Below, piece after piece: positions 1 to 64,000 of a DNA stretch of 64,000 nucleotides. How positions within the stretch are numbered: the stretch's first letter is position 1; each line of letters opens with the position of its first letter. The DNA comes from Gammaproteobacteria bacterium. Lineage in GTDB: Bacteria; Pseudomonadota; Gammaproteobacteria; 21-64-14. Location: contig JALUXX010000053.1 in the NCBI GenBank assembly GCA_027013145.1, positions 1 through 64,000 of the forward strand, read 5' to 3'. Under the pieces are notes generated by a model. It ran no database searches and was not told where the DNA came from. It saw nothing but the letters and a program-made list of their open reading frames with translations. The position numbers were made by a program, and so were the translations under genes.

Positions 1-189
1 TCATCGTGGCCAGAGAACCCCTCGCGGGTCCTCACCAACAGGCCGAATATACGGACGCAACCTGTCCCTGCCATCGACCCGCTCACGGCCTTGCAAAATG
101 GGAGGAGACCATATACGGGCTACATCGGGAACTGGAGATGGTTGGGATTTCCGTGCGCCCCAATCATGCAGGGCGGGAACGACCCGCGG

Positions 190-834
190 TCAGTCCGGCC
201 CGGGTTCGGCGACTCCGTAGCGCAGGGCCAGGCGCGTGAGTTCCACGTCGTTGCCGATGCCGAGCTTGCCGTAGAGGCGATAGCGATAGGTGTTGACCGT
301 CTTCGGACTCAGGCCGAGCGCGGCCGCGATCTGGCGCACACTGCGCCCGCGGGTGAGCATTCCCATCACCTCGAGTTCGCGCCGCGAGAGGGCGTCGAAG
401 GGCGAGCGTTCCCCGCCCGGGAGGAGGGAATGCGCGAGCTGGCGGGCGATGTCGTCGCCGACGTAGCGCCCGCCCTCGTACACGGTGCGGATCGCGGTCA
501 GGAAATCCTCGACGCTGCACGCCTTGCTGACGAATCCCGCCGCCCCGCTTTCGAGTAACGCCGCGGGATAGGGCGCGGTACCCGGCGGCGTGAGCACGAC
601 GACCTTGGTCTGCGGCCGCTGCACGAGCAGCGCGTGCACGGCCGCCGCCGTCTCCGTCCCGGGCGGGCGCGCAGCCAGCAGAATCACGTCCGCCGCCCCG
701 GTCCGTACGGAGGGAACCGCCGTCTCCGCGCTGTCGGCCTCCGCGACCACCTCGATCCCGGGGCTCTCCTCGAGCACGCGGCGCAGTCCGGTGCGCACGA
801 GGCGTTGGCTGTCCACCAGGACGACGCGGATCAC
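190..834 (-). CDS. LuxR-type response regulator (GacA/UvrY-like) with a degenerate receiver
   Basis: A 214-residue NarL/FixJ-family protein: receiver at about residues 1-120 and a C-terminal LuxR helix-turn-helix at about 148-205 (LSRRELEVMGMLTRGRSVRQ, then SPKTVNTYRYRLYGKLGI). Translation starts at GTG 834. The receiver keeps the switch Thr (VVVLTPPG) and Lys (GFVSKAC), but the phosphoacceptor position 54 is Ala (DVILLAARPPG; codon GCT at 675-673). One residue of the acidic pair is also lost (VDSQ where VDDH is usual). Phosphorylation as in GacA therefore looks impossible, while DNA binding appears intact. It stands alone with no kinase beside it. Family assignment is firm; the regulon is unknown. 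Confidence 0.88.
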   Translation of the reverse strand: MIRVVLVDSQRLVRTGLRRVLEESPGIEVVAEADSAETAVPSVRTGAADVILLAARPPGTETAAAVHALLVQRPQTKVVVLTPPGTAPYPAALLESGAAGFVSKACSVEDFLTAIRTVYEGGRYVGDDIARQLAHSLLPGGERSPFDALSRRELEVMGMLTRGRSVRQIAAALGLSPKTVNTYRYRLYGKLGIGNDVELTRLALRYGVAEPGPD

Positions 835-924
835 GATACCCTCTCCCGGAGCGGTTGCCGCACGGACGTGCGGCCGGTGCGACTACGCCATTGTGCATCA
901 ATCGCGCAGCCGGTTGTAGGAAAT

Positions 925-1566
925 TTATACTGGGCGAACTCGGCGGAATTCGGCGGCGAGAAAGCCGCCGCGGAGGCAGTGCGTCGGGATGATGGCCTCC
1001 AGGGTCCTCGCCGCGAAGGTGCCCGAGGGCAGGAACACCGCGCTGCGAAGGCGCAGGCGGGCGGGCGGGTCCAGCGCCCGCCCCCAGCGGCGCACTGCGG
1101 CGGCGCGGTCCCAGCGCGCGCCGGCGTAGCCGCCGCGCCCGTGCTTGCGCCGGTACAGCAGGCTGTCGCGGTTGAGCAGTCCGAGCACCACTCCGACCCG
1201 CGCCACCCGCCACGCCTCCCGCAACGCCGCGGTGGGGTCGGCCGCGAAACACAGGCTGGTGACCGCCAGCGCCCAGTCGAAGGCGCCGTCGCGAAACGGC
1301 AGCGCGCCGGCCCGCGCGCGCAGATAGCGCGGGCCGCCGCCGCGGCCGGCGGCATAGGCCAGCGCGGCCGCGTCCGGATCGACGCCGGTCACGTCCTGGC
1401 CGGCAGCGGCAAAGCGCCGCGCGAACCAACCGGTCCCGCAGCCGATGTCGATGAGCGTCGCCCCTGGTCGCGGGCGCACCAGCCGGCGGAGCAACGCATA
1501 CTCCCGCGTCCCGATCCAGCGCCCGCGCGGCGTCTCGTACCAGGCGTCGTAGTCCTCCGGCCGCAC
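925..1566 (-). CDS. Class I SAM-dependent methyltransferase
   Basis: A 213-residue UbiE/BioC-like methyltransferase. Motif I is clear at about residues 38-50 (LIDIGCGTGWFARRF), followed by the acidic end of strand 2 (VTGVDPD) and a motif III-like stretch (LPFRDGAFDWALAVTSLCF). The substrate cannot be inferred: the family methylates small molecules, quinones, tRNA and proteins. It lies 90 bp upstream of the atypical response regulator on the same strand and could share a transcript, but nothing shows a shared pathway. The stop codon is TAA at 927-925. Confidence 0.85.
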   Translation of the reverse strand: MRPEDYDAWYETPRGRWIGTREYALLRRLVRPRPGATLIDIGCGTGWFARRFAAAGQDVTGVDPDAAALAYAAGRGGGPRYLRARAGALPFRDGAFDWALAVTSLCFAADPTAALREAWRVARVGVVLGLLNRDSLLYRRKHGRGGYAGARWDRAAAVRRWGRALDPPARLRLRSAVFLPSGTFAARTLEAIIPTHCLRGGFLAAEFRRVRPV

Positions 1567-1609
1567 GATGACCCCCGCCTTCGCCCGCGGCTCCTGCCGG
1601 CCCCGCGGA

Positions 1610-1855
1610 CTAACCCTCGAGGGTGCGCTTCATCTCCTCGTACTCGGCCTTCGAGATCTCGCCGCGCGCGTAGCGCCGGTCGAGGATCTCGCGCGCGCTC
1701 TCGCGCGGCGGCTGGGATCCGTGCCCGTCGCCCCGCGGCCCGACCGCCCCGCGCATCAGCACCACCGCGAGCAGCACCAGCACCAGAAGGAACGTCAACG
1801 GAAAGACCCACATCCACCCGAAACCGTGACTCATCCACCACGTTGTCTGGTCCAT
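1610..1855 (-). CDS. Small membrane protein with SHOCT domain
   Basis: An 81-residue protein. It has one Trp-rich hydrophobic helix near the N-terminus (residues about 10-32, FGWMWVFPLTFLLVLVLLAV), a Gly/Arg linker, and a C-terminal SHOCT motif (ILDRRYARGEISKAEYEEM). I chose ATG 1855 because GGAAGGAGG stands just upstream; the longer in-frame extension has no ribosome-binding site and low-complexity composition. SHOCT domains often end oligomerising or membrane-anchored proteins; no specific job can be given. It is followed 43 bp later by the methyltransferase on the same strand. Confidence 0.82.
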   Translation of the reverse strand: MDQTTWWMSHGFGWMWVFPLTFLLVLVLLAVVLMRGAVGPRGDGHGSQPPRESAREILDRRYARGEISKAEYEEMKRTLEG

Positions 1856-2053
1856 CCCCGTCCTCCTTCCGCTCCCCACCACGGAGAGATTACCCGGACC
1901 GGGCCCAGGCGGCGAGTCGGCGCCGATCCGCACCCGCCGCCGGCTCCGGTCCTTGACCCCGGTCATGGCATAGGTGCGCCTCCCGGCCTATCCTTAGAAA
2001 GAATGGGGTTGTCGCCCCGCAGTCCGCCGCGCGCGGCGGAAGGAAGTGCGGTC

Positions 2054-2248
2054 ATGACCCTTACCACCCTGCTCGCGATCGCCGGACTGATCGCCACGAT
2101 CGTCGTTCTGGCCACCGGCGTGCGCTCGATGGTGCACGGGGGCCGGGACGATCTGCGGCGCAGCACGCGCCTGATGATGGCGCGCGTGGAGTTCCAGGCC
2201 GCGACCGTGCTGCTCATCCTGCTGGTCCTCTACCTGAGCCTGCGCTGA
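2054..2248 (+). CDS. Small two-helix membrane protein, HIG1/DUF2909-like
   Basis: A 64-residue protein with two hydrophobic helices (about residues 4-22 and 47-63) joined by a basic loop. The loop pattern SMVHGGRDDLRRSTRLMMARV resembles HIG1-type small proteins, where it reads LxxG-x-x-DD-x-RR-x-x-x-x-LxxRV. In mitochondria and some proteobacteria such proteins associate with cytochrome oxidase; whether this one does is inference. I chose ATG 2054, the first Met before the hydrophobic segment, rather than the long GC-rich upstream extension. It is convergent with the AstE-like gene. Confidence 0.72.
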   Translation: MTLTTLLAIAGLIATIVVLATGVRSMVHGGRDDLRRSTRLMMARVEFQAATVLLILLVLYLSLR

Positions 2249-2265
2249 GGCCGGCGGGTACGCGC

Positions 2266-3321
2266 TCAGACGATCGGCGGCTCTTCGCCGAGGGCGGGGT
2301 CCGGCGTGTCGGTCTGGACCGCCTGGAAGCGCTCGACCGCCGCTGCGGCCGCCTTGGGCGTGTCGAATTGGGCGAGGTGATACAGCGCCTCGCCTTCGTT
2401 GACGAGCGGGAGGTTCGTGCGCCCGATCACGATCCCGCTGCCGGGTGCCTTGACCTGCAGCTCGCGCTCGCCGAAGGGGTCGGCGATGACGCCCAGCACG
2501 TCTCCCTTCGCCACCCGACGCCCGAGCGGTGTGGTGGCGCGCAGGACACCGCTCTGCAACGCCCGCACCCAGGCGCTCGAACGCGCGACGGTCGGCTCGG
2601 GGAGCGGGCGGGTGCGGACCGGCGGGAGCATCTCCAGGGCCCGCATCACCGCCACGATCCCCTTGACGCCGGCGCGGATCGACAGCTCGTCGAAACGCAG
2701 CGCCTCCCCGGCCTCGTAGATGAGGATGGGGATCCCGAGCTCGGCGGCGACCTGACGCAGCGAGCCGTCGCGCAGGTCCGCGTTGAGCAGCACCGGCGCC
2801 CCGAAGGCCCGCGCCAGGCGCGCAGTCTCGGGTTCGTCGAGATTGGCCCGGATCTGCGGGAGGTTCTCGCGATGCACGGCCCCGGTGTGCAGGTCCACCC
2901 CGTGGGTACAGTTGCGCACGACGGCTCCGAGGAAGAGGTGCGCCACGCGCGCCGTCAGCGATCCGCGATCGGAGCCCGGGAACGAGCGGTTGAGGTCGCG
3001 GCGGTCGGGGAGGTAGCGGGAGCGGTGGATGAAGCCGTGCACGTTCACCACCGGTATCGCGACGAGCGTCCCGCGCAGGCGTTTGAGCAGCGGCAACTTG
3101 AGCAGGCGCCGGATGACCTCCACCCCGTTGATCTCGTCGCCGTGGATCGCGGCGCTCACGAACAGCCGCGGCCCGGGGCGGCGCCCGCGGTGCACATGAA
3201 CGGGGATGGTCACCGGGGTGTGGGTGTAGAGGCGCGTGACCGGAAGCTCGATCACGGTGCGCGTATCGGGGGCGATGTCGACGCCGCCGATGCGCAGCGG
3301 CGCGGCGTCCTCCGTATGCAT
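2266..3321 (-). CDS. Succinylglutamate desuccinylase/aspartoacylase family protein (AstE-like), RimK-linked
   Basis: A 351-residue zinc carboxypeptidase-fold protein. The metal-binding H-x-x-E motif is in SAAIHGDEINGVEVIRRLL (about residues 70-90). The catalytic part is followed by a beta-rich C-terminal domain (about 265-330, VAKGDVLGVIADPFGERELQ) typical of this subfamily. Its ATG directly abuts the TGA of rimK, so the two are surely cotranscribed and probably translationally coupled. The same rimB-rimK-AstE-like trio recurs in gammaproteobacteria. The substrate is unknown; removal of glutamate residues or a related N-acyl group would suit the neighbourhood but is inference. Confidence 0.85.
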   Translation of the reverse strand: MHTEDAAPLRIGGVDIAPDTRTVIELPVTRLYTHTPVTIPVHVHRGRRPGPRLFVSAAIHGDEINGVEVIRRLLKLPLLKRLRGTLVAIPVVNVHGFIHRSRYLPDRRDLNRSFPGSDRGSLTARVAHLFLGAVVRNCTHGVDLHTGAVHRENLPQIRANLDEPETARLARAFGAPVLLNADLRDGSLRQVAAELGIPILIYEAGEALRFDELSIRAGVKGIVAVMRALEMLPPVRTRPLPEPTVARSSAWVRALQSGVLRATTPLGRRVAKGDVLGVIADPFGERELQVKAPGSGIVIGRTNLPLVNEGEALYHLAQFDTPKAAAAAVERFQAVQTDTPDPALGEEPPIV

Positions 3322-4227
3322 TCAGCCGCGGCCCCGGGTACGCGTGTGGTTGGGGCGGGCGTTCTTTTCGATGAACTCGATGATCATCCCCGCGATGTCC
3401 TTGCCGGTGGCCGATTCGATACCCTCGAGCCCGGGCGAGGAGTTGACCTCCACGACCACCGGCCCGTGGTTCGATCGCAGGATATCGACGCCGGCGACGT
3501 TGAGGCCCATCACCTGGGCGGCCCGCACCGCCGTCGAGCGCTCCTCGGGGGTGATCTTGATCAGGTTGGCGCTGCCGCCGCGGTGCAGATTGGAGCGGAA
3601 TTCGCCCTCGCGCGCCTGACGCCGCATGGCCGCCACCACCTTCCCGCCGATGACCAGGCAGCGGATGTCCGCCCCGCCCGCCTCGCGGATGAACTCCTGC
3701 ACCAGGATGTTGACGCGCAGCCCGAGGAATGCCTGGATCACGCTCTCGGCCGCCTGCTTGGTCTCTGCCAGCACCACGCCGATGCCCTGGGTGCCCTCCA
3801 ACAGCTTGATCACCAACGGGGCGCCGCCGACCATCTTGATGAGATCGTCGATATCGTCCGGGGAGTGCGCGAAGCCGGTCACCGGCAGACCGATACCCTG
3901 GCGCGAGAGCAGTTGCATCGAGCACAGTTTGTCGCGGGCGCGGGTGATGGCCACCGATTCGTTCACGGGGAACACGCCCATCATCTCGAACTGGCGCAGC
4001 ACCGCCGTGCCGTAGAAGGTGATCGAGGCGCCGATGCGCGGGATGACCGCGTCGATGCCCTGCACCACCTCGCCCCGGTAGTGGATCTCCGGGCGGTGAG
4101 AGGCCACGTTCATGTAGCAGCGCAGGGTGTCGATGACATCGACCCGATGGCCGCGGGCCTCGCCCGCCTCCACGAGGCGGCGGGTCGAATAGAGGCTGCG
4201 TTTGCGGGAGAGGATGGCGATTCTCAT
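3322..4227 (-). CDS. rimK: Ribosomal protein S6--L-glutamate ligase RimK
   Basis: A 301-residue ATP-grasp enzyme that adds glutamates to the C-terminus of ribosomal protein S6. The RimK N-terminal segment ([20 protein letters not shown]) is followed by the ATP-binding region ([19 protein letters not shown]) and the metal/ATP segment near the end ([17 protein letters not shown], carrying the E-x-N pair). Length matches the family's usual 300 residues when ATG 4227 is used instead of the longer GC-rich extension. It is the middle gene of a minus-strand operon rimB-rimK-AstE-like, 62 bp after rimB and abutting the next gene. Identification is firm. Confidence 0.95.
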
Positions 4228-4289
4228 GGGAGCCTTCGGCCCGGACGGCCCACCGGACCGTTGCATTCAGTATACATGCCCGCCGACAC

Positions 4290-4751
4290 CTAACGAGAGG
4301 CAAGCGGGGAAACCGCCGGCGCACGGTAGGACAACGCGGGGTCGACGACGAAGCGCCGGTACAATGCGGTGCGGCCGATCAGCATGCGAAAGCGCATGGA
4401 GTCGCGGTCGGTGAGGGTGATCTCGACAGGATAACGCTCGCCCGCGAGCATCAGATCGCTGACGATCACGTAGCGACGCTCGCGGTGGCCGCTCGAATCG
4501 GCGACCACGCGCCGATCCGCGACCTCCGCTTCGCACCAGACGACCGGTTCGTCGCGTCCCTGCAGCGGATGCACGCCGAAGCGGACGAGACTGCGCCCGC
4601 GGCGGCGCAGCGGTGCGACCGTGAAGGCATGCAGCGCCGAGGTGCGCGCGCCGGTATCGAGTTTCGCCTTGATGCGTGGGATCCCCAGCCCCGGCAGCGC
4701 CGCCCACTCCCGCCAGCCGAGCACGACCCGCCCCTTTTTCAGACCGCCCAT
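4290..4751 (-). CDS. rimB: Retropepsin-like protease RimB (annotated elsewhere as ATP-dependent zinc protease)
   Basis: A 153-residue protein of the RimB/DUF785 family. The aspartic-protease-like motif KLDTGARTSALHA carries the D-T-G triad at about residues 27-29, and VLGWREWAALPGLGIPRIKA precedes it as in relatives. The family's second conserved block (MRFRMLIGRTALYRRFVVDP) closes the protein. I chose ATG 4751 because AAAGGAG sits 5-6 bases upstream; ATG 4772 is possible. In Pseudomonas RimB modulates RimK activity, and the gene order here (rimB first, rimK second) agrees. The AT-rich island at 4893-4950 may hold the operon promoter. Confidence 0.87.
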   Translation of the reverse strand: MGGLKKGRVVLGWREWAALPGLGIPRIKAKLDTGARTSALHAFTVAPLRRRGRSLVRFGVHPLQGRDEPVVWCEAEVADRRVVADSSGHRERRYVIVSDLMLAGERYPVEITLTDRDSMRFRMLIGRTALYRRFVVDPALSYRAPAVSPLASR

Positions 4752-4892
4752 CGCGTCTCCTTTCCACCTCATGGCCCGTCCCCCGCCGTCGTATCCCGGA
4801 TCGGTCGTTGCGGGGACCGCTCGGATCCGGAAGGGGCCGCTCGTATGTGCCCGGCAGTCGTGAAGCGCATCTGGGCACGGAACCCAGACCCA

Positions 4893-4950
4893 ATTTCTAT
4901 AACTTATAAAAACTTTATTAGATAACTTATGGTGTTTAATAACTTTAACT
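4893..4950. other. AT-rich island with three ATAACTT repeats
   Basis: Between rimB and tRNA-Ser the composition drops sharply from the GC-rich background. ATAACTT occurs at 4899-4905, 4923-4929 and 4939-4945, with AAACTTTAT between them. No gene is present. It lies 142-199 bp upstream of rimB, so it could be that operon's promoter/UP-element region or a nucleoid-protein site. Confidence 0.5.
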
Positions 4951-4970
4951 GAAACCATCCGGCAGACGGG

Positions 4971-5080
4971 ATGCCAACGGGGACATGCCAATGGGGACAG
5001 ATTTGCCAACGGGGACAGATTTATTTTGCCAACGGGGACAGATTTATTTGGCACCGCCAAATAAATCTGTCCCCGTTGGC
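4971..5080. repeat. Repeat cluster with a perfect 25-bp inverted repeat
   Basis: The unit GCCAACGGGGACAGATTTAT is present several times. A perfect inverted repeat has arms at 5028-5052 and 5056-5080 separated by the 3-base loop ACC. Further full or partial direct copies lie at about 4973-4985, 4987-5003 (one mismatch) and 5004-5025. A trimmed inverted copy follows at 5082-5094. The motif ACGGGGACAGATTTA and its complement recall the palindromic repeats mobilised by REP-associated (RAYT, IS200/IS605-like) transposases; no transposase gene is in the window. Confidence 0.8.
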
Positions 5081-5110
5081 TTGTCCCCGTTGGCTCGTTG
5101 GCTGGGGGCG

Positions 5111-5327
5111 CACCCTGTCGATGCCCTTTAACTTCCTCCCGCCCACGTGAACCATCTGGCGGAGAGGGAGGGATGACTCGGGCCTGCGGCGCCGTTCCAG
5201 GCGGCTGCGCCGCCTGGTCGAACCACTGTTCGAATCCGGGGGTTCGAATCCCTATCCGGGTCCCACCCTGTCGATGCCCTTTGGGTACCTCCCGCCCACG
5301 TGAACCATCTGGCGGAGAGGGAGGGAT
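5111..5327. repeat. Direct duplication of the tRNA-Ser 3' end and flank
   Basis: Two near-identical copies of about 63 bases, at 5111-5174 and 5265-5327, differ only by a short patch (TAACTTC versus GGGTAC). The copy at 5265-5327 runs from downstream flank into the true 3' end of tRNA-Ser. The other copy carries the same flank plus the last 20 or so bases of the tRNA and then diverges. This is what att-like duplications at tRNA genes, or an incomplete tandem duplication, leave behind. Confidence 0.78.
5225..5265 (+). other. tRNA-like 3' fragment (T-arm plus CCA end)
   Basis: On the plus strand GGGGGTTCGAATCCCTAT looks like a T-arm with the TTCGAAT loop (5243-5249), followed by TCCGGGTCCCA resembling an acceptor 3' strand with CCA. 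No matching 5' acceptor, D-arm or anticodon arm precedes it, so it is at most a remnant. It lies between the two copies of the tRNA-Ser duplication, next to a perfect hairpin (CCAGGCGG-CTGCG-CCGCCTGG). Confidence 0.4.
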
Positions 5328-5397
5328 TCGAACCCCCGGACCCTTGCGGGTCAACGGTTTTCAAGACCGCCGCCTTCGACCGCTCGGCCACCTCTCC
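5310..5397 (-). tRNA. tRNA-Ser (anticodon UGA)
   Basis: An 88-base class II tRNA on the minus strand. The acceptor arms GGAGAGG (5397-5391) and CCTCTCC pair perfectly, with G as discriminator and an encoded CCA at 5312-5310. The anticodon arm reads GCGGTCTTGAAAACCG with anticodon TGA, a long variable arm follows (GACCCGCAAGGGTC), and the T-loop is TTCGAAT. Its position beside yccA matches serT beside yccA in E. coli (from memory). Confidence 0.96.
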
Positions 5398-5557
5398 GGC
5401 CCGGGAAGCATAGCGGAAGCGTTCCCCGGCCGACCACCGGACTTGGTTTCCCTCTCCGGAGGGCCCATACTGTCGGGGAACTTCACGGACTGGACCGGTT
5501 CTAAGTACTTGTCGGGCATTCCGTGACGCCCAGGGATATCTGGAGGCCATTGACGCC

Positions 5558-6229
5558 ATGAGACCGTATCCGGAGACGATTTCGCGCACCGCGGAACGCG
5601 GCATCGCCGTCAACAAGGTGATCCGCAACACCTATCTGCTGCTGTCGATGACGCTGCTGTTCAGCGCGGCGATGGCCGGCTGGGCCGTCGTGAGCCATGC
5701 CCGCCCGATGAGCTGGATCGTCGTCCTCGTCGGCTATTTCGGCCTGCTGTTCCTGACCAGCGCGCTACGCAACAGCGCCTGGGGGCTGGCGGCGGTGTTC
5801 GCCCTCACCGGCTTCATGGGGTACACCCTGGGCCCCGTCATCAGTCTATATCTGGCGCTGCCCAACGGCAGCCAGATCGTCATGAACGCCCTCGGCGGGA
5901 CCGGCGTGATCTTCCTCGGCCTGTCGGCCTACGCGCTCGTCAGCCGCAAGGACTTCAGCTTCATGGCGGGCTTCGTGATGATGGGCATCCTGGTGGCCTT
6001 CCTGGCCGGGATCGGCGCGATGGTGTTCAACCTGCCGGGGCTGTCGCTGGCGGTTTCCGCCATGTTCGTGCTGCTGATGAGCGCGTATATCCTCTATCAG
6101 ACGAGCGAACTGATCCACGGCGGCGAGACCAACTACATCATGGCGACCGTCTCGCTCTACGTCGCCATCTACAACCTGTTCCTGAGCCTGCTGCAACTGC
6201 TCGCGGCCTTCAGCGGCAATAACCGCTGA
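5558..6229 (+). CDS. yccA: Bax inhibitor-1 family inner-membrane protein YccA
   Basis: A 223-residue, seven-helix membrane protein of the BI-1/YccA family. Hydrophobic helices run from about residue 25 to the C-terminus, and the conserved late segment YILYQTSELIHGGETNYI (about 180-197) is the family signature. In E. coli YccA binds FtsH and slows degradation of membrane substrates. GGAGG stands about 10 bases upstream of ATG 5558. A strong terminator hairpin (6243-6282) follows. It sits on the far side of the dsr block from cysG, as it does from the tus genes in other gammaproteobacteria. Confidence 0.93.
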   Translation: MRPYPETISRTAERGIAVNKVIRNTYLLLSMTLLFSAAMAGWAVVSHARPMSWIVVLVGYFGLLFLTSALRNSAWGLAAVFALTGFMGYTLGPVISLYLALPNGSQIVMNALGGTGVIFLGLSAYALVSRKDFSFMAGFVMMGILVAFLAGIGAMVFNLPGLSLAVSAMFVLLMSAYILYQTSELIHGGETNYIMATVSLYVAIYNLFLSLLQLLAAFSGNNR

Positions 6230-6242
6230 GACGCTTCCCGCC

Positions 6243-6282
6243 CGCTCCTCCCCGGCCTGCCGACGCGGACCGGGGAGGAGCG
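6243..6282. terminator. Strong 13-bp hairpin between yccA and grxC
   Basis: CGCTCCTCCCCGG (6243-6255) and its exact complement (6270-6282) enclose a 14-base loop. It lies between two convergent genes and probably serves both directions. No U-tract is obvious. Confidence 0.65.
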
Positions 6283-6436
6283 CGTATGGGGCCGGGATCC
6301 GTCGAATTTCGCCCACACCCCCGCCACGCTGGGTCGGCCCCGCACGGGGTCGGAGGCGTCCCGCGCCCCCTCGGCTCCGTGCGCGGTCCTTGCCGACGAC
6401 TCTGACCCCGGCCGGATCGCTCGCGCCGCGCCGGCG

Positions 6437-6715
6437 TCAGGCGGCCCCGCCGCTCCCGGCCAGCAGCGGCGCGAGCAGCGGATCCAGTTCCCCGTCCATG
6501 TCGAGTTCGACGAGGTCGTCGAAGCCGCCGACGTGGCGATCGCCGATGAAAATCTGGGGGACGGTATGACGCCGCGTGATCTGGGTCATCTCGGCGTAGC
6601 GTTCCGGGTCGAGATCGACACGGATCTTCTCGATGTCCACCCCCTTCTTGAGCAGCAGGCGCTCGGCGCGCGCGCAGTAGGGACAGGTGTCGGTGCAGTA
6701 CATGCGGACGGTCAT
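6437..6715 (-). CDS. grxC: Glutaredoxin 3
   Basis: A 92-residue GrxC-type dithiol glutaredoxin with active site CPYC (MYCTDTCPYCARAERLLLKKG). The cis-Pro glutathione-binding motif is HTVPQIFIGDRHVGGFDDL (about residues 52-70). It reduces protein and low-molecular-weight disulfides in the cytoplasm with glutathione. I took ATG 6715 as the start; GGTGAAG lies upstream, and the GTG three codons earlier is less likely. It lies 152 bp downstream of the DsrS-linked gene on the same strand and might share its transcript. Confidence 0.95.
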   Translation of the reverse strand: MTVRMYCTDTCPYCARAERLLLKKGVDIEKIRVDLDPERYAEMTQITRRHTVPQIFIGDRHVGGFDDLVELDMDGELDPLLAPLLAGSGGAA

Positions 6716-6867
6716 GGCGTTCACTTCACCCGGTGGATACGGCGCGCAATTCTAGCCCGGATCTTGCGTCTCTGTCCCGCGGCGCGTACCCGCGCGATGC
6801 GCCCACCCGCCGAGATCCGGGCCGGCCGCGATCGGGCCGCGGCCCCGGGCGGGTGCGCTCCGAGCGG

Positions 6868-7407
6868 TCACACCAGGCGTGCGCTCGTGACCTCCAGGCT
6901 CTCGAAGGCGTCCTTCAGCCAACGCCAGAGCAGGTGGCGCGCCCACTTGCGGGTGGCCTCGGGGTCGTCCCGCGTCTGGAAGGACGAGGCGGTGAGCGCG
7001 AGCTTGACCCGGTCGAGACGGTAGTGCAGTTCGAGGTCGTGCAGTGCGTTGGGGTGGCCGGGCCGCACCGCGGGGAGGGCGAAGGCGACGGATTGGACCG
7101 AGTCGAAGGACAGGCGCGAGAATACCGGCCGGAGCCGGCGCTGGATCTCCTCGCGCGCCACACCGGACACGAACCAGGCGATGTTGTCGGCGGCATCGAG
7201 CAGTTCGGCGTCGATCGCCCCCTGCTGCTGCAGAAAATCGAGCGCCGGATAGTATCCAAGCCCCTCCCGCAGCACGTAGGCGTGGACCTCGCGGGCGAGT
7301 TCGCCGCTGACCACGTCGGGGGAGGCCGGCAGATGACGTTCCATTATCTCTTGCGGAACCCGCACCACCACGGTCAACGCGACCGTCCTCAACTGCAGGC
7401 GCGTCAC
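6868..7407 (-). CDS. Conserved hypothetical protein translationally coupled to dsrS
   Basis: A 179-residue soluble protein I do not recognise. The start is GTG 7407, whose GTGA overlaps the TGA of the upstream dsrS gene by four bases. That makes coupling, and a shared role, likely. It has no signal peptide, no membrane helix and no cysteine, so it is unlikely to carry sulfur directly. The N-terminal part (LRTVALTVVVRVPQEIMERH) reads as beta strand then helix, and the C-terminal half is rich in helices and Trp/Arg. Function unknown; a DsrS partner is the natural hypothesis. Confidence 0.75.
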   Translation of the reverse strand: MTRLQLRTVALTVVVRVPQEIMERHLPASPDVVSGELAREVHAYVLREGLGYYPALDFLQQQGAIDAELLDAADNIAWFVSGVAREEIQRRLRPVFSRLSFDSVQSVAFALPAVRPGHPNALHDLELHYRLDRVKLALTASSFQTRDDPEATRKWARHLLWRWLKDAFESLEVTSARLV

Positions 7408-8555
7408 GACCCGCCCGTCCCCCGCAGGCGGGCGAACTGTTCGAGGATCGGTCCCGCCACGGGCTCGATCTTGCGGCGCATGAGGGTGCCCGTGGCCGTG
7501 GTGCGGGCGAAGATCGGCGCGATCATCGGCTCGTCCACGCGCGCCAGGGCGAGCACCGCCTCCAGGGCCGCACGGGCCTGCGGGGCGCATTCGAGGACCT
7601 CGCGGGCGGCCGCGGCGCGGGTGTCGTCGTGGCCCTGCGGGGGTGCGGTGCAGAGCGCCCGGGCCTCGTCCAGGGCGCCGCTCATGTCGTCCAGGGGTTC
7701 GGCGTCCGGCGGGGCCGCCGCTGCGAAATAGCGACGGATCACCTCGATCAGCGCCACGACCACCTCCTGGTCGCCCGGCCGGCGCAGGACGGTCTCCACG
7801 GTGCGCGCGAAGCCCTGCCCCGGCGCGTCGAGGCAGCGCAACAGCAGCGCCGCCAGTGCGTTCCCCGCCTGCGCCGGCGCGCGCAGGCGCGGCGCCAGCG
7901 CATCGAACAGCGGGCTCGCCGGGTACTCGCACGGCAACTCGTCGGGCGCCGCCTGCAGGAAGCCGACGTAGTAGATGTTCTTGTGTGCGCCCTTGCCCCA
8001 GATGCGGCGGCGCCGGTCGGCGTCGATCAGCCCCGGCTGCAGGACCAGGCGGACGGTGTCCATGATCGCCACCGAGTCCTCCTCGAAGGGCAGGTAGTCG
8101 ACGAGGTACTCGGCCAGCACCGTCCCCATCGAGCCGCGCGCGACGGCCTCGTGGGCCAGCATCCGCCGCGCGTTGGCCGCGTCGGGCATCGCCCACCATG
8201 CGCGCCGCGCCAGCTCGTCGGTGAGCCCCGGGGCGTGGACCACTGCGACCACCGCCTCCGGTTCGCCCAGCAGGAGGAGACGCTCGAGACTCTCGTCCCG
8301 TGCCTGCCCCATGCGTGTCCAGCGTTGGATATAGACGGGATAACCGCCCGGGCTGCCGAGCGCGTTCTGGGACAGCAGCTCGCGCACGCGCCGCAGGTAA
8401 TTCTCGGTCCGGCCGTTGGGGTTGAGGCGCACGACCGCCTCGCGACCGCCGTCGAGGGCGTGCACGGTCATGGACGCCTCGTCGATACGCACCGCCTCGA
8501 GAGGGCGCGCGAGGAGCACATTGAGACGCAGGAGATCTTCGCTGGCGAGTTCCAT
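7404..8555 (-). CDS. dsrS: Sulfur reduction/oxidation accessory protein DsrS
   Basis: A 383-residue cytoplasmic protein that I recognise as DsrS from its opening (MELASEDLLRLNVLLARPLE, then AVRIDEASM) and the block SPGGYPVYIQRWTRMGQARD. In Allochromatium vinosum dsrS closes the dsr operon and is needed for full sulfur oxidation, apparently at the level of expression or stability of other Dsr proteins; no enzyme activity is known. Here it lies about 10 kb upstream of dsrA on the opposite strand, coupled to an unknown 179-residue protein. I took ATG 8555 (GGGGGTGA upstream); a longer in-frame start exists at 8609. The family call is from memory of the sequence. Confidence 0.82.
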   Translation of the reverse strand: MELASEDLLRLNVLLARPLEAVRIDEASMTVHALDGGREAVVRLNPNGRTENYLRRVRELLSQNALGSPGGYPVYIQRWTRMGQARDESLERLLLLGEPEAVVAVVHAPGLTDELARRAWWAMPDAANARRMLAHEAVARGSMGTVLAEYLVDYLPFEEDSVAIMDTVRLVLQPGLIDADRRRRIWGKGAHKNIYYVGFLQAAPDELPCEYPASPLFDALAPRLRAPAQAGNALAALLLRCLDAPGQGFARTVETVLRRPGDQEVVVALIEVIRRYFAAAAPPDAEPLDDMSGALDEARALCTAPPQGHDDTRAAAAREVLECAPQARAALEAVLALARVDEPMIAPIFARTTATGTLMRRKIEPVAGPILEQFARLRGTGGS

Positions 8556-8615
8556 CAGCGTCACCCCCGTCGGGGGCCGGACCGGCGGCGCGTCCGCCGG
8601 TGCGCGCACCCGGCG

Positions 8616-9062
8616 CTACATCTCAAAGCCGGCCATCCGGTACCATTTGCGCGCTTCCTCGGGGTCCTTCTCCACCCCGTTGCCTTCCGCGTACATCATG
8701 CCGAGCGTCGTCTGCGATCCGGCCAGGCCCTGCTCCGCGGCACGGCGGAACCACTCCACGGCCTGACGGCCGTCGCGCTCGACGCACTCGCCCTGCAGGT
8801 ACATGAAGCCCATCCCGTGGCACGCCAGGGCATGCCCCTGCTCGGCGGCCGCCCGCATCCACCGCAACGCCTCGGCTTCGTTGCGGGCCACGCCCAGCCC
8901 GTTCTGATACATGATCGCCACGCGGTGCTGGGCGTCGGCGTTGCCCTGCTCGGCCAGCGGCGAGAGGAGTTGAATGGCGCGCGAGAACTGCTTGGTCTCG
9001 AACGCCGCGATACCGCTGGCCAGCTCGATCTCGCCCTGTTCGCTTCCGGAATCGTCCGCCAT
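8616..9062 (-). CDS. Sel1-repeat (TPR-like) protein
   Basis: A 148-residue cytoplasmic protein built from about three Sel1-like repeats of 36 residues. Examples are AQHRVAIMYQNGLGVARNEA, then ACHGMGFMYLQGECVERDGR, then SQTTLGMMYAEGNGVEKDPE. Such repeats form alpha-solenoids for protein-protein contacts. Start ATG 9062 has GGAGGAGG upstream. It is 60 bp upstream of dsrS on the same strand, so an operon Sel1-dsrS-179aa is likely. Role unknown. Confidence 0.85.
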   Translation of the reverse strand: MADDSGSEQGEIELASGIAAFETKQFSRAIQLLSPLAEQGNADAQHRVAIMYQNGLGVARNEAEALRWMRAAAEQGHALACHGMGFMYLQGECVERDGRQAVEWFRRAAEQGLAGSQTTLGMMYAEGNGVEKDPEEARKWYRMAGFEM

Positions 9063-9548
9063 CGCCGCCTCCTCCCACGCCTGCCGGGGCGCCGCGGCCC
9101 GAAGGGGACGGCGCCTTGCCATGGAGCCGATTAGGGTATCATAAGCGCCCCGCCGTGCGCCCCGCGTCGGCCGGGTACGGCGAGGAGACCGTACCCGCGC
9201 CGCGCAGCGGGATGGAATCACGCAGTGCCGCTTCGTACCGCGCGCGGTGTGGATGGCGCAGGGCCTGCGGATGCGTTTTCCCGGGGAGATCGGCGAGGCG
9301 TTGCGCGCGCGCCGCGCCTACCACGACCTCCCCCGGGGTTCGGCGGCTCGAGGGGATGGCCCGCGACCGCATCGCCGACGGGCGCGTCCGCGGCCACCGG
9401 GGCCATCGGGGCCGCTGGCGATGCCGCACCCCCTCCATCGGGATATACCGGACGGGGAGCCTGGTTGCCTATACTGGCGCCGGGTGCGGGGGCGCCCCCC
9501 GCACCCCGTGAACGCTCATCGATCGATCTCCTGAAGACGGCAGCCGAC
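9063..9548. other. 486-bp intergenic region
   Basis: Divergent gap between the Sel1-repeat gene (minus) and the TrpD-like gene (plus). Open frames are present, but they are Arg/Pro/Gly/Ala-rich as expected from GC-rich sequence, and none has a convincing ribosome-binding site. A weak case can be made for a short peptide near 9247 (MAQGLRMRFPGEIGEALRAR), but I do not call a gene. Promoters for both flanking genes should lie here. Confidence 0.5.
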
Positions 9549-10655
9549 ATGTCCGACCCCAGCCTGCCGGGCGCGATGCGCGCCTGCATTCAGAAGATCG
9601 CGACCGGACCGGAACTGAGCAAGGACCTCTCGTTCGAGGAGGCCAGGGCCGGGATGCGCGCCATCCTGGAAGGCGGCGTCGATCCGGTGCAGGCGGCGGT
9701 CTTCCTGATCGCGCTGCGGATGAAGCGCGAGACCGACGACGAGAATCGGGGGATCCTGCGGGCCCTGATCGAGGCCACCGCCACGGTGCACGCCGATGTG
9801 GACGAAGTGGTCGACGTCGCCGATCCCTACGACGGCTATGCCCGCACGCTGCCCGCCTCTCCGTTCCTGCCGGCGGTGCTCGCGGCCTGCGGCGTTCCGG
9901 CGCTCGCGCACGGCGTCGATTCGCTCGGTCCCAAGTACGGGATCACCCACCGCAAGGTGCTCGCCGCCGCCGGCGTCCCGGTCGACGACAGCCCGCAACA
10001 GGCGGCGCAACGGCTCGCCGACCCGGAACGCGGCTGGGCCTACGTCGATCAGCGCGCCTTCTGCGCCCCGCTCCACGATCTGCGGGGCCTGCGGACGCTG
10101 ATCGTCAAGCGCCCCTGCCTGACGACGGTGGAGGTCCTGTTGGGGCCGATCCGGGGACGCGTGCGCACCCACCTCCTCACCGGATATGTGCACAAGGCCT
10201 ACCCGCGGGTCTATGCACTGCTCGCACGCGAGGCGGGTTTCGACTCCGCGCTGATCGTGCGCGGCGTCGAGGGCGGCGTCATCCCCTCGCTCCAGCAGCC
10301 GGCCAAGGTCTTCGAATACCACGACCGCGGCGAGGAGCGCCAGATCCTGGTCGATCCGGCGAGCATCGGCATCGAGCAGCCGGTGCGCGCCGTGCCGCTG
10401 CCCGACGACCTGCCCGCCGTCCCTGCGGCGGAGGACCGCATCGCGAGGGAGTTCGATGTCGATGCGGCGGCCGCCGCGGCGGCCGCCGCGGGACTGGCCG
10501 CGCTCGACGGACGCCCGGGACCGACGCGCGACAGCCTGATCTACGCGGCCGCGATCTGCCTGCACCACCTCGGGCGGTACGCCTCCCTGCAGGAGGCCGC
10601 CCGCGCGGCGGCGCGCAGCCTGGATACCGGAGCGGCACGCGCCCGTTTTCAATAG
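9549..10655 (+). CDS. TrpD-like glycosyltransferase family 3 protein (not canonical TrpD)
   Basis: A 368-residue protein with the fold signature of the anthranilate/nucleoside phosphoribosyltransferase family: an N-terminal helical domain (DLSFEEARAGMRAILEGGVD, then VFLIALRMKRETDDE) and an alpha/beta domain. The PRPP-binding motifs of true TrpD (GTGGD, KHGNR) are absent or altered; the matching regions read ADPYDGYART and LAHGVDSLGPKYG. It is thus more like the YbiB/TrpD2 group, whose E. coli member binds nucleic acid. Start ATG 9549 is the first Met before the conserved N-terminus; its Shine-Dalgarno is weak. A 65-residue protein follows 69 bp later. Enzymatic role uncertain. Confidence 0.8.
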   Translation: MSDPSLPGAMRACIQKIATGPELSKDLSFEEARAGMRAILEGGVDPVQAAVFLIALRMKRETDDENRGILRALIEATATVHADVDEVVDVADPYDGYARTLPASPFLPAVLAACGVPALAHGVDSLGPKYGITHRKVLAAAGVPVDDSPQQAAQRLADPERGWAYVDQRAFCAPLHDLRGLRTLIVKRPCLTTVEVLLGPIRGRVRTHLLTGYVHKAYPRVYALLAREAGFDSALIVRGVEGGVIPSLQQPAKVFEYHDRGEERQILVDPASIGIEQPVRAVPLPDDLPAVPAAEDRIAREFDVDAAAAAAAAAGLAALDGRPGPTRDSLIYAAAICLHHLGRYASLQEAARAAARSLDTGAARARFQ

Positions 10656-10724
10656 ACGGCCCCAAGGGCCGATGTGCACCGCAACCTGTCTTTCGACCAT
10701 CGAGAACGAAGCGAGGAAGCAGCG

Positions 10725-10922
10725 ATGAGCAACGCCTACTACGAGACCGTAACCAAGATGGAGAAGGCCGGGGTCGACCCCGAGTACATCCAGGGCTGGG
10801 AGGGCGGCTACCTGCACAACCCCAAGCGTGAGGAGCAGCGGGTGAACGACGCCTACAACGCGGGTTACGAAGACGGACTCGCCCAGAAGACCGACGCCTT
10901 CAAGGACTGGGTCAAGAAGTAG
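10725..10922 (+). CDS. Small conserved hypothetical protein (65 aa)
   Basis: A 65-residue acidic/basic helical protein with the pattern GWEGGYLHNPKREEQ and DAYNAGYEDGLAQK, starting at ATG 10725 behind GAGGAAG. It has no cysteine, signal or membrane segment. The AYNAGYEDG repeat-like turn loosely recalls small ribosome-associated factors, but the similarity is too weak for a call. It is cotranscribed with the TrpD-like gene by spacing. A perfect 14-bp hairpin follows at 10962-10991. Confidence 0.7.
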   Translation: MSNAYYETVTKMEKAGVDPEYIQGWEGGYLHNPKREEQRVNDAYNAGYEDGLAQKTDAFKDWVKK

Positions 10923-10961
10923 CACACCCGCCCGCCCTGCGGCGGACTATCGTTCCGCCGG

Positions 10962-10991
10962 TGCATCCGCCCCCGCCCGGGGGCGGATGCA
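10962..10991. terminator. Perfect 14-bp palindromic hairpin between convergent genes
   Basis: TGCATCCGCCCCCG (10962-10975) is exactly complementary to 10978-10991. It lies between the 65-residue gene (plus) and the 187-residue gene (minus), so it probably ends transcription from both sides. Confidence 0.65.
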
Positions 10992-11021
10992 TGCGGCCCC
11001 GAACGCGCCGCGGCGGCCGCC

Positions 11022-11585
11022 TCAGGAGGCGCGCGACGCGCCCAACAGATTCCCCATCGCCTTGCGCAGCGTGTCCACCGCCTCGGGCGCGGCGACCTCC
11101 ATCACCTGCTCGAGAATCCAGCGCCGGTCCCGCGGCCCCATCGTCGCGGTCACGCGCTGACCGAACTCGCGCAGGAAACCGATGTCCGGGCCGTCCTCCG
11201 CGCTGAATCCGAACTCCGAATACTGCGCCATGCGCTCGTTGAGCGTCTCGATGAACGAACTGCGGTAGTCTCCAGGACCGAGGACGTCCGCCAGGTTGTC
11301 CGCCATCAGCGCGGCCACCTGTTTGCCGAATGCGTTGATGAAACGGGCGCGCGCCTCGTCGTCCATGCGCGTCGCGGCCAGGCGATCGGCGACGTGCACC
11401 AGGAAGGCCATGAATTCGGCGATGACCGTGAGCCGCTGCAGCTGCGTGTCGGTCTGGAAGCCCAGGTTTTCCATCTCGAGCACGCTCGCGCCGGCGATCT
11501 TCCACGCCACGGCGCTCAGCGCACTGGCGACATCCTCGGGCGCATGAGACCGGTCTTTCCTGTTCCAGCGGCTCTTGACCCGCAC
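11022..11585 (-). CDS. Conserved hypothetical protein (187 aa)
   Basis: A mostly helical soluble protein I do not recognise. The start is taken at GTG 11585 because GGAGGAGAGG stands just upstream; the longer extension to 11699 is Arg/Ala-rich and looks non-coding. Visible features are the basic N-terminus (MRVKSRWNRKDRSHAPEDVA) and conserved-looking helices (AEFMAFLVHVADRLAATRMD; FINAFGKQVAALMADNLADV). No cysteine and no membrane segment. It is divergent from the 347-residue gene at 11791, with about 205 bp between them. Confidence 0.7.
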   Translation of the reverse strand: MRVKSRWNRKDRSHAPEDVASALSAVAWKIAGASVLEMENLGFQTDTQLQRLTVIAEFMAFLVHVADRLAATRMDDEARARFINAFGKQVAALMADNLADVLGPGDYRSSFIETLNERMAQYSEFGFSAEDGPDIGFLREFGQRVTATMGPRDRRWILEQVMEVAAPEAVDTLRKAMGNLLGASRAS

Positions 11586-11790
11586 TGCCTCTCCTCCCCG
11601 CCAGCGCACAACCGCGCACGGCGCGCAAGTATACCCCGATGCGGCGGGCAACCGGCAGCGGGCCGCACGCTGGCGGATGCCGGGTCTTCGTGCTAGCATC
11701 GAAAATCAGCTTTCGCGTTTGCGAATCAGCCTCATAGCGGGCCGCGGTCCGCGGATTCCGCGGCCGCCCCCGGGGCGGGTGGAAGGCGCA

Positions 11791-12834
11791 ATGTCACCGA
11801 AGCTCGAGGCCCTGCGCGCCGCGGTACAGCACAACTGCCACGTCGCCGACGCCCGCCACGCGGGCGAGGACGGGCTGTGCGTCTACCTGCTCAAGATGCG
11901 CGAATACTACCGCTGGGAACAGGGGCATTCCTTTCGCGAATTGCTACCCAAGGCCGCGATCGCCGATTGGATCACCCGCCGCGAACGGCTGTGGGAGGCA
12001 TTGGAAGACGCGCCCTTCGAACCGTTGCGTATCGACGGCGACGAGTTCGATCCCTTCGATACCGCACGGATCAACGCGGCGGTCGGCGCCGACGGCCTGG
12101 TCTACAGCGGAGGGCTGGGGCGGCGCGCGAAGCCGCATTTCTTCCTCGCCCGCCTGGAGCGGCGGGAGGAGCACGACGGATTCACCGTCTTCGTGTCCGA
12201 GCGCGAGTACGCGCGCGACCTGACCGCGCCGCCGGCGATGAGCCTTGCGGACTCGGTGTTCGTGCGCCGCGAATCCCTGCGGCGGATGATCTGGGAGAAG
12301 GTCGAGGAATGGCGCTGGAACCGCCGCGAAAACCCGATGGCGCGGGCGTTGGCGGGTTACGATTTCGACCATGCTCCCGAGCAGGCGCTGGAGGAGATGA
12401 CCGAGAAAGAGCTGCACTCGGTAATCCTGCACGAATGCGGCGAGGTGCGTGCCGGTCGCGCCCTGGGGCCGGACTGGGAGGCCCTGCTCGGCGCCCTGCC
12501 CCGCTCCCGGGCGGAGTTGATGGTGCGGGCGGTGCGTGACCATCTCGCCGACTGCGACTCGACGCTGCCGGCGCTGCTCGAGGCCGCGGAGGGCCAGTCC
12601 CTGCACTTCTACTTCGCCGGCTTCGGCGGCATGCGACGCGAGCTGTTCCCGTCCCTGCGCAGCGCCTATGACGAATGGCTGCGCAGCGACGATCGCGCCG
12701 CGCTCGCCGCGGCGGTGGAACGCGGGCGACGCCACTGGTACGCCCTCGCCGAGCGCATGCTCGAACTGTACCGGCGCGACGGCGGCGCGTGTGTGCGCGA
12801 GTTGGAGGAGTTGGTCGATGCCAACCGGCTCTGA
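11791..12834 (+). CDS. Conserved hypothetical protein (347 aa), possibly Sfum_1244 family
   Basis: A 347-residue cytoplasmic protein starting at ATG 11791 behind GGAAGG. The opening (AVQHNCHVADARHAGEDGLC and VYLLKMREYYRWEQGHSFRE) and the Trp/Arg-rich middle (MIWEKVEEWRWNRRENPMAR) look like a well-conserved family. I recall it as an uncharacterised group with the NCBI name Sfum_1244, but cannot confirm that. The pairs HNCHVADARH and ILHECGEVRAG could bind metal. It precedes a 2OG-dioxygenase gene by 27 bp, so they probably form an operon. Confidence 0.72.
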   Translation: MSPKLEALRAAVQHNCHVADARHAGEDGLCVYLLKMREYYRWEQGHSFRELLPKAAIADWITRRERLWEALEDAPFEPLRIDGDEFDPFDTARINAAVGADGLVYSGGLGRRAKPHFFLARLERREEHDGFTVFVSEREYARDLTAPPAMSLADSVFVRRESLRRMIWEKVEEWRWNRRENPMARALAGYDFDHAPEQALEEMTEKELHSVILHECGEVRAGRALGPDWEALLGALPRSRAELMVRAVRDHLADCDSTLPALLEAAEGQSLHFYFAGFGGMRRELFPSLRSAYDEWLRSDDRAALAAAVERGRRHWYALAERMLELYRRDGGACVRELEELVDANRL

Positions 12835-12861
12835 GTCTCCGGACGCGGAAGGGCTGTACCG

Positions 12862-13476
12862 GTGAACATGCCCGATGCGCACGGGCGCGCGGGCGGGGTG
12901 CCGGCGATCGAGGAGGTCGCGCCCGGCAGTTTCGTCTTCGCGCGCCGGGGCGCGCTCGCCCCCGAGGTGTGTCGCGAGATCATCCGCCGTTTCGAGGCGC
13001 ACCCGGAGGATCAGTACGAGGGGCGCATCGGCCAGCGCGCGGTGCAGGACCGCAGCATCAAGAAGTCCACCGACCTGGTCGTGAGCGGGAAGGCCCACTG
13101 GCAGGACATCGACCGCGTCCTGTTCGGCTCGCTCGCGGCGGCGCTGCGCGCGTTCCGCACGCGCTTCCCGTTCTTCGGCGGCCGCTTCAAGGACATGGGC
13201 TACGGCGTCCAGCGGACCCGCCCCGGAGAGCATTACCACTGGCACATCGACGGCGGCAGCCACGAATTCAGCCAGCGGCAACTCGTCGCGATCTGGTATC
13301 TCAACGACGTACCGGGCCCGGGCGGCGAGACCGAATTCCGCTTCCAGCACCTGCGCATCCGCCCCGAGGAGGGCAAGCTGCTGCTGTTCCCGCCGTTCTG
13401 GACGCACGAACACCGCGGCGTCACGCTCGAACGGGGCGTCAAGTACATCGCCACCACGTGGGTCGTGTTCGCCTGA
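12862..13476 (+). CDS. 2-oxoglutarate/Fe(II) oxygenase, prolyl-4-hydroxylase-like
   Basis: A 204-residue dioxygenase of the P4H-like superfamily. The iron facial triad is visible as H128-x-D130 (HYHWHIDGGS) and a distal His at 182 or 184 (FWTHEHRGVT). K194 (RGVKYIATTW) is placed to bind 2-oxoglutarate. Start is GTG 12862 (GGAAGGG 8-9 bases upstream) or ATG 12868. The substrate is unknown; relatives hydroxylate proteins or small molecules. It follows the 347-residue gene and overlaps the start of the acetyltransferase gene. Confidence 0.87.
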   Translation: MNMPDAHGRAGGVPAIEEVAPGSFVFARRGALAPEVCREIIRRFEAHPEDQYEGRIGQRAVQDRSIKKSTDLVVSGKAHWQDIDRVLFGSLAAALRAFRTRFPFFGGRFKDMGYGVQRTRPGEHYHWHIDGGSHEFSQRQLVAIWYLNDVPGPGGETEFRFQHLRIRPEEGKLLLFPPFWTHEHRGVTLERGVKYIATTWVVFA

Positions 13477-13943
13477 ACCGGCGCCGCCGTATCCCGCGCC
13501 GTCTGCGGTCGCTGCGCATCGGGCCGCCGCGCACGGCCGCGGCGCGACGGGCCTGTTTCGAATTGCGTTGGCGCCTGCTGCGCGCCCCGTGGGGGCGGCC
13601 GCGCGGCAGCGAGCGCGATGCCGTCGAGGGTGCGGCCGTGCAGATCGCGGTCTGGGTGGCGCCCGGCAAGCCCGTCGCCGTCGGGCGGGTGCACCGGCTC
13701 GGGACGGAGGAGGCGCGCATCCGTTATATGTGTGTCGAGCCGCAATGGCGCGGGTTCGGAGTCGGGGCCGCGTTGCTCGCGGCCCTCGAGCGGTGCGCGC
13801 GCGCGGACGGCGCCCGCCACATCGTCCTGGACGCCCGGGCGGGCGCTCTGCGCTTCTACGCGCGCCACGGTTATCGCGACGCCGGCCCCGCCCGCACCCT
13901 GTTCGGCACGATCCGCCACCGCCGCATGGTCAAGACCCTGTGA
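13458..13943 (+). CDS. GNAT family N-acetyltransferase
   Basis: About 161 residues with the acetyl-CoA binding motif A (MCVEPQWRGFGVGAALLAAL) and motif B (LDARAGALRFYARHGYRDAG). The core begins at FELRWRLLRAPWGRPRGSER, about 35 residues in. The start is uncertain: GTG 13458 overlaps the oxygenase gene by 19 bases, and the N-terminal Arg-rich stretch may be partly untranslated. Its TGA overlaps the GTG of the next gene by four bases. Substrate unknown. Confidence 0.82.
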   Translation: MGRVRLNRRRRIPRRLRSLRIGPPRTAAARRACFELRWRLLRAPWGRPRGSERDAVEGAAVQIAVWVAPGKPVAVGRVHRLGTEEARIRYMCVEPQWRGFGVGAALLAALERCARADGARHIVLDARAGALRFYARHGYRDAGPARTLFGTIRHRRMVKTL

Positions 13944-14362
13944 ACCGTCCCGGCCCGGCCGCCCCCGTCCTGCTGGAGATTCTCGAGTCGGGGGGCTATC
14001 CGGACTTCTCGGGACTCTATCGCGAGGCGGGGTTCGAACCGTTGCGCGCGCGGTCGATGCGCGCCGGGCTGCGGCTGTTGCGTGAGGCCGCGCCGGCTGT
14101 GGTGGTTGTGGAATTCGTCTATACGCCGCACTACAGCTTCCGCATCAGCAGCCTCGAATCCTTGATGGCGGGGATCCAGGCGGCCGGCCGCCGCCCGCGG
14201 CTCGTAGTCCTCGCCGAGCGCGCGGACGCCGCACACCTGGACCGCCTGGAGGCAAGGATGGACATCGACGCCCGGCTGCTCCTGCCGGTACACGCCGAGA
14301 CCCTACGCGCCGCACTGGGCCCGGCGCCGGCCGACCCGCGGCTCAGTCGGGGGGAGCGGTGA
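13940..14362 (+). CDS. Hypothetical protein coupled to the GNAT gene (140 aa)
   Basis: A 140-residue protein beginning at GTG 13940 inside a GTGA overlap with the acetyltransferase. It reads as an alpha/beta protein with alternating hydrophobic strands (AAPAVVVVEFVYTPHYSFRI; PRLVVLAERADAAHLDRLEA), loosely like a receiver fold. It lacks the phosphoacceptor pattern and has no cysteine or signal peptide. I do not recognise the family. Its 3' end overlaps the convergent 110-residue gene by 20 bases. Confidence 0.65.
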   Translation: MNRPGPAAPVLLEILESGGYPDFSGLYREAGFEPLRARSMRAGLRLLREAAPAVVVVEFVYTPHYSFRISSLESLMAGIQAAGRRPRLVVLAERADAAHLDRLEARMDIDARLLLPVHAETLRAALGPAPADPRLSRGER

Positions 14363-14675
14363 GGATCTCGTGCTCGAGCATGTCGCCGCCGGTGTCGATG
14401 CGCACCCCCGTCGCCCCCGGGTGATGGGTCAGGATGTAGCCGGCCATGAGCAGCAGTGTCGCCTGCTGACCGGTGTGCAACGCCGTGAGCAGCCGGTCGG
14501 CGGCGATCTGACAGCGTTGCAGCGGCTCGGGATGGTCGATCCAGCTGCGGCTCATCTGCCAGCCCCGGTCCATATCCCGGTCCATCTTCGCGAAGAACTC
14601 GGCCCCTTCCTCGAGGATATACGCCGGCACCTCGATGGGGTACGATTGATCGTCGACGTAGACTGTCAGTAACAT
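14343..14675 (-). CDS. Conserved hypothetical protein (110 aa)
   Basis: A 110-residue soluble protein starting at ATG 14675. It begins with a short beta-hairpin-like stretch (MLLTVYVDDQSYPIEVPAYI), continues with an amphipathic helix (LEEGAEFFAKMDRDMDRGWQ), and ends in a helix plus strand (LLLMAGYILTHHPGATGVRI). No cysteine and no known motif. It is a single minus-strand gene between two plus-strand genes and is divergent from the PKHD hydroxylase (71 bp apart). Confidence 0.7.
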   Translation of the reverse strand: MLLTVYVDDQSYPIEVPAYILEEGAEFFAKMDRDMDRGWQMSRSWIDHPEPLQRCQIAADRLLTALHTGQQATLLLMAGYILTHHPGATGVRIDTGGDMLEHEILTAPPD

Positions 14676-14746
14676 TCCGCGGCTCCTTCTCCACTGCCCG
14701 AGGCACCCGACGGTACGCCGCGACGCCCCGCATCCGGACGACTCCC

Positions 14747-15421
14747 ATGCTCATACGGCTGACCAAGGTCCTCGACGCTGAGCGCCTGCAGGCCGTCGCC
14801 GAACTGCTCACGGGCGCGGACTTCGTCGACGGGCGCCTGTCCGCGGGGGCCGAGGCCCGCCGCGTCAAACGCAACCTCGAACTGGCGCCCGGATCGGATC
14901 GCCGCGAGCGGCTGAACGCCGTCGTCATGAACGCGCTCGTGCGCCACCCCGACTATCAGGCGGCGGCGTTGCCAGCGCGGGTCGCCACCCCATTTTATGC
15001 GCGCTACGCCCCGGGCATGAGTTACGGCGAGCATGTCGACAATCCGGTCATGGGCAGCGCGCCGCACCTGTACCGCGCCGACGTCGCGGTGACGATCTTT
15101 CTCAACGACGCGACCGATTACGACGGCGGGGAACTGTGGATCCGGACCACCTTCGGCGATCAGACCGTGAAGCTGCCCGCGGGCGACGCGGTGCTCTATC
15201 CCGCTTCCAGTCTCCACCGCGTCACGGAGGTCACGCGCGGCGAGCGCCGCGTGGCGGTGACCTGGGTCCAGAGCCTGGTCCGCGACGCCGCCCGGCGCGA
15301 GCTGCTCTACGAACTGCACCGTGCGCGCGAAAAGCTGTTGCGCGACGCGCCGCAGGCCCCGGAAACCCTCGGCGTCGGCCGCGCCTACCTGAACCTGATC
15401 CGCATGTGGGCCGAGACCTGA
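14747..15421 (+). CDS. PKHD-type Fe(II)/2-oxoglutarate hydroxylase
   Basis: A 224-residue hydroxylase of the PiuC/YbiX family. The iron ligands are H96-x-D98 (YGEHVDNPV) and H157 (SSLHRVTEV), and R167 is the likely 2-oxoglutarate anchor (RGERRVAVTW). The C-terminal signature (RRELLYELHRAREKL) is also present. PiuC-type genes are often linked to iron-siderophore uptake, but no TonB receptor lies here. A perfect 11-bp hairpin (15453-15477) follows. Substrate unknown. Confidence 0.9.
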   Translation: MLIRLTKVLDAERLQAVAELLTGADFVDGRLSAGAEARRVKRNLELAPGSDRRERLNAVVMNALVRHPDYQAAALPARVATPFYARYAPGMSYGEHVDNPVMGSAPHLYRADVAVTIFLNDATDYDGGELWIRTTFGDQTVKLPAGDAVLYPASSLHRVTEVTRGERRVAVTWVQSLVRDAARRELLYELHRAREKLLRDAPQAPETLGVGRAYLNLIRMWAET

Positions 15422-15452
15422 CGCGCCGACGGCGCGTCGCGGGCCGAAAACG

Positions 15453-15477
15453 ACCGGGGCCGCGACGCGGCCCCGGT
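15453..15477 (-). terminator. Perfect 11-bp hairpin, terminator-like
   Basis: ACCGGGGCCGC (15453-15463) pairs perfectly with 15467-15477 around a 3-base loop. Read on the minus strand the stem is followed by CGTTTTC, which suits a terminator for the 67-residue gene at 15505; it may also end the PKHD gene. Confidence 0.65.
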
Positions 15478-15504
15478 TCACCCACAGAACGGATGCGCCG
15501 GCGT

Positions 15505-15708
15505 TCAGCGGTGGGAGCCGCGCTCGGCGTGCGCCATCTCCAGGACCTTCAGCGCCAATTCGTTGTATTTCTGCCGGTATTGGTAGAGCGGGTGACCTTC
15601 CGGGGGAAGGTAGAAGTCCTCGGGATCGACCCCGCTCTGATGCTCGTACTCGGAGAACTTGTGCTGCATCTCCAGCATCTGCTTGATCAGGTCCTGCTTG
15701 TTGCTCAT
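15505..15708 (-). CDS. Small conserved hypothetical protein (67 aa)
   Basis: A 67-residue helical protein starting at ATG 15708 with AAGGAGAGG upstream. The pattern DLIKQMLEMQHKFSEYEHQS, then GVDPEDFYLPPEGHPLYQYR, then KYNELALKVLEMAHA suggests two helices around a Pro-rich turn. No cysteine. It is the last gene of the minus-strand set TauD-like, 64 aa, Cas6-like, RspA, 67 aa. A 17-base motif shared with the dsr upstream region lies 93 bp before its start. Function unknown. Confidence 0.72.
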   Translation of the reverse strand: MSNKQDLIKQMLEMQHKFSEYEHQSGVDPEDFYLPPEGHPLYQYRQKYNELALKVLEMAHAERGSHR

Positions 15709-15800
15709 CGCGCCTCTCCTTCGACAGAAAGTTCGGCGGGCACATCGTGCCCGAATTGGAAGATCCGGTGGCTCGAAGCTACCACAGGCCCGTGCGACCC

Positions 15801-15817
15801 TCCATATCCCATATGGG
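15801..15817. promoter_or_regulatory. Operator-like motif shared with the dsr upstream region
   Basis: TCCATATCCCATATGGG contains the inverted repeat CCATAT-CCC-ATATGG. Fifteen of 17 bases match TCCATATCCCTTTTGGG at 18317-18333, upstream of dsrA. It lies between rspA and the 67-residue gene. Confidence 0.45.
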
Positions 15818-15872
15818 GCCCGCGTTCCCGCCTGCGGATGGCCCGTCCCCTCCGGCGGCCGCACGATCCGCT

Positions 15873-16214
15873 TCAGTATCCGCCCTTGCGGCGGCTTTCG
15901 GGCAGACCGGCGATGCGCCCGCCCTGCTTGCTCGGGTCCTTCGGAAACAAGCCGTAGAGGGTCTTGGCCTCGACCTTCTCTCCGGACCAGATCTCCTGCA
16001 TTCCCTTCACCATCGTGCGCGTGTTGGGCTGCGCCCCGGCATGGTTGAAATACTGATCGCGCAGGTAGTGGATCACGTCCCAGTGGCGATCGGTCAGCTC
16101 GATGCCCTCTTCCGCGGCGATCACGTGCGCCAGCTCTTCGCTCCAGTCGTCGGTGTTCTCCAGGAATCCGGTGGCCGTCGTCGCGATCGTCTTACCGCCT
16201 ACTTCCAACGTCAT
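15873..16214 (-). CDS. rspA: DsrC/TusE-family protein lacking both redox cysteines (RspA type)
   Basis: A 113-residue DsrC-fold protein. MTLEVGGKTIATTATGFLEN, then DRHWDVIHYLRDQYF, then TLYGLFPKDPSKQGGRIAGL align with DsrC. The C-terminal arm ends AGLPESRRKGGY where DsrC ends AGLPKPTGCV. Both conserved cysteines are thus missing (CysB position is Gly; there is no penultimate Cys), so it cannot carry sulfur like DsrC or TusE. Such members have been termed RspA and proposed to be regulatory; that role is unproven. ATG 16214 matches the start of DsrC. It follows the Cas6-like gene by 91 bp. Confidence 0.86.
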   Translation of the reverse strand: MTLEVGGKTIATTATGFLENTDDWSEELAHVIAAEEGIELTDRHWDVIHYLRDQYFNHAGAQPNTRTMVKGMQEIWSGEKVEAKTLYGLFPKDPSKQGGRIAGLPESRRKGGY

Positions 16215-16305
16215 TTGCGCTCCCCTTCCGATGTCGACCGGACCGTCCTGCCCCGCGCGGCCTCGGCGCCGGGGCGATTGCGGTCCGCAGTGGTTGAAAA
16301 CGCTC

Positions 16306-16992
16306 TCAGTCGTCGTCGCGCCGGACCGGAGCGACGCCCTTGTGTGGAATGAACAGCCCGCAACCCATCGTGCGCCCCGGACCGAGCCCGCGCTGCTGCA
16401 GGCGCACGGACTGCTCGGGCTCCAGATCCGCGACCATGAGGCTGCGCGTGAACACCACACCGTCCGGCGTGCGCAGCGGGTGCGAACGCCCGCACAGCAT
16501 CTTGCGGACCGGGATCTCCATCCGGCGCAGCACCGTGGCGCAATCCGCCAGGAATTCCTCCTCGCTCCCTTCCGGGTCGGCCGCCACGTAGCGTGCGAAC
16601 AGGGTCGGCAGCGGGCTGAGCGGGCGCACCACCGCGGCGCCTACGCCGAGCCGATGACCCGCGATGTCGAGTTCCGCGCCGCTCAGCGCCCGCGCGTCGT
16701 CTACACGCGCCTTCGGCAGGCGCAGGGTCATGCGCGTGCGCCGCGAGAGATATAGCACGTCCTCCGGGTCGTCCGGCCGATACCAGCCGTTGCCCGATTC
16801 CGCGCCGTGGATGAGGTGTACGCCCGCATCGGCCTCCGATTCGAGCCACGGCAGCACCGCGCCCAGCGCGCTGGAGAGCGCGTGGGCGTGGTCCAGCGGC
16901 AGGCTGCGGCAGGAAATCGCGAACGCGAGATCCACGATGTCCTCGGGTACCACGTAGGCCTTGGAAGCGCCGTCGTCCTCGTCCCAGTACAT
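16306..16992 (-). CDS. Cas6/Cmx6-like RAMP-fold protein, no CRISPR context
   Basis: A 228-residue protein I recognise as resembling the family named type I-MYXAN Cas6/Cmx6. The N-terminal part (VDLAFAISCRSLPLDHAHAL) would be the first ferredoxin-like fold. Candidate acid/base residues are H36 and H38. A Gly-rich loop near the C-terminus (GLGPGRTMGCG, residues 202-212, then GLFIPHKG) matches the Cas6 G-loop pattern. Cas6 proteins cut CRISPR repeat RNA, but no array or other cas gene is in the window, and the neighbours are RspA and a TauD-like oxygenase. A different RNA target is therefore plausible. Start ATG 16992; ATG 17013 is an alternative overlapping the gene before it. Confidence 0.78.
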   Translation of the reverse strand: MYWDEDDGASKAYVVPEDIVDLAFAISCRSLPLDHAHALSSALGAVLPWLESEADAGVHLIHGAESGNGWYRPDDPEDVLYLSRRTRMTLRLPKARVDDARALSGAELDIAGHRLGVGAAVVRPLSPLPTLFARYVAADPEGSEEEFLADCATVLRRMEIPVRKMLCGRSHPLRTPDGVVFTRSLMVADLEPEQSVRLQQRGLGPGRTMGCGLFIPHKGVAPVRRDDD

Positions 16993-17005
16993 GTCCGCCC
17001 GCCGT

Positions 17006-17200
17006 TTATCCATGCGGCGCCCCGGAAAAGATCGCCTCGAGCCGCTCCTCCCAGTCCTCGGGCGTATCCTGGAACGGGGGCTTGACGTCCATGCTGAAGA
17101 AGCGCTCGCCGCTGCGTGCACGTTCCGCGACCACCGTGACCAGATCCTCGAACGACCCGAGTTCGTGGTGCTGAAGCAGGATCTCGCTCAGCCAGAGCAC
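17006..17200 (-). CDS. Small conserved hypothetical protein (64 aa)
   Basis: A 64-residue protein starting at GTG 17200 (GGGAGGTGG upstream), with the pattern LWLSEILLQHHELGSFEDLV, then GERFFSMDVKPPFQDTPEDW, then EERLEAIF. It overlaps the 3' end of the TauD-like gene by 13 bases and ends just before the Cas6-like gene, so the three are one transcription unit. No cysteine or membrane helix. Function unknown; the tight coupling suggests a subunit or adaptor for one of its neighbours. Confidence 0.72.
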   Translation of the reverse strand: MLWLSEILLQHHELGSFEDLVTVVAERARSGERFFSMDVKPPFQDTPEDWEERLEAIFSGAPHG

Positions 17201-18117
17201 GCCGCCACCTCCCGTTCGCAATCCGCCGGCCCGGTGCCGGCGATGCGGTCATAATAACGCGCCCGGTAGAGCAACCGCGAGCGCCCGGCCTCCGGGTCGT
17301 CCCGGAACGCGCCGCGCGAGTGGAGGACGTTGTTGCAGATCACGCCCTGCCCCGGGGCGAGGCGGTGACGGAACACGAACGGCGAATCGTCGCCGACCAG
17401 TTCCGCCAGCATCGCCGCCGCCGCCCGGGTGTCCCGGTCGTCCTTCCAGCGGATGCTTCGGGTGCGGGCCGTGTAGCGCATATGCAGGGTCCCGCTGTCC
17501 GGATCGATCGAAAAGACGGGGCCGGTGCGCGCGCCGCGCAGCTCGGTCCCGCCTTCCGAATTCGGGGGGATGGTGACCGCGTCGGCCTGCATCAGGGCCT
17601 CGACGTAGCGCGGTCTGGCATCGCGCAGTTGCAGATAGACCATTTCCGGATCCAGCAGACCGTTGTCCCCGCCGCGGGCGGCGTCGCGGACGCAGTGGAT
17701 CACGAACGCACGGATCTGGAGTTCGGCCGGGTTGTAATACCCGTCGGTGTGCCAGTTCAGGGGCCGGTCGCTGTAGGGGATATAGCCCGCGCGGCGACCG
17801 CCGGCGATGACCCGCAGCGAGGTGATGCGGTCGCCGTCGGCGCACAGATTCCCGTCGAGTCGCGCGAGGCCGAAGCGGCGCCCGAGCGCGCGCACGCATT
17901 CCTTGGAGGTGTAATCGCCAGCGGCGATCTCGTAGATCGCGACGTTGGCTTTGCGGCAGCGTGACAGGATCGCGGCGTGTTCCGCGGGAGTGACCGTCCC
18001 GGCCTCGCCGAGGCGCACCAGGAGGTCCGCGCTCGTGCGCGGATAGCCGTCGAGCTTGCGCTCGCGCCAGCGCCGGTAGGCGTCATCGTCCCGGAGGGAG
18101 AACGGATTGCCCCTCAC
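17188..18117 (-). CDS. TauD/TfdA-like Fe(II)/2-oxoglutarate dioxygenase
   Basis: A 309-residue dioxygenase. The facial triad reads H123-x-D125 (LNWHTDGYYNP) and H266 (NNVLHSRGAF), with R281 (RSRLLYRARYY) as the expected 2-oxoglutarate-binding arginine. The family includes taurine dioxygenase, which releases sulfite, but also gamma-butyrobetaine and many other hydroxylases, so the substrate cannot be assigned. GTG 18117 is the likely start, with GGAGT upstream. It begins the minus-strand unit that continues with the 64-residue protein and the Cas6-like gene, and it is divergent from dsrA with a 497-bp gap containing a 14-C tract. Confidence 0.87.
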   Translation of the reverse strand: MRGNPFSLRDDDAYRRWRERKLDGYPRTSADLLVRLGEAGTVTPAEHAAILSRCRKANVAIYEIAAGDYTSKECVRALGRRFGLARLDGNLCADGDRITSLRVIAGGRRAGYIPYSDRPLNWHTDGYYNPAELQIRAFVIHCVRDAARGGDNGLLDPEMVYLQLRDARPRYVEALMQADAVTIPPNSEGGTELRGARTGPVFSIDPDSGTLHMRYTARTRSIRWKDDRDTRAAAAMLAELVGDDSPFVFRHRLAPGQGVICNNVLHSRGAFRDDPEAGRSRLLYRARYYDRIAGTGPADCEREVAACSG

Positions 18118-18614
18118 CGAATGGACTCCACGGTTTCGCCCGCGCCGGGGTTGGCTTGGGCCCGACCGCCCCCCCCCCCCCCGGGCGACGCCGGCCCGAT
18201 GCACATGCGCCGGCGATCTGGCGGGCACGACAGAGCTATACTCTATCCAAACACGGGTGCGGGCGCCGACGTGGCAGCCCTGTGCCGCCCAATAACAACC
18301 AGCGGGCCGGGGAACTTCCATATCCCTTTTGGGATAATTCCCAAGCCCCAAATATTCCAATTGGTAGGGTATTCGCCCTGTGCCCCCCACCGTAGACTTG
18401 CAGGGTCAGGTTGCTTGCGCACTGCGGCCCCGCCCACGGGTCCCCCGCAGCACGGATATCCGTTTGCAATGAAGGTGATTGCAGTTGATACGAGGGTTCC
18501 GTCACTTCCACCAGACCTGCCTTGGACGCGGCGCTCGCGCGGTAGCGGATCGTTCCGCGCGCACCGGCCGCCGCGGCGGGCCGCAGACCGTTGCCATATT
18601 TGAAGGAGACCGCC
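18118..18614. promoter_or_regulatory. Intergenic region upstream of dsrA (497 bp)
   Basis: Divergent region between the TauD-like gene and dsrA. It holds a run of 14 C (18169-18182), a hairpin TATCCC-TTTT-GGGATA (18321-18336) inside the motif shared with 15801-15817, and the palindrome CCAATTGG in a locally AT-rich stretch (about 18320-18370). The last 200 bases are GC-rich. TGAAGGAG serves as the dsrA ribosome-binding site. I cannot place -10/-35 elements with confidence. Confidence 0.55.
18317..18333. promoter_or_regulatory. Copy of the shared operator-like motif upstream of dsrA
   Basis: TCCATATCCCTTTTGGG, matching the motif at 15801-15817 in 15 of 17 positions. It lies 282 bp before the dsrA start and 200 bp before the TauD-like start, so it could control either. 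Confidence 0.45.
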
Positions 18615-19883
18615 ATGGCTAAAGACCTCCACGATACCCCGATGCTGGATGAACTGGAATCCGGCCCGTGGCCCAGCTTCATTTCCGGAATCAAGCGCCT
18701 GCGCGACCAGCACGGCGACGAGCGCATCCGCGGCGTGGCCAATGACCTGCTGGGCCAGCTCGAGCATTCCTACGAGACCCGCAAGGGTTACTGGAAGGGC
18801 GGTACGATCAGCGTGTACGGCTACGGCGGCGGGATCATCCCGCGCTTCTCCGAAGTCGGCCAGCAGTTCCCGGAGTCCAAGGAATTCCATACCCTTCGTG
18901 TCCAGCCGCCCGCCGGCAACTACTACACCACCGATATCCTGCGTCAGCTCGCCGACAGCTGGGAGAAGTGGGGGTCCGGCCTCGTGACCTTCCACGGGCA
19001 GACCGGGAACATCATGTTCATCGGTGCGGACTCCACCAACACCCAACACTTTTTCGACGAGATCAACGACTACGGCTGGGACCTCGGCGGCGCCGGCCCG
19101 TGCGTGCGCACGGGGATGTCCTGCGTGGGCGCGGCCCGTTGCGAGATGTCGAACTGCAACGAGCACCGCATCCATCGGACCCTGCTGACCCGTTTCACCG
19201 ACGACATCCACCGCCCCGCCCTGCCTTACAAGTTCAAGTTCAAGGTCTCCGGTTGCCCCAATGACTGCATGAACTCGATCGAACGGTCGGACTTCGCGAT
19301 CATCGGCACCTGGCGCGACGACATGAAGATCGACCAGGAAGAGGTCAAGGCCTTCGTGGCGAAGAAAGGGCGCCAGTACGTGCTCGACAACGTCACGAGC
19401 CGCTGCCCGACCAACTGCATGACGCTCAACGACGACGACACCCTCAGCGTCGACAACCGCAACTGCGTCAAGTGCATGCACTGCCTGAACGTCATGCCCA
19501 AGGCCCTGCATCCGGGCGACGACAAGGGGATCAGCATCCTCATCGGCGGCAAGCGCACGCTCAAGATCGGAGACCTGATGGGCACGGTGATCGTCCCCTT
19601 CATGAAGATGGAGACGGACGAGGACTACCAGCGCCTCGTGGAGATCGCCGAGAACACGATCGACTTCTGGGCCGAGAACGGGCTCGAGCACGAGCGTTGC
19701 GGCGAGATGATCGAGCGCATCGGGCTCGTCAACTTCCTCGAGGGCATCGGCCTCGAGGTGGATCCGAACATGGTCCAGCATCCGCGCAAGAGCTCCTACA
19801 TCCGTACGGACGGCTGGGACGAAGAGGCGGAGAAGTGGTTCCGCCGCAAGGCCGAGGACAAGCAGAAGGCGGTCGGCGCCTGA
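18615..19883 (+). CDS. dsrA: Dissimilatory sulfite reductase alpha subunit, reverse type
   Basis: A 422-residue alpha subunit of cytoplasmic DsrAB, which in sulfur oxidisers forms sulfite from sulfane sulfur held by DsrC. The siroheme-[4Fe-4S] ligand pattern is C170-x5-C176 and C214-x3-C218 (VSGCPNDCMNS). A ferredoxin insert at about residues 264-290 carries C264, C268, C284, C287 and C290. A good Shine-Dalgarno (TGAAGGAG) precedes ATG 18615. First gene of the operon; an 11-bp GC hairpin separates it from dsrB. Assignment to the oxidative type rests on the dsrEFH and dsrL genes downstream. Confidence 0.98.
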   Translation: MAKDLHDTPMLDELESGPWPSFISGIKRLRDQHGDERIRGVANDLLGQLEHSYETRKGYWKGGTISVYGYGGGIIPRFSEVGQQFPESKEFHTLRVQPPAGNYYTTDILRQLADSWEKWGSGLVTFHGQTGNIMFIGADSTNTQHFFDEINDYGWDLGGAGPCVRTGMSCVGAARCEMSNCNEHRIHRTLLTRFTDDIHRPALPYKFKFKVSGCPNDCMNSIERSDFAIIGTWRDDMKIDQEEVKAFVAKKGRQYVLDNVTSRCPTNCMTLNDDDTLSVDNRNCVKCMHCLNVMPKALHPGDDKGISILIGGKRTLKIGDLMGTVIVPFMKMETDEDYQRLVEIAENTIDFWAENGLEHERCGEMIERIGLVNFLEGIGLEVDPNMVQHPRKSSYIRTDGWDEEAEKWFRRKAEDKQKAVGA

Positions 19884-19886
19884 GCA

Positions 19887-19917
19887 CGCCCCGCCCCGCC
19901 CCCATCGGGGCGGGGCG
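19887..19917 (+). terminator. Strong hairpin between dsrA and dsrB
   Basis: CGCCCCGCCCC (19887-19897) is exactly complementary to GGGGCGGGGCG (19907-19917), with a 9-base loop and no U-tract. dsrA and dsrB encode a 1:1 complex, so it is more likely an mRNA processing or stability element than a full stop. Confidence 0.6.
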
Positions 19918-19973
19918 GCGCATGAATCGGTTTCGGCTCAAAACTACGAGATTGATCGCGGGAGATCCTGAGC

Positions 19974-21053
19974 ATGGCACAGCCTCAGAAAATGCGTACC
20001 CCCATCGAGTCGGGGTGTCCGGACGGATTCCAGTACATGCATCCGGTGATGCGGAAGAACTTCGGCAACTGGAAGTACCACGAGCACCCGAGGGCCGGCG
20101 TGTTGCGCCACGTGGCCTACAGCGGCGACGAGATCTGGACCGTGCGCGCGGGCACACAGCGTATCCTCGACGTGTTCACGCTGCGCAAGCTCTGCGAGAT
20201 CGGCGACAAGTACGCAGACGGCCACGTCCGCTTCACGATCCGCAGCAACATCGAGTACATGGTCGCCGACGCGAACAAGGTGGAACCCCTCATCAAGGCC
20301 CTCGAAGAGGCCGGGTTCGTCGTCGGCGGGACCAAGAACTCCGTCACCATGATCTCGCATACGCAGGGCTGGCTGCACTGCGACATCCCCGGCACCGACG
20401 CCTCCGGCGTGGTCAAGGCGATGATGGACGAGCTGATCGACGAGTTCCGCAACTGCCGCATGCCGAACCGCGTCCACATCACCACGTCCTGCTGCCAGAT
20501 CAACTGCGGCGGCCAGGGCGATATCGCCATCAACATCCAGCACACCAAGCCGCCCAAGATCAACCACACGCTGGTGGGAAACATCTGCGAGCGTCCCTCG
20601 GTGGTGGCGCGGTGCCCGGTGGCGGCGATCCGGCCGGCGCTGGTCGAGGGCAAGCCTTCGCTGGAGGTGGACGAGAAGAAGTGCATCTGCTGCGGCGCCT
20701 GCTATCCGCCCTGCCCGCCGATGCAGATCAACGACCCCGAGCACACCAAGCTCGCGATCTGGGTGGGCGGCAACCACTCCAACGCCCGCAGCGCCCCGAG
20801 CTTCCAGAAGCTGGTGGCGGCGGGCATCCCCAACAATCCCCCGCGCTGGCCGGAGGCGACGGCCATCGTCAAACGCATCCTTCAGACCTATCAGAAGGAT
20901 GCGCGCGACTGGGAGCGCGTCAACGACTGGATCGACCGGATCGGCTGGCCGCGGTTCTTCGAACTCACGGGCCTGCCCTTCACCAAGTACCATGTCGACA
21001 ACTGGAGGGGTGCGCGCAACAGCCTGAACGCCTCGACCCATATCCGATTCTGA
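19974..21053 (+). CDS. dsrB: Dissimilatory sulfite reductase beta subunit, reverse type
   Basis: A 359-residue beta subunit. The siroheme-linked cysteines C136, C173, C174 and C178 (TSCCQINCGG) keep the spacing known for DsrB, and a [4Fe-4S] ferredoxin motif C237-x2-C240-x2-C243-x3-C247 follows. It binds the catalytically active siroheme in the alpha2beta2 enzyme. ATG 19974 begins the typical DsrB N-terminus (KMRTPIESGCPDGFQYMHPV). The gap to dsrE contains a 10-bp hairpin at 21072-21113. Confidence 0.98.
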   Translation: MAQPQKMRTPIESGCPDGFQYMHPVMRKNFGNWKYHEHPRAGVLRHVAYSGDEIWTVRAGTQRILDVFTLRKLCEIGDKYADGHVRFTIRSNIEYMVADANKVEPLIKALEEAGFVVGGTKNSVTMISHTQGWLHCDIPGTDASGVVKAMMDELIDEFRNCRMPNRVHITTSCCQINCGGQGDIAINIQHTKPPKINHTLVGNICERPSVVARCPVAAIRPALVEGKPSLEVDEKKCICCGACYPPCPPMQINDPEHTKLAIWVGGNHSNARSAPSFQKLVAAGIPNNPPRWPEATAIVKRILQTYQKDARDWERVNDWIDRIGWPRFFELTGLPFTKYHVDNWRGARNSLNASTHIRF

Positions 21054-21071
21054 TCTGGATCAAGGACTGCG

Positions 21072-21113
21072 GGGCGCCCTGACCCAACAATCCCACGGAT
21101 TGGCAGGGCGCCC
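21072..21113 (+). terminator. Hairpin between dsrB and dsrE
   Basis: GGGCGCCCTG (21072-21081) and its exact complement at 21104-21113 enclose a 22-base loop. Probably an attenuator or RNA-stability element separating dsrAB from dsrEFHC in the message. Confidence 0.55.
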
Positions 21114-21178
21114 TCCTTCATCCGCGCCGGGGAGACAGGGCTCCACGCGAAACGCACCGAACAAGGGGTCAATGAGTC

Positions 21179-21571
21179 ATGAAGCTGGGCATACTCGTCA
21201 ATGAGGGGCCGTATCAGCACCAGGCCTCCGACACCGCCTACCAGTTCACCAAGGCGGCGCTCGCCAAGGGACACGAGATCTTCCGCGTGTTCTTCTACAA
21301 CGACGGCGTGAACAACGGTACGCGCCTCAGCGTGCCGCCGCAGGACGATCGCAACATCACACAGCAGTGGTCGCAGCTCGCCGAGGAGCACAAGCTGGAC
21401 CTCGTCGTCTGCATCGCGGCCGCCCAGCGGCGCGGGATTCTCGACGAGAACGAGGCCAAGCGCCACGGCAAGGACAGCTCGAATCTGGCGCCGGGATTCC
21501 GCATCTCCGGCCTCGGCCAGCTCATCGAGGCGGGTATCCAGGCCGACCGCCTGGTGGTTTTCGGCGACTGA
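21179..21571 (+). CDS. dsrE: Sulfurtransferase subunit DsrE
   Basis: A 130-residue DsrE/TusD-family protein, the sulfur-binding subunit of the cytoplasmic DsrE2F2H2 complex that hands persulfide to DsrC. The active Cys is C78 (DLVVCIAAAQRRGI), the same position as in A. vinosum DsrE. The C-terminal helix (GLGQLIEAGIQADRLVVFGD) is typical. ATG 21179 follows AAGGGGTC. Presence of dsrEFH marks the pathway as sulfur-oxidising. Confidence 0.97.
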   Translation: MKLGILVNEGPYQHQASDTAYQFTKAALAKGHEIFRVFFYNDGVNNGTRLSVPPQDDRNITQQWSQLAEEHKLDLVVCIAAAQRRGILDENEAKRHGKDSSNLAPGFRISGLGQLIEAGIQADRLVVFGD

Positions 21572-21619
21572 GGCCGAACCGCCCATCCTTTCAGCATCCG
21601 ACGGGGAGCGAAATCGACG

Positions 21620-22030
21620 ATGTCCACACCCATGCCGAGCGAACCCTGGGAAGAACAGGAAAAGGATCCCGCTGTGAAGAAATTCATGTATGTCAACCGT
21701 CGGGCCCCTTACGGCACGATCTATGCCCTCGAATCCCTGGAGGTCGTCCTCATCGCCGCGGCCTTCGAGCAGGACGTGAGCCTGGTTTTCCTCGACGACG
21801 GTGTCTACCAGCTCAAGAAGGGCCAGGACACCAAGTCGATCGGGATGAAGAACTTCTCGCCCACTTACCGGGCGCTGGAAGGCTACGACGTTGAGAAACT
21901 CTACGTCGAGAAGGAATCCCTCTGGACCCGTGGGCTCACCGAGGACGACCTCGTGGTCCCGGTGCAGGTGGTATCCCGCGAGGAGCTGCGGGAACTCATG
22001 GATCAGCAGGAAGTCATCCTTTCGTTCTGA
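21620..22030 (+). CDS. dsrF: DsrEFH complex subunit DsrF
   Basis: A 136-residue TusC/DsrF-family subunit. The core opens with KKFMYVNRRAPYGTIYALES and has VSLVFLDDGVYQLKKGQ; as in other DsrF proteins there is no cysteine, so its role is structural in the DsrEFH hexamer. The N-terminus is about 19 residues longer than usual (MSTPMPSEPWEEQEKDPAVK). ATG 21620 has GGGGAG upstream, but a start nearer the conserved core, at the GTG just before KKFMYV, cannot be excluded. Confidence 0.95.
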   Translation: MSTPMPSEPWEEQEKDPAVKKFMYVNRRAPYGTIYALESLEVVLIAAAFEQDVSLVFLDDGVYQLKKGQDTKSIGMKNFSPTYRALEGYDVEKLYVEKESLWTRGLTEDDLVVPVQVVSREELRELMDQQEVILSF

Positions 22031-22041
22031 GGCCCACAACC

Positions 22042-22350
22042 ATGACCATGCTGCATACCGTCAACAAATCCCCCTTCGAACGCCGCACCCTCGATTCCTG
22101 CCTTGGGCACGCTTCCAAGGGCAGCGCGATCCTCCTCCTGGAGGACGGGATCTACGGCGCGCTCAAGGGAACCGTGGTGGCCGACAAGATCAAGGACGCC
22201 ACCGCCGATCACCCCATCTACGTCCTCGGTCCCGACGTGCGCGCGCGCGGGATGAGCGAAGATCAGGTCATCGAGGGGGTGTCGGTGGTCGACTACGAAG
22301 GGTTCGTCGACCTCGTGACCTCGCACGACAACGTTCAGTCCTGGCTCTAG
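22042..22350 (+). CDS. dsrH: DsrEFH complex subunit DsrH
   Basis: A 102-residue TusB/DsrH-family protein. It carries the single conserved C20 (FERRTLDSCLGHASKG) and the family motif AILLLEDGIYGALKG. In A. vinosum the DsrH cysteine can be persulfurated in vitro but is less important than that of DsrE. It starts 11 bp after dsrF and is cotranscribed. Identification is firm. Confidence 0.96.
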   Translation: MTMLHTVNKSPFERRTLDSCLGHASKGSAILLLEDGIYGALKGTVVADKIKDATADHPIYVLGPDVRARGMSEDQVIEGVSVVDYEGFVDLVTSHDNVQSWL

Positions 22351-22401
22351 GCCGGACCGCTCAAACGCAACGATCCAGACCATGGTGAAGGAGTAATCGA
22401 C

Positions 22402-22734
22402 ATGCCGATCGACGTGAATGGAAAGTCCCTGGAAACCGACGAGGAGGGCTACCTCGCCAACCTCAACGACTGGAACCCCGATGTCGCGACCAAGATGGCT
22501 CAGGACGACGGCGTGGAACTGTCGGAGAACCACTGGGAAGTGATCAACTTCCTGCGTGAATATTACGAGGAATATCAGATCGCCCCGGCGGTGCGCGTGC
22601 TGACCAAGGCCATCGGCAAGAAGCTCGGCCCGGACAAGGGCAACAGCAAGTATCTCTACGAGCTGTTCCCGTACGGTCCCGCGAAGCAGGCCTGCAAATA
22701 CGCCGGCCTGCCGAAACCGACCGGCTGCGTCTGA
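22402..22734 (+). CDS. dsrC: Sulfur carrier protein DsrC
   Basis: A 110-residue sulfur carrier. It ends in the flexible arm KQACKYAGLPKPTGCV with both redox cysteines, C98 and C109; the penultimate C109 carries the sulfane sulfur that DsrAB oxidises, giving a DsrC trisulfide as the exchange form. AAGGAG precedes ATG 22402. A terminator-like stem follows immediately. This is the functional carrier, in contrast to the cysteine-less paralogue at 15873-16214. Confidence 0.98.
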   Translation: MPIDVNGKSLETDEEGYLANLNDWNPDVATKMAQDDGVELSENHWEVINFLREYYEEYQIAPAVRVLTKAIGKKLGPDKGNSKYLYELFPYGPAKQACKYAGLPKPTGCV

Positions 22735-22743
22735 CCCGCGGTA

Positions 22744-22770
22744 CAGGGGGGAGAATTCCGCTCCCCCCTG
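22744..22770 (+). terminator. Terminator-like hairpin after dsrC
   Basis: CAGGGGGGAG (22744-22753) pairs exactly with 22761-22770 around a 7-base loop and is followed by CCCCGTTTTCC. A partial terminator here would give dsrA-C far more transcript than dsrM-R, in keeping with the need for abundant DsrC. Confidence 0.7.
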
Positions 22771-22824
22771 CCCCGTTTTCCTTACCAGCGACGACCCGGC
22801 GCCCGCGCCGGAGAGATCGGAAAC

Positions 22825-23565
22825 ATGGATTTTCTGAGCATCGCCTATGCCCTGGTGTTTTACTTCGCCACCTTCGTTCTGGTGGTGGGAGTGGGCCGCA
22901 AGATCGTCCAGTATGCGCGCACCCCCGCGCCGCTGAAGATCCCGACCACGCCGGCGCCGACCACGGGCACCGGTGTGGCCCTGCGACTGGGCGGCGAGGT
23001 CGTCTTTTTCACCAGCCTGTTCAAGTCGAACAAGTGGATCTGGGTCTTCGGCTGGCTGTTCCATTTCTGCCTCCTCCTCGAGGTGCTCCGGCACCTGCGC
23101 TACTTCATCCAACCGGTCTGGTGGTGGGTCGCGCTGATCCAGCCGTTTGGGAAATATGCCGCCTATGGGATGGTCATCGGCCTCCTGGGACTGTGGGGGC
23201 GGCGCTTCTTCGTCGACCGCGTGCGCTACATCAGCGCTCCGTCCGACCATCTGATGCTCGTGCTGCTGCTGGCCATCGCCGGCAGCGGGATGCTGATGAC
23301 CTTCGTCGACCACACCGACATCATCAGCCTGAAGGCTTTCGTCCTGGGCCTGCTCTACGGTCACTGGCAACCCCTTCCGGCCGACCCGCTGCTGCTGATC
23401 CATCTCGGGCTGGTGGCCGCGCTCATGATCGTGTTCCCGTTCAGCAAACTGCTGCACGGCCCCGGACTCCTGTTCAGCCCGACGCGGAACCAGATCGACA
23501 ACCCGCGGGAGAAGCGCCACGTCACCCCCTGGGCCACCGACACGGGCGCGGGTACCGCGGGTTGA
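22825..23565 (+). CDS. dsrM: DsrMKJOP subunit DsrM, membrane cytochrome b
   Basis: A 246-residue NarI-like diheme cytochrome b with five predicted membrane helices (first at about residues 3-22). Histidines for the hemes lie in helices such as WLFHFCLLLEVLRHLRYFI and LLLIHLGLVAALMIVFPFSK. It exchanges electrons between the quinone pool and DsrK. GGAGAG precedes ATG 22825. It begins the dsrMKLJOP part of the operon after the dsrC hairpin. Confidence 0.95.
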   Translation: MDFLSIAYALVFYFATFVLVVGVGRKIVQYARTPAPLKIPTTPAPTTGTGVALRLGGEVVFFTSLFKSNKWIWVFGWLFHFCLLLEVLRHLRYFIQPVWWWVALIQPFGKYAAYGMVIGLLGLWGRRFFVDRVRYISAPSDHLMLVLLLAIAGSGMLMTFVDHTDIISLKAFVLGLLYGHWQPLPADPLLLIHLGLVAALMIVFPFSKLLHGPGLLFSPTRNQIDNPREKRHVTPWATDTGAGTAG

Positions 23566-23611
23566 ACGGGTACGAAACTGGCACTCTCGCTGCACGATGA
23601 GGTAACGGAAC

Positions 23612-25102
23612 GTGGCGGACTTCGAGACTCCGGAAATCAGGGAATACCCCCTCATCCCCCACATCCACGAGGGGGCGATGGCGGGGACGAAGCCGTTCGT
23701 CGCCAAGCCGGAGCATCAGAAGGCCCTCGGCTTTCCGGGCGAGCTGGTCGAGAACTGGAAAGAGGTCGCCATCGACAAGATGGGCGACCTGCTGGGCAAG
23801 TACCGTTCGCTGCCCGTGTTTCTCGATTCCTGCGTCAAGTGCGGCGCCTGCACCGACAAGTGCCACTACTTCCTCGGCACCACCGACCCGAAGAACATGC
23901 CGGTCGCGCGCCAGGACCTGTTGCGGAAGGTCTACCGCCGCTACTTCACCTTCGCCGGCAAGTATTTCCCCAAGCTGGTCGGCGCCGTGGACCTCACCGA
24001 GGAAGTCCTCCAGGACTGGTACAGCTACTACCACCAGTGCTCCGAGTGCCGGCGCTGCTCGGTGTACTGCCCGTACGGTATCGACACCGCCGAGATCACC
24101 ATGGCGGGCCGCGAGATCCTCGACGCCGTCGGCATCGGCGCGAAATACAGCAACGAGATCATCGGCAAGGTCTTCACCGTCGGCAACAACCTCGGCCTCC
24201 CCGGCCCCGCCCTGAAGGACACCCTCGAGGGGATCGAAGAGGACGTCAAGGAGGACACCGGCGTCGATGTGCGTTATCCCGTCGACGAGAAGGGCGCCGA
24301 GGTCCTGCTGATCACGCCCTCGGCCGACTTTTTCGCCGAACCGCACGTCGACGGCCTGATCGGCTACGGCAAGGTCTTCCATCAGGCCGGCATCAGTTGG
24401 ACCCTCAGCTCCTACGCTTCGGAAGCGGCCAATTTTGGGATTTTCATCGGCTCCTATGAGAACATGAAGCGCGTGGCGATGCGCATCCGCGAGGCCGCGC
24501 TCGACCTCGGCGTGAAGCGCATCATCGTCGGCGAGTGCGGACATGCCTGGCGTGTCGCCTACAGCTTTTGGAACACGCTGATCGGGCCGTTCGATTTCCT
24601 CGACCCGCGCTACCCGGCCCCGCAGCACATCTGCGAGTTCACCTATGACCTGATCCAGCGCGGCGCCCTGACGCTGGACAAGTCCGCCAACGATCACCGC
24701 GTGGTCACCTTCCACGACTCGTGCAACGTCGCTCGCGCCTCGCGTATGGGCAATATGCCCGGCGGGCAGTTCATCATCCCACGCGAGGTGATCAAGGCCG
24801 TCTGCAACAACTTCTACGACATGGAGGAAGGGACTATCGGCGAGGGGACGTTCTGCTGCGGCGGCGGCGGCGGGCTGCTCACCGACGACCTCATGGAGGT
24901 CCGGGTGAAGGGCGCCCTCCCCCGTATGCAGGCGCTGCGGCATGTCGTCGAGGAGCACGGCGTGACCCATATGGCCGCGATCTGCGCGATCTGCAAGACC
25001 CAGTTCGCGAAGGTGCTGCCGTACTACAACTTCAGCATGGACCAGATCATTTCCGTACATCAGCTTGTGGGCGATGCAGTGGTGCTAGGGGCGAAGCAGT
25101 AG
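23612..25102 (+). CDS. dsrK: DsrMKJOP subunit DsrK, HdrD-like iron-sulfur protein
   Basis: A 496-residue cytoplasmic, membrane-associated protein related to heterodisulfide reductase HdrD. Two [4Fe-4S] motifs (CVKCGACTDKCHYF; CSECRRCSVYCPYG) are followed by the catalytic CCG-type region ending FCCGGGGGLLTDD. It is thought to reduce or oxidise the DsrC disulfide/trisulfide. The start is GTG 23612 with GAGGT upstream, 46 bp after dsrM. Confidence 0.96.
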   Translation: MADFETPEIREYPLIPHIHEGAMAGTKPFVAKPEHQKALGFPGELVENWKEVAIDKMGDLLGKYRSLPVFLDSCVKCGACTDKCHYFLGTTDPKNMPVARQDLLRKVYRRYFTFAGKYFPKLVGAVDLTEEVLQDWYSYYHQCSECRRCSVYCPYGIDTAEITMAGREILDAVGIGAKYSNEIIGKVFTVGNNLGLPGPALKDTLEGIEEDVKEDTGVDVRYPVDEKGAEVLLITPSADFFAEPHVDGLIGYGKVFHQAGISWTLSSYASEAANFGIFIGSYENMKRVAMRIREAALDLGVKRIIVGECGHAWRVAYSFWNTLIGPFDFLDPRYPAPQHICEFTYDLIQRGALTLDKSANDHRVVTFHDSCNVARASRMGNMPGGQFIIPREVIKAVCNNFYDMEEGTIGEGTFCCGGGGGLLTDDLMEVRVKGALPRMQALRHVVEEHGVTHMAAICAICKTQFAKVLPYYNFSMDQIISVHQLVGDAVVLGAKQ

Positions 25103-25163
25103 CGCTGCCCCCCCGCCCGGCACCTCGATGGCACTCGCGGATTGAACCTACAGGAGAACCGAC

Positions 25164-27116
25164 ATGTCGACGTCGCGTGATGATATGCAGAATCCGAAGC
25201 TGACTTTTCGCAAGTTCCGCAACGGCGACCACGACTGGCACAGCTGGCAGGAGAAGATCTTCGAGGCGGATCATTCCCACAAGTGCCCGACCTACGTCCT
25301 GCGTACGCCGCCGTGCCAGGGCGGCTGCCCAGCGGGCGAGGAGATCCGCGGTTACCTGCAGATCGTGCGCGGGATCGAGAAGCCGCCGGCGGACATGAGC
25401 CCCCAGGAGTACGCCTTCCGGCGCCTCACCGACGCCAACCCGTTCCCGTCGGTCATGGGTCGTGTGTGCCCGGCCCCCTGCCAGGACGCCTGCAACCGCA
25501 ACGACGTCGACGACTTCGTCGGCATCAACGCGGTCGAGCAATACATCGGCGATACGGCGATCCGGGAGAATTTCGCCTATCCCGCCGCGCCCGCCCTCAG
25601 CGGCAAGAAGGTGGCCGTCATCGGCGGCGGGCCGGCGGGGTTGTCGGCCGCCTACCACCTGCGCCGGCGGGGTCACGCCTCCACCATCTTCGACGATCAC
25701 GAGGAACTCGGCGGCATGATGCGCTACGGGATCCCGCGCTACCGCACGCCGCGCGAGGCCCTCGACCGCGAAATCCAGCGCATCCTCGACCTGGGTGATA
25801 TCGAGGTCCGCACCGGGACCCGCGTGGGCCGTGACGTTTCGATCGCCGAACTCGAAAAGGAGTTCGATGCCATCGTTTGGGCGCTGGGGTGCCAGACCGG
25901 GCGTGCTCTCCCGGTGCCGGGCGCAGACGCCCCGAACTGCGTCACGGGCGTCAAATTCCTGGAGGCGTTCAATACCGACCGCATGAAGGTGGTCCCGCCC
26001 AAGGTGGTATGCGTGGGCGGCGGCGACACCTCCATCGACGTCGTCTCGGTTGCACGCCGCCTGGGTTGCCTGAAGGACGGATCCTCGCCCGAACTCCCGG
26101 AGCGCGTCGTAGCGGGTCTGGCGGAGCACGCGCCGGTCGCCGACGACGCCCGCGCCCCGGTCGACGTCACCCTTACGTCGCTGTTCCCGAAGAGCCAGAT
26201 GACCGCAGCCGAGCACGAGGTCCACGACGCCGAGCGCGAGGGCGTGAAGATTCTCGACGGGGTCATGCCGCTCGAGGTGTTGCTCGATGCCAACGGGCGC
26301 GCGCGGGCCCTGAAGATGGCGCAGTGCGAGATGGTCGACAACCGACCGGTGCCCAAGGAGGGTACCGAGTTCGAACTTGAGTGTGACCTCATCGTCTCCG
26401 CTATCGGTCAGGGCGGTGATCTGTCCGGTCTGGACGACCTCAACAACGGCCGCGGCCTGATCGACGCCGACAAGTTCTACCAGGTGCCCGACCGCCCCCG
26501 GCATTTCGTGGCCGGAGACATCATCCGCCCGCATCTGCTCACCACCGCCATCGGCCAGGCCTCCATCGCTGCCGAGACCATCGACCAGTTCCTGCGCAAT
26601 CTCGAAATGGAGAAGCGCCCGAAGGTAGACAAGCATCGTTTCAATCTCCTCTCGAAGCTGCACGAGGCCGGCCTCGACCCCGAGGAGTACGACCACGAGC
26701 AGAAGTGGGGGACGTCTTCGAGCAACTTCGCCGTCCACAACTTCGAGGACCGATCGGCCCACGAGATCATCAAGTCCTCGAAGCTGTTCCTGGGTCATTT
26801 CCCGTACGAGGCGCGACTCAAGCGCGAGGAGATCGGTCCGGGCGCCGACGAGGTCATCGGACACTTCATGGAGCGTATGGTCGGCCTCGACGACGAGCGG
26901 GCGAAGAAGGAGGCCGGCCGCTGCATGAGCTGCGGCCTGTGCTTCGAGTGCGACAACTGCGTGATCTACTGCCCGCAGGATGCGGTGTTCCGGGTCAAGA
27001 AGAATCAGTCCACCACCGGGCGCTACGTCGATACCGACTACACGCGTTGCATCGGCTGCCACATCTGCGCCGATGTCTGCCCGACCGGCTACATCGACAT
27101 GGCCCTGGGAGAGTAA
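25164..27116 (+). CDS. dsrL: DsrL, NAD(P)H:acceptor iron-sulfur flavoprotein
   Basis: A 650-residue GltD-like flavoprotein essential for reverse Dsr. An N-terminal FeS domain (PPCQGGCPAGEEI, then GRVCPAPCQDACNR) precedes the FAD-binding GxGxxG region (VAVIGGGPAGLSAAYHLRRR) and the NAD(P)-binding domain (VVCVGGGDTSIDVVSVARRL). A C-terminal ferredoxin with two [4Fe-4S] motifs (CMSCGLCFECDNCVIYCP; CIGCHICADVCPTG) ends the protein. DsrL takes electrons from DsrAB to NAD+. CAGGAGA precedes ATG 25164. Its presence strongly supports the oxidative direction. Confidence 0.97.
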   Translation: MSTSRDDMQNPKLTFRKFRNGDHDWHSWQEKIFEADHSHKCPTYVLRTPPCQGGCPAGEEIRGYLQIVRGIEKPPADMSPQEYAFRRLTDANPFPSVMGRVCPAPCQDACNRNDVDDFVGINAVEQYIGDTAIRENFAYPAAPALSGKKVAVIGGGPAGLSAAYHLRRRGHASTIFDDHEELGGMMRYGIPRYRTPREALDREIQRILDLGDIEVRTGTRVGRDVSIAELEKEFDAIVWALGCQTGRALPVPGADAPNCVTGVKFLEAFNTDRMKVVPPKVVCVGGGDTSIDVVSVARRLGCLKDGSSPELPERVVAGLAEHAPVADDARAPVDVTLTSLFPKSQMTAAEHEVHDAEREGVKILDGVMPLEVLLDANGRARALKMAQCEMVDNRPVPKEGTEFELECDLIVSAIGQGGDLSGLDDLNNGRGLIDADKFYQVPDRPRHFVAGDIIRPHLLTTAIGQASIAAETIDQFLRNLEMEKRPKVDKHRFNLLSKLHEAGLDPEEYDHEQKWGTSSSNFAVHNFEDRSAHEIIKSSKLFLGHFPYEARLKREEIGPGADEVIGHFMERMVGLDDERAKKEAGRCMSCGLCFECDNCVIYCPQDAVFRVKKNQSTTGRYVDTDYTRCIGCHICADVCPTGYIDMALGE

Positions 27117-27122
27117 GCGGCG

Positions 27123-27677
27123 GTGACTGCATCAGGACGATTTCGCTGCGGCCGTACGTGGGCGTCGGTGCTCGGCGCCCTCGTCGGTGCCCTGCTCCTC
27201 GCCTGGAGTCCCGTCCGAGCCGCTGCGCCCGGCGGCGGCCCGGCTGGCGTACCCCTGCCGGCCCTGCCCAAAGCGACCGGAAAGCACTGCGTCATGCCCA
27301 CCGAGTGGATGCGCAAGAATCACATGAAGCTGCTCTTCCACGAACGGTGGGTCACCGTGCATGACGGAATCTTCATCAAGGGCCGAAGCATGGAGGACTG
27401 TCTGTCGTGCCACGTCCACCGGCTCGCCGACGGGCAATGGCCGAAACCGACGAGCACGAAGTTCTTCTGCCAGGCGTGCCACGCCTACGCCGCCGTCAAG
27501 ATCGACTGCTTCGAGTGCCACGCATCCCATCCGGTGAAGGCTCCTCCGGGCGTCGGACCGGACGGCGGAAACCCGCTCGAGAGTGAGGCACGGGTCGCGG
27601 GTCCTGACGCCGGGCTCACCGCGCAGGCGCTGACCCCCATGCCGATCGCACAGGACACCGGAGGTGGAGCCAAGTGA
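27123..27677 (+). CDS. dsrJ: Periplasmic triheme cytochrome c DsrJ
   Basis: A 184-residue periplasmic cytochrome of the DsrMKJOP complex with an uncleaved-anchor-like signal (hydrophobic residues about 13-34). It has three CxxCH sites: C93-x2-C96-H97, C116-x2-C119-H120 and C129-x2-C132-H133. C56 (TGKHCVMP) is positioned like the unusual cysteine heme ligand of A. vinosum DsrJ. GTG 27123 starts 6 bp after dsrL, and dsrO overlaps its stop. A Pro/Gly tail follows the last heme. Confidence 0.95.
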   Translation: MTASGRFRCGRTWASVLGALVGALLLAWSPVRAAAPGGGPAGVPLPALPKATGKHCVMPTEWMRKNHMKLLFHERWVTVHDGIFIKGRSMEDCLSCHVHRLADGQWPKPTSTKFFCQACHAYAAVKIDCFECHASHPVKAPPGVGPDGGNPLESEARVAGPDAGLTAQALTPMPIAQDTGGGAK

Positions 27678-28435
27678 GCGAAGCGCACGAAGACGATTCC
27701 CTCAGCGCTCCGGAGCGGGCCCGGCGCCGCTTCCTGACGCAGATCGCTGCCGTCACCGGCGCCGCGCTCGCCCCGGGGATGGTCCTGTTTCAGGTCGCAC
27801 AGGCGCGCGCGCTCGACCAGCCGGTCTCCAGCAAGACCCGCTGGGGGATGCTGGTCGATACCACCAAGTGCGCCCGCGGCTGCGACATCTGCGTGAAGGC
27901 GTGCGACATCGAGAACGGAATTCACAGCCTCGGACGTCCGGAGACCGACGCCCAGTGGATCCGAAAGGTCACCCTGCGTGATCTCCACACCGGCTACGTG
28001 CAGTCTCTGCCGATGATGTGCCAGCACTGTGAATATCCGCCGTGCGAGGACGTCTGCCCGACCGGCGCCTCGTTCCGCCGCGCCGACGGAATCGTACTGG
28101 TGGACCGCCACATCTGCATCGGCTGCCGCTACTGCATGATGGCCTGCCCCTACAAGGCGCGCTCCTTCGTCGCCGAACCGCTGCACGATCAGGTGCCGTG
28201 GTCGCCCCGTGGGATCGGGACCGTGGGCGGATGCACCTTTTGCGTACACCGCGTCGACCGCGGACACAAGCCCGCATGCGTAGAGGCCTGCGCCGCGGAC
28301 GGCCCCGGCGCACTCGTGTTCGGCGATCTAATGGACCCGGAGAGCGGGATCTCGAAGATGCTGGCTTCGCAGCAGACCAGCGAAGTGCGCGCCGACCTGC
28401 GCCTGAACACCGGGGTCCGCTATCACGGAATCTGA
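27674..28435 (+). CDS. dsrO: Periplasmic iron-sulfur protein DsrO
   Basis: A 253-residue periplasmic ferredoxin-type subunit with a Tat signal (RARRRFLTQIAAVTGAAL). Four cysteine clusters follow: CARGCDICVKACD, MMCQHCEYPPCEDVCPTG, CIGCRYCMMACPYK, and CTFCVHRV with CVEAC. It passes electrons between DsrJ and DsrP. The GTG at 27674 overlaps the dsrJ stop by four bases (GTGA), so translation is coupled. Confidence 0.95.
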   Translation: MSEAHEDDSLSAPERARRRFLTQIAAVTGAALAPGMVLFQVAQARALDQPVSSKTRWGMLVDTTKCARGCDICVKACDIENGIHSLGRPETDAQWIRKVTLRDLHTGYVQSLPMMCQHCEYPPCEDVCPTGASFRRADGIVLVDRHICIGCRYCMMACPYKARSFVAEPLHDQVPWSPRGIGTVGGCTFCVHRVDRGHKPACVEACAADGPGALVFGDLMDPESGISKMLASQQTSEVRADLRLNTGVRYHGI

Positions 28436-28502
28436 GCGCCCGTCGCCGGCCGACTCCGCCAGCAACGGAGACCGGGCGGCCTTTTGAAACAGAACGGAAA
28501 CC

Positions 28503-29741
28503 ATGAAACCACGCATACACTATCGCGAACTCGAAGGCGGTGTCGGATTCTGGGCCTTGCTGGCGGCCTTCGGCGTGTTGATCGCCCTGGGCCTCGCCGC
28601 GGCCCACTACATGGAGACCAACGGCCACTGGGTTACCGGAATGACCAACCAGGTCGTCTGGGGCATGCCGCATGTATTCGCCGTTTTCCTGATCGTCGCG
28701 GCCTCCGGAGTCCTAAATACGGCTTCCGTCGCCTCCGTCTTCGCGCGCGCACCGTACAAGCCGCTCGCGCCGCTCTCCGGATTGCTGGCGATCACTCTGC
28801 TGATCGGCGGTCTTGCGGTCCTGGTGCTTGACCTGGGACATCCCGACCGGCTGATCGTCGCGATCACCCATTTCAATTTCCGCTCGATCTTCGCGTGGAA
28901 CATCTTTCTGTATACCGGATTTTTGGCCATTGTCGCGGTCTATCTGTGGCTCAACATGGAACGGCGGATGAACCGTTACAGCCGTCCCGTCGGTTTCCTC
29001 GCCTTCATCTGGCGGATCACGCTGACCACGGGCACCGGCTCGATCTTCGGCTTTCTGATCGCGCGCGATTCCTACGACTCGGCACTGATGGGGCCGATGT
29101 TCGTCATCATGTCCTTTTCGTTCGGCCTCGCGATCTACCTGCTCGTGCTGATGGCCAGTTATGCGGGCAGCGGCCGCCCGTTGGGAGACGCGACCGTGCG
29201 CCGCCTGAAGAACCTCCTCGGTGTGTTCGTCGCCTCGGTGCTGTATTTTCTCGCCGTATTCCACCTGACGAACATCTACTGGGCCGCTCACATCGATTTC
29301 GAGAAATTCATCCTCTTCGGAGGCAATGTCTATACGTGGCTGTTCTGGGGCGGCCAGGTCGTGCTCGGGGGGCTGATCCCGCTGGCCCTGCTCTACTGGC
29401 CCCGCACCGGCGGGTCGCGCTTCTGGATCTCCGTCGCCTGCGCCCTGGTGATCCTCGGGGGGCTCGCCCTGATGTACGTGATCATCATCGGCGGGCAGGT
29501 GTGGCCGCTCGACCTGTTCCCGGGCAAGGCGGTGAGCAGCACTTTCTACGACGGCGTAATCAACACCTATACGCCCAGCCTGCCGGAGATCCTCCTCGGC
29601 GTGGGCGGGGTCGCGCTCTCGCTCGCCGCCACCATGGTGGCCATCAAGTTCCTGCCCTTCCTGCCCGCCAGCCTCGAGGACGCAATCGTCGAACCGGCCC
29701 CGGCGCCGGCTTCGGCCTCCGCCGGAGCGCAGCACGCCTGA
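28503..29741 (+). CDS. dsrP: Membrane quinone-interacting subunit DsrP (NrfD family)
   Basis: A 412-residue integral membrane protein of the NrfD/PsrC family with about ten hydrophobic helices, completing DsrMKJOP. Recognisable segments are GVGFWALLAAFGVLIALGLA near the start and LDLGHPDRLIVAITHFNFRS in the loop typical of this family. The C-terminus ends in an Ala/Pro-rich tail. ATG 28503 begins 67 bp after dsrO. Confidence 0.95.
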   Translation: MKPRIHYRELEGGVGFWALLAAFGVLIALGLAAAHYMETNGHWVTGMTNQVVWGMPHVFAVFLIVAASGVLNTASVASVFARAPYKPLAPLSGLLAITLLIGGLAVLVLDLGHPDRLIVAITHFNFRSIFAWNIFLYTGFLAIVAVYLWLNMERRMNRYSRPVGFLAFIWRITLTTGTGSIFGFLIARDSYDSALMGPMFVIMSFSFGLAIYLLVLMASYAGSGRPLGDATVRRLKNLLGVFVASVLYFLAVFHLTNIYWAAHIDFEKFILFGGNVYTWLFWGGQVVLGGLIPLALLYWPRTGGSRFWISVACALVILGGLALMYVIIIGGQVWPLDLFPGKAVSSTFYDGVINTYTPSLPEILLGVGGVALSLAATMVAIKFLPFLPASLEDAIVEPAPAPASASAGAQHA

Positions 29742-29826
29742 GGCGGGCCCCGCGCGCCCGCGGAGGGGGCAAGCGGGCAAAAGCCGCGGCGGGCACCGGC
29801 CGGCCGCGGCGGGAACCCAGCATGAC

Positions 29827-31263
29827 ATGACCCGTCTGCTCGTCTCCGCCGCCCACAAGTCATCCGGCAAGACCACCGTGAGCGTGGGCCTGTGCGCGGC
29901 GCTCACGGCGTCCGGGCACGTCGTCCAGCCGTTCAAGAAGGGGCCGGACTACATCGATCCGATGTGGCTGGGCCGGGCCTCGGGTCGCCCCTGCCACAAC
30001 CTCGATTTCTACACGATGGGGCGTGACGAGATCCTCGCGACGCTCACGCGCCGGGCCCGCGGGGCCGACATCGCGCTGATCGAGGGCAACAAGGGCCTCT
30101 ACGACGGCCTGGACCTCGACGGCAGCAACAGCAACGCCGCGCTCGCCGCCCTGACGTCGGCCCCGGTCGTCCTGGTGATCGACGCCCGCGGGATGACCCG
30201 CGGCATCGCACCGCTGATTCTGGGCTACCAGGCCTTCGACCGTTCGATCCGGATCGCCGGGGTGATCCTCAACCGGCTCGGCGGGCGCCGCCACGAGAGC
30301 AAGCTGCGCGCCGTCATCGCCCACTACACGGACGTGCCGGTACTGGGCGCGATCGCCGAAGATCCAGCGCTCGAGGTCGTCGAACGCCACCTGGGACTCA
30401 TCCCGAGTTCCGAGCACGGCGACGCCAACCACCGGATCGCCGCCATCGGCCGTGTGGTCGCCGCCCAGGTCGACCTCGAGCGACTGGTGCAGATCGCGCG
30501 CAGCGCCCCTCCCCTGCCTCCTGCAGCCGATGACGACCCGCCGCAGGTGGCAGCCGGCGCGCGCGTGCGCATCGGTATCGCCCGCGATGCGGCTTTCGGT
30601 TTCTATTACCCCGGCGACCTCGACGCCCTGCGCCGCGCGGGGGCCGAACTCGTATTCTTCGACACCCTGCGCGATTCCCAGCTCCCGCCGATCGACGCCC
30701 TGTTCATCGGCGGCGGCTTCCCGGAGACCTCGATGGAGGCCCTGGAGGCGAACCGGGGCCTGCGTGCTCAGATCCGCGCCCGCATCGAGGCGGGCCTGCC
30801 CGCCTATGCCGAGTGCGGCGGCCTGATGTACCTCAGCCGCAGCCTCTCCTGGAACGGGCGCCGCTGCGAGATGGCGGGGGTGATCCCCGGCGATGTCGTC
30901 ATGCACGAGCGGCCGCAGGGTCGCGGCTACGTGCGTCTCGAAGAGACCGCCGAGGCGCCCTGGCCCCGGGCCGCCGGGGCGCCCGGCGGCGAGATCCGCG
31001 CACACGAGTTCCACTATTCGAGCCTCGACGGGCTTGAGGGCGCGCAGCGCTTCGCCTATCGTGTCCTGCGCGGGCACGGCATCGACGGGCGCCACGACGG
31101 CTTGATCCTCCACAATCTCCTGGCCTGCTACGCCCACCTGCGCGACGTGGAGGGCAACCGCTGGGCCGAACGATTCGTACGCTTCGCGCGCGAATGCTCG
31201 CGCGCAGGCCGGGCGTCACCCGGAGACGCGCCCGCGCCGCCCGCCAGTCAACCACAGGGGTAG
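29827..31263 (+). CDS. dsrN: Siroheme amidase DsrN (CobB/CbiA family)
   Basis: A 478-residue glutamine-dependent amidotransferase homologous to cobyrinate a,c-diamide synthase. The N-terminal P-loop-like domain (RLLVSAAHKSSGKTTVSVGL; FKKGPDYIDPMWLG) is joined to a class I glutaminase domain with the nucleophile in AYAECGGLMYLS and the later His in HEFHYSS. It is proposed to amidate siroheme for DsrAB. ATG 29827 is used; ATG 29822 is out of frame. The upstream gap is 85 bp, and dsrR follows by 4 bp. Confidence 0.95.
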   Translation: MTRLLVSAAHKSSGKTTVSVGLCAALTASGHVVQPFKKGPDYIDPMWLGRASGRPCHNLDFYTMGRDEILATLTRRARGADIALIEGNKGLYDGLDLDGSNSNAALAALTSAPVVLVIDARGMTRGIAPLILGYQAFDRSIRIAGVILNRLGGRRHESKLRAVIAHYTDVPVLGAIAEDPALEVVERHLGLIPSSEHGDANHRIAAIGRVVAAQVDLERLVQIARSAPPLPPAADDDPPQVAAGARVRIGIARDAAFGFYYPGDLDALRRAGAELVFFDTLRDSQLPPIDALFIGGGFPETSMEALEANRGLRAQIRARIEAGLPAYAECGGLMYLSRSLSWNGRRCEMAGVIPGDVVMHERPQGRGYVRLEETAEAPWPRAAGAPGGEIRAHEFHYSSLDGLEGAQRFAYRVLRGHGIDGRHDGLILHNLLACYAHLRDVEGNRWAERFVRFARECSRAGRASPGDAPAPPASQPQG

Positions 31264-31267
31264 ACCG

Positions 31268-31606
31268 ATGATCACCATCACCGCCAACGCCGCCCGGCAG
31301 ATCCGCCACTCGGCCAAGCAGGGGCACATGGAAGGCATGCCGTTGCGCCTCGCGGCCAAACGCAATCCCGACGGGAGCCTGCACTACGGCATGGGCTTCG
31401 ACGACAGCGCCAAGGAGGAGGACCTGCACTTCCAGTCCGAAGGGATCGACGTCGTCGTCTCCCCCGTGAGCCTCGAGCTGCTCAGCGGGCTGGTCGTCGA
31501 CTTCGTGGAACTGGAGCCGGGGACGCACGAGTTCATTTTCCTCAATCCCAACGACCCGAACTACCGCGCCCCCGACGACGATGCGGCCCCGGAGTCGCCC
31601 CACTGA
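31268..31606 (+). CDS. dsrR: A-type scaffold-like protein DsrR
   Basis: A 112-residue IscA-fold protein (MITITANAARQIRHSAKQGH; LHYGMGFDDSAKEEDLHFQS). It has no cysteine at all, whereas true A-type FeS scaffolds have three. This is characteristic of DsrR, which in A. vinosum affects dsr expression after transcription rather than carrying FeS clusters. AGGGGTAG precedes ATG 31268. It is the last dsr gene in the cluster; dsrS is about 10 kb upstream of dsrA instead. Confidence 0.95.
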   Translation: MITITANAARQIRHSAKQGHMEGMPLRLAAKRNPDGSLHYGMGFDDSAKEEDLHFQSEGIDVVVSPVSLELLSGLVVDFVELEPGTHEFIFLNPNDPNYRAPDDDAAPESPH

Positions 31607-31827
31607 GTCCGCACGCACCGCGCCCGCGGAACGCCCCGAGCGACGCCCGCCGGGGCGGCGGAGCGGGCCCGCACCGCCGCTGAGCCGGGGGCGGGTCGCC
31701 TTGGGCCCCGATGCGGCCCGAAAAGGCGGCACACCCCCCTCGTGAACTGATAAACTTTCATTATCTTGGAATCAGCGCGGAGGGGACGCACGGCGAGCGG
31801 CCGAAGTCGCGCCCGGTCGCAGCCGAT

Positions 31828-33477
31828 ATGCCGCGAATGCAGCCGGAAACCACCACAGGCACGTCGAGACCCGGGGCGTCGGACGCCTCCCCGGTCCCGC
31901 CGGCGCGCGGTTGGCACCCGCGGAGCGGCGGCGCCCTGTCGGCAAGCGGTCTGACCGGCCCGTCGCTGGTGGCCGTCGCCGCGCTCGTGCTGCCGGTGCT
32001 GCTCATACTGACGCCCGCGCCGGGAACGGGGCTGCGCCTGCTCCTCGCCTGCGCGTCGGTCGGGGCCGGCATCGGCGCGCTGGCCCTGATCCACCTGCGG
32101 GTGCGGCGGCGACTGCTCACCCCCCTGACCCACCTGCGCCATTGGGCCCTGCGGATGCAGGGCGGCAATCTGACCGCCCGCCTTCCGCAGCCGGGCATCG
32201 GGGAGTACGAAGAATTAGCGAAAGATATCAATTCATTATCTGATACTATTGAGAGACTTTCTAAAAACTTGGACGCTCAGGTTCAGCGCCAGACCGCGCA
32301 GCTCGCGCAGAAGACCCGCTCCCTCCAGATCCTCTACGGCATGGCGGCCTGCATCAACGGTTCCCGCGATCTCGACGATCTGCTCAAACGCTTTCTGCCG
32401 GTATTGATCGAGCTGGTCGGCGGGCGCGCCGCGGTCGTGCGGCTGTTGCGGCCCAACGGGTACATGGAGGTCGTCGCCAACGTCGGCGTCGATGCCGGCG
32501 TGCTGCGCCGGGAGCACTTCATGCCCGACGACTGCGGCCTGTGCGGCGAGGTCCTGCGCGGCGGTTCGACCGATTGCCAGCCGAGTCTGGAGCCGTGCAC
32601 GCGGCGCATCGGCATGCGCCTGTTCGGCGGCGAGGCCCTGGAGATGGTGGCGGTACCCCTGATTCACCGCGGGCGAGTCCTCGGGCTCTACAACGTCTTT
32701 CTGGAACCGACCGGCGTTCCGATGCGCCCCGAGATGAAGGAGCTGCTCTCGAGCATCGGCCAGCATCTCGGAACCGCAATCGAAAAGACCCGCCTGGAGG
32801 AACAGACCCGGGAGCTGTCGGTCATCCGGGAGCGCAACATGATCGCCAACGAGCTGCACGACTCCCTGGCCCAGACTCTGGCCAGCCTGCGCTTCCAGGT
32901 CCGGGTCCTGGATCAGAGCGTGCAGCAGACCGGGGACTTTCAGACCATCCACGAACTCGAACAGGTCGAGAACAGCCTCGACGAGGCCTATTCGGACCTG
33001 CGCGACCTGATCGCACACTGCCGCATGCCGCTCGCCAGCCCGGGGCTGGTGCCGGGGATCGAGAAGCTGATCTCGCGTTTTCGCAAGGAGACCGGCATCG
33101 CCGTCTATCTGCAGAACGAATGGCGCAATGCGCAGCTCCCGTCGAACGTGGAGATCCAGGTCGCCCGCATCGTCCAGGAGGCCCTGAACAACATCCGCAA
33201 GCACGCCCGCGCCCACAACGTGCGGGTGCTGCTGCGCCGCGACGACACCGGCGGGCATCGGCTGCTGGTCGAAGACGACGGCGTGGGTTTCGACAGCCCC
33301 GTGACCGAAGGCGGCCGGCCGGGGGAGCATCTCGGACTGGTTATCATGCACGAGCGTGCCGGTCACATCGGCGGGGAGCTGCGCATCGAGAGCGAACCCG
33401 GCGAAGGCACCCGCATCGAACTCTCCTTCCGCCAGACTCCCGAGTTCGGGGCCCTGGCGTCGAAGGCGGCCTCCTGA
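31828..33477 (+). CDS. NarX-like sensor histidine kinase without periplasmic sensor domain
   Basis: About 549 residues. Two close hydrophobic helices (about residues 43-62 and 68-88) are joined by a loop of only some eight residues, so the nitrate-sensing periplasmic domain of NarX is absent. A HAMP/coiled-coil and a GAF-like module follow, with four cysteines (C236, C239, C250, C257; DDCGLCGEVL then DCQPSLEPC). The HisKA_3 dimerisation box has phospho-His H344 (NELHDSLAQTL), and an HATPase (DDGVGFDSP; GLVIMHERA) ends the protein. The start is uncertain; ATG 31828 lacks a good Shine-Dalgarno. It lies 221 bp after dsrR and 3 bp before its response regulator. Confidence 0.88.
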   Translation: MPRMQPETTTGTSRPGASDASPVPPARGWHPRSGGALSASGLTGPSLVAVAALVLPVLLILTPAPGTGLRLLLACASVGAGIGALALIHLRVRRRLLTPLTHLRHWALRMQGGNLTARLPQPGIGEYEELAKDINSLSDTIERLSKNLDAQVQRQTAQLAQKTRSLQILYGMAACINGSRDLDDLLKRFLPVLIELVGGRAAVVRLLRPNGYMEVVANVGVDAGVLRREHFMPDDCGLCGEVLRGGSTDCQPSLEPCTRRIGMRLFGGEALEMVAVPLIHRGRVLGLYNVFLEPTGVPMRPEMKELLSSIGQHLGTAIEKTRLEEQTRELSVIRERNMIANELHDSLAQTLASLRFQVRVLDQSVQQTGDFQTIHELEQVENSLDEAYSDLRDLIAHCRMPLASPGLVPGIEKLISRFRKETGIAVYLQNEWRNAQLPSNVEIQVARIVQEALNNIRKHARAHNVRVLLRRDDTGGHRLLVEDDGVGFDSPVTEGGRPGEHLGLVIMHERAGHIGGELRIESEPGEGTRIELSFRQTPEFGALASKAAS

Positions 33478-33480
33478 GCG

Positions 33481-34128
33481 ATGCGCGTCCTGTTGATCGA
33501 CGATCATGCCCTGTTCCGGGTCGGCCTGCAGGGGCTCCTCGAGCAGCGCGGCATCGAGGTCGTGGCGGCGGTGGGGGACGGGACCGAGGGGCTGAAGCTG
33601 GCCCGGGAACTCGTCCCCGAGGTCATCCTCCTGGACCTGCGCATGCCCGAGGTCAACGGCCTCGAGGTCCTGCACCGGCTGCGCGCCGGCGGCATGGAGA
33701 TGCCCGTGGTCGTCCTCACCACGAGCAACGAGGAGGCGGATCTGGTCGCCTCACTACGCAACGGTGCGCAGGGCTATCTCCTCAAAGACATGGACCCCGA
33801 CGAGCTGGTCGGGGCGCTACGCGACATCGTCGCGGGCAAGAACGTGGTCGCCCATCACCTCACCGACATGCTGGCGCGTGTCGTTCAGGGCGGGACGACC
33901 GCAGGCTCCGCGCCGAACCCGTTCCTGGAGCTGACTCCGCGCGAGCGCGAGATCCTCCAGCTTCTCGCCGAAGGACAGAGCAACAAGATGATCGCCCGGA
34001 ATCTCGAGATCTCCGACGGAACGGTGAAACTGCACGTGAAGTCGATACTGCGCAAGCTGGGCGTCCATTCGCGCGTGGAGGCGGCCGTGATGGCCGTCGA
34101 GCACGGCATCCCGCGCGGGACCGGATAA
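33481..34128 (+). CDS. NarL-family response regulator
   Basis: A 215-residue receiver-LuxR protein with an intact receiver: acidic pair D7/D8, phosphoacceptor D52 (VILLDLRMPEVNG), switch Thr (VVVLTTSNEE) and Lys (GYLLKDMDPDE). The HTH domain (LTPREREILQLLAEGQSNKM; SDGTVKLHVKSILRKLGVHS) is canonical. It starts 3 bp after the NarX-like kinase, its obvious partner. Targets are unknown; adjacency to dsr and the nas block in the same window makes both reasonable candidates. Confidence 0.93.
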   Translation: MRVLLIDDHALFRVGLQGLLEQRGIEVVAAVGDGTEGLKLARELVPEVILLDLRMPEVNGLEVLHRLRAGGMEMPVVVLTTSNEEADLVASLRNGAQGYLLKDMDPDELVGALRDIVAGKNVVAHHLTDMLARVVQGGTTAGSAPNPFLELTPREREILQLLAEGQSNKMIARNLEISDGTVKLHVKSILRKLGVHSRVEAAVMAVEHGIPRGTG

Positions 34129-34155
34129 CGTCGGCGCCACGGGGCGGCCGAACGC

Positions 34156-34470
34156 TCAGACGTAGTGCTTGCGGTCGCGCCGGCGTCGCCCCGCCTTCTG
34201 GGTGACGACGCCCTTGATGGCATCCGCCCCGGCGATGTCGATGACCGGATATTCCGGGTTCAGGGCGCGCAGGAACCAGCGCCGGCCCTCGATCACCAAC
34301 TGGCGGAACACGTAGCCGCCGTCGTGCGCCGCCACCACGAAGCGCCCGCTCTCCAGCACCCCGCCCGGCTCGACCACGATCACCGTGCCCTCGGTGAACT
34401 CGGGTTCCATGCTGTCACCCAGCACCCGCAGGACGAACGGTTCGTTGGCGCTGCAACCTCCTTCCGTCAT
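34156..34470 (-). CDS. S24/LexA-like signal-peptidase-fold protein, catalytic Lys replaced
   Basis: A 104-residue S24-family domain without any DNA-binding domain. The Ser motif is intact (LRVLGDSMEPEF), but at the place of the catalytic Lys the sequence reads GGYVFRQL, where active members have K before RL or QL. The protein ends in a basic tail (TQKAGRRRRDRKHYV). It is probably not a self-cleaving repressor, and may be a binding protein or use another base. ATG 34470 was chosen for length and the typical opening MTEGGCSANEPF. Confidence 0.8.
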   Translation of the reverse strand: MTEGGCSANEPFVLRVLGDSMEPEFTEGTVIVVEPGGVLESGRFVVAAHDGGYVFRQLVIEGRRWFLRALNPEYPVIDIAGADAIKGVVTQKAGRRRRDRKHYV

Positions 34471-34574
34471 CAAGACCCCCCGGAAAAACGAACCTGAGAT
34501 ACGAAGGGACCGCCCGACCCCCAGTGTATCAGACGCGCGCCAAGCGAAAAAACGCGCGGCCCCGACCGCCGCCG

Positions 34575-36437
34575 TCACGGCCCGGCGGAAGTATAGTCCA
34601 GGCCCGGCGCGGTGCCGGCCCCGGAATCGGAGGCCGGCATATCCACGCCGACGACGCCCTCGCGCTGCTGCAGCGACCACAGGCGCGCATACAGGCCTCC
34701 ACGGGCGAGCAGCTCCGCGTGGGTGCCGCGCTCGACGATGCGGCCCCGGTCGAAGACCAGGATCCGCTCCGCATCGACCACCGTGGAGAGCCGGTGCGCG
34801 ATCACGAGCGTCGTACGGTTTTCGGCGACTTCCCGCAGCGAGGACTGGATAGCGCGCTCGGAGGCGGAATCCAGACTCGACGTGGCCTCGTCGAAAATCA
34901 GGATGGGCGGATTCTTCAGGATGACCCGTGCGATCGCCACGCGCTGCTTCTCGCCCCCCGAGAGCTTCAAGCCGCGCTCACCCACGACCGTGTCGTAGCC
35001 GCGCGGCAGGGCTTCGATGAACTCGTGCACGTGAGCCAGACGCGCCGCCCGCACGACCTCTTCGCGCCGCGCGCCGCGGCGCGCGTAGGCGATGTTGAAG
35101 TAGATGGTGTCGTTGAACAGGACCGTATCCTGGGGGACGATGCCGACGGCGTCGCGTACGCTGCGCTGCGTCACCTCACGCAGGTCCTGCCCGTCGATGC
35201 GCACCGCGCCCGCGCCGACGTCGTAGAAGCGATAGAGCAGGCGCGCGAGCGTCGATTTTCCCGCGCCCGACGGCCCGACCACGGCGATCTTGGAGCCCGC
35301 CGGAATCACGAAATCGACGTCGCGCAGAATCCGGCGTTCGGGCTGGTAGGAGAAGTCGACGTGTTCGAAGCGCACCTCGCCGCCCTCCACCCGCAGGTCC
35401 GGTGCGCCCGGAAGATCGCGCACCTCCGGTTCGCGCTCGAGCAGTTTGAACAGCAGATCCATGTCGGCGAGCGCGTATTTCGTTTGCCGGTAGACCACAC
35501 CGAGAAAGTTCAGCGGCGTGAACAACTGCAGGAGGAATGCGTTGACCAGTACCAAGTCGCCGATGGTGAGCCGCCCCGCCGCGACGCCGCGCGCGGCGAG
35601 GATCATGATCCCCGTGACGGCTACGGCGATGATGGCCCCCTGCCCGAAGTTGAGCACCGACATGGAGGCCTGGGTGCGCACCGCCGTATCCTCCCAGTCG
35701 CGCAATGTGGAGTCGTAGCGCTGCGACTCGAAGGCCTCGTTGTTGAAGTATTTGACGGTCTCGTAGTTGATCAGGCTGTCGATCGCCTGGTTGTTCGCGC
35801 GCGACTCCAGCGCGTTCATCCGATGACGGAATTCCATGCGCCACTCGGTCACCAGCAGCGTGAACGCGACGTATCCGATCACCGCCCCGAGCGTGACCAC
35901 CGTGAACATCACGTCGTAGTGCGCCAGCAGGATCCCGACCACCAGTGCGACCTCCACGGCCGTAGGCAGCAGGTTGAAGACCATGTAGTTGAGCAGCGAG
36001 CTGACGCTGCGGGTGCCGCGCTCCAGATCGCGCGAGATCGCCCCGGTGCGCCGCTCGAGGTGAAAACGCAGCGCCAGGGAGTGCAGGTGATCGAGCACGC
36101 GGATCGACAGGCGCCGCATCGCGCGGTAGCGCACGCGGGCGAATACGGTATCGCGCAACTCGTTGAACAGCGACCCGACCAGACGCAGGGCGCCGTAACC
36201 CAGCAGCAGGGCGAGCGGCAACGCCGCAATGCGGTTTCTCCCTGCGTTCAGGTCATCGACGATGTACTTGAGCAGAATCGGTACCCCGACCGCGGCGCCG
36301 CGCGCGAAGACGAGGAACCCGAGCGCCGCCAGGACCCGCCCCCGATACTCCCAGAGGTAGGGGGAAAGACGGCGCAGGTTGCGCACGTCGTCGCGATCCT
36401 TGTGCGGGGTGTCGGTATAGCGGATGTGGGCGCTCAT
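34575..36437 (-). CDS. ABC exporter of the Atm1/HMT1 type
   Basis: A 620-residue half-transporter fusing a six-helix permease domain to an ATPase. The permease carries the Atm1-family signature NYETVKYFNNEAFE. The ATPase has Walker A GPSGAGKSTLARLLY, signature LSGGEKQRVAIAR and Walker B ILIFDEATSSLDS. Bacterial and mitochondrial Atm1 proteins export glutathione-linked sulfur compounds or metal-thiol conjugates, which would be apt in a sulfur oxidiser, but the substrate here is unproven. ATG 36437; about 78 bp downstream of the PhzF-like gene on the same strand. Confidence 0.9.
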   Translation of the reverse strand: MSAHIRYTDTPHKDRDDVRNLRRLSPYLWEYRGRVLAALGFLVFARGAAVGVPILLKYIVDDLNAGRNRIAALPLALLLGYGALRLVGSLFNELRDTVFARVRYRAMRRLSIRVLDHLHSLALRFHLERRTGAISRDLERGTRSVSSLLNYMVFNLLPTAVEVALVVGILLAHYDVMFTVVTLGAVIGYVAFTLLVTEWRMEFRHRMNALESRANNQAIDSLINYETVKYFNNEAFESQRYDSTLRDWEDTAVRTQASMSVLNFGQGAIIAVAVTGIMILAARGVAAGRLTIGDLVLVNAFLLQLFTPLNFLGVVYRQTKYALADMDLLFKLLEREPEVRDLPGAPDLRVEGGEVRFEHVDFSYQPERRILRDVDFVIPAGSKIAVVGPSGAGKSTLARLLYRFYDVGAGAVRIDGQDLREVTQRSVRDAVGIVPQDTVLFNDTIYFNIAYARRGARREEVVRAARLAHVHEFIEALPRGYDTVVGERGLKLSGGEKQRVAIARVILKNPPILIFDEATSSLDSASERAIQSSLREVAENRTTLVIAHRLSTVVDAERILVFDRGRIVERGTHAELLARGGLYARLWSLQQREGVVGVDMPASDSGAGTAPGLDYTSAGP

Positions 36438-36515
36438 GGGCGGCGGTCAGGCGGCGGACACGGCGACGGTACTGAAGCGGGCCCCGGGATGCAAGCCGCC
36501 GCGCCAGCGGACGGC

Positions 36516-37415
36516 TCAGCCCGGCAGCAGCAGCGTGCCTTCGAGGACGCGGACCGCATGGCCCCCGATCTCGATCGACCACACCGCGTCGGCGTCGCGC
36601 CAGGCCCGCACCCGGACCCGGCCCGGCCGTCCCGCCTCCGCCCCCTGCTGCGCCACGTACTCGATCGCCTGCGCGCCGCGCGCCAGGAAACGGGCGACGT
36701 AGGCCGCCACGGAGCCGTTTCCGGAACCGCAGACCGGATCCTCCGGGACGCCTTCGCCGGGGGCGAAGGAGCGCACACGCACGCCGTCCCGCGGTAGCGG
36801 CCCGAGGCAGGCGAACGCGGTGAGCCCGACCGCATCGATCTCACGACAGTGGCGTTCGATCGCCACCGGGTCGGGACGCAACGTCGCGACCACTTCGGGA
36901 GAGGCCAGCGGGACGACCAGCCAGCGCACGCCGGTCGACACCACCTGCAGCGGCAGCTCCGGCAGGTCTCCGTACCGGCACCCGAGCATGGCGGCGCACT
37001 GCTCGCGCGAGAGTGCCACGTCGAACCACTCGGGTGTCACCTGCCGCACACGGAAGAACGGGCCGTCCGCACCCGGTTCGACCGCCACCGGGATGACGCC
37101 GATGCCACACTCCTGGCGCAGCGTCCGCGGGGCGGAGATCGCGATCGCCCGCTCCTGCAGCCACGCGTGCGCGGCGGCGATCGTGGGATGGCCGGCGAAG
37201 GGCAGCTCGCTGCGCGGCGTGAAGATCCGCAGCCGGTAGTCGGCCTCTGCGTGGCGCGCGGGCGACAGGAACACCGTCTCGGAAACGTTCATCTCGCGCG
37301 CCAGCGCCTGCATGGTCGCCGCGGGCAGCGCGCCGGCATCGAACACGACCACCGCGGGATTGCCCTGCAGGGGTTCGGTGGTGAACACGTCGATCTGTGC
37401 GAATCGCAGCGCCAT
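36516..37415 (-). CDS. PhzF family isomerase-like protein
   Basis: A 299-residue protein of the PhzF/diaminopimelate-epimerase fold. The N-terminal motif FAQIDVFTTEPLQGNPAVVV and the catalytic Glu region (MNVSETVFLSP) are typical, as is ELPFAGHPTIAAAHAWL. The second half-domain has EDPVCGSGNGSVAAYVARF. Most members have no known substrate; only PhzF itself makes phenazines, and no phenazine genes are here. ATG 37415. It lies 32 bp after the AI-2E family permease. Confidence 0.92.
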   Translation of the reverse strand: MALRFAQIDVFTTEPLQGNPAVVVFDAGALPAATMQALAREMNVSETVFLSPARHAEADYRLRIFTPRSELPFAGHPTIAAAHAWLQERAIAISAPRTLRQECGIGVIPVAVEPGADGPFFRVRQVTPEWFDVALSREQCAAMLGCRYGDLPELPLQVVSTGVRWLVVPLASPEVVATLRPDPVAIERHCREIDAVGLTAFACLGPLPRDGVRVRSFAPGEGVPEDPVCGSGNGSVAAYVARFLARGAQAIEYVAQQGAEAGRPGRVRVRAWRDADAVWSIEIGGHAVRVLEGTLLLPG

Positions 37416-37447
37416 CCCTTCTCCGGTGCCCCGTCGCGGGAGCCCCC

Positions 37448-38575
37448 TCAGCGTCCCAGGAATTCGCCCACGTGCCGCAGGGCCGTGACGTGGTCGCACA
37501 CGATCTTGGCCGATACCGTGATCGGCACCGCCAGCAGCACGCCCGTGACGCCCCAGATCCACCCCCACAACACCATGGCGACGAAGACCACCACCGGGTT
37601 GATCTCCAACCGCCGCCCCAGCACGGCGGGCGTGACGAGCTGCCCCTCGACGGTGGCGAGCCCGATGAACACCGCGGGTACCAGCAAGGCTTGGCCGAGG
37701 TCCGGAAAACTCACCAGGGCGACCGCCGCGAGCACCACCGCGCTCACGGCCGCGCCGAGATAGGGCATGTAGTTCAGCACGGCCACCATGAACCCCCACA
37801 GGGCCGGATCCGGCATGCCCATGAGATACATGACCCCCGCCACGACCAGGCCGAGGCCGGCGTTGATCACGGTCTTGACCACCACGTAGCGCACGATCTG
37901 GCGCTCCATGCTGCGCGCGATCTCGACGGCGCGGCGTTTGTCGGCCTCGCGTTGCAGCACGCCCACCAGCTTGTCCAAAAAGACGTCGCCCGAGGCGAGG
38001 AGGAAGAAGAGCAACGCCAGAACGATCACCAGGTCGAAGACCAGCTTCGGCGTGCCCGTGACCAGCATCGCCCCGATCCCCGGACGCGCCACGGCCACGG
38101 TCCGCGCCCCGCCCGCGGCGCCGAAGGTGAACACGCTGTCCACCGCGTCCACCGCGCGCTTGACTTTCGCCAGCGGGGCGCGCAGGTCCCGCGCCTCCTG
38201 CTCGATCTTCGCGACCGTCTCCGGCAACCGCGCCACCCAGCTCGCCACCGGCCCCGACAGGCCGTAGGCCCCGGACCCGAGCAGCACCGAGAGTCCCGCC
38301 ACGATGATCGCGGCGCCGAGGCCGTAGGGCACGCCGTAGCGGCGCAGCGCCCGCGCGGCGGGAATGAACAGCATGCGCAGGAACAGCGCGAGCAGCATCG
38401 GGACGAGGACCGGCCGCGCCAGATACAGGGTGTAGAGCACCCCCAGCGTGAACAGTCCGAGGTCGGCGAAGGTACGCAGGCGCGCCCGCCCGTAGGCCTC
38501 GTTGCCCGGCGGCGGTGACGGATCGCCGGGGCGGCGTTGCGCGCCGGCCGCGGGCGCAGGCGGCGAACTCGACAT
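37448..38575 (-). CDS. AI-2E family transporter/permease (PerM/YdiK type)
   Basis: A 375-residue membrane protein with about eight helices and the family's central conserved region (GVMYLMGMPDPALWGFMVAV; LNYMPYLGAAVSAVVLAA). The late block LEINPVVVFVAMVLWGWIWG also matches. The family name comes from TqsA, but most members have no proven role in autoinducer transport; some are ion/proton antiporters. The N-terminal 30 residues are Pro/Ala-rich. ATG 38575 is used rather than the upstream extension. It lies downstream of cysG on the same strand. Confidence 0.88.
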   Translation of the reverse strand: MSSSPPAPAAGAQRRPGDPSPPPGNEAYGRARLRTFADLGLFTLGVLYTLYLARPVLVPMLLALFLRMLFIPAARALRRYGVPYGLGAAIIVAGLSVLLGSGAYGLSGPVASWVARLPETVAKIEQEARDLRAPLAKVKRAVDAVDSVFTFGAAGGARTVAVARPGIGAMLVTGTPKLVFDLVIVLALLFFLLASGDVFLDKLVGVLQREADKRRAVEIARSMERQIVRYVVVKTVINAGLGLVVAGVMYLMGMPDPALWGFMVAVLNYMPYLGAAVSAVVLAAVALVSFPDLGQALLVPAVFIGLATVEGQLVTPAVLGRRLEINPVVVFVAMVLWGWIWGVTGVLLAVPITVSAKIVCDHVTALRHVGEFLGR

Positions 38576-38676
38576 ATGCCTCCCCGGATAGGGCGTTCCC
38601 CGGTGTGGACCCACCCCCCCGATCCTAACAGATCATAACGGAAGTCCGGGGCGCCGCACCCGTCGTCGGGATCGCC

Positions 38677-40125
38677 TCAGGCCGACGCCGCGCTGTCACC
38701 GGCGTCCCCGTCTCCCGATCCCGCCGCCGGCGGTGCGGGCGGGCGGAACCAGTCGAGTTTCTCGTGCAGGCGCACGACTTCGCCGACGATGAGCAGCGAG
38801 GGCGGACGGATCTCGCGATCCTCCAGCAACGCCGGCAGCGTCTCCAGGGTGGCGGTATAGACGCGCTGGTGGATAGTGGTGCCGCGGTGGACGACCGCCG
38901 CCGGCGTCGCCGCGGGCATCCCGTGGGCCACGAGTTCCCGGCAGATCACCGGGGCCCCGCGCACGCCCATGTAGAACACCACGGTCTGATCGGGCCGCAC
39001 CAACCCGTCCCAGTCGAGGTCGATGGAATCGTCCTTGAGGTGGCCGGTGACGAAGATGCAGGAGTGGGCGTAGTCGCGGTGGGTCAGCGGAATGCCGGTG
39101 TAGGCCGCGCAGCCCGAGGCGGCCGTGATCCCGGGAACGACCTGAAAGGGGATGCCCTCCTCGGCCAGCGTGTCGATCTCCTCGCCCCCGCGCCCGAAGA
39201 TGAACGGATCGCCGCCCTTGAGGCGCAGGACGCGCTTGTTCTCGCGCGCCAGGCGTACGAGCAGGCGGTTGATCTCCTCCTGCGGCACCACGTGGTGGTC
39301 GCGCTCCTTGCCCACGTAGATGCGCTCGGCGTCGCGGCGGACCAGGTCGAGCACCTCCGGTGCGACCAGGCGGTCGTAGACGACGACGTCGGCCTGCTGC
39401 ATCAGGCGCAAGGCCCGGAACGTGAGCAGGTCCGGATCGCCCGGCCCGCCGCCCACGAGGTAGACCTCGCCGCGCGGGCGCGGATCCGCGCCGGCCTGCG
39501 CCAGCTCCCGTTCCAGACCGCGGCGCGCCTCCTCCTCCCGGCCCGCGAGCATCGCCTCCGCCACCGGGCCCTGCAGCACGCGTTCCCAGAAGCGGCGCCG
39601 GCTGGTGCCGTCGGGGATGCGGCTGCGCACACGCGCGCGGAACGACTCGGCGAGGCGCGCGAGCTGACCATAGGCCGAGGGGATCAGGGTCTCCAGCCGC
39701 GCCCGCAGCAGCCGCGCCAGCACCGGCGAGGTCCCGCCGGTGGAGACCGCCACCTGCACGGGCGAGCGGTCGATGATCGAAGGCATGACGAAGGTGCACA
39801 ATTGCGGTCGATCGACGACGTTGACCGGGAGGTTGCGCGCGCGCGCCTCCTCCGAGACGCGACGGTTGACCTCGGCGCGGTCGGTCGCCGCGATCACCAC
39901 GGCCCATTCCGCGTCGAGGTCCGCCGGCTCGAATCCGCGCGCCTCCTGGCGCACCTCCCGGCGCAACGCCATCGCCGCCAGCGTCGGCCCGAGCCGCGGG
40001 GCGACCACGGTCACCTCGGCCCCGGCGCGCAACAGCAGCCCCGCCTTGCGTGCGGCCACCTCGCCGCCCCCGACCACGAGGCACGGGCGGTTGCGGACCT
40101 GCATAAAGATCGGCAGATAATCCAT
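38677..40125 (-). CDS. cysG: Siroheme synthase CysG, trifunctional
   Basis: A 482-residue fusion. The N-terminal precorrin-2 dehydrogenase/sirohydrochlorin ferrochelatase domain has the NAD-binding [20 protein letters not shown] and [20 protein letters not shown]. The C-terminal uroporphyrinogen III methyltransferase starts at about residue 216 ([20 protein letters not shown]) and has [17 protein letters not shown]. It makes siroheme, needed by both DsrAB and NirB in this window. ATG 40125 is preferred to the adjacent GTG. It ends in an acidic Gly/Ala tail. In Pseudomonas cysG follows serS directly; here the nas genes and mobA separate them. Confidence 0.97.
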
Positions 40126-40203
40126 CACGATGGGGCCAGTTTCGCCGATCCCTCGGGCGATGGAAATACCCCGTTCTCAGTACGCCGCCCGACGGGCAGG
40201 CGT

Positions 40204-42918
40204 TCAGCCCGCGCCGCGCGGGGTCTCCCGCTGCGCGCCGGCCGCGGTCCCGGCGATCAGGGCCTTGAGTTCGGGCACGCAGGAGCCGCAGCCCGTACCC
40301 GCCCCGAGGGCGGCGCCGAGCGCCTCGGGCGTGCGCAGCCCGCGCCGGACCGCCGCCGTCAGAGCCTCCCGACCGACCTGAAAACAGGCACATACGCAAC
40401 GATCCGCGTCCCCCCCGGCGGACGGTCCCGCGGCCAGCAGCCGCAGGCGCTCGGCCCCGTCGAGTGCCGGGCGCTCGAACAGCCTGCCGAGCCACTCCCG
40501 CGGCGGGAGGTCGGGGCCGGGACCCACGAACACGCAGCCCTCGAGGCGGCCCTCACGCAGCCAGGCGGCGCGATAGCGCCCCCCGGCCGCATCCCGGTAT
40601 TCGATCCACTCCCCGCCGTCGACGCCCGCTGTGAGGCCCTCGCGCGCCCAGGCGGCCCAGTCCGGCGCCGGAACCCGCCCGCCGGCGAGTTCCAGCCGCC
40701 AGTGCCCGCGGCCGCGGACCCGCACCCGGTAATCCGCCCCCGGGAAGGCCGCAGCCGCGTCGGGGAGTGCGCGCACGAGCGCGAACCCGTACCAGGCGGC
40801 CGTGTACGGTTGGACCTCGACCGGGGTGTGCTTGAATTCCGGCTCGCCGGAGAGCGGATCGACGACCGGGTTGACCACGGCCCCGACGCGCGCGTTGCGG
40901 GCGAAGGCCTCGCTCCAGTGCATCGGCACGAATACGCTCCCCGCCGCCGCCCCCGCACCGACACGGGCGCGCGCGAGCATCGTCCCCCAGCGCGAGCGCA
41001 CGCGCACCAGCGCGCCGTCGCGGATGCCGCGCGGGGCCGCGTCGCGCGGGTGCAACTCCGCGAACGGCTCGGCGGTGTGCGCGCTCAGGCGCGCCGAAAG
41101 CCCGGTGCGGGTGAGCGTGTGCCAGTGGTCGCGCACGCGCCCGGTGTTGAGCACGAGCGGGAAGCGCCCCGGTTCCGGGGCGTGCACCGGGGCGCGCGGA
41201 GTGACCGGGATCAGCCGCGCGCGGCCCGATGGGGTATAGAAGCGACCGTCGCCGAGCAACCGCGTCGCCCCGCGCGGGTGTTGCGCGTTCACCGGCCACT
41301 GCACCGGCTCGAGCGCGTCGTAGCCACGGGCGTCGATCCCGGCGAGCGCACCGAGGTCGAACGCACGCCGCCCCTCGTTCTCGAAGGCGGACAGCCGCGC
41401 GTGCTCGCGGAAGATCTCGTCGGGCCTGCGATAGGGGAAGTGCGCGGCGTAGCCCATCCGGCGGGCCACCTCGGTGACGATCCACCAATCCGGGCGCGCC
41501 TCGCCGGGCGGGTCGCGGAACGGCCGCTGGCGCGAGATGCGGCGCTCCGAATTGGTCACCGTGCCGTCCTTCTCGCCCCACGCGGCTGCAGGGAGCCGGA
41601 CGTGCGCCAGGGCGCCGGTATCGGTATCGCGCACGCAGTCCGAGACCACTACCAGCTCGCAGCCGGCCAGGGCGCGGCGCACGCGCTCGGCGTCCGGCAG
41701 GCTCACCACCGGGTTGGTCGCCATGATCCAGACCGCGCGCACCCGCCCCGCGGCGATCGCCGCAAACAGGTCGACCGCCTTGTACCCGGGCCCGCGCGCC
41801 ATCGCCGGGGCGTCCCAGAACCGGGCGACCCGCTCGACGTCTTCCGCCCGCTCGAGCGACATGTGCGCGGCGAGTTGATTGGCGAGCCCGCCCACTTCGC
41901 GCCCGCCCATGGCATTGGGTTGTCCGGTGACCGAGAACGGACCCATCCCGGGGCGCCCGATGCGCCCGGTGGCGAGGTGGCAGTTGAGGATCGCGTTGAC
42001 CTTGTCGGTGCCGCTGCTCGACTGGTTGATGCCCTGCGAGTACACGGTCACCGTGCGCTCGGTGCGCGCGAACAGGTGGAAGAACCGCGCCACCGCCTCC
42101 TCCTCCAGGCCGCAGGCGCGCGCCACGGCCGGGATCGAGGGCGCCGAGGCCCGCGCCGCCTCCAGACTCGCCGCCCAGCCCTCGGCGTGCGCCTCGAGGA
42201 AGCCGTGATCCACCGCGCCGTGCGCGAAGAGATGGGCGAGCAGCCCGTTGAACAGGACCGCGTCGGTGCCCGGTCGCAGCGCCAGATGCAGAGCGGCGTC
42301 CTCGCAGCTCGCCGTGCGGCGCGGATCGATCACCACGAGCGTGCGCCCGCCGTCGCGGCCGCGCAGGCGCCGGTGCAGCACGGGGTGGCACCACGCCGCG
42401 TTGGAGCCCGCGAGGACCACCAGCTCCGCCTCCTCGAGATCCTCGTAACAGCCGGGGACGATATCGGCGCCGAAGGCGCGCTGGTGCGCGGCGACGCTCG
42501 AGGACATGCACAGGCGCGAGTTCGTGTCGATGTTCGCCGCGCCGAGGAATCCCTTCATCAGCTTGTTGGCGACGTAGTAGTCCTCGGTCAGGAGCTGTCC
42601 GGAGACATAGAAGGCGATCGCGTCGGGCCCGTGCGCCGCGCGCACCGCGTGCAGGCGCCGGGCGACATGATCCAGGGCCTCGTCCCAGGCGACGCGCCGA
42701 CCCTCGATCTCCGGATGGAGCAGGCGCGTGTCGTCGTCGAGCGTGTCCGCCAGGGCCGTGCCCTTGGAGCACAGCGCCCCGCGATTGGCGGGGTGATCCG
42801 GATCCCCGCGCACCGCCACCGAGCCGTCCGCGCCCCGCGTCACCCGCAGCCCGCAGCCGACCCCGCAGTACGGACAGGTGGTGCGTACCGGCTCCGGGCC
42901 CGGGACCGCCGCGCTCAT
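40204..42918 (-). CDS. nasA: Assimilatory nitrate reductase catalytic subunit
   Basis: A 904-residue molybdopterin enzyme that reduces nitrate to nitrite in the cytoplasm. The N-terminal [4Fe-4S] motif is C15-x2-C18-x3-C22 with C50 (TCPYCGVGCGL; GALCSKG). Bis-MGD binding regions include TVYSQGINQSSSGTDKVNAI and ATNPVVSLPDAERVRRAL. The C-terminus carries a BFD-type [2Fe-2S] domain (CVCACFQVGREAL; GTGCGSCVPELKALI), found in one subgroup of NasA. ATG 42918 overlaps the nirD stop as ATGA, so the two are coupled. No separate electron-transfer subunit follows. Confidence 0.96.
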   Translation of the reverse strand: MSAAVPGPEPVRTTCPYCGVGCGLRVTRGADGSVAVRGDPDHPANRGALCSKGTALADTLDDDTRLLHPEIEGRRVAWDEALDHVARRLHAVRAAHGPDAIAFYVSGQLLTEDYYVANKLMKGFLGAANIDTNSRLCMSSSVAAHQRAFGADIVPGCYEDLEEAELVVLAGSNAAWCHPVLHRRLRGRDGGRTLVVIDPRRTASCEDAALHLALRPGTDAVLFNGLLAHLFAHGAVDHGFLEAHAEGWAASLEAARASAPSIPAVARACGLEEEAVARFFHLFARTERTVTVYSQGINQSSSGTDKVNAILNCHLATGRIGRPGMGPFSVTGQPNAMGGREVGGLANQLAAHMSLERAEDVERVARFWDAPAMARGPGYKAVDLFAAIAAGRVRAVWIMATNPVVSLPDAERVRRALAGCELVVVSDCVRDTDTGALAHVRLPAAAWGEKDGTVTNSERRISRQRPFRDPPGEARPDWWIVTEVARRMGYAAHFPYRRPDEIFREHARLSAFENEGRRAFDLGALAGIDARGYDALEPVQWPVNAQHPRGATRLLGDGRFYTPSGRARLIPVTPRAPVHAPEPGRFPLVLNTGRVRDHWHTLTRTGLSARLSAHTAEPFAELHPRDAAPRGIRDGALVRVRSRWGTMLARARVGAGAAAGSVFVPMHWSEAFARNARVGAVVNPVVDPLSGEPEFKHTPVEVQPYTAAWYGFALVRALPDAAAAFPGADYRVRVRGRGHWRLELAGGRVPAPDWAAWAREGLTAGVDGGEWIEYRDAAGGRYRAAWLREGRLEGCVFVGPGPDLPPREWLGRLFERPALDGAERLRLLAAGPSAGGDADRCVCACFQVGREALTAAVRRGLRTPEALGAALGAGTGCGSCVPELKALIAGTAAGAQRETPRGAG

Positions 42919-43286
42919 GGTTCCGGCCGCCCCCGCAGGTCGAGATAGACGATCCCGTCCTCCACGCGCACCGGAAAGCGCGGCACCCGCCCCTCGTCCG
43001 GCGCGCACGCCGCCCCCGCCTCCAGGTCGATCACCCAGTTGTGCAGCGGGCAGGCGACGCGGCAGTCGAAGACGATGCCCTGCGAGAGCGGACCGCCCTT
43101 GTGCGGGCAGCGGTCCAGCAGCGCGAACACACGGTCGTCGGAGGTGCGGAACACGGCGATGTCGCCCCCGGGGCCTTGGACCACCCGGGCCCCGCGCACC
43201 GGGATCGCCGCGAGCGGCCCGATCCCCACCCACGCGGGGTCCGCCCCCACCGCCGCCGTCACCCGTTCCCGTACCGGTTCGTTCAT
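42915..43286 (-). CDS. nirD: Nitrite reductase small subunit, Rieske type
   Basis: A 123-residue NirD with a Rieske-like fold and the full [2Fe-2S] ligand set: C-x-H in DRCPHKGGPLSQGIV and C-x2-H in VACPLHNWVIDLEAG. It partners NirB in assimilatory NADH-nitrite reductase. It begins at ATG 43286, 10 bp after nirB, and its TGA overlaps the nasA start. Some NirD proteins lack these ligands; this one keeps them. Confidence 0.95.
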   Translation of the reverse strand: MNEPVRERVTAAVGADPAWVGIGPLAAIPVRGARVVQGPGGDIAVFRTSDDRVFALLDRCPHKGGPLSQGIVFDCRVACPLHNWVIDLEAGAACAPDEGRVPRFPVRVEDGIVYLDLRGRPEP

Positions 43287-43296
43287 ACCCCCGCCC

Positions 43297-45738
43297 TCAA
43301 CCGACTCGCGCCAGGGGCAGGAACTCGCCGGTGTGCGCCGGCGCCTGCGCCCGCTCCGCCCACGGGTCCGACTGCGCGCGGCGCTGCGAGTCGAGGAAGC
43401 GCGCGTACAGCGCCCGGCGCCCGTCGTCCTCCTCGACCAGGCGGCGGCGCACGTAGGCCAGGCCGACGCGCTCGATCCACGGGGCGGTGCGCTCGAGATA
43501 GCGCGCCTCCTCGCGATAAAGCTGCAGGAAAGCGCCTGTATATTCCAATACTTCTTCCATTGTCTTCACCCGACACAGCAACTCCGTCGCGCGCACCTTG
43601 ACCCCGCCGTTGCCGCCGACCTGAATCTCCCAACCCGAGTCCACCCCGATGACGCCGAGGTCCTTGATCGTGGCCTCGGCGCAGTTGCGCGGACAGCCGG
43701 AGACGCCCATCTTCACCTTGTGGGGCGTCCATGCCCCCCAGCAGAGCTTCTCCATCCGGATGCCCAACGTGGTCGAATCCTGGGTGCCGAAGCGGCACCA
43801 CTCCGAGCCGACGCAGGTCTTCACCGTGCGCACCGCCTTGCCGTAGGCGTGACCCGAGACCAGGCCCGCCTGGTTCAGCGCGTGCCACACGGCCGGGAGC
43901 CGCTCCTTGGGCACGCCGAGGAGGTCGATGCGCTGGCCGCCGGTCAGCTTCACCGCCGGCACCTCGAAGCGCTCGGCCACGTCGGCGATCGCGCGCAGTT
44001 CCGCGGGTGAGGTCACCCCGCCCCAGATACGCGGCACGACCGAGTAGGTCCCGTCGCGCTGGATGTTGGCGTGGGCGCGCTCGTTGATGAAGCGCGACTG
44101 GCCGTCGTCGCGGTACTCCCCGGGCCAGGCGCAGAGCAGATAGTAGTTCAGCGCCGGGCGACAGGCCTGGCAGCCGTCGGGGTTGCGCCATTCGAGGAAG
44201 CGCATCGTCTCGGGCAGCGTCTTGAGCCCGTTTTCGGCGATGGCGCGCCGGACCTCCTCGTGGGTGAACCCGGTGCAGCCGCACAGCGGTTTCACCTCCG
44301 GGGCCGAATAGTCCCCCCCGAGCGTCAGCGCCAGCAGTTGCTCCACGATCCCGGTGCAGGAGCCGCACGAGCTGGAGGCCTTGGTATGGGCCCGCACCTC
44401 TTCGAGGGTGAACAGCCCCTTGCTCGTGATCGCGCGGACGATCTCCCCCTTGCACACGCCGTTGCAGCCGCACACCTCGGCGGCGTCGTCCATCGCGGCG
44501 ACGGCATGGGCACCGCCGTGGCCCGCGTCGCCGACATGGGCCTGCCCGAAGAGCAGCCGCTCGCGGATCTCCCCGACGTCGGTCCCCTCGCGCATGAGCT
44601 GGAAGTACCAGCTCGCGTCGCTCGAATCCCCGTAGAGGACCGCCCCGCTCACCCGGTTCCCGCGCACCACCACCTTCTTGTAGATGCCGCCGGCCGGGTC
44701 CTGGTAGACGAGTTCGTCTCCACCCTCCGCATTCAGGTAATCGCCGGCGGAGAACAGCTCCACGCCGGTGACCTTGAGCCGCGTCGAGGTCACCGAGCCG
44801 GTATAGCGGGTGCACCCGACGAAGGCCAGGTGGTTGGCGCAGACCTTCGCCTGCTCGAACAGCGGAGCGACCAGGCCGTAGGTGGTCTTGCGGTGCTGCG
44901 CGCATTCCCCGACCGCGTAGATCCGCGGATCGAAGGTCTGCAGCGTATCGTCGACCACCACCCCGCGCTCGCAGTGCAGGCCGGCGTCGCGGGCGAGCGC
45001 GATATTGGGACGGATACCCACCGCCATCACCACCAGATCCGCCTCCAGCTCGCGCCCGTCGGCGAGCCGCACCGCGCGCACCCGCTCCGCGCCGAGCAGC
45101 GCCTCGGTCTGCGCCTCCAGCAGGATCCGCAGCCCGCGCGCCTCCAGCGACCGGCGCAGGAGCGCGGCCGCGGGGGCGTCGAGCTGGCGCTCCATCAGCG
45201 ACTGCGCCAGGTGCACCACGGTCACCTCCATCCCCCGCCGGCCGAGGCCGTTGGCCGCCTCGAGTCCGAGCAACCCCCCGCCGATGACCACCGCGCGCCG
45301 CCCGCCCGCCGCGGCCGCGAGCATCCGCTCGACGTCGGCGATGTCGCGGAAGGTCACCACCCCGTCCAGGTCGGCCCCGGGCAGCGGCAGGACCACGGGG
45401 AGCGAGCCCGTCGCCAGCAGCAGCCGGTCGTAGGGCGCCTCGGTGCCGTCGGCGGCGCGCACGCGCCGGCGCGCGCGGTCGATCGCGGTGACCTCGCGCC
45501 CGGCGTGCAGGGTGATCCCGCGCTCGGCGTACCAGTCGAGGTCGTTGAGCAGGATGTCCTGCAGGCCCTTGTCCCCGGCGAGCACGGGCGAGAGCAGAAT
45601 GCGGTTGTAGTTTCCGCACGGCTCGGCGCCGAACACCGTGATGCGATAGCGATCCGGCGCCAGCGCGAGCAATTCTTCGACGGTGCGCATCCCCGCCATT
45701 CCGTTGCCGATCACCACCAGTTTTTCGCGCTCGGACAT
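43297..45738 (-). CDS. nirB: NAD(P)H-nitrite reductase large subunit
   Basis: An 813-residue siroheme enzyme reducing nitrite to ammonium. In order: FAD domain (LVVIGNGMAGMRTVEELLAL), NAD(P) domain (RAVVIGGGLLGLEAANGLGR), two BFD-type [2Fe-2S] modules (VCGCNGVCKGEIVRAI; SSCGSCTGIVEQLL), and the siroheme-[4Fe-4S] half-domains with CVGSEWCRFGTQDS and GVSGCPRNCAEA. It sits between the NasS-like gene (40 bp upstream) and nirD (10 bp downstream). Siroheme would come from CysG downstream. Firm. Confidence 0.97.
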   Translation of the reverse strand: MSEREKLVVIGNGMAGMRTVEELLALAPDRYRITVFGAEPCGNYNRILLSPVLAGDKGLQDILLNDLDWYAERGITLHAGREVTAIDRARRRVRAADGTEAPYDRLLLATGSLPVVLPLPGADLDGVVTFRDIADVERMLAAAAGGRRAVVIGGGLLGLEAANGLGRRGMEVTVVHLAQSLMERQLDAPAAALLRRSLEARGLRILLEAQTEALLGAERVRAVRLADGRELEADLVVMAVGIRPNIALARDAGLHCERGVVVDDTLQTFDPRIYAVGECAQHRKTTYGLVAPLFEQAKVCANHLAFVGCTRYTGSVTSTRLKVTGVELFSAGDYLNAEGGDELVYQDPAGGIYKKVVVRGNRVSGAVLYGDSSDASWYFQLMREGTDVGEIRERLLFGQAHVGDAGHGGAHAVAAMDDAAEVCGCNGVCKGEIVRAITSKGLFTLEEVRAHTKASSSCGSCTGIVEQLLALTLGGDYSAPEVKPLCGCTGFTHEEVRRAIAENGLKTLPETMRFLEWRNPDGCQACRPALNYYLLCAWPGEYRDDGQSRFINERAHANIQRDGTYSVVPRIWGGVTSPAELRAIADVAERFEVPAVKLTGGQRIDLLGVPKERLPAVWHALNQAGLVSGHAYGKAVRTVKTCVGSEWCRFGTQDSTTLGIRMEKLCWGAWTPHKVKMGVSGCPRNCAEATIKDLGVIGVDSGWEIQVGGNGGVKVRATELLCRVKTMEEVLEYTGAFLQLYREEARYLERTAPWIERVGLAYVRRRLVEEDDGRRALYARFLDSQRRAQSDPWAERAQAPAHTGEFLPLARVG

Positions 45739-45778
45739 CTTTGAACCCTCCCGGCGCCGGACCGTACCGGCGCGTCGA

Positions 45779-47194
45779 TCAATCGTTGGCCCCGGCCAGG
45801 GCCGCGGCGCTCAGGCGCGCGTGATGGACCTCGAACTGCCCCAGGTACTCGAGCGGGCGCCGCGGATCGAAGACCCGCCCGTCGAAGAACCGGTCCGCAC
45901 CCATCGCGATCGGTGCGGTGGCCCCGTGCAGGGTCCAGCCCGCGGCGTGGACCCCTTCGGGCTTGACGTCCACGGTCGGATACGCGACACCCAGCGCCGC
46001 CGCCGCCTCGCGATAGAGATCGGCGCGGTAGACCTCGCGCGCGACCGCTTCGAGATTCACCGGACGGTCGAGTTGCCCCCAACGGATCATCTGCGAGAGG
46101 AACCACAGCGCATGGCTGGGCCACGGGTACGTGGCGGCGTAGCGGAAGAAGACGTTGAAGTCCGCCTGCGCGGCGACCGGCCCCTGCGGCCCGTAGCGAA
46201 ACGCCCCGGTCAGCGAAGGCGACACCGACTCCGGGGGCGCGTCGACATAGTGCGGGACGGCGATGAGCCGTGCCACCTCGAGGCGGTTCTCGGGCCGATC
46301 GAGCCAGGCGTTGGCCTCCAGCAGCGCCATGACCACGGCGCGGTGCGTCTCGGGATGGCGTTCGGCCCACGCCCGGGTCACCCCGAAGACCTTCTCCGGG
46401 TTGTTGTTCCACAGCTCGTAGCTGGTGATCAGGACCTGCCCGAGGCCGGCCTGCACGGCACGGGTGTTCCACGGCTCACCGACGCAATAGCCGTCGATGT
46501 GCCCCGCCTCCAGGTGGGCCACCATGCGCGGCGGCGGCACCACCGTCAGGCGCACGTCGCGGTCCGGATCGATCCCCGCCGAGGCCAGCCAGTAGCGGAG
46601 CTGATAGTTGTGCGTCGAGGTCGGGAAGACCTGGGCGAAGGTCAGGCGCGCGCGCCCGGCGCGACGATCGGCCTCGATGACCCGCCGCAGTGCGCGCGCC
46701 GAAACCGGCCGCTGCGCCATCGCCTCGGGATCGGCCGCGCACAGGCGCGCATGGAGCGCGTTGGACACGGTGATCGCGTTGCCGTTCAAGTCGAGCGTGC
46801 AGGCCGTGCACATCGGCGTATCGAGCGCGCCGATCCCGAGGCTTGCCGCCAGCGGCATGGGCGCGAGCATCTGCGCCCCGTCGAGCAGACCGACGGCGAC
46901 CTTGTCGCGGATGTTGGCCCACGACGGCTCCTGCGAGAGGGTCACCTCCAGGCCGTGGGCCCGGAAGAAGCCCTTCTCCCGCGCGACCACCAGCGGGGCG
47001 CAGTCGGTGAGCGGGACGATGCCGAGCACCAGCCGGGGCTTCTCGGGCCCGGCCCCCTCGCCGCGGTAGGCGGCGGCCCGCAGCCACGTCGCGGGCACCG
47101 CGGCGCAGCGGTCGGCACCGTTGCGCGGCACCGGGTCCGCAGGCCCCCCGTCCGCCCCGCCGTGTCCCGTGTCGCGTCCGTCCTCGTCCCGCAT
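45779..47194 (-). CDS. nasS: NrtA/CmpA-family nitrate-binding protein without signal peptide (NasS candidate)
   Basis: A 471-residue protein of the NrtA/CmpA/NasS family (PLTDCAPLVVAREKGFFRAH; LDLNGNAITVSNALH; GYCVGEPWNTRAVQAGLGQV). The N-terminus is hydrophilic with no Sec, Tat or lipoprotein signal, and no NrtB/NrtC transporter genes follow. It is therefore probably the cytoplasmic nitrate/nitrite sensor NasS that sequesters NasT, rather than a transporter component. Start ATG 47194 follows GGGGTGAG. Its leader carries ANTAR-type hairpins and a terminator, and nasT lies just upstream. A periplasmic protein with a misjudged start is the alternative. Confidence 0.82.
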   Translation of the reverse strand: MRDEDGRDTGHGGADGGPADPVPRNGADRCAAVPATWLRAAAYRGEGAGPEKPRLVLGIVPLTDCAPLVVAREKGFFRAHGLEVTLSQEPSWANIRDKVAVGLLDGAQMLAPMPLAASLGIGALDTPMCTACTLDLNGNAITVSNALHARLCAADPEAMAQRPVSARALRRVIEADRRAGRARLTFAQVFPTSTHNYQLRYWLASAGIDPDRDVRLTVVPPPRMVAHLEAGHIDGYCVGEPWNTRAVQAGLGQVLITSYELWNNNPEKVFGVTRAWAERHPETHRAVVMALLEANAWLDRPENRLEVARLIAVPHYVDAPPESVSPSLTGAFRYGPQGPVAAQADFNVFFRYAATYPWPSHALWFLSQMIRWGQLDRPVNLEAVAREVYRADLYREAAAALGVAYPTVDVKPEGVHAAGWTLHGATAPIAMGADRFFDGRVFDPRRPLEYLGQFEVHHARLSAAALAGAND

Positions 47195-47237
47195 CGCGCT
47201 CACCCCGCGTCGGCCCGCAGCCGTCCCGCAAATGAAT

Positions 47238-47281
47238 AAGGCGCCCGTTCCCCCCCGCCCGCGGGGGTTTCCGGACGCCTT
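47238..47281 (-). terminator. Leader terminator upstream of nasS, overlapping the second ANTAR hairpin
   Basis: On the minus strand AAGGCGTCCG (47281-47272) pairs with CGGGCGCCTT (47247-47238), all ten positions including one G-U. An inner GC-rich stem (CCCCC/GGGGG) fills the loop, and the RNA continues AUUCAUUU. Its 5' arm overlaps the loop and 3' stem of the hexaloop hairpin at 47286-47273, so the two structures exclude each other. Confidence 0.68.
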
Positions 47282-47314
47282 TGTCCCCGCGGCCGGACGC
47301 CCTTGCCCGGCCGC
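47273..47314 (-). promoter_or_regulatory. Tandem hexaloop hairpins: ANTAR (NasT) RNA target in the nasS-nirBD-nasA leader
   Basis: Hairpin 1 (47314-47289): GCGGCCGGGC and GUCCGGCCGC, ten pairs including one G-U, around hexaloop AAGGGC (47304-47299). Hairpin 2 (47286-47273): GGAC and GUCC around hexaloop AAAGGC (47282-47277). Both loops have A at position 1 and G at position 4, the published ANTAR consensus. Only two bases separate them, and hairpin 2 blocks the terminator. Confidence 0.72.
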
Positions 47315-47352
47315 CGCACGGGATCGGATGACGATCCCGTCGCGAAGATCCA

Positions 47353-47367
47353 GCAAATCGCGTGCCA
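47353..47367 (-). promoter_or_regulatory. Sigma-54 promoter of the nasS-nirB-nirD-nasA operon
   Basis: TGGCACG-CGAT-TTGC on the minus strand (47367-47353) is an exact match to the -24/-12 consensus TGGCACG-N4-TTGC. Transcription would start near 47341, just before the stem ACGGGATCG/CGATCCCGT and the ANTAR hairpins. Confidence 0.82.
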
Positions 47368-47420
47368 GCCGCACGCCTTCCTGCAAACAGGCAGTTACGC
47401 CAGGCCCGCGCCGCCGCCGG

Positions 47421-47435
47421 GCACCGCAACGGTGC
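47421..47435. promoter_or_regulatory. NtrC-like binding site upstream of the nasS promoter
   Basis: GCACC-GCAAC-GGTGC, a perfect match to the NtrC dyad GCACC-N5-GGTGC, about 54-68 bp upstream of the sigma-54 -24 element. The same dyad, within a longer GC-rich stem just after nasT, could also form a hairpin in nasT mRNA. Confidence 0.62.
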
Positions 47436-47477
47436 CCGGGCCCGCGGCGCGCACCAACCGGGGGCGCGGCGCGGGGA

Positions 47478-48050
47478 TCATCCGAGCAGGTCCGCGGCGG
47501 CGATGACGCTGCGCGCAACCTCGACGAGGCGCAGGTTGCGGTCCATGGCGACCTTGCGCAGGGCGTCGTAGGCCTGCTGCTCGCCCATGCCCCGCTGCGA
47601 CATCAGGATCCCCTTGGCGCGCTCGATCGTCTTGCGCTCCTCGAGCCGGCCGCGCGCCTCGTCGCGCTCGCGGCGCAGGGACTCGAACTCGCGAAAGCGC
47701 GCGACCGCCGCGTCCAGGATCGGCTGCACCCGCCCCGGATCGAGGCCGTCGACGACATAGGCGCTCACGCCGGCCCGGATCGCCTCGCGGATGCGGTCGC
47801 CGTCGCGCTCCCCCGTGAACATGACGATCGGACGCGGCCGGTCGCGGCTCACCGAGCGCATCGACTCGAGGACGTCGCGGTCCGGGGATTCGATGTCGAC
47901 GATGATGACGTCGGGGGTCAGGGCGGCGACGCACTCGAGGAGATCGTCGCCCGGGCGCGCGCGTCCGACGACGGTATGGCCGGCCGCCCGCAGGCTGCCT
48001 TCCAGTCCCGCGGCGCGCGGCGTCTCGGCCTCGACCAGCAGTACCCGCAT
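47478..48050 (-). CDS. nasT: ANTAR-domain antitermination regulator NasT
   Basis: A 190-residue regulator with a receiver-like N-terminal domain (MRVLLVEAETPRAAGLEGSL; PDVIIVDIESPDRD) and a C-terminal ANTAR RNA-binding domain at about residues 129-185 (ERKTIERAKGILMSQRGMGE, then QAYDALRKVAMDRN). NasT binds tandem A1-G4 hexaloop hairpins in nas leaders and prevents termination unless NasS holds it. D53 (VDIESPD) may be a phosphoacceptor, but NasT proteins work through NasS. Just downstream lie the ANTAR RNA motif and the NasS-like gene; a separate sigma-54 promoter lies upstream at 48204-48218. Confidence 0.92.
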   Translation of the reverse strand: MRVLLVEAETPRAAGLEGSLRAAGHTVVGRARPGDDLLECVAALTPDVIIVDIESPDRDVLESMRSVSRDRPRPIVMFTGERDGDRIREAIRAGVSAYVVDGLDPGRVQPILDAAVARFREFESLRRERDEARGRLEERKTIERAKGILMSQRGMGEQQAYDALRKVAMDRNLRLVEVARSVIAAADLLG

Positions 48051-48203
48051 AGGAATTCCGGGACCGCCGGGGATCCCGCCCTCGTTCGTCGCTTTGGGGG
48101 CGGGTGCCGCACAGTCGGCGCCGACGGCGCGTGCGCGCGTCGCGTCCGGACGGCGACACCTGCCGGTCCGCCGCCCGAGGCACCCTCCCCGGACAGGCCC
48201 TGA

Positions 48204-48218
48204 GCAAACCGCGTGCCA
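48204..48218 (-). promoter_or_regulatory. Sigma-54 promoter upstream of nasT
   Basis: TGGCACG-CGGT-TTGC on the minus strand (48218-48204), an exact consensus match, about 154 bp before the nasT start codon. The rest of the 304-bp mobA-nasT gap is GC-rich and has no gene. Confidence 0.8.
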
Positions 48219-48294
48219 GAGGACCCCCGGACCGGAAAACCCTGTGCACAAGCGGCCCACGGCGGTCGATCGGATCCGCCGCCGCGCGCCGTGC

Positions 48295-48309
48295 GCACCA
48301 AAGCCGTGC
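48295..48309. promoter_or_regulatory. NtrC-like binding site upstream of the nasT promoter
   Basis: On the minus strand GCACG-GCTTT-GGTGC, one mismatch from GCACC-N5-GGTGC, centred about 84 bp upstream of the sigma-54 -24 element. Confidence 0.5.
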
Positions 48310-48354
48310 GCTCACGCGCACCGGCGCATCCTTTCTGGGCGTGGCAGCCGCGGA

Positions 48355-48972
48355 TCAGCGGGTTGGCGGCGTGTGCGACAACCGCCCCGCGACGCACGCG
48401 AGGTCGGCGGGCGTGTTGACGTTGAGAAACGCCGCGGCGCGATCCGAAAAGTCCACCTCCACCGGATTGAGCCGCGCGACCCAGTCCCCCACGCGGCGCC
48501 CGCCGCCGGCGATCCACGCCTCCAGGTCCGCCTGCAGATCGCGCCGCAGCAGCGCGAACAGCGGCTGACGCCGGCTCCCGTCGTGCGCCACGGCCAGCGC
48601 CCGCCGCCGTCCCCCGGCCCCGGCGAGCCCCGCGGCCAGCCGTTGCGCGAGATCCGCGGGCAGCAGGGGCGCGTCGCAGGGGACGCACAGCACCAGAGGC
48701 GTCGGCGCCGCGGCCAGACCGCGGGCGATGCCGGCGAGCGGGCCGGCGAAGTCCGCCACCGCGTCGACGAGGACCGGTGCCCCGAATTCGCGATAGCGAT
48801 CCAGGTTGCGGTTGGCGCTGATCAGCACCGACTGCGTCTGCGGGCGCAACGCCGCGAGCACGTGCGCCACCAGCGGGCGGCCGGCGACCGCGACCAGCCC
48901 CTTGTCGCGCCCGCCCAGGCGCCGGGCGCGTCCACCGGCGAGGATCAGTCCCGTAATCCGCGCCGCCGCCAC
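48355..48972 (-). CDS. mobA: Molybdenum cofactor guanylyltransferase MobA
   Basis: A 205-residue MobA that attaches GMP to molybdopterin to give the MGD cofactor used by NasA. The nucleotide-binding start (ITGLILAGGRARRLGGRDKG) and CVPCDAPLLPADLAQRL are typical, as is SRRQPLFALLRRD. The start is GTG 48972 with a weak ribosome-binding site; the first four residues are Ala-rich. It lies 35 bp downstream of serS and just upstream of the nas block, so location agrees with function. Confidence 0.93.
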   Translation of the reverse strand: MAAARITGLILAGGRARRLGGRDKGLVAVAGRPLVAHVLAALRPQTQSVLISANRNLDRYREFGAPVLVDAVADFAGPLAGIARGLAAAPTPLVLCVPCDAPLLPADLAQRLAAGLAGAGGRRRALAVAHDGSRRQPLFALLRRDLQADLEAWIAGGGRRVGDWVARLNPVEVDFSDRAAAFLNVNTPADLACVAGRLSHTPPTR

Positions 48973-49007
48973 CGGCCGGTCCCCGCGGGCGCCGGCGCGC
49001 GCCGGCC

Positions 49008-50603
<1,596 letters not shown>

Positions 50604-50607
<4 letters not shown>

Positions 50608-50978
50608 AGCGTCCGCCCTCCCAGCACGCCGAGCCACGCGGCGACGACGCACGCGGCCAGGCTCACCGTCATGTTCACGCCGGCCTTGAGGTATTGGGCC
50701 GATTCGATCAGGTTGAGCGTCTCGATGGAGAACGTCGAGAAGGTGGTGAATGCGCCCAGGAAGCCGATCAGGATCGCCGCCCGCCACTCGGGACCGACGT
50801 CCATCCGCTCGAGGAACAGGACCGTCAGGAAGCCCATAACCAGACTCCCCAGGACGTTCACCGTCAGGGTCCCGTAGGGGAAGCCGCGCCCGGCCAGGGC
50901 ATGCACGGCGTTCGAGACCCAGTAGCGCGACAGTGCCCCGGCGGCGCCCCCCAGGGCGATGGCGAGCACGCGCATCAT
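50604..50978 (-). CDS. crcB: Fluoride channel Fluc/CrcB
   Basis: A 124-residue, four-helix fluoride exporter. Family motifs are GGAAGALSRYWVSNAV near the start, FPYGTLTVNVLGSLVMGFL, and the pore/sodium-site region GFLGAFTTFSTFSIETL. It works as an antiparallel dimer. Coupled to the DUF190 gene by a GTGA overlap. I see no crcB fluoride-riboswitch core upstream. Confidence 0.95.
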
Positions 50979-51002
50979 CCCCGCTTCCCTCCCTGTCCGC
51001 GG

Positions 51003-52316
51003 CTATCCGCGCCCGCGGCGATCGCGCGCTCGCAGTTCGGCCAGGCGCTCGCCGATGCGGATCTCGAGACCGCGCGGGACCGGCCGATAGTAGCGCCGCT
51101 CGCCCATCTCCTCCGGGAAATACCGCTGCCCCGCCGCGTAGGCGTCGGGCTCGTCGTGCGCATACCGGTACCCTTTGCCGTGGCCCAGGTCCTTCATCAA
51201 CCGCGTGGGCGCGTTGCGCAGATGCGCCGGGACCTCGAGCGAGCCCAGGGCGCGCGCGTCGCCCGTCGCCGCCTCGAAGGCGGCGTAGACCGCGTTGCTC
51301 TTGGGGACGCAGGCGAGGTAGACCACCGCCTGCGCGAGCGCAAGTTCCCCTTCGGGGGAGCCGAGCCGCTCCTGCACCTCCCAGGCGTCGAGCGCCAGCG
51401 CCAGCGCCCGGGGGTCGGCGTTGCCGATGTCTTCCGAGGCCATGCGCACCGCCCGCCGGGCAATGTAACAGGGATCGCAGCCCCCGTCCAGCATGCGCGC
51501 AAGCCAGTAGAGGGCCGCATCCGGGTCCGATCCGCGCACCGACTTGTGCAGGGCCGAGATCTGGTCGTAGAAGGCGTCGCCGCCCTTGTCGAATCGGCGC
51601 ACGCCGCCGGCGACCACCTCGGCCACCACCGCCGCGTCGATCCAGGCGCCCCCCGCGGCGGGCCGCGCGAGGTCGGCGGCGGTCTCCAGCAGGTTGAGCG
51701 CCCGGCGCGCGTCGCCGTCCGCGGCCGCGGCGAGCGCGTCGCGCTCGGCGGCGTCTACGCGCAGGGCGCGCGCGCCCAGGCCGCGTTCGGGATCGGCCAG
51801 CGCACGGTCGAGGACGGCACGCAGATCGGCCGCGCTCAGGGGTTTGAGCACATGGATCCGCGCCCGCGAGAGCAGCGCGTTGTTGAGCGCGAACGAGGGG
51901 TTCTCCGTGGTCGCGCCGATGAAGGTCAGCGTCCCGTCCTCGACGTGCGGCAGGAAGGCGTCCTGCTGCGCGACGTTGAAGCGATGCACCTCGTCGACGA
52001 ACAGCACCGTGCGGCGGCCCACGGCGCGCGCCGCGCGCGCCGCCTCCACCGCCTGGCGGATCTCCTTCACCCCCGCGAGCACCGCGGAGAGCTGGCGGAA
52101 GTCCGCCCCGCAGGCACCGGCCGCGAGCCGCGCCAGGGTGGTCTTGCCGCTGCCGGGCGGCCCCCACAGCACCATCGAGTACAGGCGCCCGGCGGCGATC
52201 GCCTCGCGCAGCGGCTTGCCCGCTCCGAGCAGGTGCGCCTGACCGACGAACTCATCGAGCGCGCGCGGGCGCAGGCGGTCGGCGAGCGGGCGGAAGTCGT
52301 CGGCGGGCGCACTCAT
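51003..52316 (-). CDS. rarA: Replication-associated recombination protein RarA (MgsA)
   Basis: A 437-residue AAA+ ATPase acting at stalled replication forks. Walker A is MVLWGPPGSGKTTLARLA, Walker B TVLFVDEVHRFN, and sensor 1 FIGATTENPSFALN. The C-terminal tetramerisation part contains FYDQISALHKSVRGSDPDAA and GYRYAHDEPDAYAAGQRYFP. ATG 52316 is preceded by lolA with a 23-bp gap. The lolA-rarA-crcB-serS order is standard in gammaproteobacteria. Confidence 0.96.
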   Translation of the reverse strand: MSAPADDFRPLADRLRPRALDEFVGQAHLLGAGKPLREAIAAGRLYSMVLWGPPGSGKTTLARLAAGACGADFRQLSAVLAGVKEIRQAVEAARAARAVGRRTVLFVDEVHRFNVAQQDAFLPHVEDGTLTFIGATTENPSFALNNALLSRARIHVLKPLSAADLRAVLDRALADPERGLGARALRVDAAERDALAAAADGDARRALNLLETAADLARPAAGGAWIDAAVVAEVVAGGVRRFDKGGDAFYDQISALHKSVRGSDPDAALYWLARMLDGGCDPCYIARRAVRMASEDIGNADPRALALALDAWEVQERLGSPEGELALAQAVVYLACVPKSNAVYAAFEAATGDARALGSLEVPAHLRNAPTRLMKDLGHGKGYRYAHDEPDAYAAGQRYFPEEMGERRYYRPVPRGLEIRIGERLAELRARDRRGRG

Positions 52317-52339
52317 CGCCCCGGGCTCCGTCGCCGGCC

Positions 52340-52981
52340 TCACCGCGCGGGGGTGCCGGCCACGTCCACGCCCGGCGGCGGCGTGAACCGGAACAGCGAG
52401 GCGGCGAGCGGCGGGTTGCGGCGCACGTGACTGAACGCGATGTGCGTGGTCTGCCCCAGGCTGTCGCGCAGTTCCATGCGCACCAGCAGGTCGCCGCGAA
52501 AGCCGAGCCGGATCCATTCGAAGCCGCCGCCCTTCTCGCGCGGGGTCAGCAGGAGCCAGTGCAGGCCGTCGGCCGCGCCCGCGGCCGTGACCCGGAAACG
52601 CGATTCCACCGAGCGCGTGCCCGCGAGCAGTCCCACGGGCAGGTCCCCCAGACCGCGCGCGAGCGGGCGCACCGTGATCTGCTCCAGGCCGCGGTCGTAG
52701 AACCACAGATTGCGCCCGTCGGAGACGAGCAGCTCGGCCGGCTTGCGGTAATCCCAGCGGAAGCGGTCCGGGCGCTCCAGGTACAGGGTGCCGCGGCTGC
52801 GCTGGAGCACCCGCCCGTGATCGTCCGTGACCGACTGGCGGAAATCCGCCTGCAACCGCTCGAGCCCATGGAGGAAGACCTCCAGGCGATGGGCCGCGGG
52901 CGGCGGCGCGGCGGCCGCCGCAACGGCCGTCACACCGGCGAACAGCAGCAGCCCCGCGAGCCCGCGCCACAGACCGTTCAT
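52340..52981 (-). CDS. lolA: Outer-membrane lipoprotein carrier protein LolA
   Basis: A 213-residue periplasmic chaperone that carries lipoproteins from LolCDE to LolB. The N-terminal Sec signal ([20 protein letters not shown]) is cut near residue 24-27. The mature part has [38 protein letters not shown] and [20 protein letters not shown], all LolA hallmarks. ATG 52981 overlaps the ftsK stop as ATGA, so translation is coupled. Confidence 0.95.
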
Positions 52982-55290
52982 GCGTCCTCCGGCGGCGGGG
53001 GCGCGAGGACCTCGCGCGCGCCGTTGCTCTGCAGCGGACCGACCACACCGGCCAGCTCCATGGCCTCGATCATGCGCGCGGCGCGGTTGTAGCCGATCTT
53101 CAGCCGGCGCTGCACGCCCGAGATCGACGCCTTGCGGCTCTCGGTGACGATGCGCACGGCCTGATCGTAGAGCGGGTCGGATTCGTCGCCCGCGTCCGCC
53201 GCCCCCACCGACGCGCGCTCCTCGGGCTCGCGCAGGATCTCCTCGAAATACTCCGGCTCGCCCTGCCCGCGCAGGCGGGCCACGACCTTGTGCACCTCGT
53301 GGTCGGCGACGTAGGCGCCGTGCACGCGCACCGGCAGCCCCGTGCCCGGCGGCAGGTAGAGCATGTCGCCGTGGCCGAGGAGCTGCTCGGCCCCCATCTG
53401 GTCGAGGATGGTGCGCGAATCGACCTTGGAGGAGACCTGGAAGGCGATGCGCGTCGGGATGTTCGCCTTGATCAACCCGGTGATGACGTCGACGGAGGGG
53501 CGTTGGGTGGCGAGGATCAGGTGGATCCCGGAGGCGCGCGCCTTCTGTGCCAGGCGGGCGATCAGCTCCTCGACCTTCTTGCCCACCACCATCATCATAT
53601 CGGCCAGCTCGTCGACGACGACGACGATGAACGGCAGCGGCGACAGCGTAGGCGGCGTCGGCGGCGGGTCCGCCGCGGGGTCGGTCTCGAAGAGCGGGTC
53701 GGCGATCGGAGTCCCGGCGTCGATCGCCTCCTGCACCTTGCGGTTGTAGCCGGCGATGTTGCGTACCCCGAGCGCGGCCATCAGACGGTAGCGGCGCTCC
53801 ATCTCCGCCACACACCAGCGCAGCGCGTTCGCCGCCTCCTTCATGTCCGTGACCACCGGTGTGAGCAGGTGCGGGACGCCCTCGTAGACCGACAGTTCGA
53901 GCATTTTCGGATCGATCAGGATGAGCCGGGTCTGCTTCGGCCCCGCCTTGTAGAGCAGGCTCAGCAGCATGGCGTTGAGCGCCACCGACTTGCCCGATCC
54001 CGTGGTCCCCGCCACCAGCAGGTGCGGCATGCGCGCCAGATCCGCCACCACCGGCCGCCCGCCGATGTCCTTGCCGAGCGCGAGGGTGAGCGCGCCGCCG
54101 CTGCGGTCGTAGTCCTCCGAGCGCAGGATCTCGCCGAGGCGCACGAGCTGGCGCGACTCGTTCGGGATCTCCAGCCCGATCACGGACTTACCCGGGATGA
54201 CTTCGACGACCCGCACGCTCACCGTCGACAGCGCGCGGGCGAGGTCCTTGGCGAGATTGGAGATCTGGCTGACCTTCACGCCCGGGGCGGGCTGCAGTTC
54301 GAAGCGCGTGATCACCGGCCCCGGGTGCACCGCCTCCACGGTGACCTCGACTCCGAAATCGCGCAATTTCAGCTCCACCTGCCGCGACATCGCCGCGAGG
54401 ACCTCGTCGGAATAGCCGCCCGGATCCGGATCCGGCGCGTCGAGCAGCGACAGCGGGGGCAGATCCGTATCCTCGACGTCCTCGAACAGCGGGACCTGGC
54501 GCTCGCGCTCGGCGCGCAGGCTCGGCTCCACGCGCGCGATCACCGGTTCGATGCGCGGTTTGCTGCGGGCGACGCCGGCCGCGCGCTCGCGAACGATCTC
54601 GTCCTCGCGCTCGCGCTCGCGCTCGCGCCGCAGCCGCCGCGTGGCCCATGCCTCGCGCAGGCGCGCGGTGCGGATGGCGAGGAAATCGAGCGTGTCGAGG
54701 ATCCCGCGCCCGAGCCGGTCCATCAAACCGAGCCAGGACAGGCCCGTGAACAGTGTCACCCCGGCCAGGAACAGGGCAAGCAGCAGCAGGGTCGCGCCCA
54801 CCCCGCCGAAGACGTGCAGCAGATAGGCCGAGACCAGATCGCCGAGGATCCCGCCCGCGTCCAGCGGCAGCGGGATCGGCCCGCGGGCGACATGCAGCGT
54901 CGCCAGCCCGCAGCCCGCACCGACGGTGAGCAGGAAACCGGCCCAACGCAGCGCGAGCAGCCGCCCGTCGAAGCCTCGGGCCCCCAACCGTTCGCGAAAG
55001 ACCAGCCACCCGCTGTAGGCCGTCATCACCGGGAACAGGTAGGCGAGATAGCCGAACATGGACAGGAAGATGTCGGCAAACCACGCCCCCGCGATCCCGC
55101 CGTAGTTGCGCACGGGACCTCCGGTCCCGCTGTGCGACCAGCCGGGATCCGCCGGGCTGTAAGTGCTCAGTGCGATGAGCAGATAGAGCCCGAACACCAC
55201 CAGGACGATCAACGACGCCTCGCGCAGGCCGCGGTGGACCTGCGGCAGGACCGCCGCGGAGGCCGCCTTTTTTCGTGTCGCCTGCGCCAC
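52978..55290 (-). CDS. ftsK: DNA translocase FtsK
   Basis: A 770-residue septal DNA pump. About four N-terminal membrane helices (residues 20-190) and a rather short charged linker precede the RecA-like motor with Walker [17 protein letters not shown] and Walker [18 protein letters not shown]. The C-terminal gamma winged helix (about 695-760, [20 protein letters not shown]) reads KOPS. The start is GTG 55290 with AAAGG upstream. The AT-rich gap at 55291-55343 likely holds its promoter. Confidence 0.96.
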
Positions 55291-55343
55291 CTTAGTTCAA
55301 CCTTTATATGAAGATCAATTCATAACATATTATAATAATGATA
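55291..55343 (-). promoter_or_regulatory. AT-rich promoter region of ftsK
   Basis: The 53-bp gap between ald and ftsK is strikingly AT-rich and, on the minus strand, contains TATAAT-like hexamers (for example in TTATAATATCATTATTATAA), then AAAGG before the GTG start. The exact -10/-35 pair cannot be fixed. Confidence 0.5.
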
Positions 55344-56408
55344 TTATAACAACGCTTCCCGAACGGCCGGGTGAACCACTTCACCGTCCCGCACATTGAT
55401 CCCGGCCCGCAGCGCGGGATCCGCCTCCCAGTCCGGTCCGGCCATCGAGCGCACGTAGGGGATGAGGGCCGCCGAGAGCGCCTGGGAGGCGCTGCGCGGG
55501 ACCGCGCCCGGCATGTTGGTCACCGCGAAATGCACCACCCCCGCGTGGACGTAGGTGGGCGCGGAGTAGTCGGTCGCCCGCGTGGTCTCGATGCAGCCGC
55601 CCTGGTCCACCGAGATGTCGATGACCACGCTGCCCGGGGCCATCGCCTCGACCATGGCCGCATCGATGACGTGCGGGGCGCGCCGTCCGGTCACCAGCAC
55701 CGCACCCACCAGGAGATCCGCCTCGCGCACCGCCGCCTGCAGCGCATCGCGGTACGGATAGAGGGCGGTGACGTTGGCGCCCAGCGCACGCATCGCCGCG
55801 AGGCGCTCGCGCAGGCGGTCGAAAACCGTCACGCGGGCCCCGAGCGCTGCGGCCACCGCGGCGGCGCCGCCCCCCGCCACGCCCGCGCCGACGACCACGA
55901 CATGCCCGCGGGCCACCGCGGGCAGGCCGCCGAGGAGGATCCCCTTACCGCCCTGCGGCCGGTGCAGGAGGTGGGCGCCGATCTGCACCGACAGGCGCCC
56001 GGCGATGTCACTCATCGGCGCGAGCAGCGGCAGTGTCCCGCCCGCCTCCACCGTCTCGAAGCCGACCGCCGTGAGTCCGATCGCGCACAGCCGCCGCGCG
56101 AGCGCGGGGTTCGCCGCCAGGTGCAGATAGCAGAACAGCCGCTGTTCGCGCCGCAACAGCGCGAGGTCTGCCTCGACCGGCTCCTTGACCTTGACGACCA
56201 GTTCGGCCGCCGCGTACAGGGCCGCGGCGTCGTCCTCGATGCGGGCGCCGCACGCACGATAGCTCGCGTCGCTGAACCCGCTCGCCTCGCCCGCGCCGCG
56301 CTCGACGTGGACCGAGTGTCCGTCCGCGACCAGTTCCGCGCACGCCTCGGGGACGAGCCCGACGCGGCCCTCGAGCACCTTGCGCTCTCGTGGAATCCCG
56401 ATCCGCAT
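55344..56408 (-). CDS. ald: Alanine dehydrogenase
   Basis: A 354-residue NAD-dependent alanine dehydrogenase of the Ald/PntA family. The N-terminal signature MRIGIPRERKVLEGRVGLVP and the active-site segments (VVKVKEPVEADLALL; FCYLHLAANPAL) are present. The Rossmann motif is VVVVGAGVAGGGAAAVAAAL, and the end has HFAVTNMPGAVPRSASQALS. It links pyruvate and ammonium to alanine. It lies just upstream of ftsK on the minus strand, divergent from trxB by 209 bp. Confidence 0.93.
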   Translation of the reverse strand: MRIGIPRERKVLEGRVGLVPEACAELVADGHSVHVERGAGEASGFSDASYRACGARIEDDAAALYAAAELVVKVKEPVEADLALLRREQRLFCYLHLAANPALARRLCAIGLTAVGFETVEAGGTLPLLAPMSDIAGRLSVQIGAHLLHRPQGGKGILLGGLPAVARGHVVVVGAGVAGGGAAAVAAALGARVTVFDRLRERLAAMRALGANVTALYPYRDALQAAVREADLLVGAVLVTGRRAPHVIDAAMVEAMAPGSVVIDISVDQGGCIETTRATDYSAPTYVHAGVVHFAVTNMPGAVPRSASQALSAALIPYVRSMAGPDWEADPALRAGINVRDGEVVHPAVREALL

Positions 56409-56611
56409 TGCGGTTTACCCCATCCGGCCCATTCCGTACAATCAGCCTGCCCGGCGCATCCCGGCGGCGGCGCCTCCCCGTACTTCGACCCGGAGCGGCT
56501 CCATCCATTCCCGCCCCGTCTCCCCGGGATCCGCAGGGCGAGCGCATGCGGCTGGTGCGAAAGGGGCACGGCCGGCACGGCCGCGCGTTCGCCGATTCCA
56601 TCGAGGAGTGA

Positions 56612-57577
<966 letters not shown>

Positions 57578-57689
57578 CCGGCCGCCGACGGGCGGCACAC
57601 CGCGCCCGGCCGCAGGTCCCCGTACGCGCATCCCTCACCGCGGCGGCGGATGCGGCGCCGCCCCGCTCGGACCGGGTACGGCGACGGTC

Positions 57690-58826
57690 ATGAGGATCCG
57701 CGTCTGCACCGGCATCGACGAGGTACCCGCCGCGGACTGGAACGACCTCGACGCGGAGGGAAACCCGTTCCTGCGCCACGAATTCCTGGCCGCGCTGGAG
57801 CGCAACGACTGTCTCGGCCCGCGCTTCGGCTGGCTGCCGCACCACCTGATCTGCGAAGACGAAGACGGCCGCCTGATCGGCGCCGCGCCGCTCTATCTGA
57901 AATACAACTCCTACGGCGAATTCGTCTTCGACTGGGCCTGGGCCGACGCCTACGCCCGCGCCGGCCTCGCCTACTATCCGAAGCTCGTCTCGACGGTGCC
58001 CTATACCCCCGTCACCGGCGCGCGCCTGCTGACCGCGGCCGGGCGCCGTGCGCAGGTCGCCCCCGCACTGGCCGATGCCGCCCTTGCAGAGGCGCAACGG
58101 CTGGAGGTCTCGGGCCTGCACTGGTTGTTCACCACGACCGCGGACGAGGCGCCGCTCGCCGCCCGCGGCCTGCTCGCGCGCACCGACTGCCAGTTCCACT
58201 GGCGCAACCGCGGCTACCGCGACTTCGACGACTTCCTCGCCGTCTTCCGCGCCGAACGGCGCAAGAAGGTACGCCGCGAACGCCGCCGCGTCGCCGAAGC
58301 GGGCGTCGAGGTGCGCGTCGTCCACGGCGCGGAGGTCTCCGACGCGCAATGGGCACTGTTTCACCGGCTCTACGAGGACACCTTCCATCGCCACGGCGGG
58401 CCCCCGACTTTGAGCGCGGCCTTCTTCCGCGAGATCGGGCGCACCCTCGGCGACCGGGTGGTGCTGATGCTCGCCGCGCACGGCGGGCGCGACATCGCCG
58501 CCGCCCTCTGCCTGCGTTCCGACCGCGTGCTCTACGGGCGGCATTGGGGCTGCGAGGAAGCCTTCAACGCCCTGCACTTCGAGCTCTGCTACTATCAGGG
58601 CATCGACTACGCGATCCGCAACGGCCTGGAACGCTTCGAGCCCGGCGCCCAGGGCGAACACAAGGTCTGGCGCGGTTTCGAGCCCACCGCCACGCATTCC
58701 ATGCACTGGCTCGCGCACCCGGAGTTCCGGCGCGTCATCGGACGCCACCTCGAGCGCGAGCGCGACGGCATCGCGTACTATATCCACGAGATGCGGACCC
58801 ACAGCCCCTACAAGGACGGGTATTGA
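57690..58826 (+). CDS. FemAB-like GNAT superfamily protein (DUF482)
   Basis: A 378-residue member of the family Pfam calls FemAB_like/DUF482. It has two GNAT-like halves: the first with GNPFLRHEFLAALERNDCLG and YNSYGEFVFDWAWADAYARA, the second with HRLYEDTFHRHGGPPTLSAA and GRHWGCEEAFNALHFELCYY. Relatives may be peptidyl or aminoacyl-tRNA-dependent transferases. Lying next to aat and bpt, which use aminoacyl-tRNA, makes that attractive, but no function is proven. Confidence 0.9.
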   Translation: MRIRVCTGIDEVPAADWNDLDAEGNPFLRHEFLAALERNDCLGPRFGWLPHHLICEDEDGRLIGAAPLYLKYNSYGEFVFDWAWADAYARAGLAYYPKLVSTVPYTPVTGARLLTAAGRRAQVAPALADAALAEAQRLEVSGLHWLFTTTADEAPLAARGLLARTDCQFHWRNRGYRDFDDFLAVFRAERRKKVRRERRRVAEAGVEVRVVHGAEVSDAQWALFHRLYEDTFHRHGGPPTLSAAFFREIGRTLGDRVVLMLAAHGGRDIAAALCLRSDRVLYGRHWGCEEAFNALHFELCYYQGIDYAIRNGLERFEPGAQGEHKVWRGFEPTATHSMHWLAHPEFRRVIGRHLERERDGIAYYIHEMRTHSPYKDGY

Positions 58827-58851
58827 ACGGCGCCGCAGGCTGAATCGAGCG

Positions 58852-59571
58852 ATGTCCCTGAACCTCCCGTGGATCGATACGGACGACCCCCTGGCGCCGT
58901 TTCCCGATGCGCGCAAGGCACTTCGCGAGCCCGACGGCCTGCTCGCCTTCGGCGGCGACCTCTCCCCGCAGCGCCTGTTGCGCGCCTATCGCCACGGAAT
59001 CTTCCCTTGGTACGGGCCCGGACAGCCGATCCTGTGGTGGTCGCCGGATCCGCGCGCGGTCCTGTTCCCCGAGCGCCTGCACGTCTCGCGCAGTCTGCGC
59101 CGGACCCTGCGCCGCGGCCGGTTCCGGGTGAGCTTCGACCGCGCCTTCGACGCCGTGACCGGCGCCTGCGCCGAGCCGCGGGCCGGACAGGACGGGACCT
59201 GGATCACCCCGGAGATGCGGGCGGCCTACGGGCGTCTGCATCGCCTCGGCGCCGCCCATTCCGTCGAAGTCTGGTACGGGGACGAACTGGCCGGCGGGCT
59301 CTACGGCGTGGCCATCGGCCGCGTGTTCTTCGGGGAGTCGATGTTCAGCCGCCGCAGCGACGCCTCGAAGGTCGCCCTGGTTCATCTGGCGCACACGCTG
59401 CGCGTTTGGGGCTACGGGTTGATCGACGCCCAGATCCGCTCCGCGCATCTGGAGCGCCTCGGCGTCGAGGCGGTGCCGCGCGGCCGCTTCCTCGAACTCC
59501 TCGACCGGTGGTGCGAACAGCCGGGACACCCCCCTCCGTGGACGCCGGCCGACGCCTCGCCCGCGCTGTGA
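58852..59571 (+). CDS. aat: Leucyl/phenylalanyl-tRNA--protein transferase
   Basis: A 239-residue Aat that adds Leu or Phe to N-terminal Lys/Arg, making ClpS/ClpAP degrons. Family motifs: LLAFGGDLSPQRLLRAYRHG, then IFPWYGPGQPILWWSPDPRA, WITPEMRAAYGRLHRLGAAH and FGESMFSRRSDASKVALVHL. ATG 58852 is 25 bp after the FemAB-like gene. The target protease components clpA and clpS lie close by. Confidence 0.96.
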   Translation: MSLNLPWIDTDDPLAPFPDARKALREPDGLLAFGGDLSPQRLLRAYRHGIFPWYGPGQPILWWSPDPRAVLFPERLHVSRSLRRTLRRGRFRVSFDRAFDAVTGACAEPRAGQDGTWITPEMRAAYGRLHRLGAAHSVEVWYGDELAGGLYGVAIGRVFFGESMFSRRSDASKVALVHLAHTLRVWGYGLIDAQIRSAHLERLGVEAVPRGRFLELLDRWCEQPGHPPPWTPADASPAL

Positions 59572-59626
59572 TACGCTGAAGGCGACGGGGCGCCGCGGGC
59601 GCCCCGGCCGCGGAACGGAGGAGGCG

Positions 59627-60382
59627 ATGACCGGGAGTACGCCGAAACCGACCGTCGATCTGCGCGAGTTGGCGTTCTACGCCAGCCCCGAGCGCGCGTG
59701 CGGCTACCTCGAGCAACGCCGGTCGATGTCCCTGTTCGCCGACCCGACCGCGACCATGAGCAACCGCCTCTACAGCCAACTCGCGCTCTACGGATTCCGA
59801 CGCAGCGGTCAGTATCTCTATCGCCCCGCCTGTCCGGGTTGCGACTCCTGCATTCCGATGCGCATCCCGATCGCCCGCTTCCGCCCGAACCGCTCGCAGC
59901 GCCGCTGCCTGGCGGCCAACGCCGACCTCAGCGAGCGCGTCGTGGAACCGGCCTTCCGCGAGGAGCACTTCCGGCTCTATCGGCGCTATATCCGCCGCCG
60001 CCACCCCGGCGGCGGAATGGACGATCCCGACCCCGAGCGTTACGTCTCTTTCCTCACCAGCGCGTGGAGCGATACCCGCTTCTACGAGTACCGGTGCGAC
60101 CGGCGCCTCATGGCGGTCGCCGTCGTCGACCACCTCGAGCGCGGCCTGTCCGCGGTCTACACCTACTTCGAGCCCGAGGCGCGCGCGCGCGGTCTCGGTA
60201 CCTTCGCCATCCTGCGCCAGATCGAGACCGCGCGCCGCGAGGGCCACCCCTGGGTCTATCTCGGGTACTGGATCCCGGAGTGCGACAAAATGCGCTACAA
60301 GCAGCATTTCCGGCCGTTCGAGATCTACCGCGACGGCTCCTGGCAGGAGACCCCGCCGCCCCGGGAGCGGGGCCGCCGATGA
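59627..60382 (+). CDS. bpt: Bacterial aspartate/glutamate leucyltransferase (Bpt; arginyltransferase-like)
   Basis: A 251-residue Ate1-fold transferase that places Leu on N-terminal Asp/Glu. It has the conserved cysteine cluster and basic segment (YRPACPGCDSCIPMRIPIAR; FRPNRSQRRC), the GNAT-like core (ARGLGTFAILRQIETARREG) and the signature WVYLGYWIPECDKMRYKQHF. ATG 59627 follows GGAGGAGG. With aat it forms a full bacterial N-degron set. Confidence 0.95.
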   Translation: MTGSTPKPTVDLRELAFYASPERACGYLEQRRSMSLFADPTATMSNRLYSQLALYGFRRSGQYLYRPACPGCDSCIPMRIPIARFRPNRSQRRCLAANADLSERVVEPAFREEHFRLYRRYIRRRHPGGGMDDPDPERYVSFLTSAWSDTRFYEYRCDRRLMAVAVVDHLERGLSAVYTYFEPEARARGLGTFAILRQIETARREGHPWVYLGYWIPECDKMRYKQHFRPFEIYRDGSWQETPPPRERGRR

Positions 60383-60498
60383 TCCACGCGGGCCTGCCCA
60401 GGCGGCACCGGCGCGCACGTATTGGTTCCCGCCGCCGTTTCGAATAGAATGGCGCGCTGAGCCGCCGCACGGCGGACACTCGGCACCCGCGGGTCATC

Positions 60499-60717
60499 AT
60501 GGCAAAAGAAGATCACATCGAGATGGAAGGCACGGTGGTGGAGACCTTGCCCAATACCATGTTCCGCGTGGAACTGGAGAACGGTCACACCGTCACCGCG
60601 CATATCTCGGGGAAGATGCGCAAGCACTACATCCGCATCCTCACCGGCGACAAGGTCACCGTTCAGCTCACGCCCTACGATCTCACCAAGGGGCGCATCG
60701 TCTACCGCACGAAATAG
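60499..60717 (+). CDS. infA: Translation initiation factor IF-1
   Basis: A 72-residue S1/OB-fold protein: [20 protein letters not shown], then [20 protein letters not shown], then the closing KGRIVYRTK. It binds the ribosomal A site during initiation. It stands between bpt and the convergent clpA, as in many gammaproteobacteria. Length and sequence are fully typical. Confidence 0.98.
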
Positions 60718-60734
60718 GCCCGCGCGGTCCGCGG

Positions 60735-62990
60735 TCAGGGAACCGCCGCCTCCTCCTCGATCGCAAACCCGAGTCCTTCGCCCTCGAGCCGGACGCGGAC
60801 GTGGCCGCCGCCGGACAGGCGCCCGAACAGCAACTCCTCGGCCAGCGGCTTCTTGATGTTCTCCTGGATGACCCGCGCCATGGGGCGCGCGCCCATCTTC
60901 GGATCGTAACCGCGCTCGGCCAGCCAGGCACGGGCCTCGGCTTCGACCTCGAGCGTGACGCCCTTGTCCTGCAGTTGCGCCTCGAGTTCGTAGATGAACT
61001 TGTCGACGACATGCCCGATGGTCGCTGCATCCAGCCCCCGGAACTGGATCACCGCATCCAGGCGATTGCGGAACTCGGGGGTGAAGGTGCGGCGGATGAT
61101 CTCCATACCGTCCGCGCTGTGGTCCTGGGGCGTGAACCCGACCGACGGGCGGCTCATCTGCTCGGCCCCCGCATTGGTGGTCATCACCAGGATGACGTTG
61201 CGGAAGTCCGCCTTGCGGCCGTTGTTGTCGGTGAGCGTGCCGTGATCCATCACCTGCAGGAGCAGATTGAAGACGTCCGGGTGCGCCTTCTCGATCTCGT
61301 CGAGCAGCAGCACGGCGTGCGGCTGCTTGATAATTGCCTCAGTCAGCAACCCGCCCTGGTCGAAACCGACGTAGCCGGGCGGCGCGCCGATGAGACGCGA
61401 CACCGTGTGGCGCTCCATGTATTCGGACATGTCGAAGCGGACCAGCTCGATGCCCATGATGCGCGCGAGCTGGCGCGTCACCTCGGTCTTGCCCACGCCC
61501 GTGGGGCCGGCGAACAGGAAGGCGCCGATCGGCGTCTGCGGATTGCCGAGTCCGGAGCGGGCCATCTTGATGGCCGCGGCGAGGGTCTCGATCGCCGGGT
61601 CCTGGCCGAAGATGACCATCTTCAGGTCGCGCTCCAGCGTGCGCAGCACGTCCTTGTCGGAGGCCGACACGCTCTTGGGCGGGATACGGGCGATGCGCGC
61701 GACGATGTCCTCGATATCCCCCACCCCGACGGTCTTCTTGCGCCGCGACGGCGGCTGCAGGCGCTGGCGGGCGCCGGCCTCGTCGATCACGTCGATGGCC
61801 TTGTCCGGAAGATGGCGGTCGTTGATGTAGCGGTCGGACAACTCGGCCGCGGCGCGCAGGGCGCGCACCGAGTACTTGATGCTGTGATGTTCCTCGAAAC
61901 GACTCTTGAGCCCGCGCAGGATCTGCACCGTCTCCTCGACGGTGGGCTCGGAGATGTCGATCTTCTGGAAGCGTCGCGCGAGAGCCCGGTCCTTCTCGAA
62001 GATCCCGCGATACTCCTGGTAGGTGGTCGAACCGATGCACTTGAGTTCGCCCGAGGCGAGCATCGGCTTGATCAGGTTCGACGCATCCATGACCCCGCCC
62101 GAGGCCGCACCCGCACCGATGATGGTGTGGATCTCGTCGATGAACAGCACCGCCCCCGGCTCCTTGCGCAGTTGCGCAAGGACGCTCTTGATCCGCTTCT
62201 CGAAGTCGCCGCGATACTTGGTGCCGGCGACCAAAGTGCCCAGATCCAGGGCGTAGATGGTGCTGCCCCGGAGCACCTCGGGCACCTCACCGTCGACGAT
62301 CATCTTCGCCAGCCCCTCGGCGATCGCAGTCTTTCCCACCCCCGCCTCGCCGACGAAGAGCGGATTGTTCTTGCGCCGCCGGCACAGGATCTGGATCGTG
62401 CGTTCGATCTCCGCCCGGCGCCCGATCAACGGATCGATCTTGCCCTTGCGCGCGAGCTGATTCAGATTCGTGGCGAAGTTCTCCAGCGGACGCCGTGCCG
62501 TGTTCTCGGTGCCGACCTCCTCCTCGGGGCCTTCGGCGAGCGGATCCTCCTCGCCGTGAACCTTGGAGATGCCGTGCGAGATGTAGTTGACGACGTCCAG
62601 GCGCGTGATGTTCTGCTTGTTGAGGAAATAGACCGCCTGCGACTCCTGTTCGCTGAAGATCGCCACCAGGACATTGGCGCCGGTCACCTCCTTGTTACCG
62701 GCCGACTGCACGTGGAAGACGGCGCGTTGCAGCACCCGCTGGAAGGCGAGCGTTGGCTGCGTCTCGCGCGGGTCGTGGGGCGCGAGCAGGGGGGTCGTCT
62801 CCTCCAGGAACCCGCCGAGATCCTTCTTCAGCCGCTCCAGGTCGGCGCCGCAGGCGCGCAGGACCTCGGCGGCGGTGGGATTGTCGAGCAGGGCCAGGAG
62901 CAGGTGCTCCACCGTCATGAATTCATGCCGCTTGTCCCGCGCCTCCTTGAAGGCGAGGTTGAGGGTGAATTCCAGCTCCTTGCTCAACAT
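60735..62990 (-). CDS. clpA: ClpAP ATPase subunit ClpA
   Basis: A 751-residue AAA+ unfoldase. The N domain that binds ClpS ([20 protein letters not shown]) is followed by D1 (Walker [17 protein letters not shown]) and D2 (Walker [17 protein letters not shown]). The D2 C-terminal part ends with the expected [23 protein letters not shown] 62990 is used, not the longer extension. It degrades N-degron substrates brought by ClpS, encoded 112 bp upstream on the same strand. Confidence 0.97.
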
Positions 62991-63102
62991 GGCTTCTACC
63001 TCATCGGCTACGTCGACCCGTACGGGCGGGCCGTCCCGCATGCAGACGCCTCGCGGCGGCGACTACACCGGCGGCCGCGAACCACGGGCGCGAAGGCGTC
63101 CG

Positions 63103-63423
63103 TCACGCCTCCTCCATGGTACACAGCAGCGGGTGCTGGTGCAGGCGTGAGAATTCGTTCACCTGTGAGACCTTGGTCTCGGCGATCTCGCGCGAGAACA
63201 CGCCGCACACGCCCTTGCCGCGCGTGTGCACGTGCAACATGATCTGCGTCGCCTTGGTGCGTCCCATGGCGAAGAACTGCTCCAGCACCTGCACGACGAA
63301 CTCCATCGGCGTGTAGTCGTCGTTCAGCAGCACGACCTTGTATAGGGGCGGGCGCTTGAGCTTCGGCCTCGCCTCCTCGACGATCAGTCCGTCGTCCGGA
63401 TTTGCGGTACCCGTGCGCGGCAT
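63103..63423 (-). CDS. clpS: ClpS adaptor
   Basis: A 106-residue N-recognin. The flexible N-terminus leads into [20 protein letters not shown] and [20 protein letters not shown], including the N-D-D motif and Met gate that bind bulky N-terminal residues. [20 protein letters not shown] follows. Upstream (63424-63736, 313 bp) there is no gene (cspD is absent); a TATAAT hexamer on the minus strand at 63622-63617 is the only promoter-like element I see. Confidence 0.97.
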
Positions 63424-63736
63424 CTCGATTCAACCCAGCCGATCTTCCGTTGCGGTCGTTCATCCGCCTCGTCCCGCGATGCCGGAACCCGCGCGGGCAC
63501 GGCATTCGCACCGCCGCCGCCGAGGATCCCGGGCGCCCGCTCTACTCGTACCATATCCGCCGAACGCGCACAATGCGCGCGCCGGCGGCTTCCCCGCGGA
63601 GCCGACCGATGGCGAAATTATACTGCATTCCGGTACCGTCCCGCCGCCATCCCCCCGCGACCGTCCCGCATGCCCCCATATATCGGCGGCGGCGGCGAAA
63701 GGTGAAATCCCCCGCCGCTCCGCCGCCGTTACACGG

Positions 63737-64000
63737 CTACATGGCGCGCGCGACCGCCGCGGCGAAGGCGGAGCAGCTCAGCGCCCGCGCCCCTTCCATC
63801 TGCTCGGCCAGGTCGCGCGTAACGGTACGTGCGGCGATGGTGCGCTCGATTCCGCGCACGATCCGGTCGGCCGCCTCGGTCCAGCCGAGATGGCGCAGCA
63901 TCATTTCCGCGGAGAGGATCAGGGAGCCGGGGTTGGCGAGGTCCTTCCCCGCCAGGGCGGGCGCGGTGCCGTGGGTCGCCTCGAACAGGGCGACGGCGTC
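63737..64000 (-). CDS. icd: NADP isocitrate dehydrogenase, C-terminal 87 residues (runs off the window)
   Basis: Reading the minus strand inward from the window edge gives a frame with [20 protein letters not shown], then [20 protein letters not shown] and a TAG stop at 63739-63737. This is the conserved C-terminal part of NADP-type Icd, with the NADP-binding HGTAP segment. The 5' part lies beyond base 64000. Icd beside clpS-clpA is usual in gammaproteobacteria. Confidence 0.93.

Follow-up and report, generated by a model that had tools for sequence, protein, structure and literature searches.

The cas6 gene described here is independent of CRISPR and is coupled near-perfectly, across genomes, to dsrA and to a gene for a cysteine-less DsrC paralogue, for which we use the label RspA taken from the first-pass annotation. 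The two genes are neighbours in the window, that is, the whole 64-kb stretch of DNA that was analysed, and lie beside a divergent dsr (reverse dissimilatory sulfite reductase) operon. We see an even chance that this Cas6 was exapted for RNA binding or cleavage together with RspA in Dsr sulfur oxidation, a reading drawn from sequence comparisons. Although the protein family is known, no open-access paper seen describes it as a constant element of sulfur metabolism away from CRISPR. In the open-access literature, to which the search was confined (subscription papers were outside its scope), no paper was found that links the dsr-type Cas6 or RspA with dsr.

The cas6 gene (16306..16992, minus strand) encodes a protein of 228 aa. 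Translation most likely starts with the ATG at 16992, a position conserved in relatives, given that their proteins likewise open with M(Y/F/L)W; an upstream ATG at 17013 would yield 235 aa. The first-pass annotation had described a 228-residue Cas6/Cmx6-like protein with a Gly-rich loop and had placed it and its downstream partner within 15873-16992. Both the description and the coordinates proved correct. The profile searches matched the protein to Pfam PF09559 (E 2.5e-66; 223.7 bits, threshold 26.7) and to NCBIfam TIGR02807, cas6_cmx6 (140.2 bits, cut-off 98.85), and the Cas6 models of PADLOC matched it with E-values down to 5.6e-65. For an AlphaFold2 model made from 19 input sequences (pLDDT 87.7, pTM 0.82), the top Foldseek match in the PDB was the Cas6 of a type I-B CAST Cascade (8fcj; E 7.7e-16, TM 0.72/0.78). 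Nearly all of the 44 PDB matches with E<1e-3 were Cas6 or Cse3, which identifies a RAMP/Cas6 fold. The comparison of structures on which the earlier proposal had been made to depend was thus in its favour.

The alignment of 122 distinct family members revealed a catalytic-type histidine, His42 (235-aa numbering), as well as Arg92 and Arg98, each of which is invariant in 122/122 sequences. From general knowledge of Cas6 we take His42 to be the catalytic residue. The glycines of the Gly-rich loop, which reads GLGPGRTMGCG in the 228-aa protein, are kept in at least 121/122 members, a count that is partly biased, as are the NGW columns, because the patterns that fetched part of the loci included both segments; His42, Arg92 and Arg98 lay outside these patterns. 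The 228-aa protein is a true member of the Cas6/Cmx6 family. The invariance of the histidine and the two arginines argues for retained chemistry, as far as can be read from sequence, and makes it rather unlikely that the protein binds RNA or serves as a scaffold without cleaving, e.g. in a Dsr-associated complex with RspA. Such a role would have precedents, as several RAMP-fold proteins bind without cutting, and the closest solved relative, the I-B CAST Cas6, has an Asn in the position of the histidine.

In a phylogenetic tree, 44 dsr-linked Cas6 proteins formed one side of a branch with 100/98 support, opposite the Cmx6 proteins of CRISPR systems. The tree included seven cyanobacterial plasmid homologues, six of which are encoded in I-MYXAN cas operons. 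The inner order of the tree is uncertain, with long branches and unsettled bootstrap values. On a plasmid of Gloeobacter morelensis (9974-10765), a Cas6/Cmx6 gene is annotated that has no cas neighbours and lies near genes of the PAPS-reductase family; perhaps it is another non-CRISPR Cas6.

The downstream partner gene, rspA (15873..16214, minus strand), encodes 113 aa and was assigned by profile and alignment to the DsrC family (PF04358, E 2.1e-34; TIGR03342, 102.9 bits against a cut-off of 53.5). As had been claimed before, it has lost both sulfur-carrying cysteines: the protein contains no cysteine at all, its C-terminus reads GLPESRRKGGY, and in the alignment glycine occupies both positions of the DsrC arm cysteines, including the penultimate one that marks a DsrC/TusE carrier. 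The canonical DsrC of the same window (22402..22734, plus strand; profile and alignment) was used for comparison and has both arm cysteines (ACKYAGLPKPTGCV). RspA ends with GKGGY in three further genomes of the class from the phylum sample. An RspA gene was found within 1.5 kb of cas6 in 35/41 loci, and 30 of these 35 proteins are free of cysteine, while the other five have a single one, outside the arm. One genome, G000, contains six genes of the DsrC family, one of them in a longer open frame of 536 aa.

DsrC takes sulfur via its arm cysteines (PMC3397948). Because RspA has none and thus cannot carry sulfur in the way of DsrC, it probably serves instead as a subunit for docking or sensing. 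Family membership also bears on the possibility that the pair acts on tRNA, i.e. that Cas6 binds or cleaves tRNA or senses its thiolation, and thereby couples sulfur supply to translation. RspA resembles TusE, a member of the E. coli sulfur relay to MnmA for tRNA 2-thiouridine. TusE/TusBCD are homologues of DsrC/DsrEFH, and an interaction of TusE with MnmA is described (PMC3397948). A member of the DsrC/TusE family with an RNA-binding fold as its partner would suit such a function. We nevertheless consider it unlikely, as none of the results pointed to tRNA, Cas6 is coupled to dsrA, and a dsr-type Cas6 is almost never present in genomes that lack dsr.

The pair is embedded in a conserved gene block. 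The proximity of the dsr operon, also pointed out earlier, was confirmed: dsrABEFHCMKLJOPNR begins at 18615 on the opposite strand with dsrA (18615..19883, plus strand) and extends to 31606. The divergent neighbour of dsrA is a gene for an Fe(II)/2OG dioxygenase of the TauD/TfdA family (17188..18126, minus strand, start approximate; PF02668, E 1.1e-18), the position of which is conserved. It is followed by ORF71 (17006..17200, minus strand), which encodes a conserved protein of 64 aa from a GTG start and lies directly upstream of cas6; its AlphaFold2 model consists of three helices, and a fold search gave no PDB match. Downstream of rspA lies ORF67 (15505..15708, minus strand), encoding a conserved 67-aa protein. 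The block ends with a convergent gene, also conserved in position, for a PKHD-type Fe2+-dependent dioxygenase similar to PiuC/YbiX (14747..15421, plus strand; NF003974, E 3.2e-71), and a conserved gene for a 110-aa protein (14343..14675, minus strand) is often present at its outer end.

The usual order, tauD, orf71, cas6, rspA and orf67 divergent to the dsr operon, and then the convergent PKHD dioxygenase gene, recurred in about 80 named loci, which include Thioalkalivibrio, Thiohalobacter, Thiogranum, Thioploca, Venteria, Marithrix, Thiomargarita and others. In many lineages a conserved gene of about 235 aa is inserted between orf71 and cas6. Pfam contained no family for this inserted gene, ORF67, ORF71 or the 110-aa ORF. 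In loci of the Beggiatoaceae type only orf71-cas6 is kept, with neither dsr nor rspA adjacent. Two genomes have a second dsrAB pair that is not accompanied by the rest of the operon (G000, contig C9, 49656-50861; G001, contig C24). In a genome of the same genus as the source, the interval from dsrE to orf71 lacks dsrAB, and the sole dsrA match above the cut-off is on another contig.

The distribution of the genes was analysed in an even sample of 369 genomes of the class, with at least 100 bits to TIGR02064 required for a dsrA call. PF09559 Cas6 was present in 117 genomes, essentially in single copy, and dsrA in 118. Both occurred together in 110 genomes, Cas6 alone in 7 and dsrA alone in 8 (Fisher p=1.5e-74), and many of these exceptions are uninformative because the assembly is incomplete or a contig breaks off at the key genes. 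For example, the dsr contig of G124 breaks just beyond orf71, the block of G128 stops at the contig end, and cas6 of G316 is located at the end of a contig that also carries dsrN and dsrR. The two genes share a contig in 83 genomes, 81 of which have them in divergent orientation at a distance of 0.66-4.5 kb. Similarly, RspA orthologues, defined by at least 53% identity, were found among 55 relatives in 15/17 Cas6-positive and in 0/38 Cas6-negative genomes (p=1e-11), which leaves two Cas6-positive genomes without an orthologue. There is a gap between the orthologues (E at most 1.5e-39) and the DsrC/TusE paralogues (E at least 7e-27). The combination of a stand-alone Cas6 with RspA is therefore conserved across the class and not an accident of this locus.

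The coupling might merely reflect inheritance of a neighbourhood, with Cas6 having a housekeeping or defence role apart from Dsr; the genes of the block are indeed inherited together, and the same lineages carry Cas6 and dsr. Three results make this very improbable. When one genome per family was counted, the numbers for both genes, Cas6 only, dsrA only and neither were 52/3/4/99 (p=4e-33), and hence the coupling survived. An RspA orthologue was also detected in three genomes in which cas6 is on another contig. Finally, five genomes of only 1.0-1.1 Mb, all devoid of Cas1, retain tauD-orf71-cas6-rspA beside dsr, which argues for a needed role.

The statement of the first-pass annotation that CRISPR is absent from the 64 kb holds for the window, in which no CRISPR-like repeats were detected, but the genome (3.28 Mb, 99.9% complete, one Cas1) is not free of CRISPR. 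A complete type I-G CRISPR-Cas locus is located around Cas1 on a different contig from cas6-rspA and comprises Cas3g, Cas8g/Csx17, Cas7g, Csb2, Cas4-Cas1 and Cas2, together with an array of at least 55 repeat copies with a spacing of about 73 nt. Csb2/Cas56g matches models of Cas5-6 fusions (PADLOC E 7.8e-147). Because Csb2 is a Cas5-6 fusion, the I-G system has a Cas6 domain of its own, and from knowledge of the family we presume that Csb2 processes the repeats of this system. An array that lacks its own cas6, named beforehand as speaking against a stand-alone Cas6, is thus not what the genome contains. A Cas6 of the PF01881 type was not found in the genome, and neither was a DevR-type Cas7 of I-MYXAN systems. 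None of the viral contigs searched encodes a dsr-type Cas6.

These results bear on the possibility that the dsr-linked Cas6 still serves CRISPR by processing crRNA in trans, for the I-G array of the genome or for arrays elsewhere. Its clear membership in the Cas6 family and the presence of an array with many repeats would fit this role. However, we regard it as extremely unlikely, given that the I-G locus has its own Csb2 and that I-MYXAN Cas7 is lacking. In addition, no association of Cas6 with cas1 was observed in the class: Cas1 was present in 136/369 genomes overall and in 50/117 of those with Cas6 (p=0.13), and the 67 Cas6-positive genomes without Cas1 include those of about 1 Mb and the same-genus genome. 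The tests of co-occurrence with rspA and with CRISPR suggested at the outset thus both favoured a Cas6 that is tied to RspA and not to CRISPR.

Beyond the class, a sample of 299 genomes of the phylum contained PF09559 in four genomes, all of which belong to the same class and have dsrA. In the three of these four that were new to the analysis, dsrA is divergent to cas6-rspA with neither tauD nor orf71 in between. PF09559 was absent from 48/48 dsrA-positive genomes of other classes. Five dsr operons of other classes were inspected; in four of them, those with a visible flank, tauD and orf71 are divergent to dsrA, and cas6 and rspA are absent from the visible flank. From this comparison it follows that tauD-orf71 is a wider companion of dsr and that cas6-rspA is a class-specific pair. 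In three of these four operons, a cysG-like gene (siroheme synthase) follows tauD-orf71, hinting that tauD and orf71 belong to the cofactor supply of DsrAB.

Several structured regions of the dsr locus were considered as candidates for an RNA target of Cas6. In the tauD-dsrA intergenic region, a putative promoter/operator of dsrA (18321..18398, plus strand) is conserved across tens of species. It contains the dyad TATCCCTTTTGGGATA at 18321-18336, a second element at about 18352-18370 and the -10-like TAGACT at 18393-18398; the perfect dyad is single in the genome. The consensus TATCCC-N4-GGGATA, CACCCCA-nn-GGTAGGGT and CCTAGACT has fixed spacing, and across species the putative operator/promoter parts are TATCCCnnnnGGGATA, CACCCCAnnGGTAGGGT and CCTAGACT, again with fixed spacing. 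The dyads were considered as RNA hairpins for Cas6 and set aside: with fixed distances of about 20 nt from the dyad to the second element and about 16 nt from there to TAGACT, they resemble a DNA operator/promoter, and they lie upstream of the presumed start. Most simply, the element is a putative operator plus promoter. At the rspA|orf67 junction (about 15790-15820 in the window), many loci contain a dyad and a -10-like box: CCCATnnGGGGATATGG, an element related to that of dsrA, stands ahead of orf67, in many cases with a TATAGT-like box behind it, suggesting that orf67 may be co-regulated with dsr.

At the level of RNA structure, the strongest signal was observed at dsrC|dsrM (mean z -2.7), followed by rspA|orf67 (-1.7) and dsrA|dsrB (-1.4), and a hairpin signal of z<-2 was present at dsrC|dsrM in 68% and at dsrA|dsrB in 42% of the loci. 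A clear structure signal was not found in the dsrA 5'UTR or at the cas6|rspA junction (mean z -0.97 and -0.31). The hairpins at dsrC|dsrM and dsrA|dsrB were also rejected as candidates, since they occur in the dsr operons of genomes that lack Cas6 and are gone from the genomes of about 1 Mb that retain it; at least in general, they are not the target of Cas6. The strong hairpins after dsrC (22735-22824) and after dsrA (19884-19973) are conserved in position and not in sequence, are present outside the class, too, and are possible attenuators or mRNA stabilisers. Rfam detected one tRNA only in the window.

If Cas6 was indeed exapted, the following scenario may be envisaged. A Cmx6-type branch of Cas6 would have parted from CRISPR and settled as a regular member of the dsr locus in Gammaproteobacteria. 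Cas6 would bind, and probably cleave, a specific stem-loop RNA in trans, and RspA, by docking either on Cas6 itself or on the Dsr machinery, might make RNA processing respond to how the sulfur pathway is running. In this manner the pair could tune gene expression or the metabolism of RNA while sulfur is oxidised. That a sulfur-oxidising ancestor captured a CRISPR RNA-processing enzyme a single time, giving rise to an RNA-based control of dsr with RspA that was kept even in genomes of about 1 Mb, is a tentative extension with a less than even chance of being correct. Oxidative-type dsr operons outside the class, which work with neither Cas6 nor an adjacent RspA, stand against the exaptation model. 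So do the two Cas6-positive genomes that have no RspA orthologue, the loci of the Beggiatoaceae type, and the result that none of the structured regions considered yielded an RNA target. There is a real chance that Cas6-RspA is a new kind of regulatory system. If so, a major group of sulfur oxidisers would have domesticated a component of CRISPR for its core energy metabolism, the control of the Dsr pathway would include a previously unrecognised step at the RNA level, and the cysteine-less DsrC would gain a partner. Annotation pipelines count the dsr-linked Cas6 as CRISPR.

Comparison with known systems places the locus as follows. It has the operon order of the Dsr sulfur-oxidation locus (dsrABEFHCMKLJOPN), in which tauD-orf71 is divergent to dsrA in other classes as well, whereas the cas6-rspA pair, unlike the dsr operon, occurred in a single class among the genomes sampled. 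RspA retains the family profile of DsrC/TusE (PF04358, TIGR03342) and the C-terminal arm, but it is only about 37% identical to the DsrC of its own genome, and its arm ends with RKGGY, both arm cysteines being replaced. Csb2 of the I-G system differs from the dsr-linked Cas6 in being a separate protein on a separate contig and in a bona fide CRISPR context. The closest solved structure is the Cas6 of the transposon-encoded type I-B CAST Cascade (PDB 8fcj/8fcu; profile E 4.5e-24), which has Asn where the dsr-linked Cas6 has the conserved His. The Cas6/Cmx6 proteins of type I-MYXAN, encoded for example on plasmids of Synechococcus, Nostoc and Gloeothece, are members of the same family (TIGR02807, PF09559) with 24-28% identity, and these true CRISPR proteins have the histidine and the Gly-rich loop in common with the dsr-linked Cas6. 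Their genes are part of cas3-cas8a1/cmx8-cas7-cas5 operons, whereas the dsr-linked cas6 has no other cas genes beside it, its neighbours being those of the dsr block in place of cas3, cas8a, cas7, cas5 and an array. Compared with I-MYXAN Cmx6, the dsr-linked Cas6 is further distinguished by an extra NGWxRP segment in most members and by a C-terminal PHK motif.
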